DNA from: Georgenia satyanarayanai
Lineage (GTDB): Bacteria; Actinomycetota; Actinomycetes; Actinomycetales; Actinomycetaceae
Length of the DNA: 64,000 nucleotides
Direction: 5' to 3'
NCBI RefSeq assembly: GCF_023715365.1
Contig: NZ_JAMBNZ010000004.1
Location: 248,001-312,000 of the forward strand
The translations under genes were made by a program, and so were the position numbers. Numbering within the stretch: the stretch's first letter is position 1; every line of letters begins with the position of its first letter. Shown piece after piece: positions 1 to 64,000 of the stretch. The notes under the pieces are model-generated. The model made no database searches, was not told where the DNA came from, and saw nothing but the letters and a program-made list of their open reading frames with translations.

Positions 1-905
1 ACGATGATCTTGTCGATGCTCCGCAGGATCGTCTCGTCGATGCGCAGTTCGTCGAGCTTGAGGCGCCCGAGCTCGTCGGTGCGCCCGAGCAGCGTGTCGG
101 CCACGGCTTGCGGCTGGTCGTGGATCTCCTTGTCCATGAAGGAGGCGAAGCCGCCCTTGACGGCCGCCGCGGCGTCCCACTCGACGGTGAAGGCGCGCGG
201 CTCCACGGGCTCCCCGGCGGCGTCGACGACGCTGACCGAGTCCCCGGTGATGGTGACGACCTGGTCCTGGTCGACCTCGAGCGCGGACTTCGTCTGCGAG
301 ACGAAGGCGGCGACGTCGGAGCCCAGGTAGTTCGCGCCGTCGCCAAGCCCGATGACGAGCGGGGAGTTGCGGCGGGCGGCGACGATCGTGCCCGGGTGGT
401 CGGCGTGGACGGCGAGGAGCGTGAAGGCGCCATCGAGGCGCTTGGTGACCTCGAGCATCGCGGCGGTGAGGTCGCCCGCGTAGGTGCGGCCCAGGAGGTG
501 GGCCACGACCTCGGTGTCGGTCTGCGAGGCGAAGGTGGCGCCCTCGGCGAGGAGCTCCTTCCGGAGCGCGGCGAAGTTCTCGATGATGCCGTTGTGGATG
601 AGCGCCAGGCGCCCGTCGCCGGACAGGTGCGGGTGGGCGTTCTCGTCGGTCGGCGCGCCGTGCGTGGCCCAGCGCGTGTGCCCGATCGCCGCCTGCGTGG
701 CGGGCAGCGGTTCCCGCTCGAGCTCGTCGAGCAGCCCCCGGAGCTTGCCCGCCTTCTTCCGCACCACGAGGGCGCCGTCGGCGACGACGGCGATGCCCGC
801 GGAGTCGTAGCCCCGGTACTCGAGACGGGCGAGGCCGTCGAGCACGACGTCGACAGGCGGGGTGGCCGCGGCCGCGACGGACACTGCTCCCACGATTCCG
901 CACAT
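1..905 (-). CDS. glmS: Glutamine--fructose-6-phosphate aminotransferase, N-terminal part (runs off window)
   Basis: Makes glucosamine-6-phosphate from fructose-6-phosphate and glutamine, the first step to UDP-GlcNAc for peptidoglycan. The protein begins MCGIVGAV, so Cys2 becomes the N-terminal nucleophile of the class II glutaminase domain once Met is removed. Family motifs follow: [17 protein letters not shown] near residue 75, HNGIIEN and TDTE. About 301 residues are visible; the sugar-isomerase half lies outside the window. It is divergent from coaA with 92 bp between them. The nearby glmM catalyses the next step of the pathway. Identification is by sequence motifs and is secure. Confidence 0.96.
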
Positions 906-997
906 GGTCTCCAGCGTACTTGCCGGTGGTCTGCCTCACGCACGCGCCGGGCCGACGGCGGTGCGCACCACCGGCTGCCGTGCGCCAGACTGGTGGA

Positions 998-1969
998 GTG
1001 ACGTCCCCGCAGGCAGCGACGTCGGCGACGCAGCCGGCCACCTCCCCCTTCCTCGAGTTCGACCGCGCGGCGTGGAGCCGGCTGTCGGCCGCGACCCCCC
1101 AGCCGCTCACCTCGGCGGACATCGACCGGCTCCGCGGCCTGGGCGACCCCGTGGACCTCATCGAGGTGGACACGGTCTACCGGCCGCTGTCCCGCCTGCT
1201 GTCGCTGTACGTCGCCTCCTCCCGCCGTCTCGGCTCGGTGACCTCGACCTTTCTCGGGGAGCGGATGGGCCGCACGCCCTTCGTCATCGGGGTGGCCGGC
1301 TCGGTCGCCGTCGGGAAGTCGACGACGTCGCGGCTGCTGCGGGAGATGCTGCGCCGCTGGTCGGGGATGCCGCGCGTGGACCTCGTGACGACGGACGGCT
1401 TCCTCCACCCCAACGCCGAGCTCGAGCGCCGGGGCCTCATGTCCCGCAAGGGCTTCCCCGAGTCCTACGACCAGCGCGCGCTGCTCCGCTTCCTCAGTGC
1501 GGTGAAGTCCGGCGTCCCCGAGGTCACCGCCCCGGTCTACGACCACCTCACCTATGACATCGTGCCGGGCCGGGAGATCACCGTGCACCGCCCCGACGTC
1601 CTCATCGTCGAGGGCCTCAACGTCCTGCAGCCCGCCCGCACGACGTCCGACGGCGCGCCCAGCCTCGCGGTGAGCGACTTCTTCGACTTCTCGATCTACG
1701 TCGACGCGCGGACGAGCGACGTGCGCCGCTGGTACGTCAACCGCTTCCTGTCGCTGCGCGAGACGGCCTTCGCCGACCCCCGCTCCTACTTCCACCGCTA
1801 CGCGGCGCTGAGCGACGAGGAGGCCGTCGAGACGGCCACCCGGATCTGGGGCTCGATCAACGAGCCGAACCTCGAGGAGAACATCCTGCCCACCCGTGGG
1901 CGCGCCTCCCTGGTGCTCACCAAGTCCGGCGACCACCGCATGCACCGGATGCGCCTGCGCAAGATCTAG
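998..1969 (+). CDS. coaA: Pantothenate kinase, type I
   Basis: Phosphorylates pantothenate, the committed step of coenzyme A synthesis. The 323-residue product has the P-loop [12 protein letters not shown] (98-109, Lys107) and the type I stretches [17 protein letters not shown] and YDHLTYDIV. Length is normal for CoaA. The GTG at 998 is chosen because family similarity begins soon after it; the in-frame extension upstream is Arg/Pro rich and unlike CoaA. No clear Shine-Dalgarno precedes it, and CAGACT lies 6 nt upstream, so a leaderless transcript is possible. Its stop overlaps the stop of the convergent DedA gene by 4 nt. Confidence 0.95.
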
Positions 1970-2676
1970 CCGGGCGTGCTCGTGCGCTCGTCGCGGCGCG
2001 GCTCGGCGGGGTCCGGCGCGGCCACGTAGTCCGGGGCGAGCACCTCCAGGCTCTCGGGCAGCTTGCCGCCGAACCGCCGGTGCACCCACCGCAGGAGGGC
2101 GTCCACGACGAACCCGATGACCACCCCGCCGGCGACGCCGACGGCGATCGCCACGAGCGGGTGGTCGTGGAGGAAGACGCCGGCGCCGATCCCCAGGAGC
2201 GTGGAGTACCCGCCCCACACGACGGCGGCGATCGCGGCGATGAGGATGAACCGCGGGCGGGGGAAGTGGACCGCACCGGCCGTCATGTTGACCGCCACCC
2301 GCCCGATCGGGACGAAGCGCGCGGAGAGGATGAGCACGGTGCCCCGCTGGGCCAGGGCGCGCCGGGCCCACCCGAGGCTGGCCCTGCCACGTCTGCCCTG
2401 GAAGATGCGCAGCCGGTCGATGGGCACCCGGGTGCCGATCGTGTAGGCGATGAGGTCCCCGGCGAATGCGCCCACCGCCGCCACGAGGACGAGCAGCCAC
2501 AGGCTGGGCCCGTCACCCGTCATCGCGAGCACGGCGACGCCGATGACGATCGACTCGCTGGGCACCGGCGGGAAGAACCCGTCGATGGTCGCCAGGACGA
2601 GGACCGCGACGAGCAGCCACGGGGAGTCGGCCATGCCGAGCACCCAGGCCTCGATCGCCGCCATGGCCGCCGTCAT
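1966..2676 (-). CDS. DedA family membrane protein
   Basis: A 236-residue integral membrane protein of the DedA/SNARE-associated family, thought to help flip or recycle lipid carriers; the substrate of this one is unknown. Visible features are an early hydrophobic segment followed by [11 protein letters not shown], a GD-L-AY-IG stretch, and the family motif with conserved arginines ([15 protein letters not shown], near 120-134), plus further membrane helices. The C-terminal 30 residues are charged and probably cytoplasmic. A second start 12 nt downstream (MAAIEAW) is equally possible. It is convergent with coaA, and glmM lies upstream on the same strand across a hairpin. Confidence 0.88.
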
Positions 2677-2720
2677 CGGGCACCGGTTCCTGTCACCGGA
2701 CCATTAGACCGTGCCGGGTG

Positions 2721-2737
2721 CCCCGGTGTCACCGGGG
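2721..2737 (-). terminator. Hairpin after glmM
   Basis: CCCCGGTG-T-CACCGGGG is a perfect 8-bp inverted repeat 24 nt past the glmM stop on the minus strand. There is no U-tract, as is common for actinobacterial terminators. It also sits 45 nt before the DedA start, so some read-through is possible. Confidence 0.5.
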
Positions 2738-2760
2738 ATCACCCTGAGGCGGCCCCCGGG

Positions 2761-4113
2761 TCAGCCGAGCGCGACGCGCGCGCGGACGACGTCGGCGAGC
2801 TCCCCCGCGACGGCGTCGGCCTCCTCCTGGGTGGCGGCCTCGACCATGACGCGCACGAGCGCCTCGGTGCCCGACGGGCGGAGCAGGACGCGGCCGGTGT
2901 CGCCCAGGCGCTGCTCGGCGGCGGCGACGGCGTCGCGCAGCCCCTCGTCGGTGCCGGCGCGCACCTTGTCGACGTCGGGCACGTTGACAAGCGTCTGCGG
3001 GAGGCGGGTGACGATCGAGCCGAGCTCGGCGAGCGAGCGCCCTGTCTCGACGACGCGCGCGGCGAGGAGCAGCGCGGTGAGGAGGCCGTCGCCGGTGGTC
3101 GCGTGGTCGCTGGCGATGATGTGGCCGGACTGCTCGCCGCCGAGGCTGAAGCCGCCGGCGCGCATCGCCTCGAGGACGTAGCGGTCACCGACCGCCGTCT
3201 GGACCGTGCGGATCCCGGCCTCGCGCATGGCGAGGATGAGGCCGAGGTTGCTCATCACCGTGACGACGAGGGTGTCCTCGGCGAGCCGGCCATGCTCCTT
3301 GAACGCGGTGGCGAGGATGCCCATGATCTGGTCGCCGTCGACGATCGTGCCCTCGTGGTCGACGGCGATGCAGCGGTCGGCGTCGCCGTCGAAAGCGACA
3401 CCGAAGGCAGCGCCGGAGGCGACCGTGACGGCCTGCAGCTGCTCGGGGTGGGTGGAGCCGCAGTCGTCGTTGATGTTGCGGCCGTCGGGCGAGGCGTTGA
3501 TGACGACGACGTCGGCACCCGCCTCCCGCAGCGCGAGCGGGGCGATGTCGCTGGCGGCGCCGTTGGCGCAGTCGATGGCGATCCGCAGCCCCTCGAGCGG
3601 CCGGCCGGTCGCGGCGACGAGGTGGTCGATGTAGGTGCGGTCCGCGGCCCGCGCGTCCTCCTCGATACGGCCGACGCCGTCGGCGATCGGGCGGTCCCAC
3701 GCGGCGCCGAGGCTCGCCTCGATGGCGTCCTCGATGGCGTCCTCGAGCTTGAAGCCGCCGTGGGCGAAGAACTTGATGCCGTTGTCGGGCATGGGGTTGT
3801 GCGAGGCGGAGATGACGACGCCGAGGTCGACGTCGGTCGTCGCCGTCAGGTGGGCCACGCCCGGGGTGGGCAGCACGCCGACCTCGACGACGTCGACGCC
3901 CGCGCTCGTGAGCCCGGCGGCCAGGGCCGCGGAGAGGAAGTCCCCGGAGATGCGGGTGTCGCGGCCGATGACGGCGCGGGGACGGCGTCCCTCCGCGCCG
4001 GCGGCCACGGTGAGGACCCGCGCCGCTGCGGCTCCGAGGCCGAGGGCGAGCTCCGCGGAGATGTCGCGGTTGGCGAGCCCGCGCACGCCGTCGGTTCCGA
4101 ACATTCGGGGCAT
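2761..4113 (-). CDS. glmM: Phosphoglucosamine mutase
   Basis: Converts glucosamine-6-phosphate to glucosamine-1-phosphate on the route to UDP-GlcNAc. The 450-residue protein starts [12 protein letters not shown] as the family does. It has the phosphoserine loop [15 protein letters not shown] with catalytic Ser104, the Mg-binding DGDADR (Asp242, 244, 246), the sugar-specificity loop GGEQSGHI and the phosphate-binding RPSGTE near residue 430. The ATG at 4113 has a GAGGA ribosome site about 9 nt upstream. It follows rpsI on the same strand, the usual actinobacterial order, but is separated from it by a terminator hairpin and a large inverted repeat, so it probably has its own promoter. Confidence 0.97.
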
Positions 4114-4204
4114 TGGCTGTGTTCCTCACGTCAATAGGTCGTTGTGCCGATCCCATGGTGCCAGGTCAGTCCCCACCCCCCCCTCCTCCCACCCTCCCCC
4201 CCTT

Positions 4205-4271
4205 GTCCGCATATGCGGAAATTCTGCCGCCCTCAGCCGCGCGCGACCGCAGAATTCCCGCATATGCGGAC
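4205..4271. repeat. 23-bp near-perfect inverted repeat, each arm holding CCGCATATGCGG
   Basis: The left arm 4205-4227 and right arm 4249-4271 are reverse complements at 22 of 23 positions, with a 21-bp spacer. Each arm contains its own palindrome: a 14-bp TCCGCATATGCGGA on the left and the 12-bp CCGCATATGCGG on the right. The arms carry AT-rich blocks (GCAGAATT, CATATG) that stand out from the GC-rich surroundings. It lies in the 234-bp gap between rpsI and glmM. It could be an operator pair, a REP-type repeat or a remnant of a small mobile element. Confidence 0.8.
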
Positions 4272-4302
4272 CAGTGGAGAGGAGAGACGAGGGCCGGGAC
4301 GC

Positions 4303-4334
4303 GGAACGGCCCCGCCTGACGACGGGGCCGTTCC
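4303..4334 (-). terminator. Terminator after rpsI
   Basis: A perfect 12-bp stem (GGAACGGCCCCG at 4303-4314 with its complement at 4323-4334) and an 8-nt loop, 13 nt past the rpsI stop on the minus strand. It closes the rplM-rpsI operon. Confidence 0.75.
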
Positions 4335-4347
4335 TGCCAGCGCTGGA

Positions 4348-4839
4348 TCAGCGCTTGGAGTACTGCGGGGCCTTACGGGCCTTCTTGAGGCCGGCCTTCT
4401 TGCGCTCGACCGCGCGGGCGTCGCGGGTGAGGAACCCGGCCTTCTTGAGCGCCGGACGGTTCGAGTCCTCGTCGATCAGGTTGAGGGCGCGAGCCACGCC
4501 GAGGCGCAGCGCACCGGCCTGGCCGGAGATGCCGCCGCCGTGGATCCGCGCGACGACGTCGAAGCGGCCCTCGATGTCGAGCAGCGAGAACGGCGAGCTC
4601 ACCAGCTGCTGGTGGAGCTTGTTGGGGAAGTAGTCCTCGAGCGAGCGACCGTTGATGGTCCACTGGCCCGACCCGGGGACGAGTCGGACGCGCGCAACCG
4701 CTTCCTTGCGGCGGCCGAGCGCCTGCCCGGGGGCGGTGATGCTCTGACCGGCACCCGCGGCGGGTGCGTCGGTCTCGGTGGTGTAGCTGCTGGGGACGTT
4801 CTCGTCGTCCAGCTCGATCTCGGGAGTGGTCTCAGCCAC
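4348..4839 (-). CDS. rpsI: 30S ribosomal protein S9
   Basis: Small-subunit protein whose C-terminal tail reaches the P-site tRNA. The 163-residue product has the S9 signature ([17 protein letters not shown], then [17 protein letters not shown]) and ends in the typical basic tail [12 protein letters not shown]. The first 45 residues are an acidic, Ala/Thr-rich extension, common in Micrococcales S9. The start is GTG with GAGGAG 5 nt upstream. It lies 44 nt downstream of rplM and is presumably co-transcribed with it. Confidence 0.97.
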
Positions 4840-4883
4840 AGTTCTCCTCGTGTCCTGGTGAGAGGCTGCCGAGTCCTTGCGGA

Positions 4884-5327
4884 CTACTGGGCAACCTGGG
4901 TGATCTCGAAGGCCTGCGGCTGCTGCGCGGCGTGGGGGTGCTCCGGGCCTGCGTAGACCTTGAGCTTCTTGAGCTGCTCGCGACCGAGGGTCGTCTTGGG
5001 AACCATGCCGCGGACGGCCTTCTCGATCGCGCGCTCCGGGAAGCGCTCGAGGAGCTGGGCGTAGCTCGTGGCCTTGAGGCCGCCCGGGTAACCCGAGTGA
5101 CGGTAGGCCATCTTGTCGTCGAGCTTGCTGCCGGTGAGGGCGACCTTCTCCGCGTTGATGACGATGACGAAGTCACCGTTGTCGACGTGCGGTGCGAAGC
5201 TCGGCTTGTGCTTCCCACGGAGCAGGGTGGCGACGTGGGTCGCCAGTCGGCCGAGGACGACGTCGGTAGCGTCGATGACGTACCAGTTCTTCTCGACGTC
5301 GCCGGGCTTCGGTGTGTACGTGCGCAC
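4884..5327 (-). CDS. rplM: 50S ribosomal protein L13
   Basis: Early-assembly large-subunit protein. From the GTG at 5327 the product is 147 residues ([17 protein letters not shown]...), the standard L13 length, with [24 protein letters not shown] and the MVPK stretch. A GAAGG site about 8 nt upstream supports this GTG. An ATG at 5351 (MRETKATP) would add 8 residues and cannot be excluded. First gene of the rplM-rpsI pair, so a promoter should lie in 5328-5480. Confidence 0.96.
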
Positions 5328-5487
5328 GGGCGTAGCCTTCGTTTCTCTCATCGAGGGCGGCATCGTGCGCGTTGGCGCACTGGGCCGTCCATGGTCTGGT
5401 GGTGCTCGCTGAGCGCATCCGCGCCGCTGCGCCGGCGAGTGGGAGCACCGGGGAGCGCAAAGGGATGCACAACGACATCCAAGAGTA

Positions 5488-5527
5488 CCGCCGTCCGCCG
5501 CGCTGGGTCAAAGGCGGCGGACGGCGG
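5488..5527 (-). terminator. Terminator after the truA/DUF5709 genes
   Basis: A 14-bp perfect stem (CCGCCGTCCGCCGC at 5488-5501 with its complement at 5514-5527) and a 12-nt loop, 25 nt beyond the DUF5709 stop on the minus strand. It separates that gene from rplM. Confidence 0.75.
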
Positions 5528-5551
5528 CCCGAGTGAGACGTGCCACGCGGG

Positions 5552-6022
5552 TCAGCCGGGCGTGCCGCCCTCACCGGTGAGTCCGATGGGGTCGTCCTCC
5601 TCGCGGATGCGCATGGCGGCCTCCTCGGCCGTCGCGGCGCCACCGGCGATGCCGACGTCCTGGGCCATCATGCCCTGCTCGCGCTCACCCAGCGGGCCGA
5701 CGGCCTCCTCGGAGACAGCCTCGATGCGGCCGGCACGGTCCGCCTCGCGGTCCGGGTCCGGCTCCTGGGCCTCGTCCCACACCTCGGGCTCCTCGGTGTC
5801 GAGACGCTCGGCGAGGGTGTCCCCCTCGATGAGCTCGGCCTGGGTGAGGTTCTGGCCGCGCAGCGGGTCACGCTCGGGCGGGGAGTAGCCCTCCTCGAGA
5901 AGGTCGTCGACGCCACGGCGCTCGAGGGTGTCCTCCTTGGTCAGCTGGTCGGTGTCGCCCTCGCTGTCGCTGGGGATGGCAGCGTCGGCGCTGGTCGCCG
6001 GGGTGTTCTCAGACTCGCTCAT
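5552..6022 (-). CDS. DUF5709 domain protein
   Basis: A 156-residue, strongly acidic, probably soluble protein with no signal peptide. The pattern LLEEGYSPPER near residue 45, TLAERLDTEEPEVW, and the C-terminal AQDVGIAGGAATAEEAAM matches the actinobacterial DUF5709 family as I recall it; the function is unknown. The start at 6022 (MSESENTP) is where the family similarity can begin; upstream in-frame sequence is an antisense shadow of truA. It follows truA by 49 nt, so the two may be co-transcribed up to the hairpin at 5488-5527. Confidence 0.82.
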   Translation of the reverse strand: MSESENTPATSADAAIPSDSEGDTDQLTKEDTLERRGVDDLLEEGYSPPERDPLRGQNLTQAELIEGDTLAERLDTEEPEVWDEAQEPDPDREADRAGRIEAVSEEAVGPLGEREQGMMAQDVGIAGGAATAEEAAMRIREEDDPIGLTGEGGTPG

Positions 6023-6071
6023 CCGTCCAGGCTGCCACCGCCGCGGCGGTGCCGCACGGGGAGGGCCGCGC

Positions 6072-6962
6072 CTACCGGGCGGGGAGGGTGCGGACGTTGC
6101 GCGCCTGCGCGGCCCGGGTGGCGAGCTCCTCGTCGGCGGGGTAGCCGACCTCCTCGAGGGTGAGCCCGTGGGCCGCCGCGACGGTGACCCCGGGGTCCCG
6201 GCGCCCGGCCGCGAGGACCGCGGCGGGCCAGTCCACGGGCCGGCGCCCCTCCCCCACGGCGAGGCTCGCGCCGACGAGCGCGCGCACCATGGAGTGGCAG
6301 AAGGCGTCCGCGCGGACCGTCGCGACGACCAGTCCGTCGGCCCGCCGCTCCCAGCGCAGCTCCTCGAGGGTACGGATCGTCGTGGCCCCCTCGCGGGGCT
6401 TGCAGTACGCGGCGAAGTCGTGCTCCCCGCGCAGCCACTGGACGGCGACGTCCATGGCGGCGACGTCGAGCGGGCGCCCGTGCCACAGGACGTCACGGCG
6501 CCGCAGCGGGTCGCGGGCCGCCGGGGTGTCGGCCACGCGGTAGGCGTAGCGCCGCCACACGGCGGAGAAGCGGGCGTCGAAGCCGGGCGGTGCGACCCGC
6601 ACGCCGTGGACGACGACGTCAGCCGCCCCGCGCGGGCGCGCGTCCCGGCCGAGGACGCCGGCGAGGCGGGAGGCGAGGGCCTCCTCGGGCGGGCGCTCGC
6701 TGCGCCCTGGCACCGCCCGCCACGCGGCGGCGGGCACGTCGAGGTGGGCCACCTGACCGCGCGCGTGGACCCCGGCGTCGGTGCGCCCGGCCACGGTCAG
6801 CCGTGCGGGCGCCGGCAGGCGCAGGACGGTGGTCAGTGCCTCCTCCAGGGTCCCCTGGACGGTCCGCAGACCGGGCTGGGTAGCCCACCCGGCGAAGTCC
6901 GTGCCGTCGTAGCGGAGGTCCAGCCGCAGCCGGACCGTCTCGTCCTCGGGGGCAGCGCTCAC
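6072..6962 (-). CDS. truA: tRNA pseudouridine(38-40) synthase
   Basis: Isomerises uridines 38-40 of the tRNA anticodon arm. The 296-residue product shows the N-terminal [13 protein letters not shown], the catalytic motif [10 protein letters not shown] with Asp62, [16 protein letters not shown], and [11 protein letters not shown]. The GTG at 6962 is chosen from where homology begins. In most actinobacteria truA follows rplQ directly; here the lasso-type cluster, a hydrolase and a ROK gene lie between them. It is divergent from the ROK gene with only 27 nt separating the starts. Confidence 0.96.
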
Positions 6963-6989
6963 GCCTCGCAGGCTAGTACCGTCCCTCGG

Positions 6990-7787
6990 GTGGACCCACT
7001 GAGCACCGCGCGCCGCGGCCCGACCACGCTCGCCGTCGACTGCGGGGGCGGCGGGATCAAGGCCTCGGTGCTCGACGCGGCGGGCACGATGCACGCTCAG
7101 CCGGTCCGGGCGGCCACGCCCTACCCGTTGCCACCGCAGCGGCTCGTCGACACGATCCGGTCCCTGGCCGACCAGCTGCCGCCCGCCGAGCGCGCCACGG
7201 TGGGAATGCCGGGGATGATCCGGCACGGCGTCGTCGTCACGACCCCGCACTACGTCACGCGCGCCGGGCCCCGGACCAAGGTGCTGCCCGACCTCGTCGA
7301 GGCGTGGGAGAACCTCGACCTCCAGGAGGCACTGAGCGCCGAGCTCGGCATGCCGGTGCTGCTCCTCAACGACGCGGAGGTCCACGGTGCGGGCGTCGTC
7401 GCCGGCGCCGGGCTCGAGCTCGTCGTCACCCTCGGCACGGGCCTGGGCAACGCCCTGTTCGACGGCGGCCGGCTGGCCCCGCACCTCGAGCTCTCGCGGG
7501 CACAGGCCCGGTGGGGCCTCACCTACGACGAGTACATCGGCGAGCACGAGCGGCTGCGGCTGGGGGACGCGATGTGGTCGCGGCGGGTGCGGCAGGTCGT
7601 CGACTCCCTGCGGCCGGTGGTCCTGTGGGACCGGCTCTACCTCGGTGGCGGCAACTCGCGCCGCATCACCGGTCCGACCCTGGACCGGCTGGGCGACGAC
7701 GTCGTCATCGTCCCCAACAGCGCGGGGATCGTCGGCGGGGTGCGGGCCTGGGAGCTGGGCGGGATCACGCCGAGCGGGCGGTCCTGA
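6990..7787 (+). CDS. ROK-family sugar-kinase-like protein
   Basis: A 265-residue protein of the ROK / polyphosphate-glucokinase type. It has the phosphate-1 loop [14 protein letters not shown] (near 16-29), the catalytic-type Asp in [12 protein letters not shown], the phosphate-2 loop [11 protein letters not shown] and the nucleotide-binding [11 protein letters not shown]. The family phosphorylates glucose or related sugars using ATP or polyphosphate, but the ELGH segment usual for sugar binding reads ELSRAQARW here, so activity and substrate are uncertain. No Shine-Dalgarno is seen before the GTG, and TAGTAC lies 10 nt upstream, so a leaderless mRNA is likely. It overlaps the convergent hydrolase by 23 nt. 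Confidence 0.8.
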
Positions 7788-8502
7788 CCGAGCCGGGTGC
7801 GACCTCCTCGACGAGGTCGAGCATGATCCTGTTGAACTCCTCGGGACGCACGAGGGAGACGAGGTGGCTGGCCCCGGGGACGATCTCCAGGCGCCCGTCG
7901 CGGGAGGCGGCGAGGAAGCGCCGCTCCTGGGTGCGGAAGTGGTCCCAGCGGCCGTTGACGAGCCGCACGGGCGCGTCGATGGCCCGCAGGTCGGCGATCG
8001 GGTCGAGGCCGCCGACGGCGGCGAGCGCCGCGTCCATCACCCCGAGCTCCATGCCGCCGTCGTGGAGGTCCGCGAGCGCCGCGGGCGGCAGCGCCACCCG
8101 CGCGAGGGTGTCGTTGAGCCACCGGCCGCCGTCGGGCAGGCGCGCGATGAGCGCGGCGACCCGCCGGTAGGCGGTCAGGCCGGGGCCGCGCGGCTGCGTG
8201 GAGCACCCCGCCGCCAGCACGCCCACCACCCGCTGCCCGGTCCGCGCCGCCCAGTCCAGGGTGAGGTAGCCACCGAGGGACAGGCCCACGACGACGACGG
8301 CGCCCTCGGCCGCGCGGGCCGCCTCCTCGACCGCCGCGCGGGCGCCGTCGACGGTGAAGGGCTCCCCCGCACGCTCCCCGTGGCCGGGCAGGTCCGGGGC
8401 GAGGGCCGGCACGCCGGCCTCCTCGAGCGCGGCGAGCTGGGGCCGCCACATCGTGCGGGACGCGCGGATCCCGTGGACGAGGACGACCGAGACACGGCTC
8501 AC
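7765..8502 (-). CDS. Alpha/beta hydrolase
   Basis: A 245-residue alpha/beta-hydrolase fold protein without a signal peptide. Visible are the early [16 protein letters not shown] oxyanion strand, the nucleophile elbow GLSLGG with catalytic Ser near residue 94, and a C-terminal GASHLVSL with the likely catalytic His. A possible catalytic Asp is in NGRWDHFRT. The substrate is unknown; the sequence looks like general esterase/hydrolase relatives. GTG start at 8502. It lies between the RiPP cluster and the ROK gene, and nothing links it to either. Confidence 0.82.
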
Positions 8503-8843
8503 GGGCCCACCCTGCCACGCACGGCGGTGGCGACGTCGGGCCGCCGGCCAGGATCACCCAGGGCCAGCGCCCTGCCCCACCCAGCCGCGTCCGGTGGCCC
8601 GTCACGTCCTGCTCACACCGGTGCCCGGGCCGCCACCAGCCACCCTGCCACCCACGAGCGGAGGACGGAGGGCCTGCACCGCACCTCGGTCTGAGGACGT
8701 CGGCACCGGCCACGGGCTCACGCTCGGTCGCCAGACGCCGGGCCCGAAAAAGGACAACTCCGTCCGGTCCGGCGTCGCCGGGCCGGACCAGCCGTCGACA
8801 GGCCCGCACCCGCCGGTCGGGCCCCCGCTGCCGGACGAGGGCC
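8503..8843. other. Intergenic region holding a precursor relic
   Basis: These 341 bp separate the hydrolase start (8502, minus) from the nucleotidyltransferase stop (8844, minus). No intact gene with a proper start is visible. The plus strand at 8669-8830 carries the degenerate precursor described separately; the rest shows nothing I can name. Confidence 0.6.
8669..8830 (+). pseudogene. Degenerate second lasso-type precursor peptide
   Basis: Read in this frame the sequence aligns without gaps to the intact precursor at 10279 over its first 32 residues, with 14 identities: APR, VG, LTLG, GP, DN and V. The start ATG is AGG, the leader Tyr codon TAC is TGC, a Trp codon is CGG, and the stop is lost near a PPVG ending shared with the intact gene. 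A purine-rich ribosome-site relic (GGAGGACGG) sits just upstream. In-frame GTG codons at 8594 and 8621 could still allow translation as an extended protein, so loss of function is probable but unproven. The relic lies on the far side of the nucleotidyltransferase from the intact gene. Confidence 0.66.
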
Positions 8844-8864
8844 TCACCGGGAGACCGGTGAGGC
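8841..8864 (-). terminator. Hairpin at the end of the nucleotidyltransferase gene
   Basis: GCCTCACCGG-GAGA-CCGGTGAGGC: a perfect 10-bp stem with a tetraloop that overlaps the last codons and stop (8844-8846) of the minus-strand nucleotidyltransferase gene. Its position suggests an intrinsic terminator or RNA 3-prime end. Confidence 0.5.
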
Positions 8865-9983
8865 TCCTGTCCCCGCACTGTCCTCCACCGCCCGGAGGTA
8901 GACCTCGAGGGCCTCCTCACCTGCCGTCACCCGGGCGGCGGCGGCACCCGCGCGCGGCGTGAGCCGGTCGACGACCCCCTGACCCGCGTTCCGCGCCACC
9001 TGGGCGACGGTGCGCAGCGCGCCGGGGCGTACCGCCCGGGCCACGAGGCGAGAGGGCGAGGAGTCGCGGCGCTGCCGCTCCACCGGGACGAGCCGGTCGA
9101 CGGCGTCGAGGATCGCACGCAGCGGCAGGGACGTCCCCAGCATCCGGTAGACGTCCGCGGGCACCGGGGTGCCGAGGGTCGCCGTGGCCCGCCGCAGCGC
9201 GAGCGCCACGTGCGCCTGGGCGCCCCACTCGGTGGCGCGTGCCGCGACCTCCCGCCACTCCTCGACCTGACGGCTGAGCTGGTCGACGTCGACCATCCAG
9301 GCGAGCCGGTTGGCCCCCGCAAGGGCGGCGTGCAGCGTGACGTGGACGAGGGCGTCCGTCTCGTCCAGCGCCCACGCCTGGCCCAGGCCGATGCGCACCC
9401 GGCGCCGCCGCGCGAGGAGCGCGTCGGTGTCGATCCGGAAGAGCCGGCGCCGCGAGCCCATGTTGATCATCGCCCAGTGGAGGTCGACCTGGATCCCCGC
9501 GGGGGTGAACCAGTGCATCTCGCCCGGGGTCTGGGGGTTGCGGAGCATGTCCTCGTAGTCGCCCACCTCCCACCCGGCCCCGAGCAGGGCCCGGCTGGCC
9601 GCTCGCAGGTCCTGCGGCGCGACGAGCAGGTCGAGGTCGCCGTAGGGCCGCACGCCGGGCACGGGGTGGGCGAGCTCGGACAGGACCGGCCCCTTGAAGA
9701 CGACCCAGGGGATGTCGGCGAGCACCTCGGACACGTGCGCGAGGAGCATCCCGGCACGGATGTGGAGCGACTTCGCGGCGTCCCGGTCCGCCCGCAGCAC
9801 CTCGGCCACCGCCGGGGCCGTCTCCCGCAGGCGGACGTGGGCGAGCGGCGAGACCCGGTGGTGGCGGGCGGCCGCCACCACGGAACCGGCCGGCAGCGAG
9901 GCGGTGGCCGTGACGTCGCCGCCGTCACGGCACACGGCGCGGAGGAGCTCGCCGACCGCCCGGCCATGGTTCCTGCGCGTCAT
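8844..9983 (-). CDS. Nucleotidyltransferase family protein of the RiPP cluster
   Basis: A 379-residue protein resembling the NTP_transf_5 family. It contains VVFKGPVLSELAH (95-106) and RPYGDLDLLV (112-121), where GDLDLL supplies the metal-binding Asp pair of the polymerase-beta-type fold. Such proteins occur in paeninodin-type lasso clusters beside an HPr-like kinase, where a tailoring role on the phosphorylated peptide has been proposed; none is shown here. The start at 9983 (MTRRNHGR) is preferred because the upstream in-frame 58 residues are Pro/His/Arg rich and unlike the family. It is divergent from the precursor gene, sharing a 295-bp control region. Confidence 0.8.
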   Translation of the reverse strand: MTRRNHGRAVGELLRAVCRDGGDVTATASLPAGSVVAAARHHRVSPLAHVRLRETAPAVAEVLRADRDAAKSLHIRAGMLLAHVSEVLADIPWVVFKGPVLSELAHPVPGVRPYGDLDLLVAPQDLRAASRALLGAGWEVGDYEDMLRNPQTPGEMHWFTPAGIQVDLHWAMINMGSRRRLFRIDTDALLARRRRVRIGLGQAWALDETDALVHVTLHAALAGANRLAWMVDVDQLSRQVEEWREVAARATEWGAQAHVALALRRATATLGTPVPADVYRMLGTSLPLRAILDAVDRLVPVERQRRDSSPSRLVARAVRPGALRTVAQVARNAGQGVVDRLTPRAGAAAARVTAGEEALEVYLRAVEDSAGTGASPVSR

Positions 9984-10063
9984 GCCGTTCCCGTCCTCGC
10001 CCGCCGCCGGATCCGGCGCTACCGGGAGCGTAGCGACGGCCCGGGTGTGGGACGGCGTGATTG

Positions 10064-10100
10064 CCGGACGCTCGCCGTCGTGCCCGGGGTGAGCGTCCGG
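10064..10100. promoter_or_regulatory. 10-bp inverted repeat in the divergent RiPP promoter region
   Basis: CCGGACGCTC (10064-10073) and GAGCGTCCGG (10091-10100) form a perfect inverted repeat with a 17-bp spacer, between the nucleotidyltransferase start and the precursor. The centre-to-centre distance of 27 bp would put both arms on nearly the same DNA face. A dimer operator is possible; a hairpin is the alternative. Confidence 0.5.
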
Positions 10101-10140
10101 GTGAGCACGGCGTCCCGGACGCGTCATCCGGGGGTCACCC
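10085..10140. promoter_or_regulatory. TCACCC direct repeats plus an 18-bp shared element
   Basis: On the minus strand GCTCACCC occurs twice with a 13-bp period (plus-strand 10085-10107). The 18-bp element GTCATCCGGGGGTCACCC follows at 10123-10140. The same two elements occur before the priming EPS transferase (34260-34281 and 34345-34362). The arrangement resembles direct-repeat sites of winged-helix response regulators; the binding protein is unknown. Confidence 0.4.
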
Positions 10141-10161
10141 ACGTTCACGCGCGACAACCGT

Positions 10162-10189
10162 CGTCAAGGCCGGGGCCCGTCCCTAGGCT
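10162..10189 (+). promoter_or_regulatory. Possible promoter of the precursor operon
   Basis: A CGTCAA -35-like hexamer (10162-10167) and a TAGGCT -10-like hexamer (10184-10189) are spaced by 16 bp. This gives a leader of about 80 nt before the precursor ATG. Match to the actinobacterial sigma-70 consensus is moderate. Confidence 0.35.
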
Positions 10190-10278
10190 CGGTCCCAGTC
10201 GGCGGCACCGCACCCCCGTCCGCCGACCACACGGCCCGTCCGGGCGTCATGGCTCATCGCTCACGAAGGAGTAAGGAC

Positions 10279-10431
10279 ATGAAGTACGACGCACCCCGCA
10301 TGACGGAGGTCGGCAGCGTCCGCGACCTCACGCTCGGCAAGGTCCCCACAGGCCCGCAGAGGGACAACGCCGTCTGGTTCGACATCTGGGGCGACCCCAA
10401 GAACCCGAACCCGCCCGTCGGCTCCCGCTGA
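10279..10431 (+). CDS. Lasso-type RiPP precursor peptide (50 residues)
   Basis: The leader has the lasso pattern Y-x-x-P (Tyr3, Pro6), then G12-S-V-R and Thr18 at the usual -2 position, so the core should begin at Gly20: GKVPTGPQRDNAVWF and on to a Pro/Asn-rich tail ending PPVGSR. In known lasso peptides residue 1 is joined to Asp/Glu at 7, 8 or 9. Here those are Pro26, Gln27 and Arg28, and the first acid is Asp29 at position 10. Cleavage one residue later would give a Lys21-Asp29 ring of nine. The ATG has tandem AAGGAG/AAGGA sites 2-12 nt upstream. It heads the plus-strand biosynthetic genes; the intergenic gap to the cyclase is 86 bp. Confidence 0.85.
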   Translation: MKYDAPRMTEVGSVRDLTLGKVPTGPQRDNAVWFDIWGDPKNPNPPVGSR

Positions 10432-10517
10432 GCACGCCCGCTGCGGGTCGAACGGTCCGAGCGGGACCGTCCGGCCCGCGGCACGTCCACCCGCGTCCCC
10501 GAGGAGAGGCCACCCGC

Positions 10518-11696
10518 GTGAGCGCACCGACGGCACAGGCGACGTTCACCAGCCTCACCCGGGCGGAGACCCTCCTGGCCCTGCCCGAGGCCAGCACCGT
10601 GCCCGTCGTCGTCGAGCACACTGGGCTCGGGGCCCGGGCCACCCTCGAGGCGATCCTGCTGGACGCGCTGTCCACGCCGCCGTGCCACGTCCTGTTCTCC
10701 GGTGGGCGCGACTCCTCCGCCCTCCTCGCCCTCACCGTGCGCCTCGCCCGTCGGCACGGCCTGGCCGAACCCGTCGCGGTGACGGTCCGTCACCCCGCCG
10801 CACCGGAGTCCGACGAGACCGCCTGGCAGGAGCTCGTCCTCGAGCACCTCGACCTCCACGACCACCTCGTCCTCGACTTCGACGGCGAGCAGCGCCTCCT
10901 CGGCGAGGTCGCCACCGCTGCACTGCGCCGGCACGGCCCGGTGTGGCCCGAGGCCGTCCAGCTGCACGGAGCCGTCTACCGCCACCTCGACCCCGGCGTC
11001 GTCATCTCCGGGGAGGGCGGTGACGCCGTCCTCGACGGGCAGCGGATGGGCGCGGTGCGTGACGCCCTCGCCCTCACCCGCCCCCGCCGCCGGTACCTGC
11101 GCCACGGCCTGCGCGCGGCCCGTCCGAACGTCCTGCGCCGCCGCGACGTCCGCGCCCAGGCCGCCTCGATCAGCCCTCCGTGGCTGCGCCCGGCAGCCGC
11201 GGCCGAGTACCTCACGCGCGTCACCACACTGGCCCAGGAGCCGCTGCGCTGGGACCGCGCAACCCGGGAGGCGCTGCGCTCCCGCCCCATGGCGGTGGCC
11301 ATGGCCAACGTCGACGCCGGGATCGCCGAGTACGGCTCCCGGCCCGTCACCCCCTTCGCGGACCTCAGGTTCGTCGACGCCCTGGCGGCGGAGGCCGGCC
11401 CGCTCGGCTGGGGCGACCGGACGGCGATCTTCCGGCGGCTCTTCCACGACGTCCTGCCCGACCGCGTGCTCAGCCGCCGGTCCAAGGCCTCCTTCAACTC
11501 CACCCGCTGGGGTCCGGAGGAGCGTGCGTTCGCCCGGGCCTGGGAGGGCGCCGGCCTCGACCCGGACTGGGTCGACCCCGCCGCCCTGCGCGCCGCGTGG
11601 CTCGAGGAGGACCCCCATCCTGCCGCGGACTTCCTGCTCCACCTCGCCTGGGCACAGGCCCACGGCATCCCGACGGCCGTGGAGCACGCCCCGTGA
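10518..11696 (+). CDS. Asparagine-synthetase-like macrocyclase (short form)
   Basis: Expected to adenylate a side-chain carboxylate of the core and close the macrolactam. The 392-residue protein has the PP-loop SGGRDSS (61-67) and SGEGGD (164-169), and the C-terminal SRRSKASFNS typical of the asparagine synthetase fold. Lasso cyclases are usually 500-650 residues with an N-terminal glutaminase-like domain; here only about 55 residues precede the PP-loop, so that domain is essentially missing. GTG start with GAGGAGAGG upstream. Its stop overlaps the start of the leader peptidase gene (GTGA), so translation is coupled. Confidence 0.86.
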   Translation: MSAPTAQATFTSLTRAETLLALPEASTVPVVVEHTGLGARATLEAILLDALSTPPCHVLFSGGRDSSALLALTVRLARRHGLAEPVAVTVRHPAAPESDETAWQELVLEHLDLHDHLVLDFDGEQRLLGEVATAALRRHGPVWPEAVQLHGAVYRHLDPGVVISGEGGDAVLDGQRMGAVRDALALTRPRRRYLRHGLRAARPNVLRRRDVRAQAASISPPWLRPAAAAEYLTRVTTLAQEPLRWDRATREALRSRPMAVAMANVDAGIAEYGSRPVTPFADLRFVDALAAEAGPLGWGDRTAIFRRLFHDVLPDRVLSRRSKASFNSTRWGPEERAFARAWEGAGLDPDWVDPAALRAAWLEEDPHPAADFLLHLAWAQAHGIPTAVEHAP

Positions 11697-12142
11697 TCCG
11701 CGAGGTCCGCACCCTGCTGCGCCGCCATCCCCGCACGTGGGTCCGCGCCGCCCGCGCGGCGGCACTCGCGGCCCTCGTCGAGATCGGCCTGCGTACCCTG
11801 CCGCTGCCCCGGCTCGCCCGGCTGCTGCGCGTGCGGCTCGTCCTGGACGGCACGGCCGGCCGGCGCGCCGACCCGCGCCTCATCCGACTGACCCCGGACG
11901 AGCGCGAGCGGCTCGACGTCACGTGGCGTGTGCTGCGGCACCGCCCCTTCAACGGGACCTGCCTGCGCCGCGCCCTCCTCGGCGCGCACGTGCTGCGGCA
12001 CCGCGAGCACGCCGTCCGCATCGGCGTCCAGAAGGTCGACGGCGAGGTCAAGGCGCACGCCTGGCTCGAGGTGGACGGGATCGTCGTCGACCCCGACGGC
12101 GTCGAGAGCTTCCGTACCCTGGCGACCGGAGTCCCCGCATGA
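11693..12142 (+). CDS. Lasso leader peptidase B2, transglutaminase-like
   Basis: Cysteine protease that removes the leader from the precursor together with the PqqD-like recognition protein. The 149-residue length is typical of B2. The papain-like triad is visible as Cys90 (in NGTCLRRALL), His122 (in KAHAWLEVDG) and an Asp at 133 or 135 (VVDPDG). GTG start overlapping the cyclase stop by 4 nt; its own stop overlaps the kinase ATG by 4 nt, so cyclase, protease and kinase form one coupled unit. Confidence 0.9.
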   Translation: MIREVRTLLRRHPRTWVRAARAAALAALVEIGLRTLPLPRLARLLRVRLVLDGTAGRRADPRLIRLTPDERERLDVTWRVLRHRPFNGTCLRRALLGAHVLRHREHAVRIGVQKVDGEVKAHAWLEVDGIVVDPDGVESFRTLATGVPA

Positions 12143-13095
12143 GCCCCGAACCGCCCCAGCGCCTCTACGGCCTCACCGTCGCGGCCGACTTCGCGCTCCA
12201 CCAGCACCGCTCCGCGCGCACGGGCTCGCGGGTGGACGTCACCGTCGTCGACGGAGCGCCCATGGCCGAGGACCGGCGGACCCCTCCGGGCACCGTCCTC
12301 CTCGACTTCGGCACCGCCCCGGACCGCTGGTACACGGCGACCCGCGGCCAGGACGGCTCGGTCCTCCTGCGCGTGCACGGCGTCTGCGACTTCGCCATCA
12401 GCCCCGACCTGTCCGAGGTGACCCTCCACCTCGTCCACGGCACCGCCCCGGGCATGCGGGCCATCATGACGACGGGGACCCTGCTCGCCCTCCAGCTCTA
12501 CCTGCGAGGCCACGCCGTCCTCCACGCGAGCGCCGTCGAGCGGGACGGGAACGCCGTCGCCTTCCTCGGGCACTCCGGGATGGGCAAGAGCACCCTCGCC
12601 GCCCTCCTGTGCGCGCAGGGTGCCCGCATCGTGAGCGACGACGTCGTCCCGGTGACGACGGGCGACGTCCCCCTCGTGCCCCTCGGGGCGACCGAGCTGC
12701 GCCTGCGCCCGGGCGCCGAGGCCGTGACGGCGGGGCTCACCGACCTGCGGTCGAGGACGAGCGCGGACGGCCGCACGGTCGTGGGCCTGCCCTCGCCCGG
12801 GACCGACGCGGTCCCGCTCGGCGCCGTCGTCATCCCGCGGCCCAACCGGGAGGGGCGGCTCGAGCTGGAGCCCCTCGACACGAAGTCCGCTCTCTTCGCG
12901 CTCATGAGCTTCCCGCGGCTCATGGGCTGGCAGGACCCCACCGTCCTCGCGCAGGTCTTCACCCACGCCTCCTGGCTCGCTCGCAGCGTGCCCGTCCTCG
13001 TGGGGCACGTGCCGTGGGGGCCGCCGTTCCGCGAGGACATCACGCCGGCGATCTGGGCGGCGGTCGACCGCCCGGCCCCCGCCTACCGCGCCTGA
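12139..13095 (+). CDS. HPr-kinase-like RiPP kinase
   Basis: A 318-residue protein with the HprK/P-like ATPase core: VLHASAVERDG, the P-loop GHSGMGKST (144-152, Lys150), and IVSDDVVPV with Asp167-Asp168. Related kinases in paeninodin-type clusters phosphorylate the hydroxyl of the C-terminal Ser of the lasso precursor. Here the precursor ends Ser49-Arg50, so Ser49 is the nearest candidate but is not terminal. The first 125 residues resemble no domain I can name. ATG overlaps the B2 stop (ATGA). The 3-prime end overlaps the convergent exporter gene by 13 nt. Confidence 0.85.
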   Translation: MSPEPPQRLYGLTVAADFALHQHRSARTGSRVDVTVVDGAPMAEDRRTPPGTVLLDFGTAPDRWYTATRGQDGSVLLRVHGVCDFAISPDLSEVTLHLVHGTAPGMRAIMTTGTLLALQLYLRGHAVLHASAVERDGNAVAFLGHSGMGKSTLAALLCAQGARIVSDDVVPVTTGDVPLVPLGATELRLRPGAEAVTAGLTDLRSRTSADGRTVVGLPSPGTDAVPLGAVVIPRPNREGRLELEPLDTKSALFALMSFPRLMGWQDPTVLAQVFTHASWLARSVPVLVGHVPWGPPFREDITPAIWAAVDRPAPAYRA

Positions 13096-14948
13096 GGGAC
13101 CCCGGGCTCGCCGAGGTAGGCGGCGGCCTGGAGGCGGAACAGCTCCGCGTACATGCCCTCCCGTGCCATGAGCTCCTCGTGGGAACCTGCTTCGACCACC
13201 CGTCCCTGGTCGAGGACGTAGATGACGTCGGCGGCGCGTACCGAGGAGAAGCGGTGCGAGATGAACACCGCGGTCCGGCCGGCGAGCACCGCCCGCAGCG
13301 ACTCGTACAGGGCGCTCTCCGCGCGGGGGTCGAGGGCCGCGGTGGGCTCGTCGAGGATCATCAGCTCGGCGTCGCGGTAGAAGGCGCGGGCGATCGCCAC
13401 CCGCTGCCACTGGCCGCCCGAGAGGTCGCGTCCGCCCTTGAACATGCGCGAGAGGATGGTCTCGTAGCCCGCGGGCAGCGCCTCGAGGAAGCTCGCCGCG
13501 CCCGCCCGGCCGGCCGCCTCGGCCACCCGCGCGTCCTCGCACTTCCCCGCGCGGCCGAAGGCGATGTTCTCGCGGGCGGTGAAGGCGTACCGGACGAAGT
13601 CCTGGAAGATCACCGCGACGCGGTCGCGCACCGAGACCCGCGAGTACGTGCGCGTGTCCCGGCCGTCCCACCGCACGGCCCCGGCGCTCGGGTCGTACAG
13701 GCCGGCGAGGATCTTGGCTAGCGTCGTCTTGCCCGACCCGTTCTCCCCCACGAGGGCGACGACCTGCCCGCGACGGATGCGCAGGTCCACGCCCCGCAGC
13801 GCCTCGGTGGCGCTGCCCGGGTAGCTGAAGCGGACGTCCTCGACCGTGATCTCACCGAAGGCTGGAGGCGCCGGGTCCCCCTCCTCCTCGTCGCGCGCCG
13901 TGGCCGCCAGGTCCATGAACTGGTCGACGTCGGAGAGGAAGAGGCCGGCCTCGAAGATCGACTGCATGCCACGCAGCAGGGCCTGCACCTGTCCCTGGAG
14001 CATCCTGATCGCGACGATGGCGGCACCCGCCTGGGCCACGGACACCGCGCCGCGGCCGATGAGCGTGACGAGGACGAGAAGGGTGGCGGTGAGGACGGCG
14101 GCGGACCCGAGGTTCCCGGCGGTGCTGAGGGCCAGCCGTCGCCGCAGGTGGCGGGCGAGGTCGGCGAGGTAGCGGGCGTAGAGCTCGTCGAAGCGCTCCC
14201 GGAACGGACCTCCGAGGTCGAAGGCGCGCACCTCCTTGGCCTCGTCGCGCGTGGTGAGGAGGTAGCTGAGGTAGTAGCGCTGCCGCTGATGCGGCGTCTG
14301 CGCGACCGTGAACTGGAACTCGCGGCGGCTCTCGCGCCGGTTGGTGAGGATCATCGGCAGCCCGCCGAGCAGGAGCAGCGGCAGCAGCACCGGGTGGATG
14401 CCCGCGAGCACGGCGCCGACCCCGATCGTCGCGGCGAGACCACCGACGATCCCGAGCAGCGCCTGGGTCACCTGGAAGGGCCGGCTCGTCGCACTGGCCT
14501 CCACCCGCTGGAGCCGGTCGTAGAAGGAGGCCGACTCGAAGTGGCGCAGCGAGACGGCGGTGGCCGCGTCAAGCACGTCCTGGTACGTGCGCCGGGCCAC
14601 GGACTCCCCGAGGAAGCGGCTCATGCTGCCGCGCACGGAGTCGAGCAGCGCGGCCGCGGCCATGAGTCCCGCGAGGCCGAGCGTCGCGGCGACGAGCACG
14701 CTCGGCACGCCACCACCCGGACCGAGCTCGAGCACCGCGGAGAGGAAGGACTCGACGACGAGCACCTGGCCCGCCAGGACGAGGGCCGCGACCACCTGGA
14801 CGACGAGCAGCCCGACGAACAAGAGCCGTCCCGAACCCCAGACAAGGCGCGTCGAGCGGCGGACGAGCTGCCACAGGCGCCCGACGGAGCGACGCTGGTT
14901 GCGGCTCTCGATCTGGAGGTCGAGCGGGTCGAGCAGCTCGGACGTCAT
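13083..14948 (-). CDS. ABC transporter, fused permease and ATPase (RiPP exporter)
   Basis: A 621-residue half-transporter that as a dimer would export the mature peptide and give self-protection. The N-terminal 330 residues hold the membrane helices; the ATPase follows with Walker A GENGSGKTT (near 399-407), signature LSGGQWQR, Walker B with ILDEPTAAL, and the SHR switch His. There is no N-terminal C39 peptidase domain, as expected when B2 does the leader cleavage. It is preceded by the PqqD-like gene on the same strand 19 nt away. Substrate assignment comes from the gene context. Confidence 0.87.
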   Translation of the reverse strand: MTSELLDPLDLQIESRNQRRSVGRLWQLVRRSTRLVWGSGRLLFVGLLVVQVVAALVLAGQVLVVESFLSAVLELGPGGGVPSVLVAATLGLAGLMAAAALLDSVRGSMSRFLGESVARRTYQDVLDAATAVSLRHFESASFYDRLQRVEASATSRPFQVTQALLGIVGGLAATIGVGAVLAGIHPVLLPLLLLGGLPMILTNRRESRREFQFTVAQTPHQRQRYYLSYLLTTRDEAKEVRAFDLGGPFRERFDELYARYLADLARHLRRRLALSTAGNLGSAAVLTATLLVLVTLIGRGAVSVAQAGAAIVAIRMLQGQVQALLRGMQSIFEAGLFLSDVDQFMDLAATARDEEEGDPAPPAFGEITVEDVRFSYPGSATEALRGVDLRIRRGQVVALVGENGSGKTTLAKILAGLYDPSAGAVRWDGRDTRTYSRVSVRDRVAVIFQDFVRYAFTARENIAFGRAGKCEDARVAEAAGRAGAASFLEALPAGYETILSRMFKGGRDLSGGQWQRVAIARAFYRDAELMILDEPTAALDPRAESALYESLRAVLAGRTAVFISHRFSSVRAADVIYVLDQGRVVEAGSHEELMAREGMYAELFRLQAAAYLGEPGVPQAR

Positions 14949-14967
14949 CGCCCGGCCTCGCGGCTGG

Positions 14968-15219
14968 TCACCGCAGCAGCCCCTTGGCGGCGAGGTCGGC
15001 GGCGAAGGCGGACGCGTCCGCCACGGCCGTCGAGCGGTCGATCCCGTACTCCGCGACGAGCGCGTCGGCGAGCTCTGCGACGGACCGCTCCTCGGTCAGC
15101 AGCTTGGCCAGGTGGGCGCCGGCCACATTCGTCGTGAGGTAGACCGAGCGCGCGGTGTCGAGGATGACCAGCTCGTCGTCGATCTCCTGCCAGGTGATGC
15201 CCTCGCTCCGCAGCTGCAC
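14968..15219 (-). CDS. PqqD-like RiPP recognition protein (lasso B1)
   Basis: An 83-residue PqqD/RRE-fold protein (VQLRSEGITWQEIDDELVI...), which should bind the leader (the Y-x-x-P region) and hand it to the protease. Hydrophobic pattern with YLTTNVAGAHLAKLL and VAEYGIDRSTAVAD matches lasso B1 proteins. The GTG at 15219 is chosen because AGGGAG lies 5 nt upstream; a GTG 6 nt earlier would overlap the ribosome site. First gene of the minus-strand pair with the exporter. Promoter expected in 15220-15359. Confidence 0.86.
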   Translation of the reverse strand: MQLRSEGITWQEIDDELVILDTARSVYLTTNVAGAHLAKLLTEERSVAELADALVAEYGIDRSTAVADASAFAADLAAKGLLR

Positions 15220-15359
15220 GTGCACTCCCTCTCGAGCCCTCCGGCCGCTGTCGCGCGCCCGGGACCGTGCCCGGGCGCGGCGACGCGCCCCGGCAGTCCT
15301 GGCGAGCGTACTGCCGGGGTCGACCGCGTCACGGGGTGCGGCGGACGATCGTGGGTGCA

Positions 15360-15399
15360 CGCGAGGCCCCACACCCGGGTGAGGGTGAGGGGCCTCGCG
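15360..15399 (-). terminator. Terminator after rplQ
   Basis: CGCGAGGCCCC (15360-15370) pairs perfectly with 15389-15399 across an 18-nt loop, 62 nt past the rplQ stop on the minus strand. It ends the infA-rplQ operon and isolates it from the RiPP genes. Confidence 0.65.
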
Positions 15400-15460
15400 A
15401 CTCGTCGGGGTGACCTCGTGGGTTCCCCGAGCAGGTGGACCGGCTGGCGCCGGTCGTCAG

Positions 15461-16078
15461 TCAGCCGCGCGGGTTGGCGTGACCGGTGTCGGTCCCGCCG
15501 GCCTGCGCGTCGGTGGCGGCGTCGGTCGCGGCCTGGGCGGAGGACTCCGCGGCGGCCTGCTGGGCCTCCTGCGTCTCCTCGGCCTTGGCGTCCTCGACGG
15601 CGTCGGCAGCCTCGTCCGAGACCGTCGTCTCGGGAGCCTCGACGACGGGCGTCGTGGCCTCCTTCGCGGCGCGCTCGACGGCCTTCTCGGCCTCACGGAC
15701 GGTGGCCTGCTTGGGGCTCACCGGCTCCATGACGAGCTCGATGACGGCCATGGGGGCGTTGTCGCCCTTGCGGGGGGCCGTCTTGGTGATCCGGGTGTAG
15801 CCACCTTGACGCTCGGCCATGGCCGGCGCGATCTCCGCGAACAGGTCGTGCACGACGCCCTTGTCACGGATCGTGGCCATCACCTTGCGGCGGGCATGCA
15901 GGTCGCCACGCTTGCCGAGGGTGATGAGCTTCTCGACGACCGGGCGCAGGCGCTTGGCGCGGTGCTCCGTCGTCGTGATGGCGCGGTGCTCGAGCAGCGC
16001 CGTGGCGAGGTTCGCAAGCATGTGACGCTCGTGGGCGGGGCTGCCACCAAGACGGGGGCCCTTAGCGGGAGTGGGCAT
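15461..16078 (-). CDS. rplQ: 50S ribosomal protein L17 with long C-terminal extension
   Basis: Large-subunit protein near the exit tunnel. Residues 1-120 are canonical ([55 protein letters not shown]). The remaining 85 residues are an Ala/Glu/Thr-rich low-complexity tail without predicted structure, making 205 residues in total; typical L17 is about 120-130, though long tails occur in actinobacteria. ATG with a good ribosome site, 30 nt after rpoA. Confidence 0.97.
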
Positions 16079-16108
16079 GATCTCTCCTGTTGTGAATCGT
16101 TGGTGGCG

Positions 16109-17125
16109 TCAGTCGCGCGCGTCGTCGCTGAACTCGACGTCGCCCTCGTAGTCCGACTCGTCGTCGACCTGCGAGATGTCGAAGTCGACCGGGCTGTCCT
16201 TGAGACCGAGACCGAGAGCAGCCAGCTTCTCCCGGATCTCACCGATCGACTTCGAACCGAAGTTACGGATGTCGAGCAGGTCGGCCTCGCTGCGGGCCAC
16301 GAGCTCACCCACGGAGTGGATGCCCTCGCGCTTGAGGCAGTTGTACGAGCGCGACTGCAGCCCGAGCTCCTCGATCGGGAGCGCGAGGTCCGCGGCCAGG
16401 GCGGCGTCGGTCGGCGAGGGGCCGATCTCGATGCCCTCGGCCTCGACGTTGAGCTCCCGGGCCAGGCCGAAGAGCTCGACGAGCGTCTTGCCGGCGGACG
16501 CGAGCGCGTCACGCGGGGTGATCGCGTTCTTCGTCTCGACGTCGACGATGAGGCGGTCGAAGTCGGTGCGCTGCTCCACACGGGTGGCCTCGACCTTGTA
16601 GGTCACCTTGAGGACCGGGGAGTAGATCGAGTCGACCGGCACGCGGCCGATCTCCGAGTCGAAGCTCTTGTTCTGGCTCGCCGAGACGTAGCCGCGGCCA
16701 CGCTCGACGGTCAGCTCGACCTCGAGCTTGCCCTTGGCGTTGATGGTCGCCAGGTGCAGGTCGGGGTTGTGGACCTCGACGCCGGCCGGCGGGGTGATGT
16801 CACCGGCGGTGACGACGCCCGGGCCCTGCTTGCGCAGGTACATCACGACGGGCTCGTCGTGCTCCGAGGAGACGACGATGCCCTTGATGTTGAGGATGAC
16901 CTCGGTGACGTCCTCCTTCACGCCCGGGACGGTCGTGAACTCGTGGAGGACACCATCGATCCGGATGCTCGTGACCGCAGCACCGGGGATCGAGGAGAGC
17001 AGGGTGCGACGCAGGGAGTTGCCAAGGGTGTAGCCGAAGCCCGGCTCGAGCGGCTCGATGACGAACCGGGAGCGCTGGGGGCTGACGACCTCTTCGGTCA
17101 GGGTGGGGCGCTGTGCGATGAGCAC
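16109..17125 (-). CDS. rpoA: DNA-directed RNA polymerase alpha subunit
   Basis: Assembly scaffold of RNA polymerase; the C-terminal domain contacts UP elements and activators. The 338-residue protein has the N-terminal [27 protein letters not shown], and a C-terminal domain with [18 protein letters not shown]-type helix-hairpin segment and [10 protein letters not shown], ending in an acidic tail. GTG start at 17125. It follows rpsK across 135 bp that include a strong hairpin. No rpsD is present between rpsK and rpoA. Confidence 0.98.
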
Positions 17126-17222
17126 GATGTGTTCCTTTCAGCAGGCATCCGCTATATGACGCCGTGCAGGGCACCCGCCGGTCATCGGTCCGACCGGCGG
17201 GAGGGTGAGACGGTGCCTCGTG

Positions 17223-17252
17223 CCGCACGCCGCCCCGTGGGGCGGCGTGCGG
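17223..17252 (-). terminator. Strong hairpin between rpsK and rpoA
   Basis: A perfect 14-bp inverted repeat (CCGCACGCCGCCCC, 17223-17236, and complement 17239-17252) with a 2-nt centre, 9 nt past the rpsK stop. It could attenuate transcription into rpoA, protect the upstream mRNA end, or act as a partial terminator. Confidence 0.6.
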
Positions 17253-17260
17253 AACGGGAC

Positions 17261-17668
17261 TCAGACGCGGCGGCGCTTGGGGGGACGGCAGCCGTTGTGG
17301 GCCTGGGGCGTGACGTCCTGGATCGAGCCCACCTCGAGGCCGGCGGCCGTGAGGGAGCGGATCGCGGTCTCACGGCCGGAGCCGGGACCCTTGACGAAGA
17401 CGTCGACCTTCTTCATGCCGTGCTCCTGGGCACGGCGAGCCGCGGCCTCGGCAGCCATCTGGGCGGCGAAGGGCGTCGACTTGCGCGAGCCCTTGAAGCC
17501 GACCTGGCCCGAGGACGCCCAGGCGATGACGGCGCCGTTGGGGTCGGTGAGCGTGACGATCGTGTTGTTGAACGTGCTCTTGATGTACGCGTGACCGTGC
17601 GTGACGTTCTTGCGCTGATTCCGGCGGGGCTTGCGGGCCGTGGACGCCGAGCGGGTCTTGGGGGGCAT
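17261..17668 (-). CDS. rpsK: 30S ribosomal protein S11
   Basis: Platform protein of the small subunit. The 135-residue product shows [35 protein letters not shown] (as [10 protein letters not shown]), [15 protein letters not shown] and the basic end [13 protein letters not shown] start; 73 nt after rpsM. Confidence 0.98.
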
Positions 17669-17741
17669 GCGGTGCTTCTCTCCTGGTCGTCGGACCGGTG
17701 GCAGTCGGCGCGGTGAGCGCCGGGACGTGCGACCGGACTAC

Positions 17742-18116
17742 TTAGCGGGCCTTCTTCTTGCCGGCCACCGTGCGCTTGGGGCCCTTGCGGGTACGCGCGT
17801 TGGTCTTCGTGCGCTGGCCGTGGACGGGCAGTCCACGACGGTGACGCAGGCCCTGGTAGGAACCGATCTCCACCTTGCGGCGGATGTCGGCCTGGACCTC
17901 ACGGCGCAGGTCTCCTTCGACCTTGAAGCTGCCCTCGATGTAGTCACGGAGAGCGACCAGGTCGCTGTCGGTCATGTCCTTGACGCGAAGGTCGGGGCTG
18001 ACGCCCGTCGCCTCGAGCGCCTGCTTGGCGCGGGTGCGCCCGACGCCGTAGATGTAGGTGAGCGCGATCTCGAGCCGCTTCTCGCGGGGGAGGTCGACGC
18101 CGACGAGTCGTGCCAA
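17742..18116 (-). CDS. rpsM: 30S ribosomal protein S13
   Basis: Head protein contacting the P-site tRNA and L5. From the TTG at 18116 (read as Met, then [13 protein letters not shown]) the product is 124 residues, the usual S13 length, with [13 protein letters not shown], the [24 protein letters not shown] motif and the KKKAR end. AAGGAG lies 6 nt before the TTG. Longer GTG starts upstream would add non-homologous residues. Confidence 0.97.
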
Positions 18117-18253
18117 CTTGTGCTCCTTGTGCTGCTCGGAGGTCTTCCGCACCACTCTCCCGTCCGAGCCGGACGGGCCCCGGCCTCCGAGCCGAGGGCT
18201 GCTCCCGTGGGAGCTAGCGGTGCGCGTGGCGGCAGGACGCCGCCGTCGTCAGA

Positions 18254-18367
18254 TCAGCCCTGACGCTGCTTGTGACGAAGGTTGGTGCAGATCACCATCA
18301 CGCGGCCGTGACGACGGATGACCTTGCAGTTGTCGCAGATCTTCTTGACGCTGGGCTTGACCTTCAT
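18254..18367 (-). CDS. rpmJ: 50S ribosomal protein L36
   Basis: Small zinc-ribbon protein of the large subunit. The 37-residue product [15 protein letters not shown]... has the zinc ligands Cys11, Cys14, Cys27 and His32 (the zinc-binding form) and ends RHKQRQG. ATG at 18367 with GGAG-type site upstream. Lies between infA and rpsM as in other actinobacteria. Confidence 0.95.
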
Positions 18368-18425
18368 GGCATTCCTCCGCCGCCGCGCCGGCGCACTGGG
18401 CACCGCGACGGCGATTGTCGAGTGG

Positions 18426-18647
18426 TTACTTGTAGCGGTAGACGATGCGACCCCGGGTGAGGTCGTACGGGCTCAGCTCAACGACGACCCGGTCCTCGGG
18501 GAGGATCCGGATGTAGTTCTGACGCATCTTGCCCGAGATGTGTGCGAGCACCTTGTGGCCGTTACTCAGCTCCACCCGGAACATCGCGTTGGGCAGCGCT
18601 TCGACAACGCTGCCCTCGATCTCGATGACGCCGTCCTTCTTCGCCAT
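18426..18647 (-). CDS. infA: Translation initiation factor IF-1
   Basis: OB-fold protein that blocks the A site during initiation. The 73-residue product [20 protein letters not shown] ... ending GRIVYRYK is canonical. Normally preceded closely by map; here the upstream neighbour is the surface-protein locus, with terminators and a possible promoter between, so it starts its own operon (infA-rpmJ-rpsM-rpsK-rpoA-rplQ). Confidence 0.98.
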
Positions 18648-18776
18648 ATCCTCCGCTAACTCTTCTCTCCTGCATGGCCGCCGTCGTCTCGCGACGGCGG
18701 CGGGGCGTACCGTGGAACACGCCCGTCCCTCCAGGTTCCAGGCAGGGAAGTGGCAGGCACGCTCGTCCAGCGCTCC

Positions 18777-18782
18777 ATCATA
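18777..18782 (-). promoter_or_regulatory. Likely infA promoter -10 element
   Basis: On the minus strand TATGAT, close to the TATAAT consensus, lies about 130 nt before the infA start. No good -35 hexamer is seen at 17-18 bp. An A/T-rich hexamer is notable in this GC-rich region. Confidence 0.42.
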
Positions 18783-18832
18783 CGACATCGCGCCTGCAGC
18801 CGGGTGCATGACCTCCCTCACAGGGGGCGCAC

Positions 18833-18862
18833 GGGCGGGGCCGTCCGAGGACGGCCCCGCCC
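18833..18862. terminator. Second terminator-like hairpin before infA
   Basis: GGGCGGGGCCGTCC (18833-18846) and its perfect complement (18849-18862) are separated by 2 nt. It lies 78 nt beyond the first hairpin (18941-18974) in the direction of infA, as a backup terminator would. Confidence 0.6.
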
Positions 18863-18940
18863 GGCTGGGGAGTCTGGTCGTGCCGCTCGCCCCGGGACCG
18901 ATCACAAGCACCGGGGTTCGCACGACGCTGCCTCACCCTG

Positions 18941-18974
18941 CACCCCGGCCGGTCGGGCAAGACCGGCCGGGGTG
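18941..18974 (-). terminator. Terminator of the SipW surface operon
   Basis: CACCCCGGCCGGTC (18941-18954) pairs perfectly with 18961-18974 across a 6-nt loop, 2 nt beyond the stop of the wall-anchored protein gene on the minus strand. Confidence 0.78.
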
Positions 18975-18976
18975 GT

Positions 18977-19717
18977 CTAGTGGCCGGGCGGCTGCCCGGC
19001 GGCTTCACTCCGGCGGCGTGCGAGGACCGCGAGTCCCGCGCCGAGCGCGGCGGCGAGCCCGGCGAGCGTGACGAGCGGCCCGACTCCGGCGCCCGTCTCC
19101 TGCAGGCGTCCCGTGCTCGACCCCGCCTCCGGCGGCACGCCGGCCTCGGGGGTCTCGGTGGGCGATGGCTCGGTCTCGGGCAGCTCGGCGCCGATCTCGA
19201 GGAGGACGTCAAAGGACGCCCTGCGGGGCGCGACGTTCGCGCGGTTGCCCGAGGGGGCGGTGGCGGGCAGCTCGTAGCCCACCGTGACGGGCACCTCCCG
19301 GCCCTTGTCCAGCTCGACCTCGAGGACGGGGGTCACCCCGTTCGCGTCGAGCTCGGCGAAGGAGGCCGAGCCCCCGGGCCAGCGCAGGAGGAGGTCGTCG
19401 TAGAAGCTGCCCAGGTCTGCCCCGCTCGCGTGGTGCACGTCGGGGGACGACGGGTCGAAGAGGTCGACGTTGACGATGCTGGCGCGCAGCGTGCCCGTGG
19501 CCGGGCCGTCGTTGCGCACAAGCACCGTGCGGCTGGTGGAGTCACCCGGCACCGCGACCGGCGCGCCGAGGAAGCTCTCCGTCGTCACGCCCGTGTAGGT
19601 GGTGCCGTCCCACGACAGGTGGATCGACTCGTCGAAGGGCACGGCCGCGTCCGCGCTGCCCCCGCCGAGGCCGACGGCGAGCGCCGCGGCGGCGACGGTG
19701 CTGAGTACTCGGCTCAC
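18977..19717 (-). CDS. Secreted protein with a C-terminal sorting signal
   Basis: A 246-residue exported protein. Residues 1-25 form a signal peptide ending near SADA-A. The middle region is a beta-rich domain with LVRNDGPATGTLRASIV, similar in character to DUF11-type surface domains. The C-terminus is a sorting signal: LQETG, a hydrophobic span (VGPLVTLAGLAAALGAGLAVL) and RRRSE. LQETG is a variant of LPXTG/LAETG, so a class E-like sortase is likely; no sortase gene is in this window. GTG start overlaps the upstream stop by 4 nt. Last gene of the SipW operon. Precise function unknown. Confidence 0.75.
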   Translation of the reverse strand: MSRVLSTVAAAALAVGLGGGSADAAVPFDESIHLSWDGTTYTGVTTESFLGAPVAVPGDSTSRTVLVRNDGPATGTLRASIVNVDLFDPSSPDVHHASGADLGSFYDDLLLRWPGGSASFAELDANGVTPVLEVELDKGREVPVTVGYELPATAPSGNRANVAPRRASFDVLLEIGAELPETEPSPTETPEAGVPPEAGSSTGRLQETGAGVGPLVTLAGLAAALGAGLAVLARRRSEAAGQPPGH

Positions 19718-20418
19718 GGCTGCTCCCCGGGACGGAAGGTGGTGGAGGTGAAGGTGATGGTGTGGACCGGTTCGGCGGCCGGGTCGAGCCGGGCGACGAC
19801 GGTGGCGCCCCACGTGTCCTTCGCCTCGACGTCGGCCCCCGCGGGGGGACGTGCCGTGACGGTGGCGGTGTTGGCGTACTCGCCGACCTCCGGGGCGCCG
19901 TCGTAGGCGGCGTACAGGCACCAGTACTCGCGGACCGGCTCGGTGCTCTCGGAGTACGTGGCAGGGACGGGGGTGGACTCGTAGCCGCTCGGCTCGGGGA
20001 CGCTCTCGGGGGTGAGCTCCTGGATGCGGCACTCGCGCGGTGAGTCGACGCGGAAGAGGGCGATGTCGGCGCTGCCGAGGACCCCGCTCCCCCAGCTCTC
20101 CGGCGGGGTGACGACGTAGCGCAGACCCTTGTTGCCCTGGCTGAGGGAGTCGACCTCGACGGCGACGGCGAGCTCGCCGTCACGGACGAGGCGGGTGGCC
20201 TCCCGCGGGCCGACGGTGTGCACCGCGGTGCCCGTCGGTGCCGGGTCGGCGGCACCGGGCGTCCCGACGGCAAAGGACTGGTAGCCGGCGGCGACGGTGC
20301 CGCCGAGCTCGGCCGAGTCGCTCCACAGGGCGAGGGAGACCCCGCCGATGCCGAGGCAGGCGCCGGTGAGGCCGGCGACGGCGGCTGTCACCGCCGTGCG
20401 GCGGCGGGTCGTGGTCAT
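19714..20418 (-). CDS. Alternate-type signal peptide surface protein (third copy)
   Basis: A 234-residue exported protein. The N-terminus has RRR, a hydrophobic span and the motif GGVSLALWSDSA near 25-36, characteristic of signal peptides cut by SipW-type peptidases (as in TasA/camelysin relatives). The rest is a beta-rich domain with two Cys (CRIQEL and YWCLYAA) that may form a disulphide, and ends without a sorting signal. ATG overlaps the preceding stop by 4 nt. Function unknown; possibly a matrix or fibre component. Confidence 0.72.
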   Translation of the reverse strand: MTTTRRRTAVTAAVAGLTGACLGIGGVSLALWSDSAELGGTVAAGYQSFAVGTPGAADPAPTGTAVHTVGPREATRLVRDGELAVAVEVDSLSQGNKGLRYVVTPPESWGSGVLGSADIALFRVDSPRECRIQELTPESVPEPSGYESTPVPATYSESTEPVREYWCLYAAYDGAPEVGEYANTATVTARPPAGADVEAKDTWGATVVARLDPAAEPVHTITFTSTTFRPGEQP

Positions 20419-21032
20419 GAGGTGAAGCCCTCTCCGGTGCGGACCTGCTCGAGGTCGACGACGACGGTCCCCAGGTCGGTGAGCTGCGCGGCCGCGTCCG
20501 CCTCGACGCGGTCGCTCGTGCCCTCGCCCAGCGTGATGGCGACCTCGACGGTGAGGACGCGACCGTCGTCGTCGAGGGTGACCAGCCGCTCCTCGCCGAG
20601 CGGGACGCCGGTGACGAGGGGGTCGCCCGCCTCGTCGAGCACCGCGTAGGTGGCGGTGACGCCGTCGGGGAGGGCGGGTTCCCGCTCCCAGCCGACGGTG
20701 AGCCGGCCGCGCAGGTTGTCGCCCTCGAGCTCGGTGGTGAGGCGCTGGCTCACGAGGAGCGAGTCGCCGGGGCGGACGAGGAAGTGGTCGGGGTCGATGC
20801 GCCGGGGGGTGCCGGCCACGTCCGCCGAGGTCTCGTGCCACACCGTCTCACCGTCCGTGTCGATGAGGAGGTTCCCGGCGGTGATGGTGCCCAGCGGCAT
20901 GTCGGCGGCGGCCTGCCAGAGGGCGACGGTGCCGCCCGCGCCGGTGGCGCCCGCGAGGAGCGCGGCGCCGGCGACGAGGGGCAGGGACCCGCGGCGCAGG
21001 CGGGCCCGGCGGGGGGTGGGGCGAGTGGTCAC
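20415..21032 (-). CDS. Alternate-type signal peptide surface protein (second copy)
   Basis: A 205-residue protein with a basic N-terminus, hydrophobic span and GGTVALWQAAADMPLGTITAGNL, the SipW-cleaved signature followed by the conserved AGNL. The body shares DPDHFLVRPGDSLLVSQRL and LEGDNLRGRLTV with the first copy (DTFRIVPGDTIQGTLPL, LQGDNLVAELSL), so these are paralogues. ATG overlaps the signal peptidase stop by 4 nt, which couples enzyme and substrate. Confidence 0.8.
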   Translation of the reverse strand: MTTRPTPRRARLRRGSLPLVAGAALLAGATGAGGTVALWQAAADMPLGTITAGNLLIDTDGETVWHETSADVAGTPRRIDPDHFLVRPGDSLLVSQRLTTELEGDNLRGRLTVGWEREPALPDGVTATYAVLDEAGDPLVTGVPLGEERLVTLDDDGRVLTVEVAITLGEGTSDRVEADAAAQLTDLGTVVVDLEQVRTGEGFTS

Positions 21033-21616
21033 GACTCTCCTGGGGTGATCTGCCCGGGGCCGCGGCGGCGGCCGGCACGGGAGTCTGCGATGACGAGGTA
21101 GCTGCCGTACCCGATGAGGAGGCAGGCGACCGCGGTGACGACGACACCGCGGTTGGGACCCACCGCACCTGCGAGATGACCGACGTAGGGGACGTGGTAG
21201 ACGACCCGCCCCATGACCTGCTCGGCCGAGACCGGGTCGTCGTCGGCGCCGTTCGCGTCACCGCGGGTGATGTAGGCGGTCTCGGCGCCGAGGGTGAGGC
21301 CGACGACGCGGTGGGTGATGAGCGTGGGGTCACCGGCGACGGGCTGGAAGGTGACGACGTCACCGACCTCGTACCGGTCCTGCGGGACCGACACGACCAT
21401 GTCGCCCGGCGAGTAGGTCGGTTCCATGGAGCCGGTGAGCACCGTCAGTGCCGCGCCGCCCAGCACGCGGGGGACGACGGCGACGGCGGCGGCGAGGAGG
21501 AGGAGCGCGACGAGCAGGACGGCGGTCGTCCCGCTGAGGACCGCCCGCCAGAAGGTGCCGGTGGGCGCCTCGGCAGGTGCCGGCGTCGTGTCGGGGGCCG
21601 CGACGGTCGTGGCCAT
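21029..21616 (-). CDS. Signal peptidase I, SipW/ER type
   Basis: A 195-residue membrane peptidase. One hydrophobic segment near 28-50 is followed by LTGSMEPTYSPGD with nucleophile Ser63, and ITHRVVGL with His102 at the place where the bacterial type has Lys, then RGDANGADDDPV. A second hydrophobic segment is near the C-terminus. The Ser/His arrangement marks the SipW/archaeal/ER subtype. It should process the three neighbouring alternate-type precursors. It is the enzyme of a local operon with overlapping genes on its downstream side. Confidence 0.88.
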   Translation of the reverse strand: MATTVAAPDTTPAPAEAPTGTFWRAVLSGTTAVLLVALLLLAAAVAVVPRVLGGAALTVLTGSMEPTYSPGDMVVSVPQDRYEVGDVVTFQPVAGDPTLITHRVVGLTLGAETAYITRGDANGADDDPVSAEQVMGRVVYHVPYVGHLAGAVGPNRGVVVTAVACLLIGYGSYLVIADSRAGRRRGPGQITPGES

Positions 21617-21698
21617 GGTGCTCCTTCCTCAGGTGGTCGTCGTGGACGAGGAGTGGGTGGGGGGACGCCGGGGGGTGCGCACCCCCACCCGGTGGCGA

Positions 21699-22337
21699 TC
21701 AGAAACCGCCGTCGACTCCCGCGTCACGCACCTGCGTGAGGGCGACGTCGAAGTCCTTGAGCGTGGCCTTGGCCCGGGTGAGGTCGCGTCCGGCGACGTC
21801 CTCGTCGAAGGTCACGGTGAGGACGACCTCGAGGTTCGGGGTGGCGGTGAGCGCGGCGGGCAGCGTGGGGAGCGGGGCCACGTTCTGCGAGTTGTCCGCC
21901 GAGGCGAAGCGCAGGGCCTCGGCCTCGGCCAGCGGGGTCGCGTCGACGATCGTCGTGCCGTCGAGGCGGACCTCGTAGGTGGCGTGCTCCGCCAGCTCGG
22001 CGAGGAGCTGCTCGTTGCCCGTCACACCGAGCTTGTCGAGGGAGAGCTCGGCGACGAGGTTGTCGCCCTGGAGGGCCGCCTTCAGGGGCAGGGTGCCCTG
22101 GATGGTGTCGCCCGGGACGATGCGGAAGGTGTCGAGGTTGATCGAGTGGTTGCCCTGGGTGCGGTCCTCGGAGACGTCCTTCCAGGAGACGGCGCCGGCA
22201 GAGACGTCGAGGTTGCCAGCGGTGATCGCGCCACCGTCGACCCAGGCGCTGTCGTTCCACAGCGCGAAGGTCGCGCCGCCCATGAGGAGGGCCGCGCCAG
22301 CGGCTCCGGCGACGAGGCCCGTGGTCTTCTTGTTCAT
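21699..22337 (-). CDS. Alternate-type signal peptide surface protein (first copy)
   Basis: A 212-residue exported protein: MNKKTTGLVAGAAGAALL..., then GGATFALWNDSAWVDGGAITAGNLDV, the typical SipW cleavage context. The mature part is a TasA/camelysin-like beta domain. The ATG at 22337 is chosen since AAAGGA lies 6-10 nt upstream; an ATG 6 nt earlier is nearly on top of it. It precedes the signal peptidase by 82 nt and is probably the major substrate. Confidence 0.8.
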   Translation of the reverse strand: MNKKTTGLVAGAAGAALLMGGATFALWNDSAWVDGGAITAGNLDVSAGAVSWKDVSEDRTQGNHSINLDTFRIVPGDTIQGTLPLKAALQGDNLVAELSLDKLGVTGNEQLLAELAEHATYEVRLDGTTIVDATPLAEAEALRFASADNSQNVAPLPTLPAALTATPNLEVVLTVTFDEDVAGRDLTRAKATLKDFDVALTQVRDAGVDGGF

Positions 22338-22367
22338 GTTCATGTCCTTTATGAGGGGTGGTTCGGC

Positions 22368-22385
22368 GGCGGCGCATGCGCCGCC
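22368..22385. promoter_or_regulatory. 18-bp perfect palindrome between the vWA gene and the SipW operon
   Basis: GGCGGCGCATGCGCCGCC is self-complementary and lies midway in the 84-bp gap, 31 nt before the first alternate-signal gene. It could be an operator or an RNA hairpin that tunes read-through. Confidence 0.45.
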
Positions 22386-22421
22386 ATGACCGAGCGGAGG
22401 GCCCGGGCAGCTGGGGGAGGG

Positions 22422-24662
22422 TCAGGGGCGTGCGGTGACGAGCCCTGAGCCCGTGCAGACCATGGAGGCGCCGACGGCGAGGTCTGCTCGTGGGCACCGG
22501 ACGGCCACGCCCTGGTCGTCGGTGACGACGACGTCGGTGAGGGCCGTCTGGCCGGTGTTGCGGACGGTGTAGGTCCACGTGACGGTGGAGCCGGTCGTGA
22601 CGGCGGAGCCGGGGCTCAGCTCGCTGGCACCGTCGAGCTGCGCGGCGGACGGGACGTCCCACGCCTGCTTGACGATCTCGACGCCCGGCTCGCGGGACTG
22701 GGTGTTGGTGAAGGTGCAGGTGACGTCGTCACCGACGGCCACGCGCAGGGAGGTGCCGTCGCCGCTGCGGGTGAGCGCGAGGGGCTGCCCGTTGGCCGTG
22801 CAGCTGAGGTCGGACAGGTCCCAGCCCTCGGAGCGCTGCTCGTCCCGGAGGTGCTCCTCGAGGCGGACGGTCGCGGCAATCGCGTCCGGGCGGGTGAAGC
22901 GCACGGTGTAGGCGACGGAGCCGGAGGAGCCGGTGACCTGCGCGCCGTCCGGGGTGAGCGTGCCGCTGCCGTCGGTGCGCGCGGCGTCGAACGTCCACCC
23001 GGCTCCCGGCCCGGCCCGCCCGCCGTAGGGCTCGGCGACCTTGTCGACCGTGATCGTCGCCTGGCAGGTGGCGCCCTTGGCGAGGTTCTCCAGCAGGCCG
23101 GCGAGCTCGCGCCACTCGGTCTGGACGTGGTCGGCCGCACCGGCGGGGGTGCCGGGGACGTAGGGGGTGGGCCCGGAGACGGCGCGCAGGTTGAGCGCCT
23201 CACCCTCCATGCCGTCACCGACCCCGACGGCGAGGACCCGGGTCCCTTCCGCCTTGAGCGCGTTGGCCGAGAAGATCGCCTGCTCCGTCTCGACGAGGCG
23301 GGTCGTGCTGCCCGGTCCCGTGGCGGGGCTGCCGGAGTAGGTGGCCAGGCCGTCGGTGATGATGATCGCGAGGTCGAAGGGCTGACGGTCCTGGGCGACC
23401 TGGTGGATGCCGCGGTCCCAGTTCGTCCCGCCGGCAGCCGTGTAGGCGTTGATCCGGCTGCGGATCGTCGCGAGATTCCCGTCGACGGGCATGAGCTGCG
23501 GGTAGTTCCGCCCCGACGCTCCGGTGGAGCGGGGCGCGCTCGCGGCGAAGGTGAAGAGGGACAGCCGGGAGCCGGTGCCCTCGAGCGACTCGGCGAAGGC
23601 GATGGCGGAGGCCTTGAGGTCCCCGACGGCGCCAGCCTCGGCCACCGAGCCGGACAGGTCGAGGATGAGTGCGACGTCGATGCCGGCGTCGCAGGTCTGC
23701 GGCAGCTGCGGGTTGGCCCGCGAGCTCTGCCAGCGGCCGCCGGAGACCGTCCGGTCAGTGCTCCCACCGGTGGTCGTCATGAAGTCGAGGCCCGCCCTGT
23801 ACGTGGTCCCGGCCCGAAGCTGGGTCCCCGTCCGGAAGCGGTAGGGCGTCGCCTCCTGGACGGCCGCGCCGCCCGTGACGAGCGCCGAGCTGGTGTACCA
23901 GCCGTCGGGGGCGGCCTCCTGCACGACCCAGAACTGACGGTCCAGGTTGACGCCCGCGGGCGAGACGACGATCTGCTCGTACTCCACGCACCACTGACGC
24001 CAGGCGATGCACCCGCCGGTGCGCGTGACGGCCTGCTGGGTCTGCGGGACGACGAAGCTGCAGTCGCCCTGCGCGTCGGACACGCACGTCGCCCAGCTCG
24101 CCGGGACGGCGCGGGTCGGGCCGTTGGCACCGCCGTCGTGGAGGCGCAGCCGCACGCCGGCCAGCGGGGCGACGGCGGAGGTGGCGGTCCGGTCGCCGCC
24201 CACCTTCACGGTGATGACGGCCGAGGTGCTGCTCGGGCTGGAGACGGCCAGCGGTGCGACAGCACCAGCCGCGCCGCCGGCGGCCGGCGCGAGCGCGGCG
24301 GGGGGCTGCTCCTGTGCCGGCTCACCGGGTGTCGGCTCTTCGACTGCGGGTGCGTCCGCGCCGGTCGCGGGCTCCTCGGCGCCGGACGCCGGCGCAGCGA
24401 GGGCAGGCTCCTTCCCGGCAGCGGGCGACGGGTCCTCGAGGGCGGGACCCACGGGCGCCGGCTCCTCGACCGGGGCGACGCGCAGCTGCTCGTCGGCCGC
24501 GGCGGTGCTCGCCGGCGTCACGGCGGTCTGCGTGCCGGCACCTGGCTCGCCGCTCGCGACGGACCCCGTCCCGCCGACGACGAGCGCCAGGCTGACGAGG
24601 GCCGTCAGGCCGAGGCGCAAGGTGCGCCCGGCCCGGCTGCCCGTTGAGGTTCCGTGCTTCAT
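22422..24662 (-). CDS. vWA-domain surface protein, no wall anchor
   Basis: A 746-residue exported protein. Signal peptide at 1-38, then an Ala/Pro/Glu-rich linker, a Cys-containing SpaA/Cna-like domain (near 155-300), and a vWA domain with the metal site DLSGS (near 334-338), GGTNWDRG and IITDG. A second SpaA-like domain and a conserved-repeat (DUF11/DUF7507-type) domain follow. The protein stops inside that last domain (VCTGSGLVTARP) with no LPXTG signal or membrane anchor, unlike the paralogous adhesin upstream. The start at 24662 gives a proper signal peptide. Likely secreted or held by partners; possible C-terminal truncation. Confidence 0.8.
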   Translation of the reverse strand: MKHGTSTGSRAGRTLRLGLTALVSLALVVGGTGSVASGEPGAGTQTAVTPASTAAADEQLRVAPVEEPAPVGPALEDPSPAAGKEPALAAPASGAEEPATGADAPAVEEPTPGEPAQEQPPAALAPAAGGAAGAVAPLAVSSPSSTSAVITVKVGGDRTATSAVAPLAGVRLRLHDGGANGPTRAVPASWATCVSDAQGDCSFVVPQTQQAVTRTGGCIAWRQWCVEYEQIVVSPAGVNLDRQFWVVQEAAPDGWYTSSALVTGGAAVQEATPYRFRTGTQLRAGTTYRAGLDFMTTTGGSTDRTVSGGRWQSSRANPQLPQTCDAGIDVALILDLSGSVAEAGAVGDLKASAIAFAESLEGTGSRLSLFTFAASAPRSTGASGRNYPQLMPVDGNLATIRSRINAYTAAGGTNWDRGIHQVAQDRQPFDLAIIITDGLATYSGSPATGPGSTTRLVETEQAIFSANALKAEGTRVLAVGVGDGMEGEALNLRAVSGPTPYVPGTPAGAADHVQTEWRELAGLLENLAKGATCQATITVDKVAEPYGGRAGPGAGWTFDAARTDGSGTLTPDGAQVTGSSGSVAYTVRFTRPDAIAATVRLEEHLRDEQRSEGWDLSDLSCTANGQPLALTRSGDGTSLRVAVGDDVTCTFTNTQSREPGVEIVKQAWDVPSAAQLDGASELSPGSAVTTGSTVTWTYTVRNTGQTALTDVVVTDDQGVAVRCPRADLAVGASMVCTGSGLVTARP

Positions 24663-25183
24663 GGTGTCGTGCTCCGCCCGTGATCGATGACGAGGGGAAG
24701 CACACCAGCCGGACGACCCACCGCGAGGGCCGGCCACGAGTGACAGGAGGAGGACCGCGAAGGGATGTCCGGGCTAGCCACGGCTGGCGTGGGCCTCTCC
24801 GGGGTGAGCACGAGGGAAGCGTCTCCCCGCCTCGTGAGCTTCACAGGCCCGGAATCATGCGAAAGAACGACCTGCACTACGACTTTCGTCGGGGTCACCC
24901 TCCCGCTCACCCCCTCCTTTCGAGCGGTTCGACCGCCACGGTCCATGGCGACCCGCGTCGCTGCGTCGACGGGCTGCCTGACCACAGCGCGAACGGGGCC
25001 GTCCTGGGGACGACCCCGTTCGCCGGCCACCGAGCCGGTTCGGGAGGAGCCTGGCGCCGATCACAAACGCCGTGCGCTCCCGGCGGCCAGAGGGGCCGCC
25101 CGCGTCCTCACCTGCCGGGCGGTGCCGATGGGGACGCGGTGCGGGTAGGTGGTGGCCGTGTCAGCGACCTCCACCGGCTTGGG
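24663..25183. other. Intergenic region between adhesin and vWA gene
   Basis: 521 bp with no convincing gene. It contains the adhesin terminator (24989-25023) and, nearer the vWA gene, TCACCC direct repeats at 24895-24912 (12-bp period), a CGGGGTGAGC element at 24800-24809 and a 7-bp inverted repeat CACGAGG/CCTCGTG (24809-24836). These are plausible control elements of the vWA gene. Confidence 0.55.
24989..25023 (-). terminator. Terminator of the large adhesin gene
   Basis: Arms 24989-25004 and 25008-25023 are complementary at 15 of 16 positions around a 3-nt centre, 160 nt past the adhesin stop on the minus strand. Confidence 0.6.
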
Positions 25184-28100
25184 TCAGGCGTCCTTCCGGC
25201 GCCTGGTCGTGCCGAGGGCGAGACCGCCCGCGGTCAGCAGGGCCGCCAGCAGCGCGGCGCCCGCGACGGCAGCGCCGGTCGGCGGCAGTCCGGGCGTGCC
25301 CGCCTGGGCGGTCCCCGGCGCGCGCGCCGGGGTGATGTGCGCCGTCGAGCACTCGATGCACACGGGCGGGGGCGTTCCCTCCCCGGTGACGACGTTGCGC
25401 AGGCGCACGTTCCAGGCGTCGTCGTCGACGACGACCCGGTAGGTGAGGGTCGCCGTCTCGCTCAGCCGCGGGATGTCCCACACGAGGTTCTCACCGTCCC
25501 AGTCGACATCACCCACGCTGGCCTCGATGGCGCCGGTGGTCCGAGCGTGCTCGAGGACGTCGGAGAGGTCGTCGGTGACCGTGAGGTCCGTCGGGTCGAC
25601 GTCGCCGGTCGGGGTGGCGGTCACCGTGTAGGTGATCGTGTCGCCCGGGTCGACGGTGCTGCCCGACACGGGGTCCGAGCTCTTCATGAGCGTCCACGCC
25701 GGCTCCCCGACAGGGCCGCAGTCCTCGGCCGGGATGACGTCGTTGCCGCTGCGCAGCTCGGCCCGGTTGAAGAAGCCGCGTCCGGGCGTGCCGTCCGGGT
25801 CACAGACGAGGTTCTCGTCCGGGATCCCCGCACTGACCTCGACGACGAAGGTGACCTCGTAGCGCTGGGCCTGCCCGCCCTCGATGGCGACGAGGTCGAG
25901 GATCGGCCCCTCACCGTCCCAGTCGAGGTCCTGCGGGTCCTCGGGGTCGGTGACGTCCCACGCCTCCTGGTCGAGGATCGTCACGCCCTCCGCGAAGCGC
26001 GGGGTGTCGACCAGCTGGTAGTAGGCCAGGGCGTCGCTCGCGGTGTTGTCGACGACGATCGTGTAGCTGACCGCCCAGGTGCCGTCCCCCCGCTCGGCCA
26101 CCGAGTCGAAGACCTTCTCGAGGTCGGGGTGGGCGGGCGGGAGGCAGTCACGGTCGGTGTCGTCCTCACCGTGCGCGGTGAGGGTGGCGGCGTTGAGGAA
26201 GCCGCCACCGTCGGTCCCGTCCTCGCCGCTGCACAGCCCCGCCTCCCCGCCGGTGACGCCGGTGGCGACCGCAGCCGTGACCGTGACGACGTAGGTGTCG
26301 CTGCCACCACCGGTGAGCGGCCGGTCGTCGGCCAGGGTCGTGGTGAGCTCCCCGGGCAGGCCGCCCCACTCCCCCGCGACGGCCGTGCCCTCGAGCGCCC
26401 ACTCGGCGGTCAGCGGCGTGATGCCCTCGCCGTACTCGAGGGTGTCGCTGAGGTCGTAGACCCCGCCGACGCTCGAGTCGTTGGAGGCGACGACCTCGTA
26501 CACGACTTCCCAGGTGCCGTCGGGCAGCTGATTCGCGGAGACGGCGGTCTTGTCGACCGACATGTCCGGGTCGGGGATCGGCACGCACGCGTCGTCGTCG
26601 TAGTCGTCGTTGCCGGAGGTGATGGTGGCCAGGTTGAACAGGCCGTGCCCGGCGTCGGAGCCGTTGAGCCCGCACTCCCGCAGCCCGCCGTCGCTCGCGA
26701 CGACGTCGGTGAGGCTCACGGTCACGGTGACCGTGTAGGTGTGGGTGGTGGCGGCGGGCAGGAGGACGCCGGTGACAACCCCCGTCCCCGTGACGCCGTC
26801 CCAGTCGCCGTAGACCGCGCCGTCGCGCTCGATGCTCGCGTCGAGGATGTCGACACCCTCGACGAAGTCGAGCTCGTCGGACAGGTCGTAGCTGACGGCC
26901 TGGTCGGCGTCGGGGTTGGCGACGTCGATCGTGTAGCTGACGTCCCAGGTGCCGTCGTCGTTGTCCACGAGCGCGCCGGGCGTCTTCTCGACCGTCGGGG
27001 CCACCGGCTCGGCGCAGGCGCGGACTGTCTCGTCCTCGTCGAGGACGGTGAGCGTGGCGGCGTTGAGGAAGCCTCCGCCCTCGCTCAGCTCCTCGTCGTC
27101 GCACAGGCCGGCCTCGGTGCCGATGACGCCCTCGGCGACGTCGGCGGTGACGACGACGACGTAGGTGTCCGTCGCGCCGGCCGCGATCTCGACGTCGGTG
27201 GCGAGCACCGTCGTCGGGTTGCCGGCCACCGGCTCGGTCCACTCACCGCCGGCCTCGGGGTCACCCGCCGGGAACCAGGCAGCCGCCGTCGGCGTGATCC
27301 CACCGCCGTACTCGAGCGTGTCGCTCAGGCTGTAGACGCCCGCGTAGTCCTCGGGGTTGGCGACGTCGATCTCGTAGGTGACCAGCCAGTCGCCGCCCGG
27401 CAGCTGGTCGGCCGAGACAGCCCGCTTGGCGACGTCGAGGTCGGGCACGCAGACCTCGACGACCTCCTCCGCGGACTGCTGCGTCTGCGCGATCCACGCC
27501 GTGTTCGTGTACTCGACACAGGCCCCGGGCGTGCCCTCGAGCTCGAGGGAGTAGGTGAAGACGGTGGGCGTGCCCTCCGCGTTCCACGTCGCGGGGCCGA
27601 GTGGCACCGGGTTGGCCGGGTCGGTCTGGTCGTCGATGACGGTGATGGTCTGGTTGATCGGCGTCTGTGCCCAGTCAGCGGCCTCGATGTCGGCGGTGCC
27701 GGTGGCCGTGGTGCTCGGGGTCGGCACGGTGTCCGCCCACGTGGCGGTCGCCGTGTTCGTGCCCGAGTAGGACGGCTGGGTGACGAAGGTGCACGTGTAG
27801 CTGAGGGTGACGGTCTCGCCGGCCCCGACGAGCACGTCCTCGCCGTCGGCGACGGCGCAGACCGCCCCGCCCCCGACGTCGACCGTGTCGGTGACGTCGG
27901 CGGTGATGTCGAGCCACTCGTTGGGGTTGGCCACCGTGATGGCACCCTGCATCGCCCAGCCGGCGTCACTGCTCCCCGTGGGGGTGGCGGTGACGGTGTA
28001 GTCGGCGGTCGCGGTCCCTGTGTCCGGGTCGACCGTCACCGTCGTCTCGTCGGCCTCCTTGTCGATCTCCCACAGGTAGGTGCGGTCGAAGGAGACGACG

Positions 28101-30685
28101 ACGTTCTTCTCGACCTCGAGGTCGAGGCCGGCGCACAGCGTGACGATCTCGGTGCTCGACTCGTTGACCACGAGCGGAGCGAACATCGGTCCCGTCGCGT
28201 TCTCGATCGTGGCCGTGTTGGGGAACTCGACGCACTCGCCCGGGGTGCTCGGCCAGGTGAGCTCGTAGGTGAGGACGACCTCGCCGTCGGCTGCGTCGAA
28301 GGTGTTGCCGCCGGGGTAGGTGCTGAGGTCGTAGTTCGAGTCGGTGACGGTGACGAACCGGTCGACCTCGCTGACCTCCGCGTCGGCGAAGTCGAAGTCG
28401 GCCGCGCCGGTGGCGGTGCCGGAGGTGCCGGGGAATGCGGCTGTGCTCCACGTCGCGGTCGCCGTGTTCGTGCCGGCCGTCACCGCGGTGGCCGCGGTCG
28501 GCGTGCACGAGTAGGCGAGGGTGAGTGAGCTGTTGGCACCCACCGTGGCGTCCGTCCCGCCGGTCACCGTGCAGGTTCCTGCGGGCAGGGAGTCGAGGAC
28601 GTTGACGCCGGTGAAGGGGACGTCGTTCGAGTTGGTCACCGTGATGGTGCCGGCGACCGTGAACCCGGACTCGACGGGGCCTTCGGGCGTCACCGTGACA
28701 TCGTAGGTGAAGGTGCCGTCCTCACCCGCGGGCACCTCGAGGACGTCCTCCTCGGCGACCTTCTCGATGTCCCAGTCCCAGTCGCGGGTAAAGCTCGTCT
28801 GGGCCGTCTTCGCCACGGTGAGGTCGTCGTAGTCCGGTGGGGCCTCGGCGTTGCGGACGGTACAGCTGACGACGTCAGTGACGGGAACGTCCACGGTGAA
28901 GCCGAGCCCGCCGGCGTTCACGACCGGGACGGCAGCGCCTGTGGTCAAGTCGGTACAGACGGCGTTGGCGCCACCGACCTGGACCAGCTCGTAGCCCTCC
29001 TGCTGGGTCTCGGCGACGGTGACCTCACGGCTGAGGGCGCCCTCGGGATAGCTCACCTCGAAGTTGACCGCGCTCGTCTCGTCCGTCGTGGCGGACGCCG
29101 GGTCGATGCTCTCGGTGGGGCTGGTGAAGGTCCATCCTGGGCCACCGTCGACGACATCGCCGTCCAGCTCCTCAACCTCCTTGACCACGGTGAGCGTGCC
29201 CGCACAGTTCTCGGACGCGATGTCGACGAGGGTCTGCTCGAGGTCGTCGAAGTCGGTCCGGAAGAAGTCGACACCCTCGGTGGGGCCGGAGACGAGCGGG
29301 ATGCGGATGGTGGCGCCGGGCAGGGGTGCCTCGGGGCCGATACCGACGAGGATGATCTGGGCGCCGGTGGCCTTGACGGCGTTGGCCGACAGGATCGCCT
29401 CGTTGACCTCCGCGATCGTCGCGACGTCGCCGGGCCCCTGCCGGTCGCGGTGGAAGGTCGGTTGTCCGTCGGTGAGGAAGAGGACGATGTCGTAGGTCTC
29501 GTCCGACTCCGCCACCTGGTGGAACCCGCGGTCCCAGTTCGTGCCACCACCCATGGCGGGGGTGGGCGTGAAGCCGTTGATCCGCGCGGTGAGCTCGGAG
29601 GCGCTGCCAGGGGTGGCCACGCTCGTCAGGGGCAGGCCGGTGTTGGACGCGCCGTCGGCGGGTGCCGAGGTCGCGAAGGTGTAGAGCGCGACCTGGGACG
29701 GCGTGCCGGTCAGCGCCTCGATGAAGCCGTTGGCGGAGTCCTTGTACTGATCCAGCAGCGCGGACGACTCGGTCACCGAGTTCGACAGGTCGACAACCAT
29801 GGCGACGTCGAGACCGCACTGGGGCGGGGCGACGTTGTTGGGGCGGACGCTGGCCCAGAACGGCTCCGCGACGCTGTCGTTGTAGCTCTGCGGAAGCTCG
29901 ATGATGCGGTCGTCGGCCGGGGTGTCCGCGAAGATCGGGCCGGTCGCGAAGATGTAGTCGGCGCCCTGCGCCCACTGCGTGGGGGCGACCCAGTCTCCCG
30001 GGGCGTCGGTCTGGACGGCGTAGAAGGCGTCGACGTCGCCGAGGGATCCGGGAAGGTCGGCGAAAATCCCGCACTCGCCCGTCTCGTCGGTGGTGCACTG
30101 CCCGACGAGGACGCCGTCCGGCGGACCCTCCGCCGGGATGTCGGTGATCCGGTAGAACTCGTAGTCGACGCCCTCGAGCGGGGTGGCCGTCGAGTTCTCG
30201 TCGCCCGTCCCGGTACGGTCGCCGCCAGACCTCACGATGAGCTTGACCTCACCCGGCCCCGGGTCGCCCGGCGGCACGAGGAGCGGCGTGACAGCCTGGT
30301 CCGCCTCGTCGGCAGCCGGCGCCTCGGCCGCGGGATCCTCAGCGGCAGGCTCCTCGGCGCCAGGCTCCTCCGCGGCAGGTTCCTCGACCGCGGGCTCCTC
30401 CGCGGCCGGCTCCTCCGCGGCCGGCTCCTCGGCTGCGGGCTCCTCCGCGGCCGGCTCCTCGGCAGCGGGTTCCTCCGCTGTCGGGTCCTCGACCGTCGTG
30501 TCGCTCGTCTCGAGGCTCGCGTCGGTGCTGAGCTCGGTGAGCAGGTCGGCCACCTCGGCGTCGTCCCGCGGCGTGGCCAGCGAGGCGGTGCCGCTGAGGA
30601 CGAGCGTCAGGCTGGTGAGGCCGACGAGGAGGCTGCGCGACCTGCGCCGCCAGGGAGATGGGGTGCTGCGGTGACGGCTAGGCAT
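25184..30685 (-). CDS. Giant wall-anchored adhesin with vWA and DUF11 repeats
   Basis: An 1833-residue surface protein. Order: signal peptide (1-37); acidic AEEPA pentapeptide repeats (70-125); a Cys-containing domain (145-285); a vWA domain with MIDAS DLSNS (299-303), GGGTNWDRG and FLTDGQ; a SpaA-like domain; two similar 190-residue repeats (TRDWDWDIEK and DRTYLWEIDK); four 130-140-residue repeats in an A-B-A-B pattern; a DUF11 domain; and the sorting signal LPPTG, hydrophobic span and TTRRRKDA. It probably projects from the cell wall and mediates metal-dependent adhesion. ATG at 30685 with AAGGAG upstream. Monocistronic, with its own terminator. Confidence 0.87.
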   Translation of the reverse strand: MPSRHRSTPSPWRRRSRSLLVGLTSLTLVLSGTASLATPRDDAEVADLLTELSTDASLETSDTTVEDPTAEEPAAEEPAAEEPAAEEPAAEEPAAEEPAVEEPAAEEPGAEEPAAEDPAAEAPAADEADQAVTPLLVPPGDPGPGEVKLIVRSGGDRTGTGDENSTATPLEGVDYEFYRITDIPAEGPPDGVLVGQCTTDETGECGIFADLPGSLGDVDAFYAVQTDAPGDWVAPTQWAQGADYIFATGPIFADTPADDRIIELPQSYNDSVAEPFWASVRPNNVAPPQCGLDVAMVVDLSNSVTESSALLDQYKDSANGFIEALTGTPSQVALYTFATSAPADGASNTGLPLTSVATPGSASELTARINGFTPTPAMGGGTNWDRGFHQVAESDETYDIVLFLTDGQPTFHRDRQGPGDVATIAEVNEAILSANAVKATGAQIILVGIGPEAPLPGATIRIPLVSGPTEGVDFFRTDFDDLEQTLVDIASENCAGTLTVVKEVEELDGDVVDGGPGWTFTSPTESIDPASATTDETSAVNFEVSYPEGALSREVTVAETQQEGYELVQVGGANAVCTDLTTGAAVPVVNAGGLGFTVDVPVTDVVSCTVRNAEAPPDYDDLTVAKTAQTSFTRDWDWDIEKVAEEDVLEVPAGEDGTFTYDVTVTPEGPVESGFTVAGTITVTNSNDVPFTGVNVLDSLPAGTCTVTGGTDATVGANSSLTLAYSCTPTAATAVTAGTNTATATWSTAAFPGTSGTATGAADFDFADAEVSEVDRFVTVTDSNYDLSTYPGGNTFDAADGEVVLTYELTWPSTPGECVEFPNTATIENATGPMFAPLVVNESSTEIVTLCAGLDLEVEKNVVVSFDRTYLWEIDKEADETTVTVDPDTGTATADYTVTATPTGSSDAGWAMQGAITVANPNEWLDITADVTDTVDVGGGAVCAVADGEDVLVGAGETVTLSYTCTFVTQPSYSGTNTATATWADTVPTPSTTATGTADIEAADWAQTPINQTITVIDDQTDPANPVPLGPATWNAEGTPTVFTYSLELEGTPGACVEYTNTAWIAQTQQSAEEVVEVCVPDLDVAKRAVSADQLPGGDWLVTYEIDVANPEDYAGVYSLSDTLEYGGGITPTAAAWFPAGDPEAGGEWTEPVAGNPTTVLATDVEIAAGATDTYVVVVTADVAEGVIGTEAGLCDDEELSEGGGFLNAATLTVLDEDETVRACAEPVAPTVEKTPGALVDNDDGTWDVSYTIDVANPDADQAVSYDLSDELDFVEGVDILDASIERDGAVYGDWDGVTGTGVVTGVLLPAATTHTYTVTVTVSLTDVVASDGGLRECGLNGSDAGHGLFNLATITSGNDDYDDDACVPIPDPDMSVDKTAVSANQLPDGTWEVVYEVVASNDSSVGGVYDLSDTLEYGEGITPLTAEWALEGTAVAGEWGGLPGELTTTLADDRPLTGGGSDTYVVTVTAAVATGVTGGEAGLCSGEDGTDGGGFLNAATLTAHGEDDTDRDCLPPAHPDLEKVFDSVAERGDGTWAVSYTIVVDNTASDALAYYQLVDTPRFAEGVTILDQEAWDVTDPEDPQDLDWDGEGPILDLVAIEGGQAQRYEVTFVVEVSAGIPDENLVCDPDGTPGRGFFNRAELRSGNDVIPAEDCGPVGEPAWTLMKSSDPVSGSTVDPGDTITYTVTATPTGDVDPTDLTVTDDLSDVLEHARTTGAIEASVGDVDWDGENLVWDIPRLSETATLTYRVVVDDDAWNVRLRNVVTGEGTPPPVCIECSTAHITPARAPGTAQAGTPGLPPTGAAVAGAALLAALLTAGGLALGTTRRRKDA
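30311..30478 (-). repeat. In-frame AEEPA repeat tract in the adhesin gene
   Basis: About eleven tandem 15-bp units (GGCTCCTCSGCSGCS on the plus strand) encode A-E-E-P-A repeats, residues 70-125 of the adhesin. Such a tract can change copy number by slippage while keeping frame, altering stalk length. Confidence 0.8.
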
Positions 30686-30794
30686 GGCGACGCTCCTTGT
30701 GATCGGTAGGGCGCTGCCAGCCCACCACCGGCGTCGCGCGCGCGGAGGAGTGCGCCGGGATGACCGTCGGCTGATTCTCGGAGCGTGCAGGGTG

Positions 30795-30810
30795 AGTGAC
30801 ACTGATCACA
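30795..30810. promoter_or_regulatory. CRP/GlxR-like operator
   Basis: AGTGA-CACTGA-TCACA matches the TGTGA-N6-TCACA consensus of CRP-family regulators at 9 of 10 defined positions. It lies between divergent genes, 110 bp before the adhesin start and 116 bp before the glycosyltransferase start. No CRP-family gene is in this window. Confidence 0.42.
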
Positions 30811-30925
30811 TACGCGCCTATCCCGCCTTCTCCCGGGGATCCCTTCGGGCCCGGCCCGCAGAGGTGGCGGGGAACGGCTGCGCGAACGTCTCCGGCGCAC
30901 CCGCCACGTGCCCCACACTGTGGGC

Positions 30926-31846
30926 GTGCACGCAGAGCCGAAGGTGTCGGTGGTGGTCCCCGTCCGGGACGATCCCCGGCTGTCCTCCTGCCTGGACGCG
31001 CTCGATCGGCAGAGCTACCCCGCCGAGCTCGTCGAGGTCGTCGTCGCGGACAACGGTGACGACCCCGCCGTCCGGGCGCTCGTCGACGCGCGTCCCGGCG
31101 TCCGGTACGTCGCCGAGCCGGCGGGCGGCTCCTACACCGCCCGCAACGCGGCGGTACTCGTGAGCACCGGCGACGTCCTTGCGTTCACCGACTCCGACTG
31201 CCTGCCGGAGCGGGGCTGGCTCGAGCAGGCGGTCCGCGCCCTGGCGGACGGGGCCGACATCGTCGCCGGGCACGTCGCCGTCTACGCCCGGGACGCCTCC
31301 CGTCCCCACCCGGTCGAGGCCTTCGAGCTCGTTCACGCCTTCCCGCAGGAGACCTACGTGTCCCGCAGCGGCGCCTCGGTCACGGCCAACATGTGCACGA
31401 CGCGCGCCGCTTTCGACGCCACCGGGCCGTTCCGCTCCGAGCTGCGCTCCGGCGCCGACATCGAGTGGGCCCAGCGGGCCAACCGCCTCGGCCTGCGGAC
31501 GGTCTACTGCGCGCAGGCCGTCGTCCACCACCCCGCCCGGGACTCCTACGCCGCCCTGCGCACCAAGCTGCGCCGGGTCATTGCCGGCCGCCACGAACGC
31601 GACCTCCTCGACGGTCACGACTCCCCCGCCCCCTGGCCGGCCGCGCGCTCGCTCGTCCCGCCCCTGGGCGCGGTCCGCCGAGCACGCCGCTCACCGCAGC
31701 TCGTCTCCACCCGCGCCCGCGCCGCCTTCCTCGTCGGCGAGGTGTACCACCGCTACGTCGCGGCCTGGGTCACTGCCGAGCTCGCGGCCCAGGACCGGCT
31801 CAGGCGCCGGCGGGCGCGCGCAGCCGTTCCCGCAGGTTCGCGGTGA
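30926..31846 (+). CDS. Family 2 glycosyltransferase
   Basis: A 306-residue GT-A fold enzyme: VSVVVPVRDD at the start, ADNG, AARNAA-type GGSYTARNAAV, the metal/nucleotide motif FTDSDC (DxD-like) and a C-terminal domain with ADIEWAQRA. It should add a sugar to a lipid-linked intermediate on the inner membrane face; donor and acceptor unknown. GTG at 30926 is chosen as the start nearest to the fold; a GTG at 30908 adds 6 residues. No Shine-Dalgarno is evident, so the mRNA may be leaderless. First gene at this edge of the EPS locus; it overlaps the convergent ligase gene by 47 nt. Confidence 0.85.
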   Translation: MHAEPKVSVVVPVRDDPRLSSCLDALDRQSYPAELVEVVVADNGDDPAVRALVDARPGVRYVAEPAGGSYTARNAAVLVSTGDVLAFTDSDCLPERGWLEQAVRALADGADIVAGHVAVYARDASRPHPVEAFELVHAFPQETYVSRSGASVTANMCTTRAAFDATGPFRSELRSGADIEWAQRANRLGLRTVYCAQAVVHHPARDSYAALRTKLRRVIAGRHERDLLDGHDSPAPWPAARSLVPPLGAVRRARRSPQLVSTRARAAFLVGEVYHRYVAAWVTAELAAQDRLRRRRARAAVPAGSR

Positions 31847-33272
31847 GCGGGCTCGTCACCACGGTGTCCGTGGGCTCGGCGACGCGCATGGGCAGCGCCG
31901 GGCTCATCGCCTCCAGTCGCCACAGCGTGCCGATCGCGCCGATGACGACGACGGTGACGCCGACGAAGGTCGCGAAGCTGAAGGAGTCGAAGGTTGCGCT
32001 GGCGAGCAGTCCGCCGGGCATCACCACGGCCAGCGCCTGCGCAAGGTGGCGGGTCTCCTCGGTGCTGCCCCTCAGCCGGATGCTGCGGGCGAGGGCGTAG
32101 GGGACGAGGAAGAGGGCGAGGAGCGCGGCCAGCCCCAGGATCCCACCGGCCAGGAGCGTGCCGTAGAGCTGGTTGTCCAGGAGGATGTACCGCTCTGGTA
32201 TCACCGTCCCGGCACCGCGCCCGAGCCAGGGCCGCATCTCGAACATGCGCCGGACGAAGCCCTGGTCGGCGATCCGGTTCTGGACGCTCGGGTCGTTGTC
32301 CATGTTGGTGAACAGCGAGCGGATGGTGCCCAGCACCCCTCGGTTGACGACGTGGAAGACACCGGTGCCGACGACTGCGACGACGAGCACGTTGTACCGC
32401 CGCCGCCACGGCCACACCACGCCCAGGAGGACCATCGTCACCGCGACCGTCAGCATCGCCGAGCGGGAGATCGACAGCGGGATCGCGGAGGCGATGAGCG
32501 CGACGCACACCCAGTGGCCCACGCGTGCGCGGCCCTGCGGGGCGAAAAAGGCGTAGTGGAGCGCGAGCGGCAGGACGAGGGCCAGGACCACGCCGAACTC
32601 GATGTAGTGGTTCGCAGTGCCCGCCACCCGCGCGAAGTCGACGTCGCCCCGAGCGCCGACCCCGATGAGGGCGGAGTTGTGCTGCAGGCCGGGGATGCGG
32701 ATGTACCGCGTGAGGTCGACGATCCGGAAGAACTGCAGGATCCCGACGGACGCCATGACGGCGGACAGGACCACGAGGGTGCGCAGCAGCGTGTCGAGCT
32801 GCCGCCGCGTGACGAGGCCGTCGGCGACCGCGAGCGCCACGCCGACCATCGCAACGGTGAAGATCAGCCATCTGTCGGCGCTGTTCGCCTCGATCTGCGG
32901 GAGGAGCCGGTCGTAGCCGACCGCGTAGCCGACGAGCTGGACGGCGAGGTAGCCCGCGAGCAGCCACCGCACCGGCTGCCGGCCCCCGGGCAGTCGCTGG
33001 GGGCGGCGCATCCAGACGCACCACAGGAAGGCGAGGAGGATGCCGATGGCAACGGAGGGGCGCCCGACCGCCCCCAGCCCGCCGATGACGAGACGGGCAG
33101 GAATGAGGAACTGCAGGACGAGGAAGACGAGGAGGAGGGCAAGCGTGCTGAGTCGGTGACGCCGCAGCAGGACGGGCTGCCAGTCCTTCGCACCGGCCGA
33201 GCGGCGCAGCAGCACCGGCTCGAAGTCGAGGTCGTCGGGCAGGCGCGTACGGCGCCGCAGTCGCGTGCTCAC
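31800..33272 (-). CDS. O-antigen ligase / polymerase family membrane protein
   Basis: A 490-residue protein with about 10-12 membrane helices and a large extracytoplasmic loop (residues near 300-370, with MFEMRPWLGRGAGTVIPE). The W-x-G-x-G motif and NHYIEFG segment are typical of the Wzy/WaaL superfamily. In this locus it most likely polymerises or transfers the EPS repeat units. Its start overlaps the stop of the Wzz-like gene by 4 nt, so chain-length regulator and polymerase are coupled. Confidence 0.83.
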   Translation of the reverse strand: MSTRLRRRTRLPDDLDFEPVLLRRSAGAKDWQPVLLRRHRLSTLALLLVFLVLQFLIPARLVIGGLGAVGRPSVAIGILLAFLWCVWMRRPQRLPGGRQPVRWLLAGYLAVQLVGYAVGYDRLLPQIEANSADRWLIFTVAMVGVALAVADGLVTRRQLDTLLRTLVVLSAVMASVGILQFFRIVDLTRYIRIPGLQHNSALIGVGARGDVDFARVAGTANHYIEFGVVLALVLPLALHYAFFAPQGRARVGHWVCVALIASAIPLSISRSAMLTVAVTMVLLGVVWPWRRRYNVLVVAVVGTGVFHVVNRGVLGTIRSLFTNMDNDPSVQNRIADQGFVRRMFEMRPWLGRGAGTVIPERYILLDNQLYGTLLAGGILGLAALLALFLVPYALARSIRLRGSTEETRHLAQALAVVMPGGLLASATFDSFSFATFVGVTVVVIGAIGTLWRLEAMSPALPMRVAEPTDTVVTSPLTANLRERLRAPAGA

Positions 33273-33973
33273 GCGTGGGCGTGGTCGCGGTCCCGACGCG
33301 ACTCCGCGGCCGGCTCCGTGTCCTCGGGCCAGTCGGGAAGCCCCTGCGCGATGGACGGCGCCCCTGCACGTGGGCGCCTCCGTGCCCGACGGCGGCGGAC
33401 GAGCCCGACGATGTCGTCGAAGAGCACGGCGACCACGAGCGCGGCACTGGCCCCGAGCAGTCCGGTGACGGCCTGCACCTGCAGCTTGCCGTCGTAGGCG
33501 ACGCCCAGGAGAGAAGGCGCCGCGAGGACGTCGAGCCCGTACTGGGCAGCGGGCGGGATCCCTGCGCCGGACTGCCGCGCCTCGAGTTCCTCGACCGCGA
33601 GCCCGAACACGTAGTCGGCGGTCGCGGCAGCCTTGTCGAAATGAGCACCGCGCACGGTCACGGTCATGATCGTGCTGCGTGACTGGCCTGCCACCTCGTA
33701 GCTCGCGAGCAGCCCCTCGGCCTGCGCGCGCGCCCGCATCTCCGCACTGTTGAGGACGATGGCAACTGCGGCGGTGGCCTGCTGCTCACCGCCGTAGGGG
33801 TTGGGCACGGGAGCCGGTGCGCTGCCAGGTGTGATGAGCGCGGTGCCCGCCACCTCGTACTCCGGCGCCACTCCAGCGCCGACCACCTGGACCGCCCCGG
33901 CGGTGAGGGCGAGCAGGGGCAGGAAGATGTACCACCGGCGCAGCGCGGCCACCGTGATCCGCCAGACGTCCAC
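33269..33973 (-). CDS. Wzz-type polysaccharide chain-length protein
   Basis: A 234-residue protein with two membrane segments (residues 13-33 and near 165-185) flanking an extracellular coiled domain, the layout of Wzz/CapA-type co-polymerases. The C-terminal 45 residues are cytoplasmic, basic then acidic. There is no tyrosine-kinase domain. It should set EPS chain length together with the downstream ligase/polymerase. ATG at 33973, 31 nt downstream of a 26-bp palindrome. Confidence 0.8.
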   Translation of the reverse strand: MDVWRITVAALRRWYIFLPLLALTAGAVQVVGAGVAPEYEVAGTALITPGSAPAPVPNPYGGEQQATAAVAIVLNSAEMRARAQAEGLLASYEVAGQSRSTIMTVTVRGAHFDKAAATADYVFGLAVEELEARQSGAGIPPAAQYGLDVLAAPSLLGVAYDGKLQVQAVTGLLGASAALVVAVLFDDIVGLVRRRRARRRPRAGAPSIAQGLPDWPEDTEPAAESRRDRDHAHA

Positions 33974-34003
33974 TTGGCCTCCAGGTGCGTAGTCGGGGTG
34001 GGA

Positions 34004-34029
34004 CGGGTGGGGACAGCTGTCCCCACCCG
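34004..34029. promoter_or_regulatory. 26-bp perfect palindrome before the Wzz-like gene
   Basis: CGGGTGGGGACAG followed directly by its exact reverse complement. The centre (ACAGCTGT) lies 43 bp before the Wzz-like start. It may be an operator near the promoter or a strong RNA hairpin in the leader. Confidence 0.6.
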
Positions 34030-34259
34030 CCGGCCACCCGGTCGGGCCAGACGGCCCTGCCGATCACGGGCGTCGGTCCGTCGTCGACCCGTGGCGGCCC
34101 CCAGCCCGTCGCTGACCGGGCGGTGCCAGCGACTGGGCCGAGCCATGCGGGCACCCTCCACGTCGGGAGTGGCACCCGTCACGAGACAAGGACAGCACCC
34201 GACCCCCGGCGCTCGCCGCGACCTGCCGGATGACGACGAGCTGATCGGGCGGCGAGGAG

Positions 34260-34362
34260 CGGGGTGAGCCCCGGGGTGAGCTTCGGCGGCCGTCCCGAGG
34301 CCCCGGCCGGCCAGTCACCCCCGGGGGAACCTCATCCCCACGATGTCATCCGACGGTCACCC
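34260..34362. promoter_or_regulatory. Direct repeats and 18-bp element before the priming transferase
   Basis: CGGGGTGAGC occurs at 34260-34269 and 34272-34281 (period 12), and GTCATCCGACGGTCACCC at 34345-34362. Both element types recur before the RiPP precursor; TCACCC direct repeats also occur before the vWA gene. Confidence 0.4.
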
Positions 34363-34567
34363 TTAACGGCCCGGAGCCCCCGTGCCATGTTGAGACGGCT
34401 GCTCGGGCGAGCCAACGCCGTCCCGTCCGACCGGCTCAGACTGCGACGAGCGATGGAGGGCGAACTTCTCACGTGAACATCCCTCCTGACGTCCAGTGGC
34501 CCGCCACCTCCACTTCTTCACCGGCCCAGCCACTGCTTGACCCGCCCGTTCCCGCGGGGTGGTCACG

Positions 34568-36034
34568 ATGAGCCTGCGCACCGACCGCTACCAGGACGAC
34601 GACCGGGCTCTGCCCCCCACCGCCGTGCCAGGTGAGCCGCTGCGCGTGGCGAGGTCCGGACTCCCGTGGCGCGCCGCGGCAGTCCGCTACCTCGTCTCGC
34701 TGGCCTTCGCCGATCTCGGCCTCGCCGCGATGGCGGTGATGCTGCGCGTCCGGCAGGAGCACGACGCCGCCATGGTCGCCGTGCTGGCCCTCGCCGCCGG
34801 CCTGGGCTTCGTCCTCACCGTGGCGGCGTGCCGCGGCTACCGCGCCGCGTGCGCGGCCTCGGCCGCCGAGGACCTCTCCAGCCTCGTGCGGGCCGCCGGC
34901 GTTCTCGCGCTGGCCTCGCTCGTCGTCCACTACCTCGGCATCGCTCAGGTGCCCCGGATCCTCTTCTTCGAGGCGCTGGCACTCTCGATCTTCCTTGCCG
35001 CGCTCGCGCGGCTGGCCGCTCGGCCCGTCCTGCGGCGCCTGCGCTCGCGCGGCATCTTCCTGCGGCGCGCTCTCGTCGTCGGCTCGGCGGAAGGTCTGAC
35101 CCACCTCTTCGACGTGCTCGACGACGCCCATTCCCACGGTTTCGTCGTCGTCGGGGTCTGCACGCCGACGACCGACGACATCGACAGCCGCACGCCCGTT
35201 CTCGGCCGCTACGCCGACATCCCCGACCTCGTGCGGACGCTCGACATCGACGCCGTCGTCGTCTCGGGCGGCGCGATGGAGGCGGCCGACCTGCGCCGCC
35301 TCGGCTGGCAGCTCGCACCGCTGGCGACCGACCTCCTCGTCCTGCCTTCCATCACCGAGGTCGTGCCGCGGCGGCTGCGGCTCGAGTCCCTGGGCGGGAC
35401 CCCGCTGCTCGGTGTCACGCTCACGCCGCCGCGCCCTGTGCTGTGGTCCAAGGCGGTCTTCGACCGTGTCCTCGGCAGCCTGCTCCTGCTCGCCGCGACC
35501 GTCGTCATCGTGCCCGCCGCGGTCGCCGTGCGTCTCAGCTCGCCCGGGCCGGCCTTCTTCGTGCAGACCCGCGTCGGTCTGGGCGGTCGCCCCTTTGCCA
35601 TGTACAAGCTCCGCTCGATGCACACCGACGCCGAAGCCCGCCTGGCCGAGCTGCTCGATCGCAACGAGGGCAACGGGATGCTCTTCAAGCTCCGCGAGGA
35701 CCCGCGCGTCACGCGGGTCGGCCGAGTGCTGCGGCGGCTCTCGATCGACGAGCTGCCCCAGCTGTGGAACGTCGTGCGGGGCGACATGTCCCTCGTCGGA
35801 CCGCGACCCGCACTGCAGTCCGAGGTCGACGCCTTCACCGGTGACGTGAGCCAGCGCCTGCGGGTCAAGCCCGGCCTCACCGGACTGTGGCAGGTCAGCG
35901 GCCGCTCCAACCTGTCGGCGGAGCAGTCGGTGCGCCTGGACCTGCGGTACACCGACAACTGGTCGGTCCGCATGGACGTCCTCATCCTGTGGCGCACGGC
36001 CCACGCCGTGCTGAGCGGTCATGGCGCCTACTGA
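34568..36034 (+). CDS. Polyprenyl glycosylphosphotransferase (EPS priming enzyme)
   Basis: Transfers a sugar-1-phosphate to undecaprenyl phosphate to start repeat-unit synthesis. The 488-residue protein has four to five membrane helices at 35-150, a nucleotide-binding-like middle domain, and the C-terminal bacterial sugar transferase domain from about 297: KAVFDRVLGS, PGPAFFVQTRVG, MYKLRSMHTDAE, RRLSIDELPQLWNV, SLVGPRP and KPGLTGLWQVSGRS. ATG at 34568; an in-frame GTG 9 nt earlier is possible. Its 3-prime end overlaps the next gene by 14 nt, so it heads the plus-strand EPS operon. Confidence 0.92.
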   Translation: MSLRTDRYQDDDRALPPTAVPGEPLRVARSGLPWRAAAVRYLVSLAFADLGLAAMAVMLRVRQEHDAAMVAVLALAAGLGFVLTVAACRGYRAACAASAAEDLSSLVRAAGVLALASLVVHYLGIAQVPRILFFEALALSIFLAALARLAARPVLRRLRSRGIFLRRALVVGSAEGLTHLFDVLDDAHSHGFVVVGVCTPTTDDIDSRTPVLGRYADIPDLVRTLDIDAVVVSGGAMEAADLRRLGWQLAPLATDLLVLPSITEVVPRRLRLESLGGTPLLGVTLTPPRPVLWSKAVFDRVLGSLLLLAATVVIVPAAVAVRLSSPGPAFFVQTRVGLGGRPFAMYKLRSMHTDAEARLAELLDRNEGNGMLFKLREDPRVTRVGRVLRRLSIDELPQLWNVVRGDMSLVGPRPALQSEVDAFTGDVSQRLRVKPGLTGLWQVSGRSNLSAEQSVRLDLRYTDNWSVRMDVLILWRTAHAVLSGHGAY

Positions 36035-36974
36035 CGTCCCCACGCCGACCCCCGCGTCCACGGAGGCGGGCGCGCTGGGTTCTGTCGTCGTTCCCGCCCA
36101 CAACGAGGCAGCCGTCATCGGTCGGCTCCTCCACGCCCTCACGACGGGCGGCGCCGCCGTCGAGGTCGTCGTCGTCGCGAACGGCTGTACCGACGCCACC
36201 GCCGAGGTCTCCCGGGCAGTCCCCGGCGTCCACGTCATCGAGACACCGGTCGCGTCGAAGATGCGCGCCCTCGCCCTCGGGGACCGGCACGTCACCCGCT
36301 TCCCTCGTTTCTACGTCGACGCCGACGTCGTCATCAGCGCTGACGACCTCACCATGCTCGGGGCCGCGCTGCGTGAGCCCGGGGTTCACGCCGTCGGCCC
36401 CGGCCGCCACCTTGACCTCGCCACCTCCAGTTGGCTGGTACAAGCGTACTACTCGGTGTGGTGCCGCCTGCCCGGTGTCGAGCGGGAGCTCTACGGCCGA
36501 GGTGTCATCGGTGTGGACGAGACCGGACACCGTCGCCTGGCCGGGTGGCGCGAGACGATGGCGGACGACCTCGTGGCAGCGATGAGCTTCGCGCCCGAGG
36601 AGCTGCGTGTCGTGCCTGCCGCCGAGGTCCGTATCGTCCCGCCGCGTGAGTACCGCGATCTCCTGCGCCGCCGGGTGCGGGCAATGACGGGCAACCGGCA
36701 GCTCGCCCGCGACCCACACGCGCCACCGCTTCGCGGTGCCGGCGGCGTGTCGATCCTCGCCGCTCTCATCCGGCGCGAGCCCGGGCTCCTCCCCGCCGGC
36801 ACCGTCTTCCTCGCCACCGCCGCCCTCGCCCGAGCCCGCTCGAGCTGGGCGGTGGCCCGCGGCGACACCACCTGGCTGCGGGACGAGAGCAGCCGGCGCG
36901 TCGAGCCGCCCGCCGGCCTGCGCACCACCTCCGCCACGTCCGCCTCGACCCCTCGAGCGGAGCGCCTCCCATGA
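36021..36974 (+). CDS. Family 2 glycosyltransferase
   Basis: A 317-residue enzyme starting VVVPAHNEAAVIGRLL, with NGCTDAT, the metal-binding VDADVV near 97-102, and EDDL-type MADDLVAAM. A C-terminal hydrophobic stretch (near 245-275) may associate with the membrane. Extends the polyprenyl-linked sugar; specificity unknown. ATG lies inside the end of the priming transferase gene, and its stop overlaps the next start by 4 nt. Confidence 0.85.
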   Translation: MAPTDVPTPTPASTEAGALGSVVVPAHNEAAVIGRLLHALTTGGAAVEVVVVANGCTDATAEVSRAVPGVHVIETPVASKMRALALGDRHVTRFPRFYVDADVVISADDLTMLGAALREPGVHAVGPGRHLDLATSSWLVQAYYSVWCRLPGVERELYGRGVIGVDETGHRRLAGWRETMADDLVAAMSFAPEELRVVPAAEVRIVPPREYRDLLRRRVRAMTGNRQLARDPHAPPLRGAGGVSILAALIRREPGLLPAGTVFLATAALARARSSWAVARGDTTWLRDESSRRVEPPAGLRTTSATSASTPRAERLP

Positions 36975-37228
36975 TGCGCACCACGGCCCGCGGCTCGGTC
37001 GCCGTCGTCGTCCTCACCCTCCTTGCGAGCCTGGTCGGGGCCGTGCCCGCAGCCTCGGCTGACGGCCAGCAGATCTCCTTCGGTTCGGAGCAGAAGCGCA
37101 GGCCGTCCCGTCCGCTCGACGGCGCGGCGGTCGACGGCGTCACCAACGGCCGGCTGCACGTGGTCGGCCGCGGCCTGATCGCCGGCCCGTTCCCCAGCGC
37201 CGTCCACGAGGTTCTCACTCTGCCCTGA
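36971..37228 (+). CDS. Small putative secreted protein (85 residues)
   Basis: MMRTTARGSVAVVV... gives a clear signal peptide ending near ASA-D31; the mature part is only about 54 residues with GAAVDGVTNGRLHVVGRG. I recognise no family. ATG overlaps the preceding stop by 4 nt (ATGA), which supports translation. The short mature part could mean a remnant of a longer secreted protein (for example a polysaccharide-acting enzyme) cut down during locus rearrangement. 53 nt separate it from the next gene. Confidence 0.5.
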   Translation: MMRTTARGSVAVVVLTLLASLVGAVPAASADGQQISFGSEQKRRPSRPLDGAAVDGVTNGRLHVVGRGLIAGPFPSAVHEVLTLP

Positions 37229-37281
37229 TCCAGCACACCGAGCAGCGGACCGGCGCGCCGGTCCCCCACGGAAGGCGATGA

Positions 37282-38598
37282 ATGACCGCGCAACGTACGG
37301 CCCCGACCCCGGCCGAGCAGCACACCACAAGGCACCTCGACCTCGTGGTCGCGGGTGCGCCGCTCGACAACGACAACCGCGGTGTCGAGGCGCTGGGGAC
37401 CTCTGTCGTCGGCCACCTCGCCGGCTCAGGAATGGTCAGCCGGCTCACCGTCCTCGACAACGGCTGGGGTGTCCGTCCGGACCCCGCGTGGACCGGCGGG
37501 CTCGTCGAGCGACTCGGCGTCCGTCGCTCACGCCGCTGGCACCGCCAGGAGAGCTGGGCGCGTATCCGTGCCGACCAGGCGCTCGGCGGACTGGGCAACC
37601 CCTTCGTCACCAGACTTGCCCGGGCGGACGCCCTTCTCGATCTCAGCGGAGGTGACAGCTTCACCGACCTCTACGGCGCGCACCGGCTTGCGGCGATCTG
37701 CGCACCGAAGGAGGCAGCGGTGCGTGCCGGGCGCCCGCTCGTGCTGCTCCCACAAACTTTCGGTCCGTTCACCACGGTGGAGGGGCGCCGACGTGCCGAG
37801 CGGCTCGTGCGCCGCTCGACCGTGGCGTACGCGCGCGACGCCTGGAGCCACGAGCAGCTGCTCGACCTCGCCGGGCGGTCTGCGGACACCAGCCGTCTTC
37901 GCCTGGGTGTGGACGTCGCATTCGGGCTCACGCCGCGTGAGCCGGATCCACGCACCGTGGCACGTTTCGCCGCGCTCTCCGGGGAGCTCGTCGTCGGCGT
38001 CAACGTCAGCGGTCTGTTGCGCGAGGAGGACACCGGCGGACGCTTCGGGCTCGCCGGGCCCTACCTCAGGACAATGACCGAGCTGGTCCGCGGCCTCGTT
38101 CGCCGCGGCGCCGTCGTCGTCCTCGTCTCACACGTGGACGGCGGCGACCCGAAAGAACGTGACGCCGCAGCCCATGCGCAGGTCGAGGCGGCACTGAGCA
38201 CGTCGGAGCGGGGGCGGGTCTGGCGCCTGTCACCAGCACTGCGGGCCGCAGAGCTGAAGTGGTGCATCGCGCAGCTCGAGTGGTTCGCCGGTTCACGCAT
38301 GCACGCCACCATCGCTGCCCTCAGCTCGGCAGTCCCCGCCTTCGGCTACGCCTACAGCGACAAGGCGCGGGGTGTCTTCGGGACGTGCGGCGTGGCGGAC
38401 CATGTCACGGACGCCAGGGCCGTGGCCGGTGCCGAGGCCGTGGAGCGGGCTCTCGACTCCTTCGCCGCACGTGCCCAGGCACACGCGGTGCTGCGCGAAC
38501 GTGTACCCGCGGTCGTCGACCGCGCCCGCGGCCAGCTCGACGAGGTTCTCAAGGCGGTCACGTCGTTGCGTGACGCGGCACCCGGTGCGATCACATGA
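37282..38598 (+). CDS. Polysaccharide pyruvyltransferase family protein
   Basis: A 438-residue protein of the CsaB/WcaK family, which adds pyruvate ketals to surface sugars from phosphoenolpyruvate. Motifs: DNRGVEALG near 32-40, LDLSGGDSFTDLYG near 115-128, LVLLPQTFGPF, the C-terminal AQLEWFAGSRMHATIAAL and PAFGYAYSDKARGVF. ATG has GAAGG upstream. Its stop overlaps the start of the FrhB-like gene (ATGA). These two genes often occur together in polysaccharide loci. Confidence 0.9.
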   Translation: MTAQRTAPTPAEQHTTRHLDLVVAGAPLDNDNRGVEALGTSVVGHLAGSGMVSRLTVLDNGWGVRPDPAWTGGLVERLGVRRSRRWHRQESWARIRADQALGGLGNPFVTRLARADALLDLSGGDSFTDLYGAHRLAAICAPKEAAVRAGRPLVLLPQTFGPFTTVEGRRRAERLVRRSTVAYARDAWSHEQLLDLAGRSADTSRLRLGVDVAFGLTPREPDPRTVARFAALSGELVVGVNVSGLLREEDTGGRFGLAGPYLRTMTELVRGLVRRGAVVVLVSHVDGGDPKERDAAAHAQVEAALSTSERGRVWRLSPALRAAELKWCIAQLEWFAGSRMHATIAALSSAVPAFGYAYSDKARGVFGTCGVADHVTDARAVAGAEAVERALDSFAARAQAHAVLRERVPAVVDRARGQLDEVLKAVTSLRDAAPGAIT

Positions 38599-39845
38599 TC
38601 GGTCAGCTGCCGCGCTCCATCCCGGAGGTCGTCGCCTCGCACCTGTGCACGGGGTGTGGGGCGTGCGCCCACGTCGCCGGGGACGCCCTCACCATGCACG
38701 ACGTGCCCCGCATCGGGCGCCGACCGCTGCCTCTTGCCTCCGTCAACGGCTCCGCCACCGGCACACTCAGTGGCGACGCGCTCGCGGTATGCCCTGGACG
38801 GCGGCTCGAGCACCGCCCTGAGACGCTCGAGGGAGCACCGCTGAACGGCGAGTGGGGGCCGGTCCTTGCCCTGTACGAGTGCTGGTCCACCGACCCCGAT
38901 GTGCGTCACCGTGGGTCCTCGGGCGGGGTGGCCACCGCTCTCGCCGCCCACGCTGTCACGAGTGGGCGCGCGAGCGGGGCGCTCCATGTCCAGGCCGATC
39001 CGCAGGACCCGCTTCGCAACGTCACGGTCCGCAACACCACCTACGCGACGATCACGGCGGCCACCGGCTCCCGGTATGCCCCGGCCAGCCCCTGCGAGCG
39101 CCTCGACCTCGTCGAGGCCGCCGCCGGCCGCACCCTGTTCGTCGGCAAGCCCTGCGACGTCGCCGCCGTCCAGAACGTCGCGGCCATCCGGCCTGCACTG
39201 GCGGAGCGCCTCGACATCACCGTGGCGATCTTCTGCGCAGGGACGCCCTCCACGGCGGCGACGGAGGACCTGGTCCGATCGCTCGGCACCGACATCGAGG
39301 ACGTCGTGTCCGTCGACTACCGAGGTGAGGGGTGGCCCGGGAACTTCCGGGTGAAGTCGGCCTCGGGTGAGGTCCGGAGCATGACCTACGCCGAGGCGTG
39401 GAACGGGACGCTGACGAAGAACCGCCAGTGGCGCTGCCTCATCTGCCCGGACCACACCGGGGAGTTCGCCGACCTGTCCGTCGGGGACCCCTGGTACCGC
39501 GAGATCGGTCCCGACGAGCCGGGCCGGTCACTCGTCGTCGTACGGACCGAGGCCGGGCGCGCAGCGCTGCTCGCAGCCCTCTCGGACGGCGCCCTCGACG
39601 GTGGTCCGATCCCCCTGGAACGTCTCGAGCAGAGCCAGCCGAGCCTGGCCGCCACCCGCGGGGCGGTGTGGGGGCGGGTCCTCACCATGGGCCTCATGGG
39701 CCTGCGGGTGCCGAGGTACCAGAACATGCCGGCGTTCCGGCTGTGGCTCCGGCTGCCACTGCGCGGCAAGGTCACCTCGATCGCCGGCACCTACCGGCGC
39801 GCCCGTCTGCGCGGCCTGCACCGACCGGAGACGAGCGCCCCATGA
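38595..39845 (+). CDS. FrhB-like (coenzyme F420 hydrogenase beta-subunit family) protein
   Basis: A 416-residue protein with an N-terminal ferredoxin-type motif (Cys18-TG-Cys21-GA-Cys24, and a later Cys-Pro near 66) for one Fe-S cluster, then the FrhB domains with GSSGGVATALAAHA, FVGKPCDVAAVQN and RCLICPDHTGEFADLSVGDPW. The family binds flavin and in archaeal enzymes reduces F420; members in EPS loci have no proven role but may reduce a pyruvyl or sugar group. Overlapping starts and stops on both sides tie it to the pyruvyltransferase and the next glycosyltransferase. Confidence 0.85.
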   Translation: MIGQLPRSIPEVVASHLCTGCGACAHVAGDALTMHDVPRIGRRPLPLASVNGSATGTLSGDALAVCPGRRLEHRPETLEGAPLNGEWGPVLALYECWSTDPDVRHRGSSGGVATALAAHAVTSGRASGALHVQADPQDPLRNVTVRNTTYATITAATGSRYAPASPCERLDLVEAAAGRTLFVGKPCDVAAVQNVAAIRPALAERLDITVAIFCAGTPSTAATEDLVRSLGTDIEDVVSVDYRGEGWPGNFRVKSASGEVRSMTYAEAWNGTLTKNRQWRCLICPDHTGEFADLSVGDPWYREIGPDEPGRSLVVVRTEAGRAALLAALSDGALDGGPIPLERLEQSQPSLAATRGAVWGRVLTMGLMGLRVPRYQNMPAFRLWLRLPLRGKVTSIAGTYRRARLRGLHRPETSAP

Positions 39846-40687
39846 CACACCGCGCCGACGTCCTCATGATCACCTACCGCAGCGCCGGTTACCTCCACCT
39901 CAGCCTGCCCCGGCTGCTCGAGACCCTCGGCGAGCGTGACCGCGTGTGGCTCTGGCACAACGGCGACGACGAGGCGACCCTGGAGACGCTGCGGCCCTAC
40001 CGGGACGACCCGCGGGTGCACCGCTTCCACCACAGCCGCGAGAACGTCCGGCTGCGCGAGCCCACCAACTGGCTGTGGCAGGAGTCGGACGCCACCTTCG
40101 TGTCGAAGGTCGATGACGACTGCCGCGTGAGCCCGGGGTGGCTCGACACCTTTGCCGCCGCTCACGCGGCGAACCCCGACCTCGGTGTCGTCGGTAGCTG
40201 GCGCCACCCCGAGGAGGACGTCGACCCGCAGCTCGCAGCCCGGAAGATCGTCGACCTCGCGGGCGGGCACCGGCTCATGCGCAACCTCTGGGTCCAAGGC
40301 AGCGGCTACCTCCTGCGGCGCGAGCTCACTCACCGGCACGGGGGGATCCGCGAGGACGAGGCCTTCACCCGCTACTGCATACGGTTGGCCCGGGGTGGGG
40401 CACTCAACGGCTTCTACTACCCATTCCTCCCCGAGGACCATATGGACGACCCCCGATCCGAACACACGCTCATCCGGACCGACGCCGACCTGCTGGACCG
40501 CATGCCTCTGTCGGCTCGCGCCAACGGCGTCATGACGGTCACCGACTGGACGGCACAGCTGGTGCGCAGCGCACACGTGCTCCAGACCGCCTCTCTCGAC
40601 CCGCGCTCCTACGAGGGCTGGCGTCAGCGGCTGACGTCGGTTCGGCGGCGGACCCGCCGCCTCATCGGGCAGCCGGCTCGGTGGTGA
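39842..40687 (+). CDS. Family 2 glycosyltransferase
   Basis: A 281-residue GT-A enzyme: DVLMITYRSAGYL, WLWHNGDDEAT, FVSKVDDDCRVSPGW with the DDD metal motif near 93-95, and a C-terminal domain ending in a basic stretch. ATG overlaps the FrhB-like stop by 4 nt. The acceptor is unknown. Confidence 0.83.
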   Translation: MTHRADVLMITYRSAGYLHLSLPRLLETLGERDRVWLWHNGDDEATLETLRPYRDDPRVHRFHHSRENVRLREPTNWLWQESDATFVSKVDDDCRVSPGWLDTFAAAHAANPDLGVVGSWRHPEEDVDPQLAARKIVDLAGGHRLMRNLWVQGSGYLLRRELTHRHGGIREDEAFTRYCIRLARGGALNGFYYPFLPEDHMDDPRSEHTLIRTDADLLDRMPLSARANGVMTVTDWTAQLVRSAHVLQTASLDPRSYEGWRQRLTSVRRRTRRLIGQPARW

Positions 40688-40691
40688 GCTC

Positions 40692-41648
40692 GTGACCGTC
40701 CCCTCACCACACCCACCGCGACCCGGCGACGAGCCTGACGTCCTCGTCGCCGTCGTCACCTACAACAGCGCGAACATCGTCAACCGCTTTCTCGAGGCCC
40801 TCCCCGGCGCGCTGGCGGGCGCAGGAACGGCGACCGTGGTCGTCGTCGACAACGACTCACAGGACGGCACAGCGAGCCTCGTCCGCTCGCTCGCACCATG
40901 GGTCGTCGTCGTGGAGGCTGGCGGCAACCTCGGTTACGCCGCAGGTATCAACCGTGCGCTTGCTCACACGCGCCCACGGCGCGGGGCATACATCCTCAAC
41001 CCCGATGCCGTTCCGTCACCGGGAAGCGTCGACATCCTGGCGCGCGCTGCGGAGGAGCACGACCGCACCGGGATCACGGTTCCGCGGATCGTCGGTGCGG
41101 ACGGTCGCCTCAAGCCGTCGCTCCGGAGAGAACCCACCATCGCGCGAGCTTTCGGTGAGGCTCTGCTCGGTGGGCACCGGGCAGGCCGCTTCGCCGCTCT
41201 CGGGGAGGTGATGACGGACTCCGCGCTGTATGTCGACGGAGCCCGGGCTGACTGGGCGACCGGGGCCGCGATGTTCGTCGCCCGGCGCGCGATCGACGCG
41301 GTCGGGTCGTGGGCCGAGGAGTACTTCCTGTACTCGGAGGAGACCGACTTCGCACTCCGCGTACGCGACGCCGGACTCGAGCTCCGCTTGGCCGCCAGTG
41401 CGGAGGTCGTCCACCCCGGCGGGGAGCAGACCACCTCACCGTGGCTGTGGAGCCTCGCAACGGTCAACCGCACGCGCCTGTACCGCAGTCGCCACGGACG
41501 GGCGCCGAGCGCGATCTTCTTCGGCGCCGTCCTGCTCAACGAGTGCCTCAGAGCCCGCCGGCCCACCAGCTGGGAAGCAGCGCGCGCCCTTGTGCGTGGC
41601 GTCCGTCCGCGAGGCGACAGCATCGCCCTCTCAGTGGCTGCCCGCTGA
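40692..41648 (+). CDS. Family 2 glycosyltransferase, rhamnosyltransferase-like
   Basis: A 318-residue enzyme resembling WbbL-type transferases: VAVVTYNSANIVNRFL, VVVDNDSQDGT, GGNLGYAAGINRAL, LNPDAVP, GAAMFVARRAID and EEYFLYSEETDFALRVRDAG. Strongest matches in style are actinobacterial rhamnosyl/galactofuranosyl transferases, but the donor cannot be read from the sequence. GTG start 4 nt after the previous stop. It overlaps the convergent flippase gene by 18 nt. Confidence 0.86.
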   Translation: MTVPSPHPPRPGDEPDVLVAVVTYNSANIVNRFLEALPGALAGAGTATVVVVDNDSQDGTASLVRSLAPWVVVVEAGGNLGYAAGINRALAHTRPRRGAYILNPDAVPSPGSVDILARAAEEHDRTGITVPRIVGADGRLKPSLRREPTIARAFGEALLGGHRAGRFAALGEVMTDSALYVDGARADWATGAAMFVARRAIDAVGSWAEEYFLYSEETDFALRVRDAGLELRLAASAEVVHPGGEQTTSPWLWSLATVNRTRLYRSRHGRAPSAIFFGAVLLNECLRARRPTSWEAARALVRGVRPRGDSIALSVAAR

Positions 41649-43238
41649 ACTTTCGCGGTCAGCCCGGCGGCGGCGAAGGGACGCGACAAGTCCGACGAGC
41701 TCCCTGCGGGCCGCGGGCCAGAGCATCATCACGACGCCCCACACGACGAGAGCGCCGGCCACGGTTGCCGCGAGAGCGAGCGGCGCGGACACCCTGGGCA
41801 CGACCGCGGATCGGACACCGGCAGTCGTGACGAGGACGAGAGCCGCGACGACGGACGGTCGCGCCATCGCACGGAAGGGGTCGCCAAGGGCGACCGGGCT
41901 GTGACGGCAAGCGAGCGCGAACCCAGGGACGACGAGGAGCAGCTGGGTCGCCGCGTACGACGCCGCCACCCCCTGCACACCCCAGCGCACGCCCACAAGG
42001 AAGCCCGCCACCGTCACGACGCCTCCGACCACCGCCCAGGCGACGTAGGGTCTGCCCCGACCCGTGCTCGTGTAGATCCACCCGGTCGTCGTCGAGACGA
42101 GCTGGACGAAGCTCGCGAGCGCGAGGAGCTGGAAGATCCGTGCCGCCGCGAGCCACTGGTCCCCCAGGACGACCGCTATGACCTCGTCCGCGGCGACGGC
42201 CAGGACGACGACCAGTGGCATGCCCGCGTGGCACAACCCCGCGATCGCGGTGCGGTAGGCCAACCGGTACCGCCCGGGCTCCTCCTGGAGCGCGGCGAGG
42301 GTCGGGACCATGACGGCCTGGACGGGGGTCTTGAGCTGTCGCAACGGGAGCATGAGGAGGCTGTAGGCCCGCGTGTACAGGCCTAGCGCGCCGGCGTCGA
42401 GGAACCGCCCGATGACGACGTTGTCCCCCTCCCGCGACACGGTGTGGAAGAGGTTGGCCACAGAGACATGGATGCCGAACCGCAGCAGTGGGGCCGCGTC
42501 TGCGAGGCGGCGTGGCGAACTCGGTCGCCACGGCACCGCCCACCAGTTGAGGATTGTTGCGAACACGAGTGCACTGACGTTCTGCACGACGAGTGCCCAT
42601 ACCCCGAGGCCGAGGAGTGCCGCCGCGAGCGCGGCCAGGCTCGAGAGCAGCCCGGCGGTCACGTTGCGCAGAGAGATCCGGCGGAACTGCATGGCTCGGT
42701 TGAGCAGGGCGCCGTGCTGGACCGACACCCCGGACACGACGAACCCGGCTCCGAGGGCCGCGCACAGGGGGACGAGTGCCGGCTCGTCGTAGAAAGCCGC
42801 GAGCGGGATGCCACCGAGGGCGACGAGACCCGCAAGCACGACACCAACCGCCGTGTTGACCCAGAACAGGGCGCTGACCTGGCTCCAGCGGAGGTCTGGT
42901 CGCTGAACGACAGCTTGACTCAGGCCGAGCTGTCGGAACTGGTTGACGAGGGCCGTCAGTGTGAGCGCCATCGCCATGAGGCCGAAGTCCGCCGGGGTGA
43001 GCAGCCGAGCCAGCACCATCGTCGTACCGACTTGCACGGCCGCACTCATCCAGCTGCCCGCCAGCGTCCAGGCCACACCTCGGGCGGCAGACTTCCCTAG
43101 CTCACCGTGGGTGACGGACCGAGCCAGCCAGTGATCGAGGTCCAATGCGTCAGCCTTGTCCTCAGGGCCTCGCCGGAGCCGCAATGTCGTCCTCCTCGCC
43201 CCGTGTGCCGACCGTCCTAGCGTAGTGAGGGCCTCCAC
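41631..43238 (-). CDS. Wzx-type polysaccharide flippase
   Basis: A membrane protein of up to 535 residues with about 12-14 helices and the family pattern LARLLTPADFGLMAMA, LGLSQAVVQRPDL, and FSREGDNVVIGRF (as TVSREGDNVVIGRF). It should flip the lipid-linked EPS unit across the membrane. The GTG at 43238 has no good ribosome site; a TTG near 43145 (before DLDHWLARS) with AAGG 8 nt upstream is an alternative that removes about 31 basic residues. It lies on the minus strand, convergent with the glycosyltransferases. Confidence 0.86.
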   Translation of the reverse strand: MEALTTLGRSAHGARRTTLRLRRGPEDKADALDLDHWLARSVTHGELGKSAARGVAWTLAGSWMSAAVQVGTTMVLARLLTPADFGLMAMALTLTALVNQFRQLGLSQAVVQRPDLRWSQVSALFWVNTAVGVVLAGLVALGGIPLAAFYDEPALVPLCAALGAGFVVSGVSVQHGALLNRAMQFRRISLRNVTAGLLSSLAALAAALLGLGVWALVVQNVSALVFATILNWWAVPWRPSSPRRLADAAPLLRFGIHVSVANLFHTVSREGDNVVIGRFLDAGALGLYTRAYSLLMLPLRQLKTPVQAVMVPTLAALQEEPGRYRLAYRTAIAGLCHAGMPLVVVLAVAADEVIAVVLGDQWLAAARIFQLLALASFVQLVSTTTGWIYTSTGRGRPYVAWAVVGGVVTVAGFLVGVRWGVQGVAASYAATQLLLVVPGFALACRHSPVALGDPFRAMARPSVVAALVLVTTAGVRSAVVPRVSAPLALAATVAGALVVWGVVMMLWPAARRELVGLVASLRRRRADRESSAGSH

Positions 43239-43305
43239 CTCACCGAGGCCGACCGCAAGGTGACCGCTGACTGGTCTCGGGGTGAGCGGGGTGCCCCAAG
43301 AGGCT

Positions 43306-43338
43306 GAGGCCGCCCCCGACTTCGCCGGGGACGGCCTC
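43306..43338 (-). terminator. Terminator after the beta-helix protein gene
   Basis: GAGGCCGCCCCCG (43306-43318) pairs with 43326-43338 at 12 of 13 positions across a 7-nt loop, 20 nt past the gene stop on the minus strand. Confidence 0.68.
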
Positions 43339-43358
43339 GACGGCTCGTACGAGACAGG

Positions 43359-44708
43359 TCAGCGCACCGACGTGCCGGTGTCCTGCCAGACGTTCGAGAC
43401 GTCCCAACGACTGGCGTCGCCGAGGTTGCCCACGGCGTCATAGCGAAAGTTGCGACCGAACTGGTTCCCGCTGTAGTGGGCGCTGTCGACGTCGCCGCTC
43501 CGGCCACCGTTGATGGTGAAGTTGCCGCCGTTGAAGAGGTTGTCCTCCACGACCAGGTTGCTGATGGGGTCGTCCCCGAGCAGCGACCCGATCTGGATCG
43601 CCGCGTTCATCGGGTCCCTCGTGTCAGGGCGGTACGCCTGGAAGTTGTTCCCTCGGATGGTGACATCGTCACCCCTGCGGATCTGCAGCGCGTCGTGGTG
43701 CCCGCCGGGCACCCGGTGGAGACTGTGGATGAAGGTGCGCTCGACGGTGACGTCGTCCGCCTCGATCCGGATGCCGTCCTCGGCGGAGTGGATGTTCGCC
43801 CCGCGGACCGTCCCGGCCCCCTTGAAGAGGATGCCGATGCCCGTGCTGTTGAGGTTGTCGACCTCGACGTCCTCGATCAGGGCGCCGGTGACGCCGCTCT
43901 CGACCATGATCGGGTACCCGTCGGTGGCGACCTCGACGATCGAGTCCCGGACGGTGACGTCGTCCGCAGCGATCGTGACGGTACCGCGGATGTGCTTGGC
44001 CTCCACAACCGTGCCCGGCTCGGTGATGGTCATGCCTTCGGACCGGGTGAGCTTGACCCCCTTGGGAACACCCGTCGTCTTGGCAGTCGGGAACTCCGCA
44101 CCAGGCGCAGGCTCGGGCTTCGAGTCCGGCTTCGGCGCAGGCTCCGGCTTGGGGGCCGGCTCCGGCTTCGGGGCAGGCTCGGGCTTGGGGGCAGGCTCGG
44201 GCTTGGGGCCCGGCGTCGGAGTGGGCTTCGGGCCCGGGTCCGGACGCTTGTCGGCGTTGAGGCTGAAGGCCTCACCGTCGACGGTGCTGTCGACGACAAC
44301 CGCGGGCTTGCCCTTCTGCGACATGAAGTCGTTGCGGCAGCCCTCGAGGGCCACGCGCTCGGCGTAGTAGTTGCCGAAGGTGATGCCGTTCGTCTTCCTC
44401 GGGTTCTCGCACTCAACGGTCGTGTCGATGATGCGCGTGTTCTTCACGTCGGCATCGATACGGATGCTGTGGTTGCCCCCGTAGGAGACCTTGGTGTTCT
44501 TGATGGTGACGTCGTCGGCGCGGACGTAGATCATGCCGTCGACGTGGAGACCGTCGACGACGGTACCGGGCTCGGTGATCGTCAGGCTCTCGGACGGCAC
44601 CAGGACGACGCCGTCGGGAACCCCGACGGTGGCTGCTGCCGGGCCGGGCACGAGACCGACGCCGCCCAGGGCGACGGCCAGACTCATGAGCGCGTGTGAA
44701 ACTCGCAT
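43359..44708 (-). CDS. Secreted right-handed beta-helix protein, duplicated
   Basis: A 449-residue exported protein. Signal peptide 1-26, then a beta-helix segment (GVPDGVVLVPSESLTITEPGT..., 29-160), a PKPEPA-type linker (near 160-205) and a second segment with similar opening (GVPKGVKLTRSEGMTITEPGT..., 212-449). Repeated DDVTI / NTxI rungs and NGxTF fit a pectate-lyase-like parallel beta-helix (carbohydrate-binding or cleaving). No catalytic residues can be assigned. Its place in the EPS locus suggests it acts on or modifies the polymer outside the cell. ATG/GTG MRVSHALMS start fits a signal peptide. Confidence 0.8.
   Translation of the reverse strand: MRVSHALMSLAVALGGVGLVPGPAAATVGVPDGVVLVPSESLTITEPGTVVDGLHVDGMIYVRADDVTIKNTKVSYGGNHSIRIDADVKNTRIIDTTVECENPRKTNGITFGNYYAERVALEGCRNDFMSQKGKPAVVVDSTVDGEAFSLNADKRPDPGPKPTPTPGPKPEPAPKPEPAPKPEPAPKPEPAPKPDSKPEPAPGAEFPTAKTTGVPKGVKLTRSEGMTITEPGTVVEAKHIRGTVTIAADDVTVRDSIVEVATDGYPIMVESGVTGALIEDVEVDNLNSTGIGILFKGAGTVRGANIHSAEDGIRIEADDVTVERTFIHSLHRVPGGHHDALQIRRGDDVTIRGNNFQAYRPDTRDPMNAAIQIGSLLGDDPISNLVVEDNLFNGGNFTINGGRSGDVDSAHYSGNQFGRNFRYDAVGNLGDASRWDVSNVWQDTGTSVR
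44138..44220 (-). repeat. PKPEPA repeat linker of the beta-helix gene
   Basis: Tandem 18-bp units (GGCTCCGGCTTNGGGGCN and variants on the plus strand) encode repeated E-P-A-P-K-P. A rigid Pro/Lys spacer between the two beta-helix halves. Confidence 0.75.
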
Positions 44709-44801
44709 GTAGTAGCTCTTTCTCGGTTGCGGAACAGCGGCGCGAGGGCGCCAACCATTGGGGAAAATCCGCCCGAGTCCTCCCCCATGGACCGCACTAC
44801 C

Positions 44802-44817
44802 GTAACCGAACCGTTAC
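44802..44817. promoter_or_regulatory. Small inverted repeat before the beta-helix gene
   Basis: GTAAC-CGAACC-GTTAC lies 94-109 bp before the beta-helix start in a locally AT-richer stretch. A possible regulator site or part of the promoter; weak on its own. Confidence 0.25.
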
Positions 44818-44894
44818 CAGAACGGTGTGGACATGGCGATGCTGGTGCCCTGGACGGGCCATACGACCTGGTCAGTGCGGTGCCGTGGACCTCC

Positions 44895-45908
44895 TCACAC
44901 CGCGTCCAGGAGAAAGGTCTGCGGCGCCACGGCCACCCGCACACGCCGCACCATCGCGGCCCGCAGGTCCTGTGCCGTCAGCACGGCGGGGAGTCGGCGC
45001 ACGGCCAGGCCACGGCGGTCCAGCTCGTGCGCGATGAGCTCCTGGTGGTCGTCGACGTGCTCACCGTGCTGCTGCCGTCGGGGCAGCACCACGGGACAGC
45101 GACCGGCGTCGAGAGCGGTGAGGCACGAGCCGATGCCGGCATGGGCGACGACGAGGTCCGCCTCCGCGATCGCGGCGTGCAGCTCCGTGGCCGGCACGTC
45201 GGCCCGGCCCTCGACGGGGAGCCCGGAGGCGTCGGTGACCCCCACCTGCCACAGCACCTCGGCGTCCGGTGCCAGGACCTCGGGAAGCACCCGGCAGACG
45301 GCTTCGAGGGCGCGGCGGAAGCCGTAGGTCTTCATGGTCCCGAGCGTGACGACCACGCGGCCGGCCGCCATGATCGGACGCTCCTCGGCGACGTCGTAGC
45401 CGTCGAAGAGCGAGCCCCGGTACTGCCAGCGCTCGTCCGCCCACCGTGGGTACTGGCTGTAAGTCTGGGTGCCGGGCACCCGCGAGACGATCCGCCCGGT
45501 GAGGCTCGGCCCCTCCGCCCGGGCGGCGCTCTCGATGTAGTGGGTCCGGATCCCCAGGGCGCGGGCGACGGAGAGGAAGGGGAGCGCGATGCCCGAACCG
45601 GTGCTCACCACCCGGTCGAAGCGTCCGGCGCGCAGGATGCGCCGGGCCTCCGGCATCATTCGCACGACCTGTCCGTAGCCGCGCGGCGGGATGTAGGGGA
45701 CGTGGTGGACCACCTCGCCGGCCAGGAGCGAGCGTGACTGTGCCTCGTCGAAGGTCACCCACTCGACGTCGCTCAGCACCGGCCGCAGCCTGCTGCGCAG
45801 GCGCCACAGCTGCTCGAGGTGACCACCGGTGGACGCGACGAGCAGCGTCCTGCCCGGCGACCCGTGGCCGGCTCGCTCGGGACCACGCGCTGGACTGGTG
45901 AACGTCAC
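44895..45908 (-). CDS. Alg14/Alg13-like fused glycosyltransferase (GT28 type)
   Basis: A 337-residue GT-B enzyme. The N-terminal half has the Alg14-type loop VASTGGHLEQLWRL, STGSGIALPFLSVARALG and YIESAARAEGPS; the C-terminal half has the Alg13/MurG-type TLGTMKTYGF and VVAHAGIGSCLTALDAGRCPVVLPR for UDP-sugar binding. In many bacteria the halves are separate genes (as in EpsE/EpsF-type pairs); here they are fused. GTG at 45908 is preferred since GGGAGG lies 5 nt upstream. Probably the second sugar transfer of the EPS unit. Confidence 0.86.
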   Translation of the reverse strand: MTFTSPARGPERAGHGSPGRTLLVASTGGHLEQLWRLRSRLRPVLSDVEWVTFDEAQSRSLLAGEVVHHVPYIPPRGYGQVVRMMPEARRILRAGRFDRVVSTGSGIALPFLSVARALGIRTHYIESAARAEGPSLTGRIVSRVPGTQTYSQYPRWADERWQYRGSLFDGYDVAEERPIMAAGRVVVTLGTMKTYGFRRALEAVCRVLPEVLAPDAEVLWQVGVTDASGLPVEGRADVPATELHAAIAEADLVVAHAGIGSCLTALDAGRCPVVLPRRQQHGEHVDDHQELIAHELDRRGLAVRRLPAVLTAQDLRAAMVRRVRVAVAPQTFLLDAV

Positions 45909-46037
45909 GACGACCTCCCTGGTGGGTGCTCCCGTCAACCCCACCACTCGCGACGGCGCCACGGCCGGCGACGTCGGGGTGATGCGGACCCGAACCCCGC
46001 GTCGGTGCGGGATGAGCGGCAGGGTGACCCGCCGGCG

Positions 46038-48554
46038 TCAGTCCTCGTCGAGCAGGGACAGCTCCCGGGCGCGCTCGAGCGCGTGCGTCCTGTCCGAGAC
46101 CCCGAGCTTGCGGTAGATCCGGCGGACGTGGGTCTTGACGGTCGACTCCGACAGGTACAGGCGCCGTCCGATGTGGGCGAGCGGGACGTCGCTGTCCAGC
46201 TCGCGCAGCACCCGCAGCTCGGCGACGCTGAGCTGGCCGGCGCGCAACGGCTCGGGGAACACGGTGTCGGTGTGGGCCAGGCGCGGCTCGTCGAGGAACT
46301 GGCGCGTCCAGGAGCCGTCGGGCGCGATCGCCTCAAGGTCGACCCGCGGCACGGTGAGGAAGGGCAGCAGCACCTCGGTGTCGGACGCCAGCCCGACGGC
46401 CGTGGCGAGGGAGTCGACTGCCGCCTCCCGCTGTCCGGTGCGCCAGGCCGCGCACGCGTGGAGGAGCAACAGCTCCAGCCCCACGCGGGGGCGTGTGCCC
46501 GCGAAGGCGGCGGCGTTCTCGGTCAGACGCATGGTCTCGGCGTAGGCACCGACGTAGAAGGCGTGCCGCGCCCGGCTCGCGTGCATCCACGCACCGCCGT
46601 CGTGGACGCCGGCGAGGAGGGCACCGGCGCGGTCGAGCCGTCCCTCGGCGAGCGCGAGGTCCACCCGGAGGGCCATCACTGAGACCCGGACGATCTCCGC
46701 CTGGTCCTGACCGTGGTCGGTGACGTAGCGCTGGAGGACGACGCGGGCGCGCTCGAGGCGCCCGTGCAGGATGTCGCCGAACGCCGCCGCGACCCGCGTG
46801 AGCTCGAGGAGGGGGGCCAGCCCGTGCTCCCCCGCGAGCTCCGGCACGGTCGGCCACGTGCTGCCGGCCAGGCGCACCCCCGCCAGCACAGTGAGGGACA
46901 GCGGCCGGGCCACGGCCTCCAGCCTCGTGGGGGTGGCGGCGAACCCGTCGGCGTAGGTGCGCCAGGCGTCGGCGCTGCGGGTGTGGCCGAGCAGTGCCAT
47001 CGCGAGCGCCGTGCCGTGCGCGGCCTCCCGCGCCGCCGCGCAGTCACCCAGCCGGACCGCCTCGTGGCAGGCAAGTGCGAAGCCGTAGGCGGCCCTGACG
47101 CCGTCGTTGGCGTGGAGCGTCGACAGCGCCCACTGGGTGAGCAGCTCCGGGATGGCCCGCTCGATGTCGGCGTCGTGCTGCGGGTGCCCGCCGTCGGCCA
47201 ACGAGCTGTCGAGCCGTCCCAGGAGGATCTCCGCGGCCCCGAAGCTGGGCGTCCCGTCGAAACGCAGGGCCAGCCGCTGCGTGGTGGTGAGCGAGCGCAC
47301 CGGCAGCGGGCTGCCCGGCGTGAGCAGGCCGCCGCGGAGCGCCGCCTCCGCCTGGCGGGCCGTGTCCCGGTCGAGCACGTAGTCGCGGGCGACGACGAGC
47401 CGGGTGCTGGAAGCCACGAGCTCACGGGGCATCGCACGGACGGCGGCCTGGACGGCGTCGGGGTGCCGGACGAGCATCTCGGCCCAGTGCTCCTCGAGGA
47501 TCCCGAGGACCAGCGGCCACGCCTCGGCGCGCAGGGCGTAGGTGAGGGCCTCCGCCGCGAGCCGCTGCTCGCGCCGGCGCCTGCCGAGGCGGCGGTTGAG
47601 CTCTCGGAAGCGCTCTGGGCTGTCGGCCCGCAGGTTCTCCAGCAGGGCTTGGCGCAGTCCGTGGGGGTAGGAGGAGGTGCCGTCGTCGTGGGAGTCCGTG
47701 TAGGCGCTGTGGATGACGACGTCGGCGAGCGGCAGCTGCGCGGGGTCGTCGACGAGGACGTCGAGGTCGCCGGGGCGCATCGGGTAGGGCACGGCCAGCG
47801 CCGTGAGCACGTCCCGCCACTCGACCCGCTCCTGGTCGGCGATGATGAGCGCGGTGTAGCGGGCGATGGCGGCGGCGTCCGTGACGAGCCCGCCGTCGCT
47901 CGTCCGTCGCGTCTCGAGGAGCGCCGCCCGGACGAGGGCGGGCCAGCCCGCGTACTCGCGGATGATCCGGCCGGTCTCCTCCGCGGACAGGGACAGGCCC
48001 AGCCGCGCGGCGAGGAGCGCAGTCTCCGCGGGCCCGAGGCTCAGCTCCGGGACGCCGAGGACGGTGGCGTCCACCGTGGCGGGGCCGATGCTCATGATCG
48101 GCCTCTCAAGACGCGTCGTGACGACGAGGTGGAGGAGCTCGTGCACCTGGGCCAGCTCGACGAGCTCGGGGTCGACGCCCACGTCCGTCACCTGATGCAG
48201 CCCGTCGATGACGAGAACGAGCCGGCGGGTAAGCCGCCGCAGCGCCTCGTCGACGGCGTCGAGGCCCGGCTCGGATGCGGGGGACGCGACGTCGGCACCG
48301 ACGAGCGCGTCGTGGACGGCGGCCCACAGGTCGTCCCCGCCCATGCCGTCCACCACGGTGAGCCAGGCGACGGACCTGTCATCGAGCTCGCCGCTCCGTA
48401 ACCAGTACGCGACCGTGCTCGTCTTCCCGTAGCCGCGCGGCGCGCGCAGCACGACGAGCGCGGGCAGGTGGCGCATGACCGCCTCGGCGGCGGGAGGGGG
48501 GCAGAAGACGCTCGGGACACGGGGCAGCCGCGTCCGGTGAGCGCGCGCCCGCAC
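46038..48554 (-). CDS. LuxR/MalT-type ATPase regulator (second of a pair)
   Basis: An 838-residue signal-transduction ATPase with the P-loop APRGYGKTS (38-46), LVLVIDG Walker B-like segment, a long helical (TPR-like) middle region and a C-terminal LuxR helix-turn-helix: LSVAELRVLREL ... LYLSESTVKTHVRRIYRKLGVSDR. It likely activates transcription on binding an inducer. GTG at 48554 lies 2 nt after the stop of the first regulator gene, so they are co-transcribed. Upstream in-frame sequence is the shadow of that gene. Confidence 0.87.
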   Translation of the reverse strand: MRARAHRTRLPRVPSVFCPPPAAEAVMRHLPALVVLRAPRGYGKTSTVAYWLRSGELDDRSVAWLTVVDGMGGDDLWAAVHDALVGADVASPASEPGLDAVDEALRRLTRRLVLVIDGLHQVTDVGVDPELVELAQVHELLHLVVTTRLERPIMSIGPATVDATVLGVPELSLGPAETALLAARLGLSLSAEETGRIIREYAGWPALVRAALLETRRTSDGGLVTDAAAIARYTALIIADQERVEWRDVLTALAVPYPMRPGDLDVLVDDPAQLPLADVVIHSAYTDSHDDGTSSYPHGLRQALLENLRADSPERFRELNRRLGRRRREQRLAAEALTYALRAEAWPLVLGILEEHWAEMLVRHPDAVQAAVRAMPRELVASSTRLVVARDYVLDRDTARQAEAALRGGLLTPGSPLPVRSLTTTQRLALRFDGTPSFGAAEILLGRLDSSLADGGHPQHDADIERAIPELLTQWALSTLHANDGVRAAYGFALACHEAVRLGDCAAAREAAHGTALAMALLGHTRSADAWRTYADGFAATPTRLEAVARPLSLTVLAGVRLAGSTWPTVPELAGEHGLAPLLELTRVAAAFGDILHGRLERARVVLQRYVTDHGQDQAEIVRVSVMALRVDLALAEGRLDRAGALLAGVHDGGAWMHASRARHAFYVGAYAETMRLTENAAAFAGTRPRVGLELLLLHACAAWRTGQREAAVDSLATAVGLASDTEVLLPFLTVPRVDLEAIAPDGSWTRQFLDEPRLAHTDTVFPEPLRAGQLSVAELRVLRELDSDVPLAHIGRRLYLSESTVKTHVRRIYRKLGVSDRTHALERARELSLLDED

Positions 48555-48556
48555 GG

Positions 48557-51031
48557 CTACCGCCGCTCCCGGCCGAGGCCGCGGCTGAGCACCAGCGCCT
48601 CGTCCCGGCTGGAGGCGCCGAGCTTGCGGTAGACGTGGCGCAGGTGGGTCTTGGCGGTGTTGACCGACATGCCCAGCGCCGCCGCCACGCCCGCGGGACC
48701 GGCGCTGTCCTGGAGCGCGGCGAGCACCTGCAGCTCCCGCGCACTGAGCTCGCTCGGCACCGCGGGCGCGGAGGGGACGGCCTGCGGCCGCTGCGCCTCG
48801 GTGGTGGAGGGCAGGGGCCGCAGGGCGAGCAGCTCCGGGTCGTTGCCCGCGAGCGCGCCGAAGATCTCGGGGCTGATGAGGGCGAAGGGACGGCGCTGCC
48901 CCGTCTCGTAGGCGATCCGCACGCCCCGGGCGAAGCGGCGGCGCGCGGCGGTTCCCTGGCCGAGCCGGAAGAGTGCCGCGGCGATGATGAGCTCGTTGAT
49001 GAGGCGGCTGCGGGCCGTCATCCGCCGGTCCCCGAGGTCGCGGGCAGCAATGTCGATGGCCTCCTGCTCGCGCCCCTGGGCGTGGAGCAGGTAGGCGCGG
49101 GTGGAGCTGGAGACGAAGCCGTCGACGAGCCGGTCGAGCACTTGTTCGGCGACGTCGACCATCCCACCGGCCACGAGCAGCTCGACCAGCTGGGTGCCGA
49201 TCGTCGACTCCGCGATGCCGCCGGGCTCGAGGTGCCGCAGCGCGGCGCGCAGCTGCCCGACCACCCGCGCCTGGTCCTCGGGGGTCCCGTACACCGAGGA
49301 GTACAGGCCACGGGCGTGGATCGCCAGGGCCCACAGCTCGTCCCGGCGTCCCGGTTCCACGATGTCCGCCACGGCCTCGTGCACCTCGGGCCGCATCCCG
49401 TCGACGGTGGCGATCGCGCGCATGATCCGCCCGCCCACCCGCACGAGCCGGCTCACCTCGTCGCCCTCGCCGCCGGCGATCACGTCGGCAAGCTCCTCGT
49501 CCTCCAGGAGGCGCAGCGCGAGGTCGGTCTCCCCGTGGAAGGTCTTGGCGGTGAGCATGCCGCCGATGCCCACCAGCCGGGCGGTGCGGTCGTCGTGGCG
49601 CAGGCCGTGGTCCCGGACCCGCTCGAAGGCGTAGGCGGCCGCCTCGTGCTCGCCCGCGAACACGGCGGCGAGACCGGACTGGATGAGGATGTGGATCTCG
49701 TCGGTGGTCTCCTGCTTCTCCGCCCACCGTTGCTTGACCGCGGCGACGACGAAGTGGGGGCGGACAGGTGTCCACTCGCTCGCCTCGTCCGCGGACGCCG
49801 GCGCCATCCGGGGCAGGTGGCGGCGCACCACCTGCAACCGGGGGTCGCCGTCGGCGATCTCCCGCGGGAAGCTGCCGGCGATCTCGATGAGCGTGTGGGG
49901 GTGCTGGGTGAGGAGCGCGGACCACTCCTCTTCGATGATGCGCAGCGCCGTGTCCCACTCCTGGGCCAGGACGGCGTGGCGGAGGACCCCGACGGGACCC
50001 TCCTCCTGCGCCGCGAGGGCCATGAGGGCGATGTGCACCTCCCGTTCGAGGTGCGGGTGGCGCTCAAGGGACACCCGGCGGAGGGCGTCGCGGATGGCCG
50101 GCGGGTAGGAGTAGCGCAGGCCCTCGACCGTCTCGCGCTCACGCAGCAGCCCACCGACGCGCAGGTTGCGCAGCTCTCGCAGGGCGGTGCCGTCCGGGAC
50201 GATCGCGCGCGCCGCCGCCGCCGAGAACTCCTCGGGCACGGCGGTGCGCATGAGGAACTCACGCAGCGCCGTCGACCGCACGTCCGCCAGGAGCGTCTCG
50301 ATGAAGCCGTCCACCGTGCCGGTGTCGACGGCGGCCTCGCGTCCACCGACCCCCGCGGTCGCGATGCAGGTGCGGACGGCGGCGGGCCAGCCGCCGAGCT
50401 CCATCGCGAGATCGGCGGCCCCGTCCACCGTCATCGAGACGCCGTGCCGCTCGGCGAGGGCGAGGACGTCCTCGGCCCGCATGGCCAGGTCCGCCGGACG
50501 CACGACGGTGAGGTCGACTGACAGGGCGCCCGTGGTCTCCAGCGCCCGCAGGGAGCGGGTGCAGACGACGAGCTCGAGCGCGGCGCTGGAGCGCACGAGC
50601 TCGAGCAGCTCGTCGTCGATCTCGCTGCGACCGTCCAGGTGACCGGCCTCGTGGTAGTTGTCGACGACGAGCCGCAGCGGCTCCTCACGCCGCAGCAGCG
50701 ACCCGAGCACCGCGGCGCGGTCCGGGTCGTCCTGCGCCTCTGGAGAGCCGTAGCCGTCGAGGTCGGCGGCGGTCAGTGCCGTGCGCAGCGTGGCCCAGAA
50801 CCCCGGGGCCAGGCGCGAGCCCTCGTCGAGGGGGACGTAGACGGTGGGGACGCCGTCGTCCTCGCCCGTCAGCCACTCGACGAGCGCGGTCGTCTTCCCG
50901 AAGCCGCGCGGGCCACGCAGGACGGTCAGCGGCGCGCGGGAACCCAACGCGTCCAGGACTCGCGGCGCCACGTAGGCGGCGCGACTGGCGCGAGGGAAGG
51001 GTCCGTGAACCCGCCGCCCCAGGCGATTCAT
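48557..51031 (-). CDS. LuxR/MalT-type ATPase regulator (first of a pair)
   Basis: An 824-residue paralogue with P-loop GPRGFGKTT (40-48), a helical middle region, and the C-terminal LuxR domain LSARELQVLAALQ ... GMSVNTAKTHLRHVYRKLGASSRDEA. The ATG at 51031 is only 8 nt from the map stop, so it may be transcribed from the secY-adk-map operon. It borders the inserted block and could control the EPS and surface genes; no target is proven. Confidence 0.88.
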   Translation of the reverse strand: MNRLGRRVHGPFPRASRAAYVAPRVLDALGSRAPLTVLRGPRGFGKTTALVEWLTGEDDGVPTVYVPLDEGSRLAPGFWATLRTALTAADLDGYGSPEAQDDPDRAAVLGSLLRREEPLRLVVDNYHEAGHLDGRSEIDDELLELVRSSAALELVVCTRSLRALETTGALSVDLTVVRPADLAMRAEDVLALAERHGVSMTVDGAADLAMELGGWPAAVRTCIATAGVGGREAAVDTGTVDGFIETLLADVRSTALREFLMRTAVPEEFSAAAARAIVPDGTALRELRNLRVGGLLRERETVEGLRYSYPPAIRDALRRVSLERHPHLEREVHIALMALAAQEEGPVGVLRHAVLAQEWDTALRIIEEEWSALLTQHPHTLIEIAGSFPREIADGDPRLQVVRRHLPRMAPASADEASEWTPVRPHFVVAAVKQRWAEKQETTDEIHILIQSGLAAVFAGEHEAAAYAFERVRDHGLRHDDRTARLVGIGGMLTAKTFHGETDLALRLLEDEELADVIAGGEGDEVSRLVRVGGRIMRAIATVDGMRPEVHEAVADIVEPGRRDELWALAIHARGLYSSVYGTPEDQARVVGQLRAALRHLEPGGIAESTIGTQLVELLVAGGMVDVAEQVLDRLVDGFVSSSTRAYLLHAQGREQEAIDIAARDLGDRRMTARSRLINELIIAAALFRLGQGTAARRRFARGVRIAYETGQRRPFALISPEIFGALAGNDPELLALRPLPSTTEAQRPQAVPSAPAVPSELSARELQVLAALQDSAGPAGVAAALGMSVNTAKTHLRHVYRKLGASSRDEALVLSRGLGRERR

Positions 51032-51038
51032 GCCCTTA

Positions 51039-51866
51039 TCATGACAGAGGGGCGATCCGCACGTTCCGTGTTTGGAGCTCGGCCGCTCCGCCGTCCTCGG
51101 CGGTGAGCACCCACAGGCCGTCGTCGGTGAGCGCCACGGAGTGCTCCCAGTGGGCGGCCCGGGCGCCGTCCGCCGTCACCACGGTCCAGTCGTCGGCCAG
51201 GACACGGGTCTCGATGGTGCCGCGGGTGAGCATCGGCTCGATCGCCAGGCACATCCCCGGGCGCAGCTTCGGCCCGCGCCTGGACGCCCGGTAGTTGAGG
51301 ACGTCGGGCGGCTGGTGCATGGCGCTGCCGATGCCGTGGCCCACGTAGTCCTCGATGATGCCGAGGGGCTCGTGACCGGCGGCCACGTGCGCGGCGACGG
51401 CGTCCTCGACGGCCTCCCCGACGACGTCGAGCCGGCCGCCGCCCGCCAGGGCCGCGATGGCGTCCCACATGGCAGTGCGCGTCGCCTCGCTGAGCGCGTG
51501 GTCGCGCGGGTCACCCTCGCCGAGGACGACGGTGAAGGCGGCATCGCCGTGCCAGCCGTCGACGACGGCCCCGCAGTCGAAGGAGACGACGTCGTTGTCG
51601 GCGAGGACGCGCTCCCCCGGGATGCCGTGGACGACCTCGTCGTTGACGGAGATGCACACGTGCGCCGGGTAGCCGTGGTAGCCGAGGAAGTTCGACCGCG
51701 CCCCGGCGCGGTCGAGGACTTGCCGGGCGACGTCGTCGAGCTCGGCGGTGGTCCGCCCGGGCGCGGCGGCCTCCCGCAGCGCCGTGTGGATCTCGGCGAC
51801 GACGAGGCCGGCGCGGCGCATGACCCGGACCTGGTCCGGGGTCTTGTACTCGATGCGCTCGCGCAT
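51039..51866 (-). CDS. map: Methionine aminopeptidase, type I
   Basis: Removes N-terminal Met from nascent proteins. The 275-residue product has FDCGAVVDGWHGDAA (metal ligands Asp97 and Asp108), GHGIGSAMHQPP with the His ligand, and the Glu ligands in AIEPML and HWEHSVA. The ATG shares one base with the adk stop (TGATG). Usually followed by infA; here followed by the LuxR-type pair. Confidence 0.97.
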   Translation of the reverse strand: MRERIEYKTPDQVRVMRRAGLVVAEIHTALREAAAPGRTTAELDDVARQVLDRAGARSNFLGYHGYPAHVCISVNDEVVHGIPGERVLADNDVVSFDCGAVVDGWHGDAAFTVVLGEGDPRDHALSEATRTAMWDAIAALAGGGRLDVVGEAVEDAVAAHVAAGHEPLGIIEDYVGHGIGSAMHQPPDVLNYRASRRGPKLRPGMCLAIEPMLTRGTIETRVLADDWTVVTADGARAAHWEHSVALTDDGLWVLTAEDGGAAELQTRNVRIAPLS

Positions 51867-52438
51867 CAGCCCGCGTTCAACGCCGTGAGCAGGCGCTCGG
51901 TGACCTCCTCGACGGCACCGATCCCGTCGACCCTCACGAGCAGCCCGCGCCCGGCGTAGTGGTCGGCCAGGGGCGCGGTCTGGTCGTGGTAGACCTCGAG
52001 GCGCCGACGGATGACCACATCGGTGTCGTCGGCACGGTTCTGCTCGGCCGCGCGGCCGAGCAGGCGCTGCACGACGACCTCGTCGTCCGCGGTGAGCTCG
52101 ACGACGGCGTCCAGGGACGTCCCGCTCGCCTCGAGCATCGCGTCGAGCTCGCGGACCTGGTCCAGGGTGCGCGGGTAGCCGTCGAGCAGGAAGCCGTCCG
52201 CGGCGTCCTGCTGGGCCAGGCGGTCCCGGACCATGTCGTTGGTGATCTCGTCGGGCACGTACTCCCCCGCGTCCATGTACCGCTGCGCACGCTGGCCAAG
52301 CTCGGTGCGCCCGGCGACGTTGCTGCGGAAGATGTCGCCGGTGGAGATCGCCGGGATGCCGAGTGTGGAGCTCAGGCGGGTGGCCTGGGTGCCCTTGCCC
52401 GCTCCGGGCGGGCCGAGGAGGACGAGGCGGCGGCTCAT
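51866..52438 (-). CDS. adk: Adenylate kinase
   Basis: Balances ATP + AMP with 2 ADP. The 190-residue protein is the short form without the LID insertion: LLGPPGAGKGTQ P-loop, STGDIFR, DGYPRT and RRLEVYH. ATG overlaps the secY stop by 4 nt and its own stop overlaps the map start by one base. Confidence 0.97.
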   Translation of the reverse strand: MSRRLVLLGPPGAGKGTQATRLSSTLGIPAISTGDIFRSNVAGRTELGQRAQRYMDAGEYVPDEITNDMVRDRLAQQDAADGFLLDGYPRTLDQVRELDAMLEASGTSLDAVVELTADDEVVVQRLLGRAAEQNRADDTDVVIRRRLEVYHDQTAPLADHYAGRGLLVRVDGIGAVEEVTERLLTALNAG

Positions 52439-53739
52439 CGGAGGAACCCTTCGTAGTGGCGCTGCTGGAGCTGGGAGTCGATCTCCTTGACGGTCTGCAG
52501 ACCGACGCCCACGACGATGAGGATCGAGGTCCCACCCAGCGCGAAGCCGACGGTGTCGGGCAGGTTGAGGGCCGCGAACACGATGACCGGGAAGATCGCG
52601 ATGAGTGCGAGGTACAGCGCGCCCGCCGTCGTGATCCGGGTGATGACGTACTGGAGGTACTCCGCCGTCGGGCGCCCCGCGCGGATGCCGGGGATGAAGC
52701 CGCCGTAGCGTTTCATGTTGTCCGCGACGTCGTCGGGGTTGAAGGTGATCGACGTGTAGAAGAACGCGAAGAACAGGACGAGGACGAAGTAGATCGCCAT
52801 GTAGAGCGGCGCCGTGGGCGACAGGAGGTTGAGGCTCACCCACTGCACCCAGCCCTCGGTCTGGTCGCCGAACTGGGAGAACAGACCCGGCAGCGCGAGG
52901 AGCGAGGAGGCGAAGATGACCGGGATGACGCCGGCCATGTTGATCTTGATCGGGATGTAGGTGCTCGACCCGCCGTACATGCGCCGGCCCACCATGCGCT
53001 TGGCGTACTGGACGGGCACACGACGCTGGGACTGCTCGACGAAGACGACGAGCAGGGTGATGACGAGGAGCAGCGCGATCACGATCGTCACGTTCGCGAC
53101 GCCGTTGGCCGCGCCGCCGACGGACCACAGCGCCGACGGGAAGCCGGCCGCGATCGAGGTGAAGATGAGCAGCGACATGCCGTTGCCGACACCGCGCTCG
53201 GTGATGAGCTCGCCCAGCCACATGATGAGGCCCGTGCCCGCCGTCATGACGATGATCATGATGACGATCGTCATGATCGAGTCGTTGGGGATGAGCGGGA
53301 CGGAGCAGCCGGGGATGAGGTTGCCGCTGCGGGCCATCGTGATCATCGTCGTCGACTGGAGGACGGCAAGGAAGATCGTGAGGTAGCGGGTGTACTGCGT
53401 GAGCTTGGCCTGCCCCTGCTGGCCCTCCTTCTGCAGCGCCTCGAAGCGCGGGATGACCACGCGAAGCAGCTGGGTGATGATGCTTGCGGTGATGTAGGGC
53501 ATGATGCCCAGCGCAAAGATCGACAGCTGCAGCAGAGCGCCGCCGGAGAAGAGGTTGACGAGGCCGAGGAGGTCGTTGGTGCTGCCGACGGCCTCGAGGC
53601 ACTGCTGCACGTTCGGGTAGGAGACCCCCGGGGTGGGGATGACGGACCCGAGGCGGAAGATCGCCATGATCCCCAGCGTGAAGAGCAGCTTGCGCCGCAG
53701 GTCCGGCGTACGGAACGCCTGGGCGAATGCGCTGAGCAA
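52435..53739 (-). CDS. secY: Protein translocase subunit SecY
   Basis: Channel-forming subunit of the Sec translocon with 10 membrane helices. The 434-residue product starts (TTG as Met) LSAFAQAFRTPDLRRKLLFTLG, and includes IPTPGVSY, the TGT-like plug region and FFAFFYTSITFNPDDVADNMK, ending in QQRHYEGFLR. The TTG at 53739 has AGGAGG 5 nt upstream, which decides the start. It follows rplO across a hairpin, so some transcription may start here. Confidence 0.97.
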   Translation of the reverse strand: MLSAFAQAFRTPDLRRKLLFTLGIMAIFRLGSVIPTPGVSYPNVQQCLEAVGSTNDLLGLVNLFSGGALLQLSIFALGIMPYITASIITQLLRVVIPRFEALQKEGQQGQAKLTQYTRYLTIFLAVLQSTTMITMARSGNLIPGCSVPLIPNDSIMTIVIMIIVMTAGTGLIMWLGELITERGVGNGMSLLIFTSIAAGFPSALWSVGGAANGVANVTIVIALLLVITLLVVFVEQSQRRVPVQYAKRMVGRRMYGGSSTYIPIKINMAGVIPVIFASSLLALPGLFSQFGDQTEGWVQWVSLNLLSPTAPLYMAIYFVLVLFFAFFYTSITFNPDDVADNMKRYGGFIPGIRAGRPTAEYLQYVITRITTAGALYLALIAIFPVIVFAALNLPDTVGFALGGTSILIVVGVGLQTVKEIDSQLQQRHYEGFLR

Positions 53740-53851
53740 TCTTCCTCCTGCAATGGTGACGACGGCGGGCGACATAGCTCGCGTCGGCGGTCTGGACCGC
53801 AACGTACTGTACCTGTTCCGGACCGTGGCCCGTGCCACGTCCCGGGAGAGC

Positions 53852-53888
53852 ACGAACGGGCGGCCCGGTGTCCGGACCGCCCGTTCGT
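53852..53888 (-). terminator. Hairpin between rplO and secY
   Basis: ACGAACGGGCGG (53852-53863) pairs perfectly with 53877-53888 across a 13-nt loop that has its own TCCGGA, 8 nt past the rplO stop. It may separate the ribosomal genes from secY-adk-map. Confidence 0.6.
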
Positions 53889-53895
53889 CGGCGAC

Positions 53896-54372
53896 TCACG
53901 CCTTGGTCAGGGACCCGCCTGCTGCCTCGATCTTCTCCTGCGCCGAGACCGACCACGCGTTGGCCACGATGTCGAGCTTGACGGTGACCTCACCGCTGCC
54001 CAGCACCTTGACCAGCTGGCCGGAGCGCACCGCGCCCTTGGCGACGAGGTCGTCGACCGTCACGGAGCCACCCTCGGGGAAGAGAGCGGACAGACGGTCG
54101 AGGTTGACGACCTGGTACTCGACGCGGAAGGGGTTCTTGAAGCCGCGGAGCTTGGGCAGCCGCATGTGCAGCGGCATCTGCCCGCCCTCGAAGCCGGCCG
54201 GCACCTGGTAGCGGGCCTTGGTGCCCTTGGTGCCGCGACCCGCGGTCTTGCCGCGCTTGCCGCCCTCACCGCGTCCGACGCGGATCTTGGCGCTCTTGGC
54301 GCCGGGGGCGGGACGCAGGTGGTGCACCTTGAGGGTGCGTGCCTGCTCGGGAGTCTGCTTGGACTCTGCCAT
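53896..54372 (-). CDS. rplO: 50S ribosomal protein L15
   Basis: Large-subunit protein of 158 residues, with the N-terminal [35 protein letters not shown], and [19 protein letters not shown]. Start ATG, 2 nt after rpmD. Confidence 0.97.
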
Positions 54373-54374
54373 GG

Positions 54375-54557
54375 TTACTTGACCTCCTCGACGGAGACCA
54401 GGTGGGCCACCGTCGTGATCATGCCGCGGACCTCGGGACGGTCCTCACGCACGACGCTCCGGCCGATCCGGCCCAGACCGAGCGTGCGCAGGGTCTGGCG
54501 CTGGTTCTCCTTGCCGCCGATCGCGGACTTCGTCTGCGTGACCTTGAGCTGTGCCAT
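54375..54557 (-). CDS. rpmD: 50S ribosomal protein L30
   Basis: 60-residue protein ([20 protein letters not shown], then [22 protein letters not shown]). ATG at 54557 overlaps the rpsE stop; a GTG one codon earlier is possible. Confidence 0.95.
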
Positions 54558-55234
54558 CACGCACCGACCTTCCCGGCAGCGTCAGCCTGCTTCTCCTCGC
54601 GTGCCTGCGCCTCGCCGGCCGCGCGGTTGCGCAGCATGATGGCGGGAGCGACACGCTCGAGCGGCAGACCACGGCGAGCCGCGACGGACTCGGGCTGCTC
54701 CAGGTTGCGCAGCGCCTGGGCGGTGGCGTGCACGATGTTGATCGCGTTCTCCGAGCCGAGCGACTTGCTCAGCACGTCGTGGATCCCGGCGCAGTCGAGG
54801 ACGGCGCGGACCGGACCACCGGCGATGACGCCGGTGCCCGGGGCGGCGGGGCGCAGGAAGACCACGCCCGCCGCGGCCTCACCGGTGACGGCGTGCGGGA
54901 TCGTCTTCTGAATCATCGGGACGCGGAAGAAGTTCTTCTTCGCCTCCTCGACACCCTTCGCGATCGCGGCCGGCACCTCCTTGGCCTTGCCGTAGCCGAC
55001 GCCGACCGTCCCGTTGCCGTCCCCGACGACGACGAGAGCGGTGAAGCTGAAGCGACGACCACCCTTGACGACCTTGGAGACGCGGTTGATCGTGACGACG
55101 CGCTCGATGAACTCGTTCCTCGGCTCGGCGGCGCCGCGACGGCCCTCGCCCCGGCGACCGCCGGAACGCTCGCCGCCGGCGGCGGGGCCGGCGCCGGTAC
55201 CGGAACCGGTCCTGCTTCGCTGCGGTGCAGCCAT
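54557..55234 (-). CDS. rpsE: 30S ribosomal protein S5
   Basis: Decoding-fidelity protein; 225 residues, with a 40-residue Gly/Arg-rich N-terminal extension before [44 protein letters not shown] and the C-terminal [20 protein letters not shown] at 55234. Confidence 0.97.
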
Positions 55235-55268
55235 CAGATGTTCCTTTGCTCTCGTACGTTCACGCTGG

Positions 55269-55640
55269 TCACAGGGCGAGCCCGCCCTCACGGGCGCCGT
55301 CGGCGACGGCGGCCACGCGGCCGTGGTACCGGTTGCCGCCGCGGTCGAACACCGCGGTCTCGACACCGGCAGCCTTGGCACGCTCGGCGACGAGCTCGCC
55401 GACGCGACGCGCCTTGGCGACCTTCTCGTCGTCCGACGCCCGCAGGTCGGCCTCGAGGGTCGAGGCGGACGCGATGGTGGTGCCGCTCGTGTCGTCGACC
55501 AGCTGCGCGACCATGTGGCGCGAGGAGCGGGTGACGACCAGGCGCGGACGCTCGGCCGTGCCGGAGACCTTCTTGCGGACACGGAGGTGACGGCGCCCGC
55601 GAGCGGCGTTCTTGCCCTTGCCCTTGACGGACAGTGCCAT
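55269..55640 (-). CDS. rplR: 50S ribosomal protein L18
   Basis: 5S rRNA-binding protein; 123 residues with [35 protein letters not shown] and [27 protein letters not shown] at 55640 overlaps the rplF stop by one base. Confidence 0.97.
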
Positions 55641-56179
55641 CACTTACCTGCCTTTCCGGCCTTGCGGCGGACCTGCTCGCCGGCGTAGCGCACACCCTTG
55701 CCCTTGTAGGGCTCGGGCTTGCGGATCTTGCGGATGTTGGCGGCCAGCTCGCCGACCTGCTGCTTGTCGATCCCGGAGACCGTGAGCTTGGTGGGGGCGT
55801 CGACGGTGACCGTCACACCCTCCGGCGGCTCGATGACGACCGGGTGGGAGAAGCCGAGCGCCAGTTCGACGGCGGATCCCTTGGCGACGGCGCGGTAACC
55901 CGTGCCGACGATCTCGAGCTTGCGCTCGTAGCCCTGGGTGACACCGGTGACGAGGTTGGCGATGAGCGTGCGGGTGAGGCCGTGCAGCGAACGCGACTCG
56001 CGCTCGTCGTTCGGCCGGGTCACGACGACCGCACCCGCGTCGTCGCGAGCGACGGCGATGGGGGCGGGAACGGTGTGGCTGAGGGTGCCCTTGGGCCCCT
56101 TGACGGTCACGACCGAGCCCTCGATGGTGACGTCGACACCTGCGGGGACCGGGACGGGGACCTTTCCGATACGGGACAT
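55640..56179 (-). CDS. rplF: 50S ribosomal protein L6
   Basis: Stalk-base protein; 179 residues beginning [15 protein letters not shown], with [23 protein letters not shown] and the C-terminal [27 protein letters not shown] with a GGAG site; 18 nt after rpsH. Confidence 0.98.
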
Positions 56180-56197
56180 GTCTCTACTCCTTCCCGG

Positions 56198-56596
56198 CTA
56201 CCAGACGTAGGCGAGGACTTCCCCGCCAACGCCCTTGGTCTGTGCCTCGCGGTCGGTGAGCAGACCGGAGGAGGTGGACAGGATCGCCACGCCCAGGCCA
56301 CCGAGGACCCGGGGCAGGTTGGTGGACTTGGCGTACACGCGCAGTCCGGGCTTGGACACGCGGCGCACTCCGGCGAGCGAGCGCTCGCGCTGGGGGCCGA
56401 ACTTCAGCTGGAGCGTGAGGTTCTTGCCCACCGGGGCGTCCTCGACGTCCCAGCCGGCGATGTAGCCCTCGGTCTTGAGGATCTCGGCGATGTTCTGCTT
56501 GAGCTTCGAGTACGGCATGGTCACCGACTCGTGGTACGCCGAGTTGGCGTTACGCAGACGCGTCAGCATGTCTGCGATGGGGTCAGTCATTGTCAT
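56198..56596 (-). CDS. rpsH: 30S ribosomal protein S8
   Basis: Platform-assembly protein that can repress its own operon in other bacteria. 132 residues starting [22 protein letters not shown], ending [11 protein letters not shown]. The first of two ATGs (56596) gives the usual actinobacterial length. Confidence 0.97.
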
Positions 56597-56650
56597 CGGG
56601 CCTCGGCCCTTCCTCGTCGGGGTTTCCTACGGGACCTACGACGTAGTCGT

Positions 56651-56836
56651 TTACCAGCTGCTCTTCGTGATGCCGGGGAGCTGGCCGGCAAGGGCCATCT
56701 CCCGCAGGCAGATGCGGCACAGGCCGAACTTGCGGTAGACCGAGTGCGGACGGCCGCACCGTTGGCACCGGGTGTAGGCGCGCACCGCGAACTTGGGCTT
56801 GCGGTTCGCCTTCTGGATCAGGGCGGTCTTCGCCAC
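56651..56836 (-). CDS. rpsN: 30S ribosomal protein S14, zinc-binding type Z
   Basis: 61-residue S14 with intact zinc ligands Cys24, Cys27, Cys40 and Cys43 ([16 protein letters not shown]). GTG start at 56836, one nt after the rplE stop. A zinc-free paralogue is often elsewhere in such genomes. Confidence 0.96.
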
Positions 56837-56837
56837 G

Positions 56838-57404
56838 TCAGTTCTCCTTGAACGGGAAGCCGAGGTGCTTGAGCAGCGAGCGTCCCTCGTCGTCGGTCTT
56901 AGCGGTGGTGACGACCGTGATGTCCATGCCGCGCACGCGGTCGATCTTGTCCTGGTCGATCTCGTGGAACATCGACTGCTCGTTGAGACCGAAGGTGTAG
57001 TTCCCGTTCCCGTCGAACTGCTTGGGCGAGAGCCCACGGAAGTCGCGGATACGGGGCAGGGCGATCGACAGCAGGCGGTCGAGGAACTCCCACATGCGGT
57101 CGCCACGCAGCGTGACGTGGGCGCCGATGGGCTGACCCTCACGCAGCTTGAACTGGGCGATCGACTTGCGGGCCTTCGTCACCTGCGGCTTCTGGCCGGT
57201 GATGAGAGCCAGGTCGCGGATCGCGCCCTCGATGAGCTTGGAGTCGCGTGCCGCGTCCCCCACGCCCATGTTGACGACGATCTTGGTCAGACCGGCGACC
57301 TGGTTGACGTTCGGGTGCTGGAACTCCTCGCGCAGCGCGCCGAGGATCTCCTCGCGGTAACGCAGCTTGAGGCGCGGGCTCGTTGCGGTGGTGGTCTCGC
57401 TCAT
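56838..57404 (-). CDS. rplE: 50S ribosomal protein L5
   Basis: 5S rRNA and P-site tRNA contact protein; 188 residues with [52 protein letters not shown] and FKEN end. ATG at 57404 directly abuts rplX. Confidence 0.97.
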
Positions 57405-57405
57405 G

Positions 57406-57747
57406 TCAGATGTCCTTACCGGAGCGCTTGGCGACGCGGACACGCTGCGTGCGCTCCACGCCGTCGCGCTCGACCGTCTCGGTGCGGATCCCGACCCGGG
57501 TGCCCTTCTTGGTCTCCGGGTCGACGACCATGACGTTGCTGGCGTGGATAGCCGCCTCGATGGTCTCGATGCCACCGGTCTTGGCGCCGCGGCCGGACTG
57601 ACCGACCTTGGTGTGGCGCTTCATGCGCTGGACACCCTCGACGATGACGCGGTCACGCTCGACGTCGACCTCGAGGACACGGCCCTGCTTGCCCTTGTCG
57701 CGGCCTGTGATGACGACCACGAGGTCGCCCTTCTTGATCCGAGCCAT
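57406..57747 (-). CDS. rplX: 50S ribosomal protein L24
   Basis: Assembly-initiating protein; 113 residues with the KOW motif at the start ([23 protein letters not shown]), then [13 protein letters not shown] with GGAGGTGAT upstream. Confidence 0.97.
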
Positions 57748-57748
57748 C

Positions 57749-58117
57749 TCAGATCACCTCCGGAGCCAGGGAGACGATGCGCATGAACTTCTTGTCGCGC
57801 AGCTCGCGGCCCACGGGGCCGAAGATGCGGGTTCCGCGCGGCTCGCCGTCAGCCTTGAGGATGACGGCGGCGTTCTCGTCGAAGCGGATGTAGGAACCGT
57901 CGGGGCGACGACGCTGCTTGGCAGCGCGCACGACGACAGCCTTGACGACGTCGCCCTTCTTGACGTTGCCGCCGGGGATGGCGTCCTTGACGGTGGCGAC
58001 GATGACGTCACCGATACCGGCGTAGCGCCGGCCGGAGCCTCCGAGCACACGGATGCACAAGATCTCCTTGGCACCGGTGTTGTCGGCGACCTTCAGTCGC
58101 GACTCCTGCTGGATCAT
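57749..58117 (-). CDS. rplN: 50S ribosomal protein L14
   Basis: Subunit-interface protein; 122 residues beginning [19 protein letters not shown], with [15 protein letters not shown] and [27 protein letters not shown] at 58117, first gene after a 73-bp gap that follows rpsQ. Confidence 0.98.
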
Positions 58118-58190
58118 TCGATGTACTCCTGTCGTCGAGCCGGTTCTCAGCCAGGGCTGAGCCTTGCCGAACGGATGGGGGGCTGGTGGG

Positions 58191-58475
58191 CTACTTGGCC
58201 TTCTCGACGATGTCGAGAAGTCGCCAGCGCTTGGTCGCGCTCAGCGGCCGCGTCTCCATGATACGGACGAGGTCGCCGACGCCGGCCGAGTTGGCCTCGT
58301 CGTGCGCCTTGACCTTGCTCGTGCGGCGGATGACCTTGCCGTACAGCGGGTGCTTGACGCGGTCCTCCACCTCGACGACGACGGTCTTGTCCATCTTGTC
58401 GGACACCACGTAGCCACGGCGCACCTTGCGGTCGTTGCGCTCCTGCGTGGTGGTCTCTTCGGTGTTCTCGCTCAT
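58191..58475 (-). CDS. rpsQ: 30S ribosomal protein S17
   Basis: Primary 16S rRNA-binding protein; 94 residues from MSENTEE, with [41 protein letters not shown] and [17 protein letters not shown] at 58487 overlaps the rpmC stop (GTGA) and could add four residues. Confidence 0.96.
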
Positions 58476-58483
58476 GGCCTCGA

Positions 58484-58723
58484 TCACTTCTCGCTGCTGG
58501 GCGCGGTGCGGATGCCGAGCTCGCGCTCGTGCACGATGGTGTAGATGCGGGCGATGTCGCGACGCACGGCCTTGAGCCGACCGTGGTCCTCGAGCTGCCC
58601 GGTGGCCGAGGAGAAGCGCAGCTTGAACAGCTCCTCCTTCGCCTTCGCGAGCTCTTCAGCCAGGGTCTCGTCGGTCATCCCGTCCAGGTCGAACGGAGTC
58701 AGGCCCTTGGAACCGATAGCCAT
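58484..58723 (-). CDS. rpmC: 50S ribosomal protein L29
   Basis: Exit-tunnel rim protein; 79 residues with the helical core [23 protein letters not shown] and [17 protein letters not shown] shares one base with the rplP stop. Confidence 0.96.
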
Positions 58724-59142
58724 CAGCCTTCACCACCCTCACGGCTCACGAAACGAGTCTTCATGGGGAGCTTGTGCTGCGCGCGGGACAGGGCCTCGCG
58801 CGCCAGCTCCTCGGGGACACCGGCCAGCTCGAAGAGCACGCGGCCGGGCTTGACGTTGGCGACCCACCACTCGGGCGAGCCCTTGCCGGAACCCATGCGG
58901 GTCTCAGCCGGCTTCTTGGTCAGCGGGCGGTCGGGGTAGATGTTGATCCACACCTTTCCACCACGCTTGATGTGCCGCGTCATGGCGATACGGGCGGCCT
59001 CGATCTGCCGGTTGGTGACGTACGCGGGCTCGAGAGCCTGGATCGCGAACTCACCGAAGGCGATCTCGGTGCCACCCTTGGCCACGCCGGAGCGCTTGGG
59101 GTGGTGCTGCTTGCGGAACTTGGTCCGCCGGGGGATGAGCAT
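58723..59142 (-). CDS. rplP: 50S ribosomal protein L16
   Basis: A-site-side protein of 139 residues: [41 protein letters not shown]-type [32 protein letters not shown] and ending in a Gly/Glu-rich tail. ATG 5 nt after rpsC. Confidence 0.97.
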
Positions 59143-59147
59143 CTCGC

Positions 59148-59975
59148 TCAGGCCTCCGTTCCTGACTCGGCGGGGGCTGCGGCCTGCTCGGCAGGCGCGC
59201 CCTCGGTCTGCTCGGCCTGGCGAGGACCACGGGCGCCCTCGGGCCGGCGGCCACGGGGACGGTCGGCGCCGCCACGTTCGCCGGCGCGGCCACGGCCACG
59301 CGGGGTGGCGTCGGCCTGCTCGCGGGCGAACTCGCGCTCGGTCTGGTCGCCCTTGTAGATCCACACCTTGACGCCGATGCGCCCGAAGGTGGTGCGGGCC
59401 TCGAAGAAGCCGTAGTCGATGTTCGCGCGGAGGGTGTGCAGCGGCACGCGGCCCTCGCGGTAGAACTCCGAGCGGGACATCTCGGCGCCGCCGAGACGGC
59501 CGGAGCACTGCACCCGGATCCCCTTGGCGCCGGCGCGCTGCGCGGACTGCATGCCCTTGCGCATCGCACGACGGAAGGACACGCGGCTGGCGAGCTGCTC
59601 GGCAATGCCCTGGGCGACGAGCTGAGCGTCGATCTCGGGGTTCTTGACCTCGAGGATGTTCAGCTGCACCTGCTTGCCCGTGAGCTTCTCCAGCTCCCCG
59701 CGCAGGCGGTCGGCCTCGGCGCCGCGGCGGCCGATGACGATGCCCGGACGCGCGGTGTGGAGGTCGACGCGGACCCGGTCGCGGGTGCGCTCGATGTCGA
59801 CCTTGGAGATGCCGGCGCGCTCGAGACCAGAGGCCATGAGCTTGCGGATGGCGACGTCCTCGCGGACGTAGTCGCGGTACCGCTGCCCGGGCTTGGTGCT
59901 GTCTGCGAACCACCGCGAGCGGTGGTCAGTGGTGATGCCGAGCCGGAACCCGGTCGGGTTGACCTTCTGACCCAC
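59148..59975 (-). CDS. rpsC: 30S ribosomal protein S3
   Basis: mRNA-entry protein. 275 residues beginning [16 protein letters not shown]-domain segment [13 protein letters not shown], and the C-terminal domain [15 protein letters not shown]. The last 55 residues are an Arg/Ala/Pro-rich tail, longer than usual. GTG start shares a base with the rplV stop. Confidence 0.97.
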
Positions 59976-60376
59976 TATCGGGTCCTCCCCTTCGTTCCAG
60001 CGGCGGATGAGCTCGCGCCGACCTTGCTGTCGTCGCCCACGACCACGGTGATGTGGCTCGTGCGCTTGAGGATCCGGCTCGCGCTGCCCTTGGCCCGCGG
60101 CCGGAAGCGCTTGAGCGTCGGCCCCTCGTCCACGAACGCCGCGCTGATGACGAGAGCGTTCTCGTCGAACGCCTCACCGGCCTGGTCGGCCTTGACGCGA
60201 GCATTGGCGATCGCGCTCTCCACGACCTTACGCACCGTCTCGGCTGCCGCCTGAGGGGCGAACCGCAGCACGGTCACGGCCTCGGAGGCGCGCTGACCGC
60301 GGATGGTGTCCACGACGCGCCGAGCCTTGAGGGGCGTGACGCGCACGTATCGCGCCTGCGCCTTGGCTTCCATCAT
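59975..60376 (-). CDS. rplV: 50S ribosomal protein L22
   Basis: Tunnel-constriction protein (macrolide site neighbour). From the ATG at 60376, 133 residues: [31 protein letters not shown], and the C-terminal hairpin region [23 protein letters not shown]. The next ATG codon is also possible; a longer start at 60415 would add non-homologous residues. Confidence 0.95.
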
Positions 60377-60423
60377 TCCTGCCTTACTTGTCGGATGTGC
60401 GGGTTGCTGGGTCACCAGACGCC

Positions 60424-60705
60424 TCAGCGGCGTCGGGCCTTGCGGTCGTCCTTGTCGTGCCCGCGATAGGTGCGGGTCGGGGCGAACTCCCCCAGCTTGT
60501 GGCCGACCATCGACTCGGTGATGAAGACCGGGACGTGCTTGCGGCCGTCGTGCACCGCGAAGGTGTGGCCCAGGAAGTCGGGCGTGATGACCGACCTGCG
60601 GGACCAGGTCTTGATGACGTTCTTGGAGCCCGTCTCGTTGGCCGTGTCCACCTTCTTGAGCAGGTGGCCGTCGACGAAGGGACCCTTCTTGAGGCTGCGA
60701 GGCAT
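60424..60705 (-). CDS. rpsS: 30S ribosomal protein S19
   Basis: Head protein near the A site; 93 residues: [39 protein letters not shown], and [24 protein letters not shown]. Confidence 0.98.
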
Positions 60706-60723
60706 CTCGTCGCTCTCCTACTC

Positions 60724-61560
60724 TCAGCGCTTCTTGCCGGTGCGCCGGCGGCGCACGATGAGCTGGTCGCTCGGCTTGTTCGGACGGCGGGTCCGGCCCT
60801 CGGGCTGACCCCAGGGGCTGACCGGGTGGCGACCACCGGAGGTCTTACCCTCACCACCACCGTGGGGGTGGTCGACGGGGTTCATCGCGACACCACGGAC
60901 GGACGGGCGCTTGCCCTTCCACCGCATGCGGCCGGCCTTGCCCCAGTTGATGTTCGACTGCTCGGCGTTGCCGACCTCACCGATGGTGGCGCGGCAGCGC
61001 GAGTCGACGTTGCGGATCTCACCGGAGGGCATCCGCAGCTGGGCCATCGTGCCCTCACGGGCGACGAGCTGGACCGACGCACCGGCCGAGCGGGCGATCT
61101 TCGCGCCGCCACCGGGCTTGAGCTCGATGGCGTGGATGACCGTACCGACGGGGATGTTGCGCAGCGGCAGGTTGTTGCCCGGCTTGATGTCCGCGCCGGG
61201 GCCGTTCTCGATGACGGTGCCGACCGAGATCTTGTTCGGCGCGATGATGTAGCGCTTCTCGCCGTCGGCGTAGTGCAGGAGCGCGATGCGCGCCGTGCGG
61301 TTGGGGTCGTACTCGATGTGCGCGACCTTGGCCGGCACGCCGTCCTTGTCGTGACGGCGGAAGTCGATGACGCGGTAGGCACGCTTGTGGCCACCACCCT
61401 TGTGACGGGTGGTGATACGACCGGTGCTGTTACGGCCACCGCTCTTGCTCAGCGGACGGACCAGCGACTTCTCGGGCTGCGACCGGGTGATCTCGACGAA
61501 GTCGGCCACGCTCGAGCCACGACGGCCCGGCGTCGTCGGCTTGTACTTACGGATTGCCAT
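60724..61560 (-). CDS. rplB: 50S ribosomal protein L2
   Basis: Peptidyl-transferase-centre assembly protein; 278 residues: [37 protein letters not shown], and the conserved [25 protein letters not shown]. The universally important His of the HGGGEG segment is present. Confidence 0.98.
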
Positions 61561-61594
61561 GGGTGTCGATCCTCAATCTCTCCAGCGCGCGGCG

Positions 61595-61900
61595 TCAGCC
61601 GGCAACTTCACCGAAGATGTCGATGGTGCCCTCGCGCAGCGTGACGATCGCGCGCTTGGTGTCCTTACGCTTGCCGAGGCCGGTACGGGTCCGCCGGGTC
61701 TTGCCCTGACGGTTCGCCGTGTTCACCGAGCTGACCTTGACCTGGAAGATCGCCTCGACGGCGTTCTTGATCTCGGTCTTGTTCGAGCGCGGGTCGACGA
61801 GGAAGGTGTACTTCCCCTCGTCGATGAGGCTGTAGCTCTTCTCGGAGACCACCGGGGCGATGATGACGTCCCGGGGGTTCTTGTTGTGCTCGATGCTCAC
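61595..61900 (-). CDS. rplW: 50S ribosomal protein L23
   Basis: Tunnel-exit protein that docks trigger factor and SRP; 101 residues with [26 protein letters not shown] and [23 protein letters not shown] overlaps the rplD stop by 4 nt. Confidence 0.96.
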
Positions 61901-62553
61901 TTGCCATCCTCCTCGCGCGGCGCGGCGGTCCCGAGGAACTCCTCGAGGGCGGCGGCCGTGAACACGACGTCGTCGTTGACGAGGACGTCGTAGGTGTTGA
62001 GCTGGTCGACCCAGATGAGGTGGGTGCTGGGGACGTTGCGCAGCGACTTGAGCGTGAGCTCGTCACCACGGGCCAGCACGACCAGCGCGCTCCGCTCGGC
62101 CACGATGGTGCGCAGCGCGGCGAGTGCGGCGGACGTCTTGGGGACGTCGTTCGAGACGAGCTCGCTGACGACGTGGAGACGGCCGGCGCGAGCGCGGTCC
62201 GAGAGGGCGCCACGCAGGGCGGCGGCCTTCATCTTCTTGGGGGTGCGCTGGCTGTAGTCGCGCGGGACGGGCCCGTGGACGACGCCACCGCCGGCGTACT
62301 GCGGCGCACGGATCGAGCCCTGACGGGCGCGGCCGGTGCCCTTCTGGCGGTACGGCTTCTTGCCACCACCACGGACCTCGGCCCGCGTCTTGGTCTTCGC
62401 GGTGCCCTGGCGCGCGGCGGCGAGCTGGGCGACGACGACCTGGTGGATGAGCGGCACGTTCGTGGGGACGTCGAAGATCGCGGCGGGTAGCTCGGCGGTG
62501 CCGGACTTCTTGCCCGTGGCGTCCAGGACATCCACAGTCTGGGTGTCAGCCAT
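61897..62553 (-). CDS. rplD: 50S ribosomal protein L4
   Basis: Tunnel protein, an autoregulator of the S10 operon in E. coli. 218 residues; the tunnel loop [22 protein letters not shown] is intact. ATG at 62553 with AAGGGG upstream; a GTG two codons earlier is less likely. Confidence 0.97.
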
Positions 62554-62555
62554 GG

Positions 62556-63224
62556 TCACGCCCCCTTCACAGCGGTACGGACGACGACGACGCCGCGCTT
62601 CGGGCCGGGGATCGGGCCGGCAACGAGCAGCAGGCCCCTCTCGACGTCGACGGCGTGGATCGTGAGGTTCTGGGTGGTCTGGCGCTTGTGGCCCATGCGA
62701 CCGGCCATCCGCTGGCCCCGGAACACGCGGCCGGGCGTCGAGGCCCCGCCGATCGAACCGGGCTTGCGGTGGTTGCGGTGCGCACCGTGGGAGGCACCGA
62801 CGCCGGCGAAGCCGTGACGCTTCATGACGCCCGCGGTGCCCTTGCCCTTCGTCGTGCCGATGACGTCGACGACGGTGCCCGCCTCGAACGCGTCAGCACG
62901 CAGCTCCTGGCCGACGGTGTAGCCGTCGGACTCGGAGGTGCGGACCTCGGTGACGAAGCGACGCGGCGTCGTGCCGGCCTTCTCGAAGTGGCCCTTGAGG
63001 GGCTGGGTGACCTTGCGCGGGTCGATCTCGCCAAAGGCGAGCTGTACGGCGCTGTACCCGTCGGTCTCGGGGGTCCGCAGCTGGGTCACCACGTTGGTGC
63101 CCACCTGCACGACGGTCACCGGGACGAGCTGTCCGTCCTGGTCCCAGACCTGGGTCATGCCGAGCTTGGTGCCGAGCAGGGCCGTGACGGGCCTGCTCGC
63201 AGCCTGCTTGGTGAAGGTAGTCAT
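62556..63224 (-). CDS. rplC: 50S ribosomal protein L3
   Basis: Early-assembly protein; 222 residues with [16 protein letters not shown], and the loop [27 protein letters not shown] near the peptidyl transferase centre. ATG 11 nt after rpsJ. Confidence 0.97.
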
Positions 63225-63235
63225 TGTGGCGAACC

Positions 63236-63544
63236 TCAGAGCTTGATCTCGATGTTGACGTCGGCGGGCAGGTCGAGCCGCATGAGCGAGTCAACGGCCT
63301 TCGGCGTCGGGTCGATGATGTCGATGAGGCGCTTGTGGGTGCGCATCTCGAACTGCTCGCGGCTGTCCTTGTACTTGTGCGGTGAACGAATGACGACGAA
63401 GACGTTCTTCTCCGTCGGCAGCGGCACCGGACCCACGACCGTCGCACCAGCGCGAGTCACCGTGTCGACGATCTTGCGCGCCGAGCTGTCGATGACTTCG
63501 TGGTCGTAGGACTTGAGCCTGATGCGGATCTTCTGTCCCGCCAT
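63236..63544 (-). CDS. rpsJ: 30S ribosomal protein S10
   Basis: Head protein and NusE antitermination factor; 102 residues: [57 protein letters not shown] (shown in parts), DVNIEIKL end. First gene of the S10 operon here. Confidence 0.98.
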
Positions 63545-64000
63545 GGCGTCGTCTAACCTCTCTCGTACCGCTCTGTTACCGTCCCCCGCACTCGGGCGTG
63601 TCGCGCTGTGCGCACACACCTGAGCACGGCGCATCGTCGATGCGGGGCCCTTGGGCTTGCTTGTGGAGCCAGGGCTCGGGGCCCGACTCAGCCTGACACC
63701 CGGGGGCACGCCCCCAGGCAACCGGAACAGTCTGCCAGACCCGACCGCCTCATGGCGAATCGACCCCGGCCTCACCGGTGTGTTCTTGGTCATCGGCGGG
63801 CAGACGGCCCTCCGACACGCTTGTCGGCTCTCGTGGTGCGGTCACCGCGAGTGCGCATGCCGGGCTCTCACCCGACCCGATCTACCCTACCAGCCCGCGC
63901 GCCTCCTTGACGAGGGCGGGGCGCGTGACCTCCCGCACCGCTCACGCCCTTGCGCCGTCCTGCATCCCCTCGCCGGCAGCCGGACCCGGCCCGCACACCA
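63545..64000. other. Leader of the S10 operon
   Basis: 456 bp with no convincing gene. It holds a possible promoter (63884-63911), and GC-rich complementary blocks around 63698-63720 (GGGGGCACGCCCCC) that could fold in the mRNA leader. The upstream neighbour (often tuf) is outside the window. Confidence 0.5.
63884..63911 (-). promoter_or_regulatory. Possible S10-operon promoter
   Basis: On the minus strand a GTCAAG -35-like hexamer (63906-63911) and TAGGGT -10-like hexamer (63884-63889) are spaced by 16 bp, giving a leader of about 330 nt before rpsJ. Match to consensus is moderate. Confidence 0.33.

Follow-up and report, generated by a model that had tools for sequence, protein, structure and literature searches.

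The window analysed here, a stretch of 64,000 nucleotides from Georgenia satyanarayanai, carries at positions 8844–15222 seven genes of lasso type, with open frames throughout, for a nucleotidyltransferase (NTase), a precursor, a cyclase, a B2 leader peptidase, an HPrK-like kinase, an exporter and a B1 leader-binding protein. Judged from their sequences, these genes very probably constitute a working lasso-type RiPP pathway whose product would be a phosphorylated lasso peptide. The best explanation of the data is, in our judgement, likely to be a pathway of this kind that closes a ring between Gly1 and Asp10 and places a phosphate near the C-terminus; for the ten-residue size of the ring, taken as a claim by itself, we see the chances as about even.

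Gene set and genomic location

The features are as follows, with positions counted in the window.

8669..8840 (ends approximate), plus strand: broken second copy of the lasso precursor; lacks its start and, near the 3' end, also its frame and stop
8844..9983, minus strand: NTP_transf_5 nucleotidyltransferase (N), likely a tailoring enzyme; PF14907, E 5.3e-41; start codon picked by eye
10279..10431, plus strand: lasso precursor A, 50 aa, MKYDAPRMTEVGSVRDLTL / GKVPTGPQRDNAVWFDIWGDPKNPNPPVGSR; NF033521, 26.9 bits, cut-off 19
10518..11696, plus strand: lasso-type macrolactam synthetase C, short form, 392 aa; PF00733, E 3.8e-17
11693..12142, plus strand: leader peptidase B2; NF033537, 60.8 bits, cut-off 33
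12139..13095, plus strand: HPrK-like kinase K; HprK_rel_A, 43.4 bits, cut-off 200; H...GMGKS...DD motif
13083..14948, minus strand: ABC exporter D, MsbA-like; PF00005, E 3e-34
14968..15222, minus strand: B1 leader-binding protein, PqqD-like RRE; PF05402, E 2.2e-14; NF033530, 42.5 bits, cut-off 70

A preliminary description of this DNA had proposed the same pathway, gene roles, split-strand layout and neighbourhood, and was right in each of these; all seven genes lie where it had placed them, and the comparison with lasso-family HMMs that it had suggested gave family matches for every one, some of them below the NCBI cut-offs. The kinase, B1 and the cyclase are those that score below the NCBI cut-offs of the named HprK and lasso models, and this counts against the reading that we prefer. 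The set had also been described as lying between rplQ and truA, inside the ribosomal superoperon: rplQ and truA do flank it, but an alpha/beta hydrolase gene (7765–8502) separates it from truA, and "inside" is loose wording for a set that adjoins rplQ and comes after it. In a genome of the same family (G111), rplQ, the hydrolase gene and truA are consecutive, without the cluster. The earlier interpretation as a whole is thus partly supported. It mentioned neither that the cyclase is short nor that a second precursor is present in broken form, and it left out the Thr-to-Asp spacing.

Precursor and leader

The precursor at 10279–10431 is the only leader above the NF033521 cut-off in the window genome, and its leader has the motifs YDAPRM and LTL, so that YxxPx and a Thr at -2 are both present. 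The spacing of Y-17, P-14 and residue -12 matches that reported for BsfA (PMC10368454); residue -12 itself is Met, which is outside the list L/V/I/A/F/Y given in the part of PMC13381572 consulted. B1 would bind the leader via Y-17, P-14 and M-12, and B2 would cleave after Leu19, two residues from the Thr counted inclusively.

When neither the acid nor the distance from Tyr to Thr was constrained, a precursor scan yielded 68 distinct frames; in 52 of them the motif is followed by [LMVI]T, and in 16 it is not. Among the 16, one (L086) is leader-like, having His-Thr and no acid at 7–13, and 15 resemble chance frames. Tyr is at -17 in all of the 52; their last residue is Ser in 44, Arg in six and another residue in two, and the six Arg-ending precursors all end in Ser-Arg and all come from the genus of the window. 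An earlier precursor table, which retained 54 rows (48 distinct) out of 80 candidates, required an acid at core positions 6–11 and a Tyr fixed at -17, and both features are therefore partly built into it.

Cyclase and ring size

The cyclase is a synthetase domain only. The usual lasso form is a full-length C protein with an N-terminal glutaminase-like domain, which is missing here; the lasso model NF033535 (668 positions) is matched only at its positions 446–600, scoring 22 bits where the cut-off is 525. We rejected the idea that the start of a full-length cyclase had been missed, because the domain begins about 39 residues into the 392 aa and there is no room upstream after the precursor stop at 10431. 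The AF2 model of the cyclase matches beta-lactam and asparagine synthetases; an unrelated asparagine-synthetase pathway was rejected, as B1, B2 and the lasso leader model contradict it.

By the rule of the penultimate Thr in the leader, the first core acid is Asp10, and no Asp or Glu stands at core position 7, 8 or 9, where the lasso criterion expects it. Reviews give lasso rings as 7–9 residues (PMC8498205), and making the ring one residue larger or smaller reportedly lowers the yield strongly (PMC13352647). The short cyclase would activate Asp10 and link it to Gly1, and the resulting ring would encircle a tail bearing the bulky residues W, F and W.

In the cyclase tree, which excludes L119, whose cyclase is interrupted by a stop, as well as the duplicate main row of L014, and in which the program flagged several long branches, a Thr-to-Asp spacing of 11 occurs in 9/9 rows of one clade (support 97/97). 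The spacing label, assigned by locus and not by program measurement, changes twice over the tree against a shuffled mean of 10.6, a value as low being found in 0/500 shuffles; the ten-residue spacing also arises apart, in another group. With the cut after Leu19, position 1 is Gly in all ten distinct precursors of the spacing-11 clade. An acid also occurs at position 7 in four of these ten (L016, L058, L059 and L063, that of G108 among them), which counts against a ring closed at Asp10.

A rather unlikely but serious alternative is that the same phospho-lasso pathway operates with a B2 cut one residue later (Thr at -3), which would make Lys the N-terminal residue and give a nine-residue Lys1–Asp9 ring. 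An acid at 9 is the norm of the family (35 of the 52 precursors in the unfiltered scan, against 14 with Asp10 and no acid at 9, and three with Asp11), and unusual first residues do exist, such as the Asn of metanodin (PMC12670498) and the Q, R and E at position 1 among the D9 precursors compared. In the f14 group, moreover, the presumed orthologous precursors L069 and L070 differ from L072 in length between LTL and the common GKQFG..SD motif; this points to a movable cut combined with a ring that stays at nine. The f14 B2 has diverged and scores under the family cut-off in 4/4. Against the later cut, the leader spacing equals that reported for BsfA (PMC10368454) only when cleavage follows Leu19, and Gly20 is invariant in the clade, whereas K, R, S, L and G all occur at residue 21. 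Furthermore, G137 and G108 each have two leaders above the cut-off, a D9 and a D10 form, each adjoining its own cyclase, together with one B1 and one B2, as counted at E 0.01, a threshold that a divergent peptidase could escape; in G137 the remaining B2 sits in the D9 cluster and the main cluster has none. The only B1 and B2 found in these genomes must therefore serve both kinds of precursor.

Returning to the Gly1–Asp10 ring, we give equal weight to the possibilities that the actinobacterial short-cyclase clade has or has not evolved it as a natural ring on phosphorylated precursors, with the cyclase setting its size and a shared B1/B2 serving nine and ten. If it has, the natural range of lasso rings would widen from 7–9 to 10, the cyclase rather than the peptidase would appear to choose the ring size, and the paired D9/D10 cyclases seemingly sharing one peptidase would become a system for learning how a cyclase measures a ring; mining rules that require an acid at 7–9 could misassign such cores. 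The only precedent found in the literature searched for ten-residue lasso rings is a fusilassin/fuscanodin analogue, a macrolactam made in vitro and not a natural product (PMC8498205, citing DiCaprio 2019 and Koos and Link 2019); lasso ring size is not the subject of the consulted parts of PMC12355721 and PMC13068362.

Kinase, nucleotidyltransferase and comparison with known systems

The kinase scores 26.6 bits against Pfam Hpr_kinase_C (cut-off 33.3) and, being below the cut-offs of both this model and HprK_rel_A, is a distant relative by sequence. Its AF2 model (pLDDT 93) matches PEPCK folds and, with lower scores, those of HPrK, and the His-Lys-Asp-Asp motif is present. Of the 42 kinase rows with E <1e-20, among which one gene is counted twice, 41 have the pattern H..GK[ST]..DD; a stricter pattern had matched 14 of the 42, because it was too narrow. 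The kinase would phosphorylate the single Ser of the core, which is penultimate, within the VGSR end; in known substrates no residue follows the C-terminal Ser, and the Ser-Arg ending counts against this assignment, as does the Bradymonas kinase with its action on Ser3. The NTase may then extend the phosphate, and the ABC protein would export the product.

The paeninodin core closes a nine-residue ring. Its Paenibacillus cluster (PadeA/B1/B2/C/K) likewise has a precursor, B1, B2, C and an HPrK-like kinase with His-Lys-Asp-Asp, the C-terminal Ser being the phosphate acceptor (PMC9266682); the window set differs in being actinobacterial, in its short cyclase and in the Arg after the Ser. Pseudomycoidin of Bacillus pseudomycoides shares the combination of kinase (PsmK) and nucleotidyltransferase (PsmN), and PsmN has been associated with a phosphate that carries one or two hexoses (PMC9266682); that system is from Firmicutes and has a different ring spacing, and the product of the window NTase is a prediction. 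The bsf cluster of Bradymonas sediminis has the same seven functions with ribosomal protein genes on one side, but differs in an Ile at -2, a Gly1–Asp8 ring and a kinase that acts on Ser3, within the ring (PMC10368454).

Clusters for linear polyphosphorylated peptides (LPPs) also have a discrete RRE, a kinase, an NTase and an exporter (PMC13381572). This likeness, together with the short cyclase and the atypical ring spacing, would suit a linear product, or an unthreaded branched ring, that functions through its phosphorylated tail. We consider such a product improbable, since LPP clusters are said to have no cyclase and to use another leader peptidase, a signal-peptidase-like enzyme, while the set here includes B2 and a conserved synthetase, both evolving under constraint, and all 52 of the [LMVI]T precursors have an acid at 9, 10 or 11.

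Distribution

Six genomes of the genus were sampled, and five have the cyclase; the sixth is a 57%-complete draft with a contig that terminates within a B1 gene adjoining rplQ. The comparative search advised in the preliminary description found a kinase near 44 and an NTase near 30 of 46 related actinobacterial cyclase rows, and by the former count the window genome does not stand out within its phylum. The combination of kinase and NTase had been called best known from Firmicutes, which is fair in view of a 2020 survey that calls the co-occurring genes characteristic of that group (PMC7533575), but kinase-bearing lasso clusters have been reported from Proteobacteria too (PMC8498205), and both genes occur together in Bradymonas (PMC10368454). 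The analysis documents a kinase-tailored lasso family with a short cyclase across Actinomycetota. A recent import from Firmicutes was rejected, because the relatives found are actinobacterial, in a genome-by-genome search that covered Actinomycetota, and because the five genus genomes share one site. One genome search matched 28 of 396 genomes, only three with E <1e-40; gene context was taken for the strong-match genomes (n=20) except G499 and G561, and rplQ surroundings were examined in 8 of 18 genomes outside the genus. The consulted parts of PMC12067966, from a literature search on Georgenia and lasso peptides, contain no description of the present cluster, and those of the Subtercola paper PMC9287328 contain no comparable one.

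Selection and the second precursor

Purifying selection acts on the pathway enzymes: in comparisons with three or four relatives, dN/dS is 0.11–0.45 for the genes of the enzymes, the exporter and B1, the NTase having 0.22–0.30 (four relatives). The value for the precursor itself, 0.30–0.87, counts against our reading. A decaying cluster with no product, to which the broken second precursor, the fusion of the first precursor of L011 to the cyclase frame and the main cluster of G137 without B2 might point, is very improbable, because the seven window genes are all open, the enzyme dN/dS values are well below 1, and an intact precursor and B2 are kept in each of the five more complete genus genomes. 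The fused precursor lies outside both precursor tables. A tblastn search for precursor remnants gave, among the matches listed, mostly noise beyond the true copies. The second precursor is intact in two relatives, L010 and L011, and the broken copy of the window has 84.7% DNA identity over 170 nt to that of L010.

Gene set and cyclase

Every gene of the lasso-type set proposed in the preliminary description was present with an open frame at 8844-15222, with the nucleotidyltransferase (NTase) on the minus strand, the precursor, cyclase, leader peptidase (B2) and HPrK-like kinase on the plus strand, and the exporter and leader-binding protein (B1) on the minus strand. Genome-wide searches of the source genome found one cyclase of this type, and the leader model scored a single lasso leader above the family cut-off; in 14 control genomes the leader model matched in 2 and exceeded the cut-off in 0. 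Against up to four relatives (three for B2), dN/dS was 0.22-0.30 for the NTase, 0.16-0.45 for the cyclase, 0.21-0.29 for B2, 0.15-0.32 for the kinase, 0.11-0.22 for the exporter, 0.27-0.41 for B1 and 0.30-0.87 for the 50-residue precursor. The set is a real and probably working phospho-lasso pathway, and its novelty lies in the shortness of the cyclase and in a ring predicted to have ten residues.

The window cyclase has 392 aa, and the lasso model NF033535 (668 positions) aligns to it at model positions 446-600 only. The short form also occurs in near cyclase neighbours; some family cyclase frames are longer, with provisional start positions. The predicted fold of the window cyclase (pLDDT 77, pTM 0.79; input of 6 sequences) resembles beta-lactam synthetase, TsnB9 and asparagine synthetase; the TM-scores are modest and do not exceed 0.52.

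One additional feature precedes the set:

about 8669-8840: broken second precursor copy, its start and reading end lost

This copy is intact in L010 and L011, two loci of the same genus; in L011 (8677-10176) the first precursor lacks its end and runs into the cyclase frame. We therefore infer that these three strains once had two precursors of the D10 kind (Asp at core position 10; see below), and that two of them lost one or the other.

Distribution and genomic place

The cyclase has named relatives in Oceanitalea stevensii (89%), in two strains catalogued under Georgenia satyanarayanai (86% for one, 69% for the other) and in Amycolatopsis tucumanensis (43%). Searches with the window cyclase gave matches in 7/213 genomes of the family (one of the seven weak), 18/297 of the order and 26/394 of the class (E below 1e-40 in 20), these genome sets overlapping. 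Within 9 kb of 46 cyclase rows we found the kinase near 44, B1 near 43, B2 near at least 37, the NTase near at least 30 and an ABC exporter near at least 27, and B1, B2, kinase and NTase together near at least 21; the lower counts are minima because finite stretches were examined, and paired cyclases at one locus share neighbours. One gene, interrupted by an in-frame TAG (L119, 7048-8298), accounts for two of the rows. Since the kinase and other partners are so common, the kinase-tailored set represents a family widespread in actinobacteria, and we do not claim that it was previously unreported there. Passages of PMC8498205 name kinase clusters in Firmicutes and Proteobacteria, part of PMC7533575 terms the co-occurring genes characteristic of Firmicutes, and a section of PMC10368454 describes a Bradymonas cluster with kinase and NTase.

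The gene order truA, hydrolase, NTase, cyclase, kinase, exporter, B1, rplQ is common to four loci of the genus (L010, L011, L012, L015). A 57%-complete member was negative in the cyclase search, yet its contig stops within a B1 gene adjoining rplQ, so the set is probably present in 6/6 sampled genomes of the genus. Outside the genus, a match to any of cyclase, kinase, NTase and B1 at E 1e-6 was found in 0/8 rplQ neighbourhoods (8 of 18 genomes on offer), the hydrolase was matched in 3/8, and in one genome (G111) rplQ, hydrolase and truA are consecutive; thus the cluster most likely arrived by insertion, with rplQ on one side and the hydrolase on the other.

Kinase and putative phosphate site

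PEP carboxykinase and HPr kinase are related. The kinase model (pLDDT 93) gave PEP carboxykinase as top match, with HPr kinases lower. Lasso kinases are reported in part of PMC10368454 to have H, GKS and DD residues; these are found in 41/42 kinase rows, and LHASAV, SGMGKST and PWGPPF blocks run across the alignment (n=14) with few exceptions. Precursors end in Ser in 44/52, in Ser-Arg in 6/52, all of the window's genus, and in neither in 2/52; the window precursor ends PVGSR, a near-match plus Arg to the PVGS of the second-cluster precursor in G137, a sampled genome. This C-terminal pattern fits phosphorylation of the penultimate Ser, the single Ser of the window core, as in paeninodin, where the phosphorylated Ser is C-terminal (portion of PMC9266682). 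The window Ser precedes a final Arg. The Bradymonas kinase instead acts on Ser3 (again in PMC10368454, in part), and the window core lacks Ser at position 3.

Ring size

Lasso rings close on core residue 7-9 according to passages of PMC8498205 and PMC10368454. Our precursor scan, which constrained neither the acid nor the Tyr-to-Thr spacing and counted Thr as -2, gave 52 distinct precursors, all with Tyr at -17 (52/52). The core acid is at position 9 in 35/52 (D9), is Asp10 with none at 9 in 14/52 (D10), and is Asp11 in 3/52. The D10 set comprises ten precursors from the window, its genus relatives, L016 and L058/L059/L063, plus four of a separate precursor group, f14. Cyclases of the ten form one clade (nine rows, support 97/97) adjoining the D9 cyclases of L014 and L017 (joint 11 rows, support 97/89), and in the D10 clade Gly1 is constant while residue 2 varies.

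Both kinds of precursor coexist, with two cyclases each, in G137 (L012/L014) and another genome, G108 (L016/L017). Each has two leaders over the cut-off, and a genome-wide model search recovered a single B1 and a single B2 from each; of 14 control genomes, 1 had a match to the B2 model and 3 to the B1 model. On one G137 contig, L012 (8767-13752) has B1 without B2 and L014 (5613-8433) has B2 without B1; the D10 cluster there has no B2, its cyclase frame ending where the kinase starts, and the sole B2 found, in the D9 cluster, shows about 51-58% identity to genus B2s over 76-119 residues. In G108 the single B1 and the single B2 that were found both lie in the cluster other than L017. In the L017 stretch (8973-10381), a cyclase and a D9 precursor were seen, and no kinase, B1 or B2 was found. 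Since one B1 and one B2 were found per genome, one peptidase would release both cores; in the simplest case it would cut at the same offset, and ring sizes would then differ. A ten-residue ring is thus predicted, from sequence, for the window peptide. By analogy such a ring is feasible, because one was obtained in vitro with fusilassin/fuscanodin enzymes (as part of PMC8498205 describes).

The f14 group points to another reading, in which the leader cut floats and the ring stays at nine residues: its precursors also have D10 or D11 spacing, and the length difference sits between the Thr and a shared ring-like motif. The f14 B2 proteins are, however, divergent (below cut-off in 4/4), and their cut rule may differ from that of the D10 clade. 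Despite this divergence the f14 case weakens the ten-residue prediction. The D10 precursor of G108 has a second acid, at position 7, and a passage of PMC13352647 reports that a one-residue change in ring size cuts production strongly.

L069 and L070 each have a precursor pair with Thr-to-Asp spacings of 11 and 12, and L072 a pair with 11 in both, in every case with a single cyclase and a divergent B2; the leader cut may float here, or the rings may have 10 and 11 residues. A second, longer cyclase frame at L086 is adjoined by a leader-like frame (238, minus strand) that carries His-Thr and lacks an acid at core 7-13. Predicted core residue 1 is Glu, Gln or Arg, with the standard Asp9, at L067 (8346), L068 (6644) and L085 (8697 and 8339); these three fall outside the first residues that PMC12670498 lists as observed.
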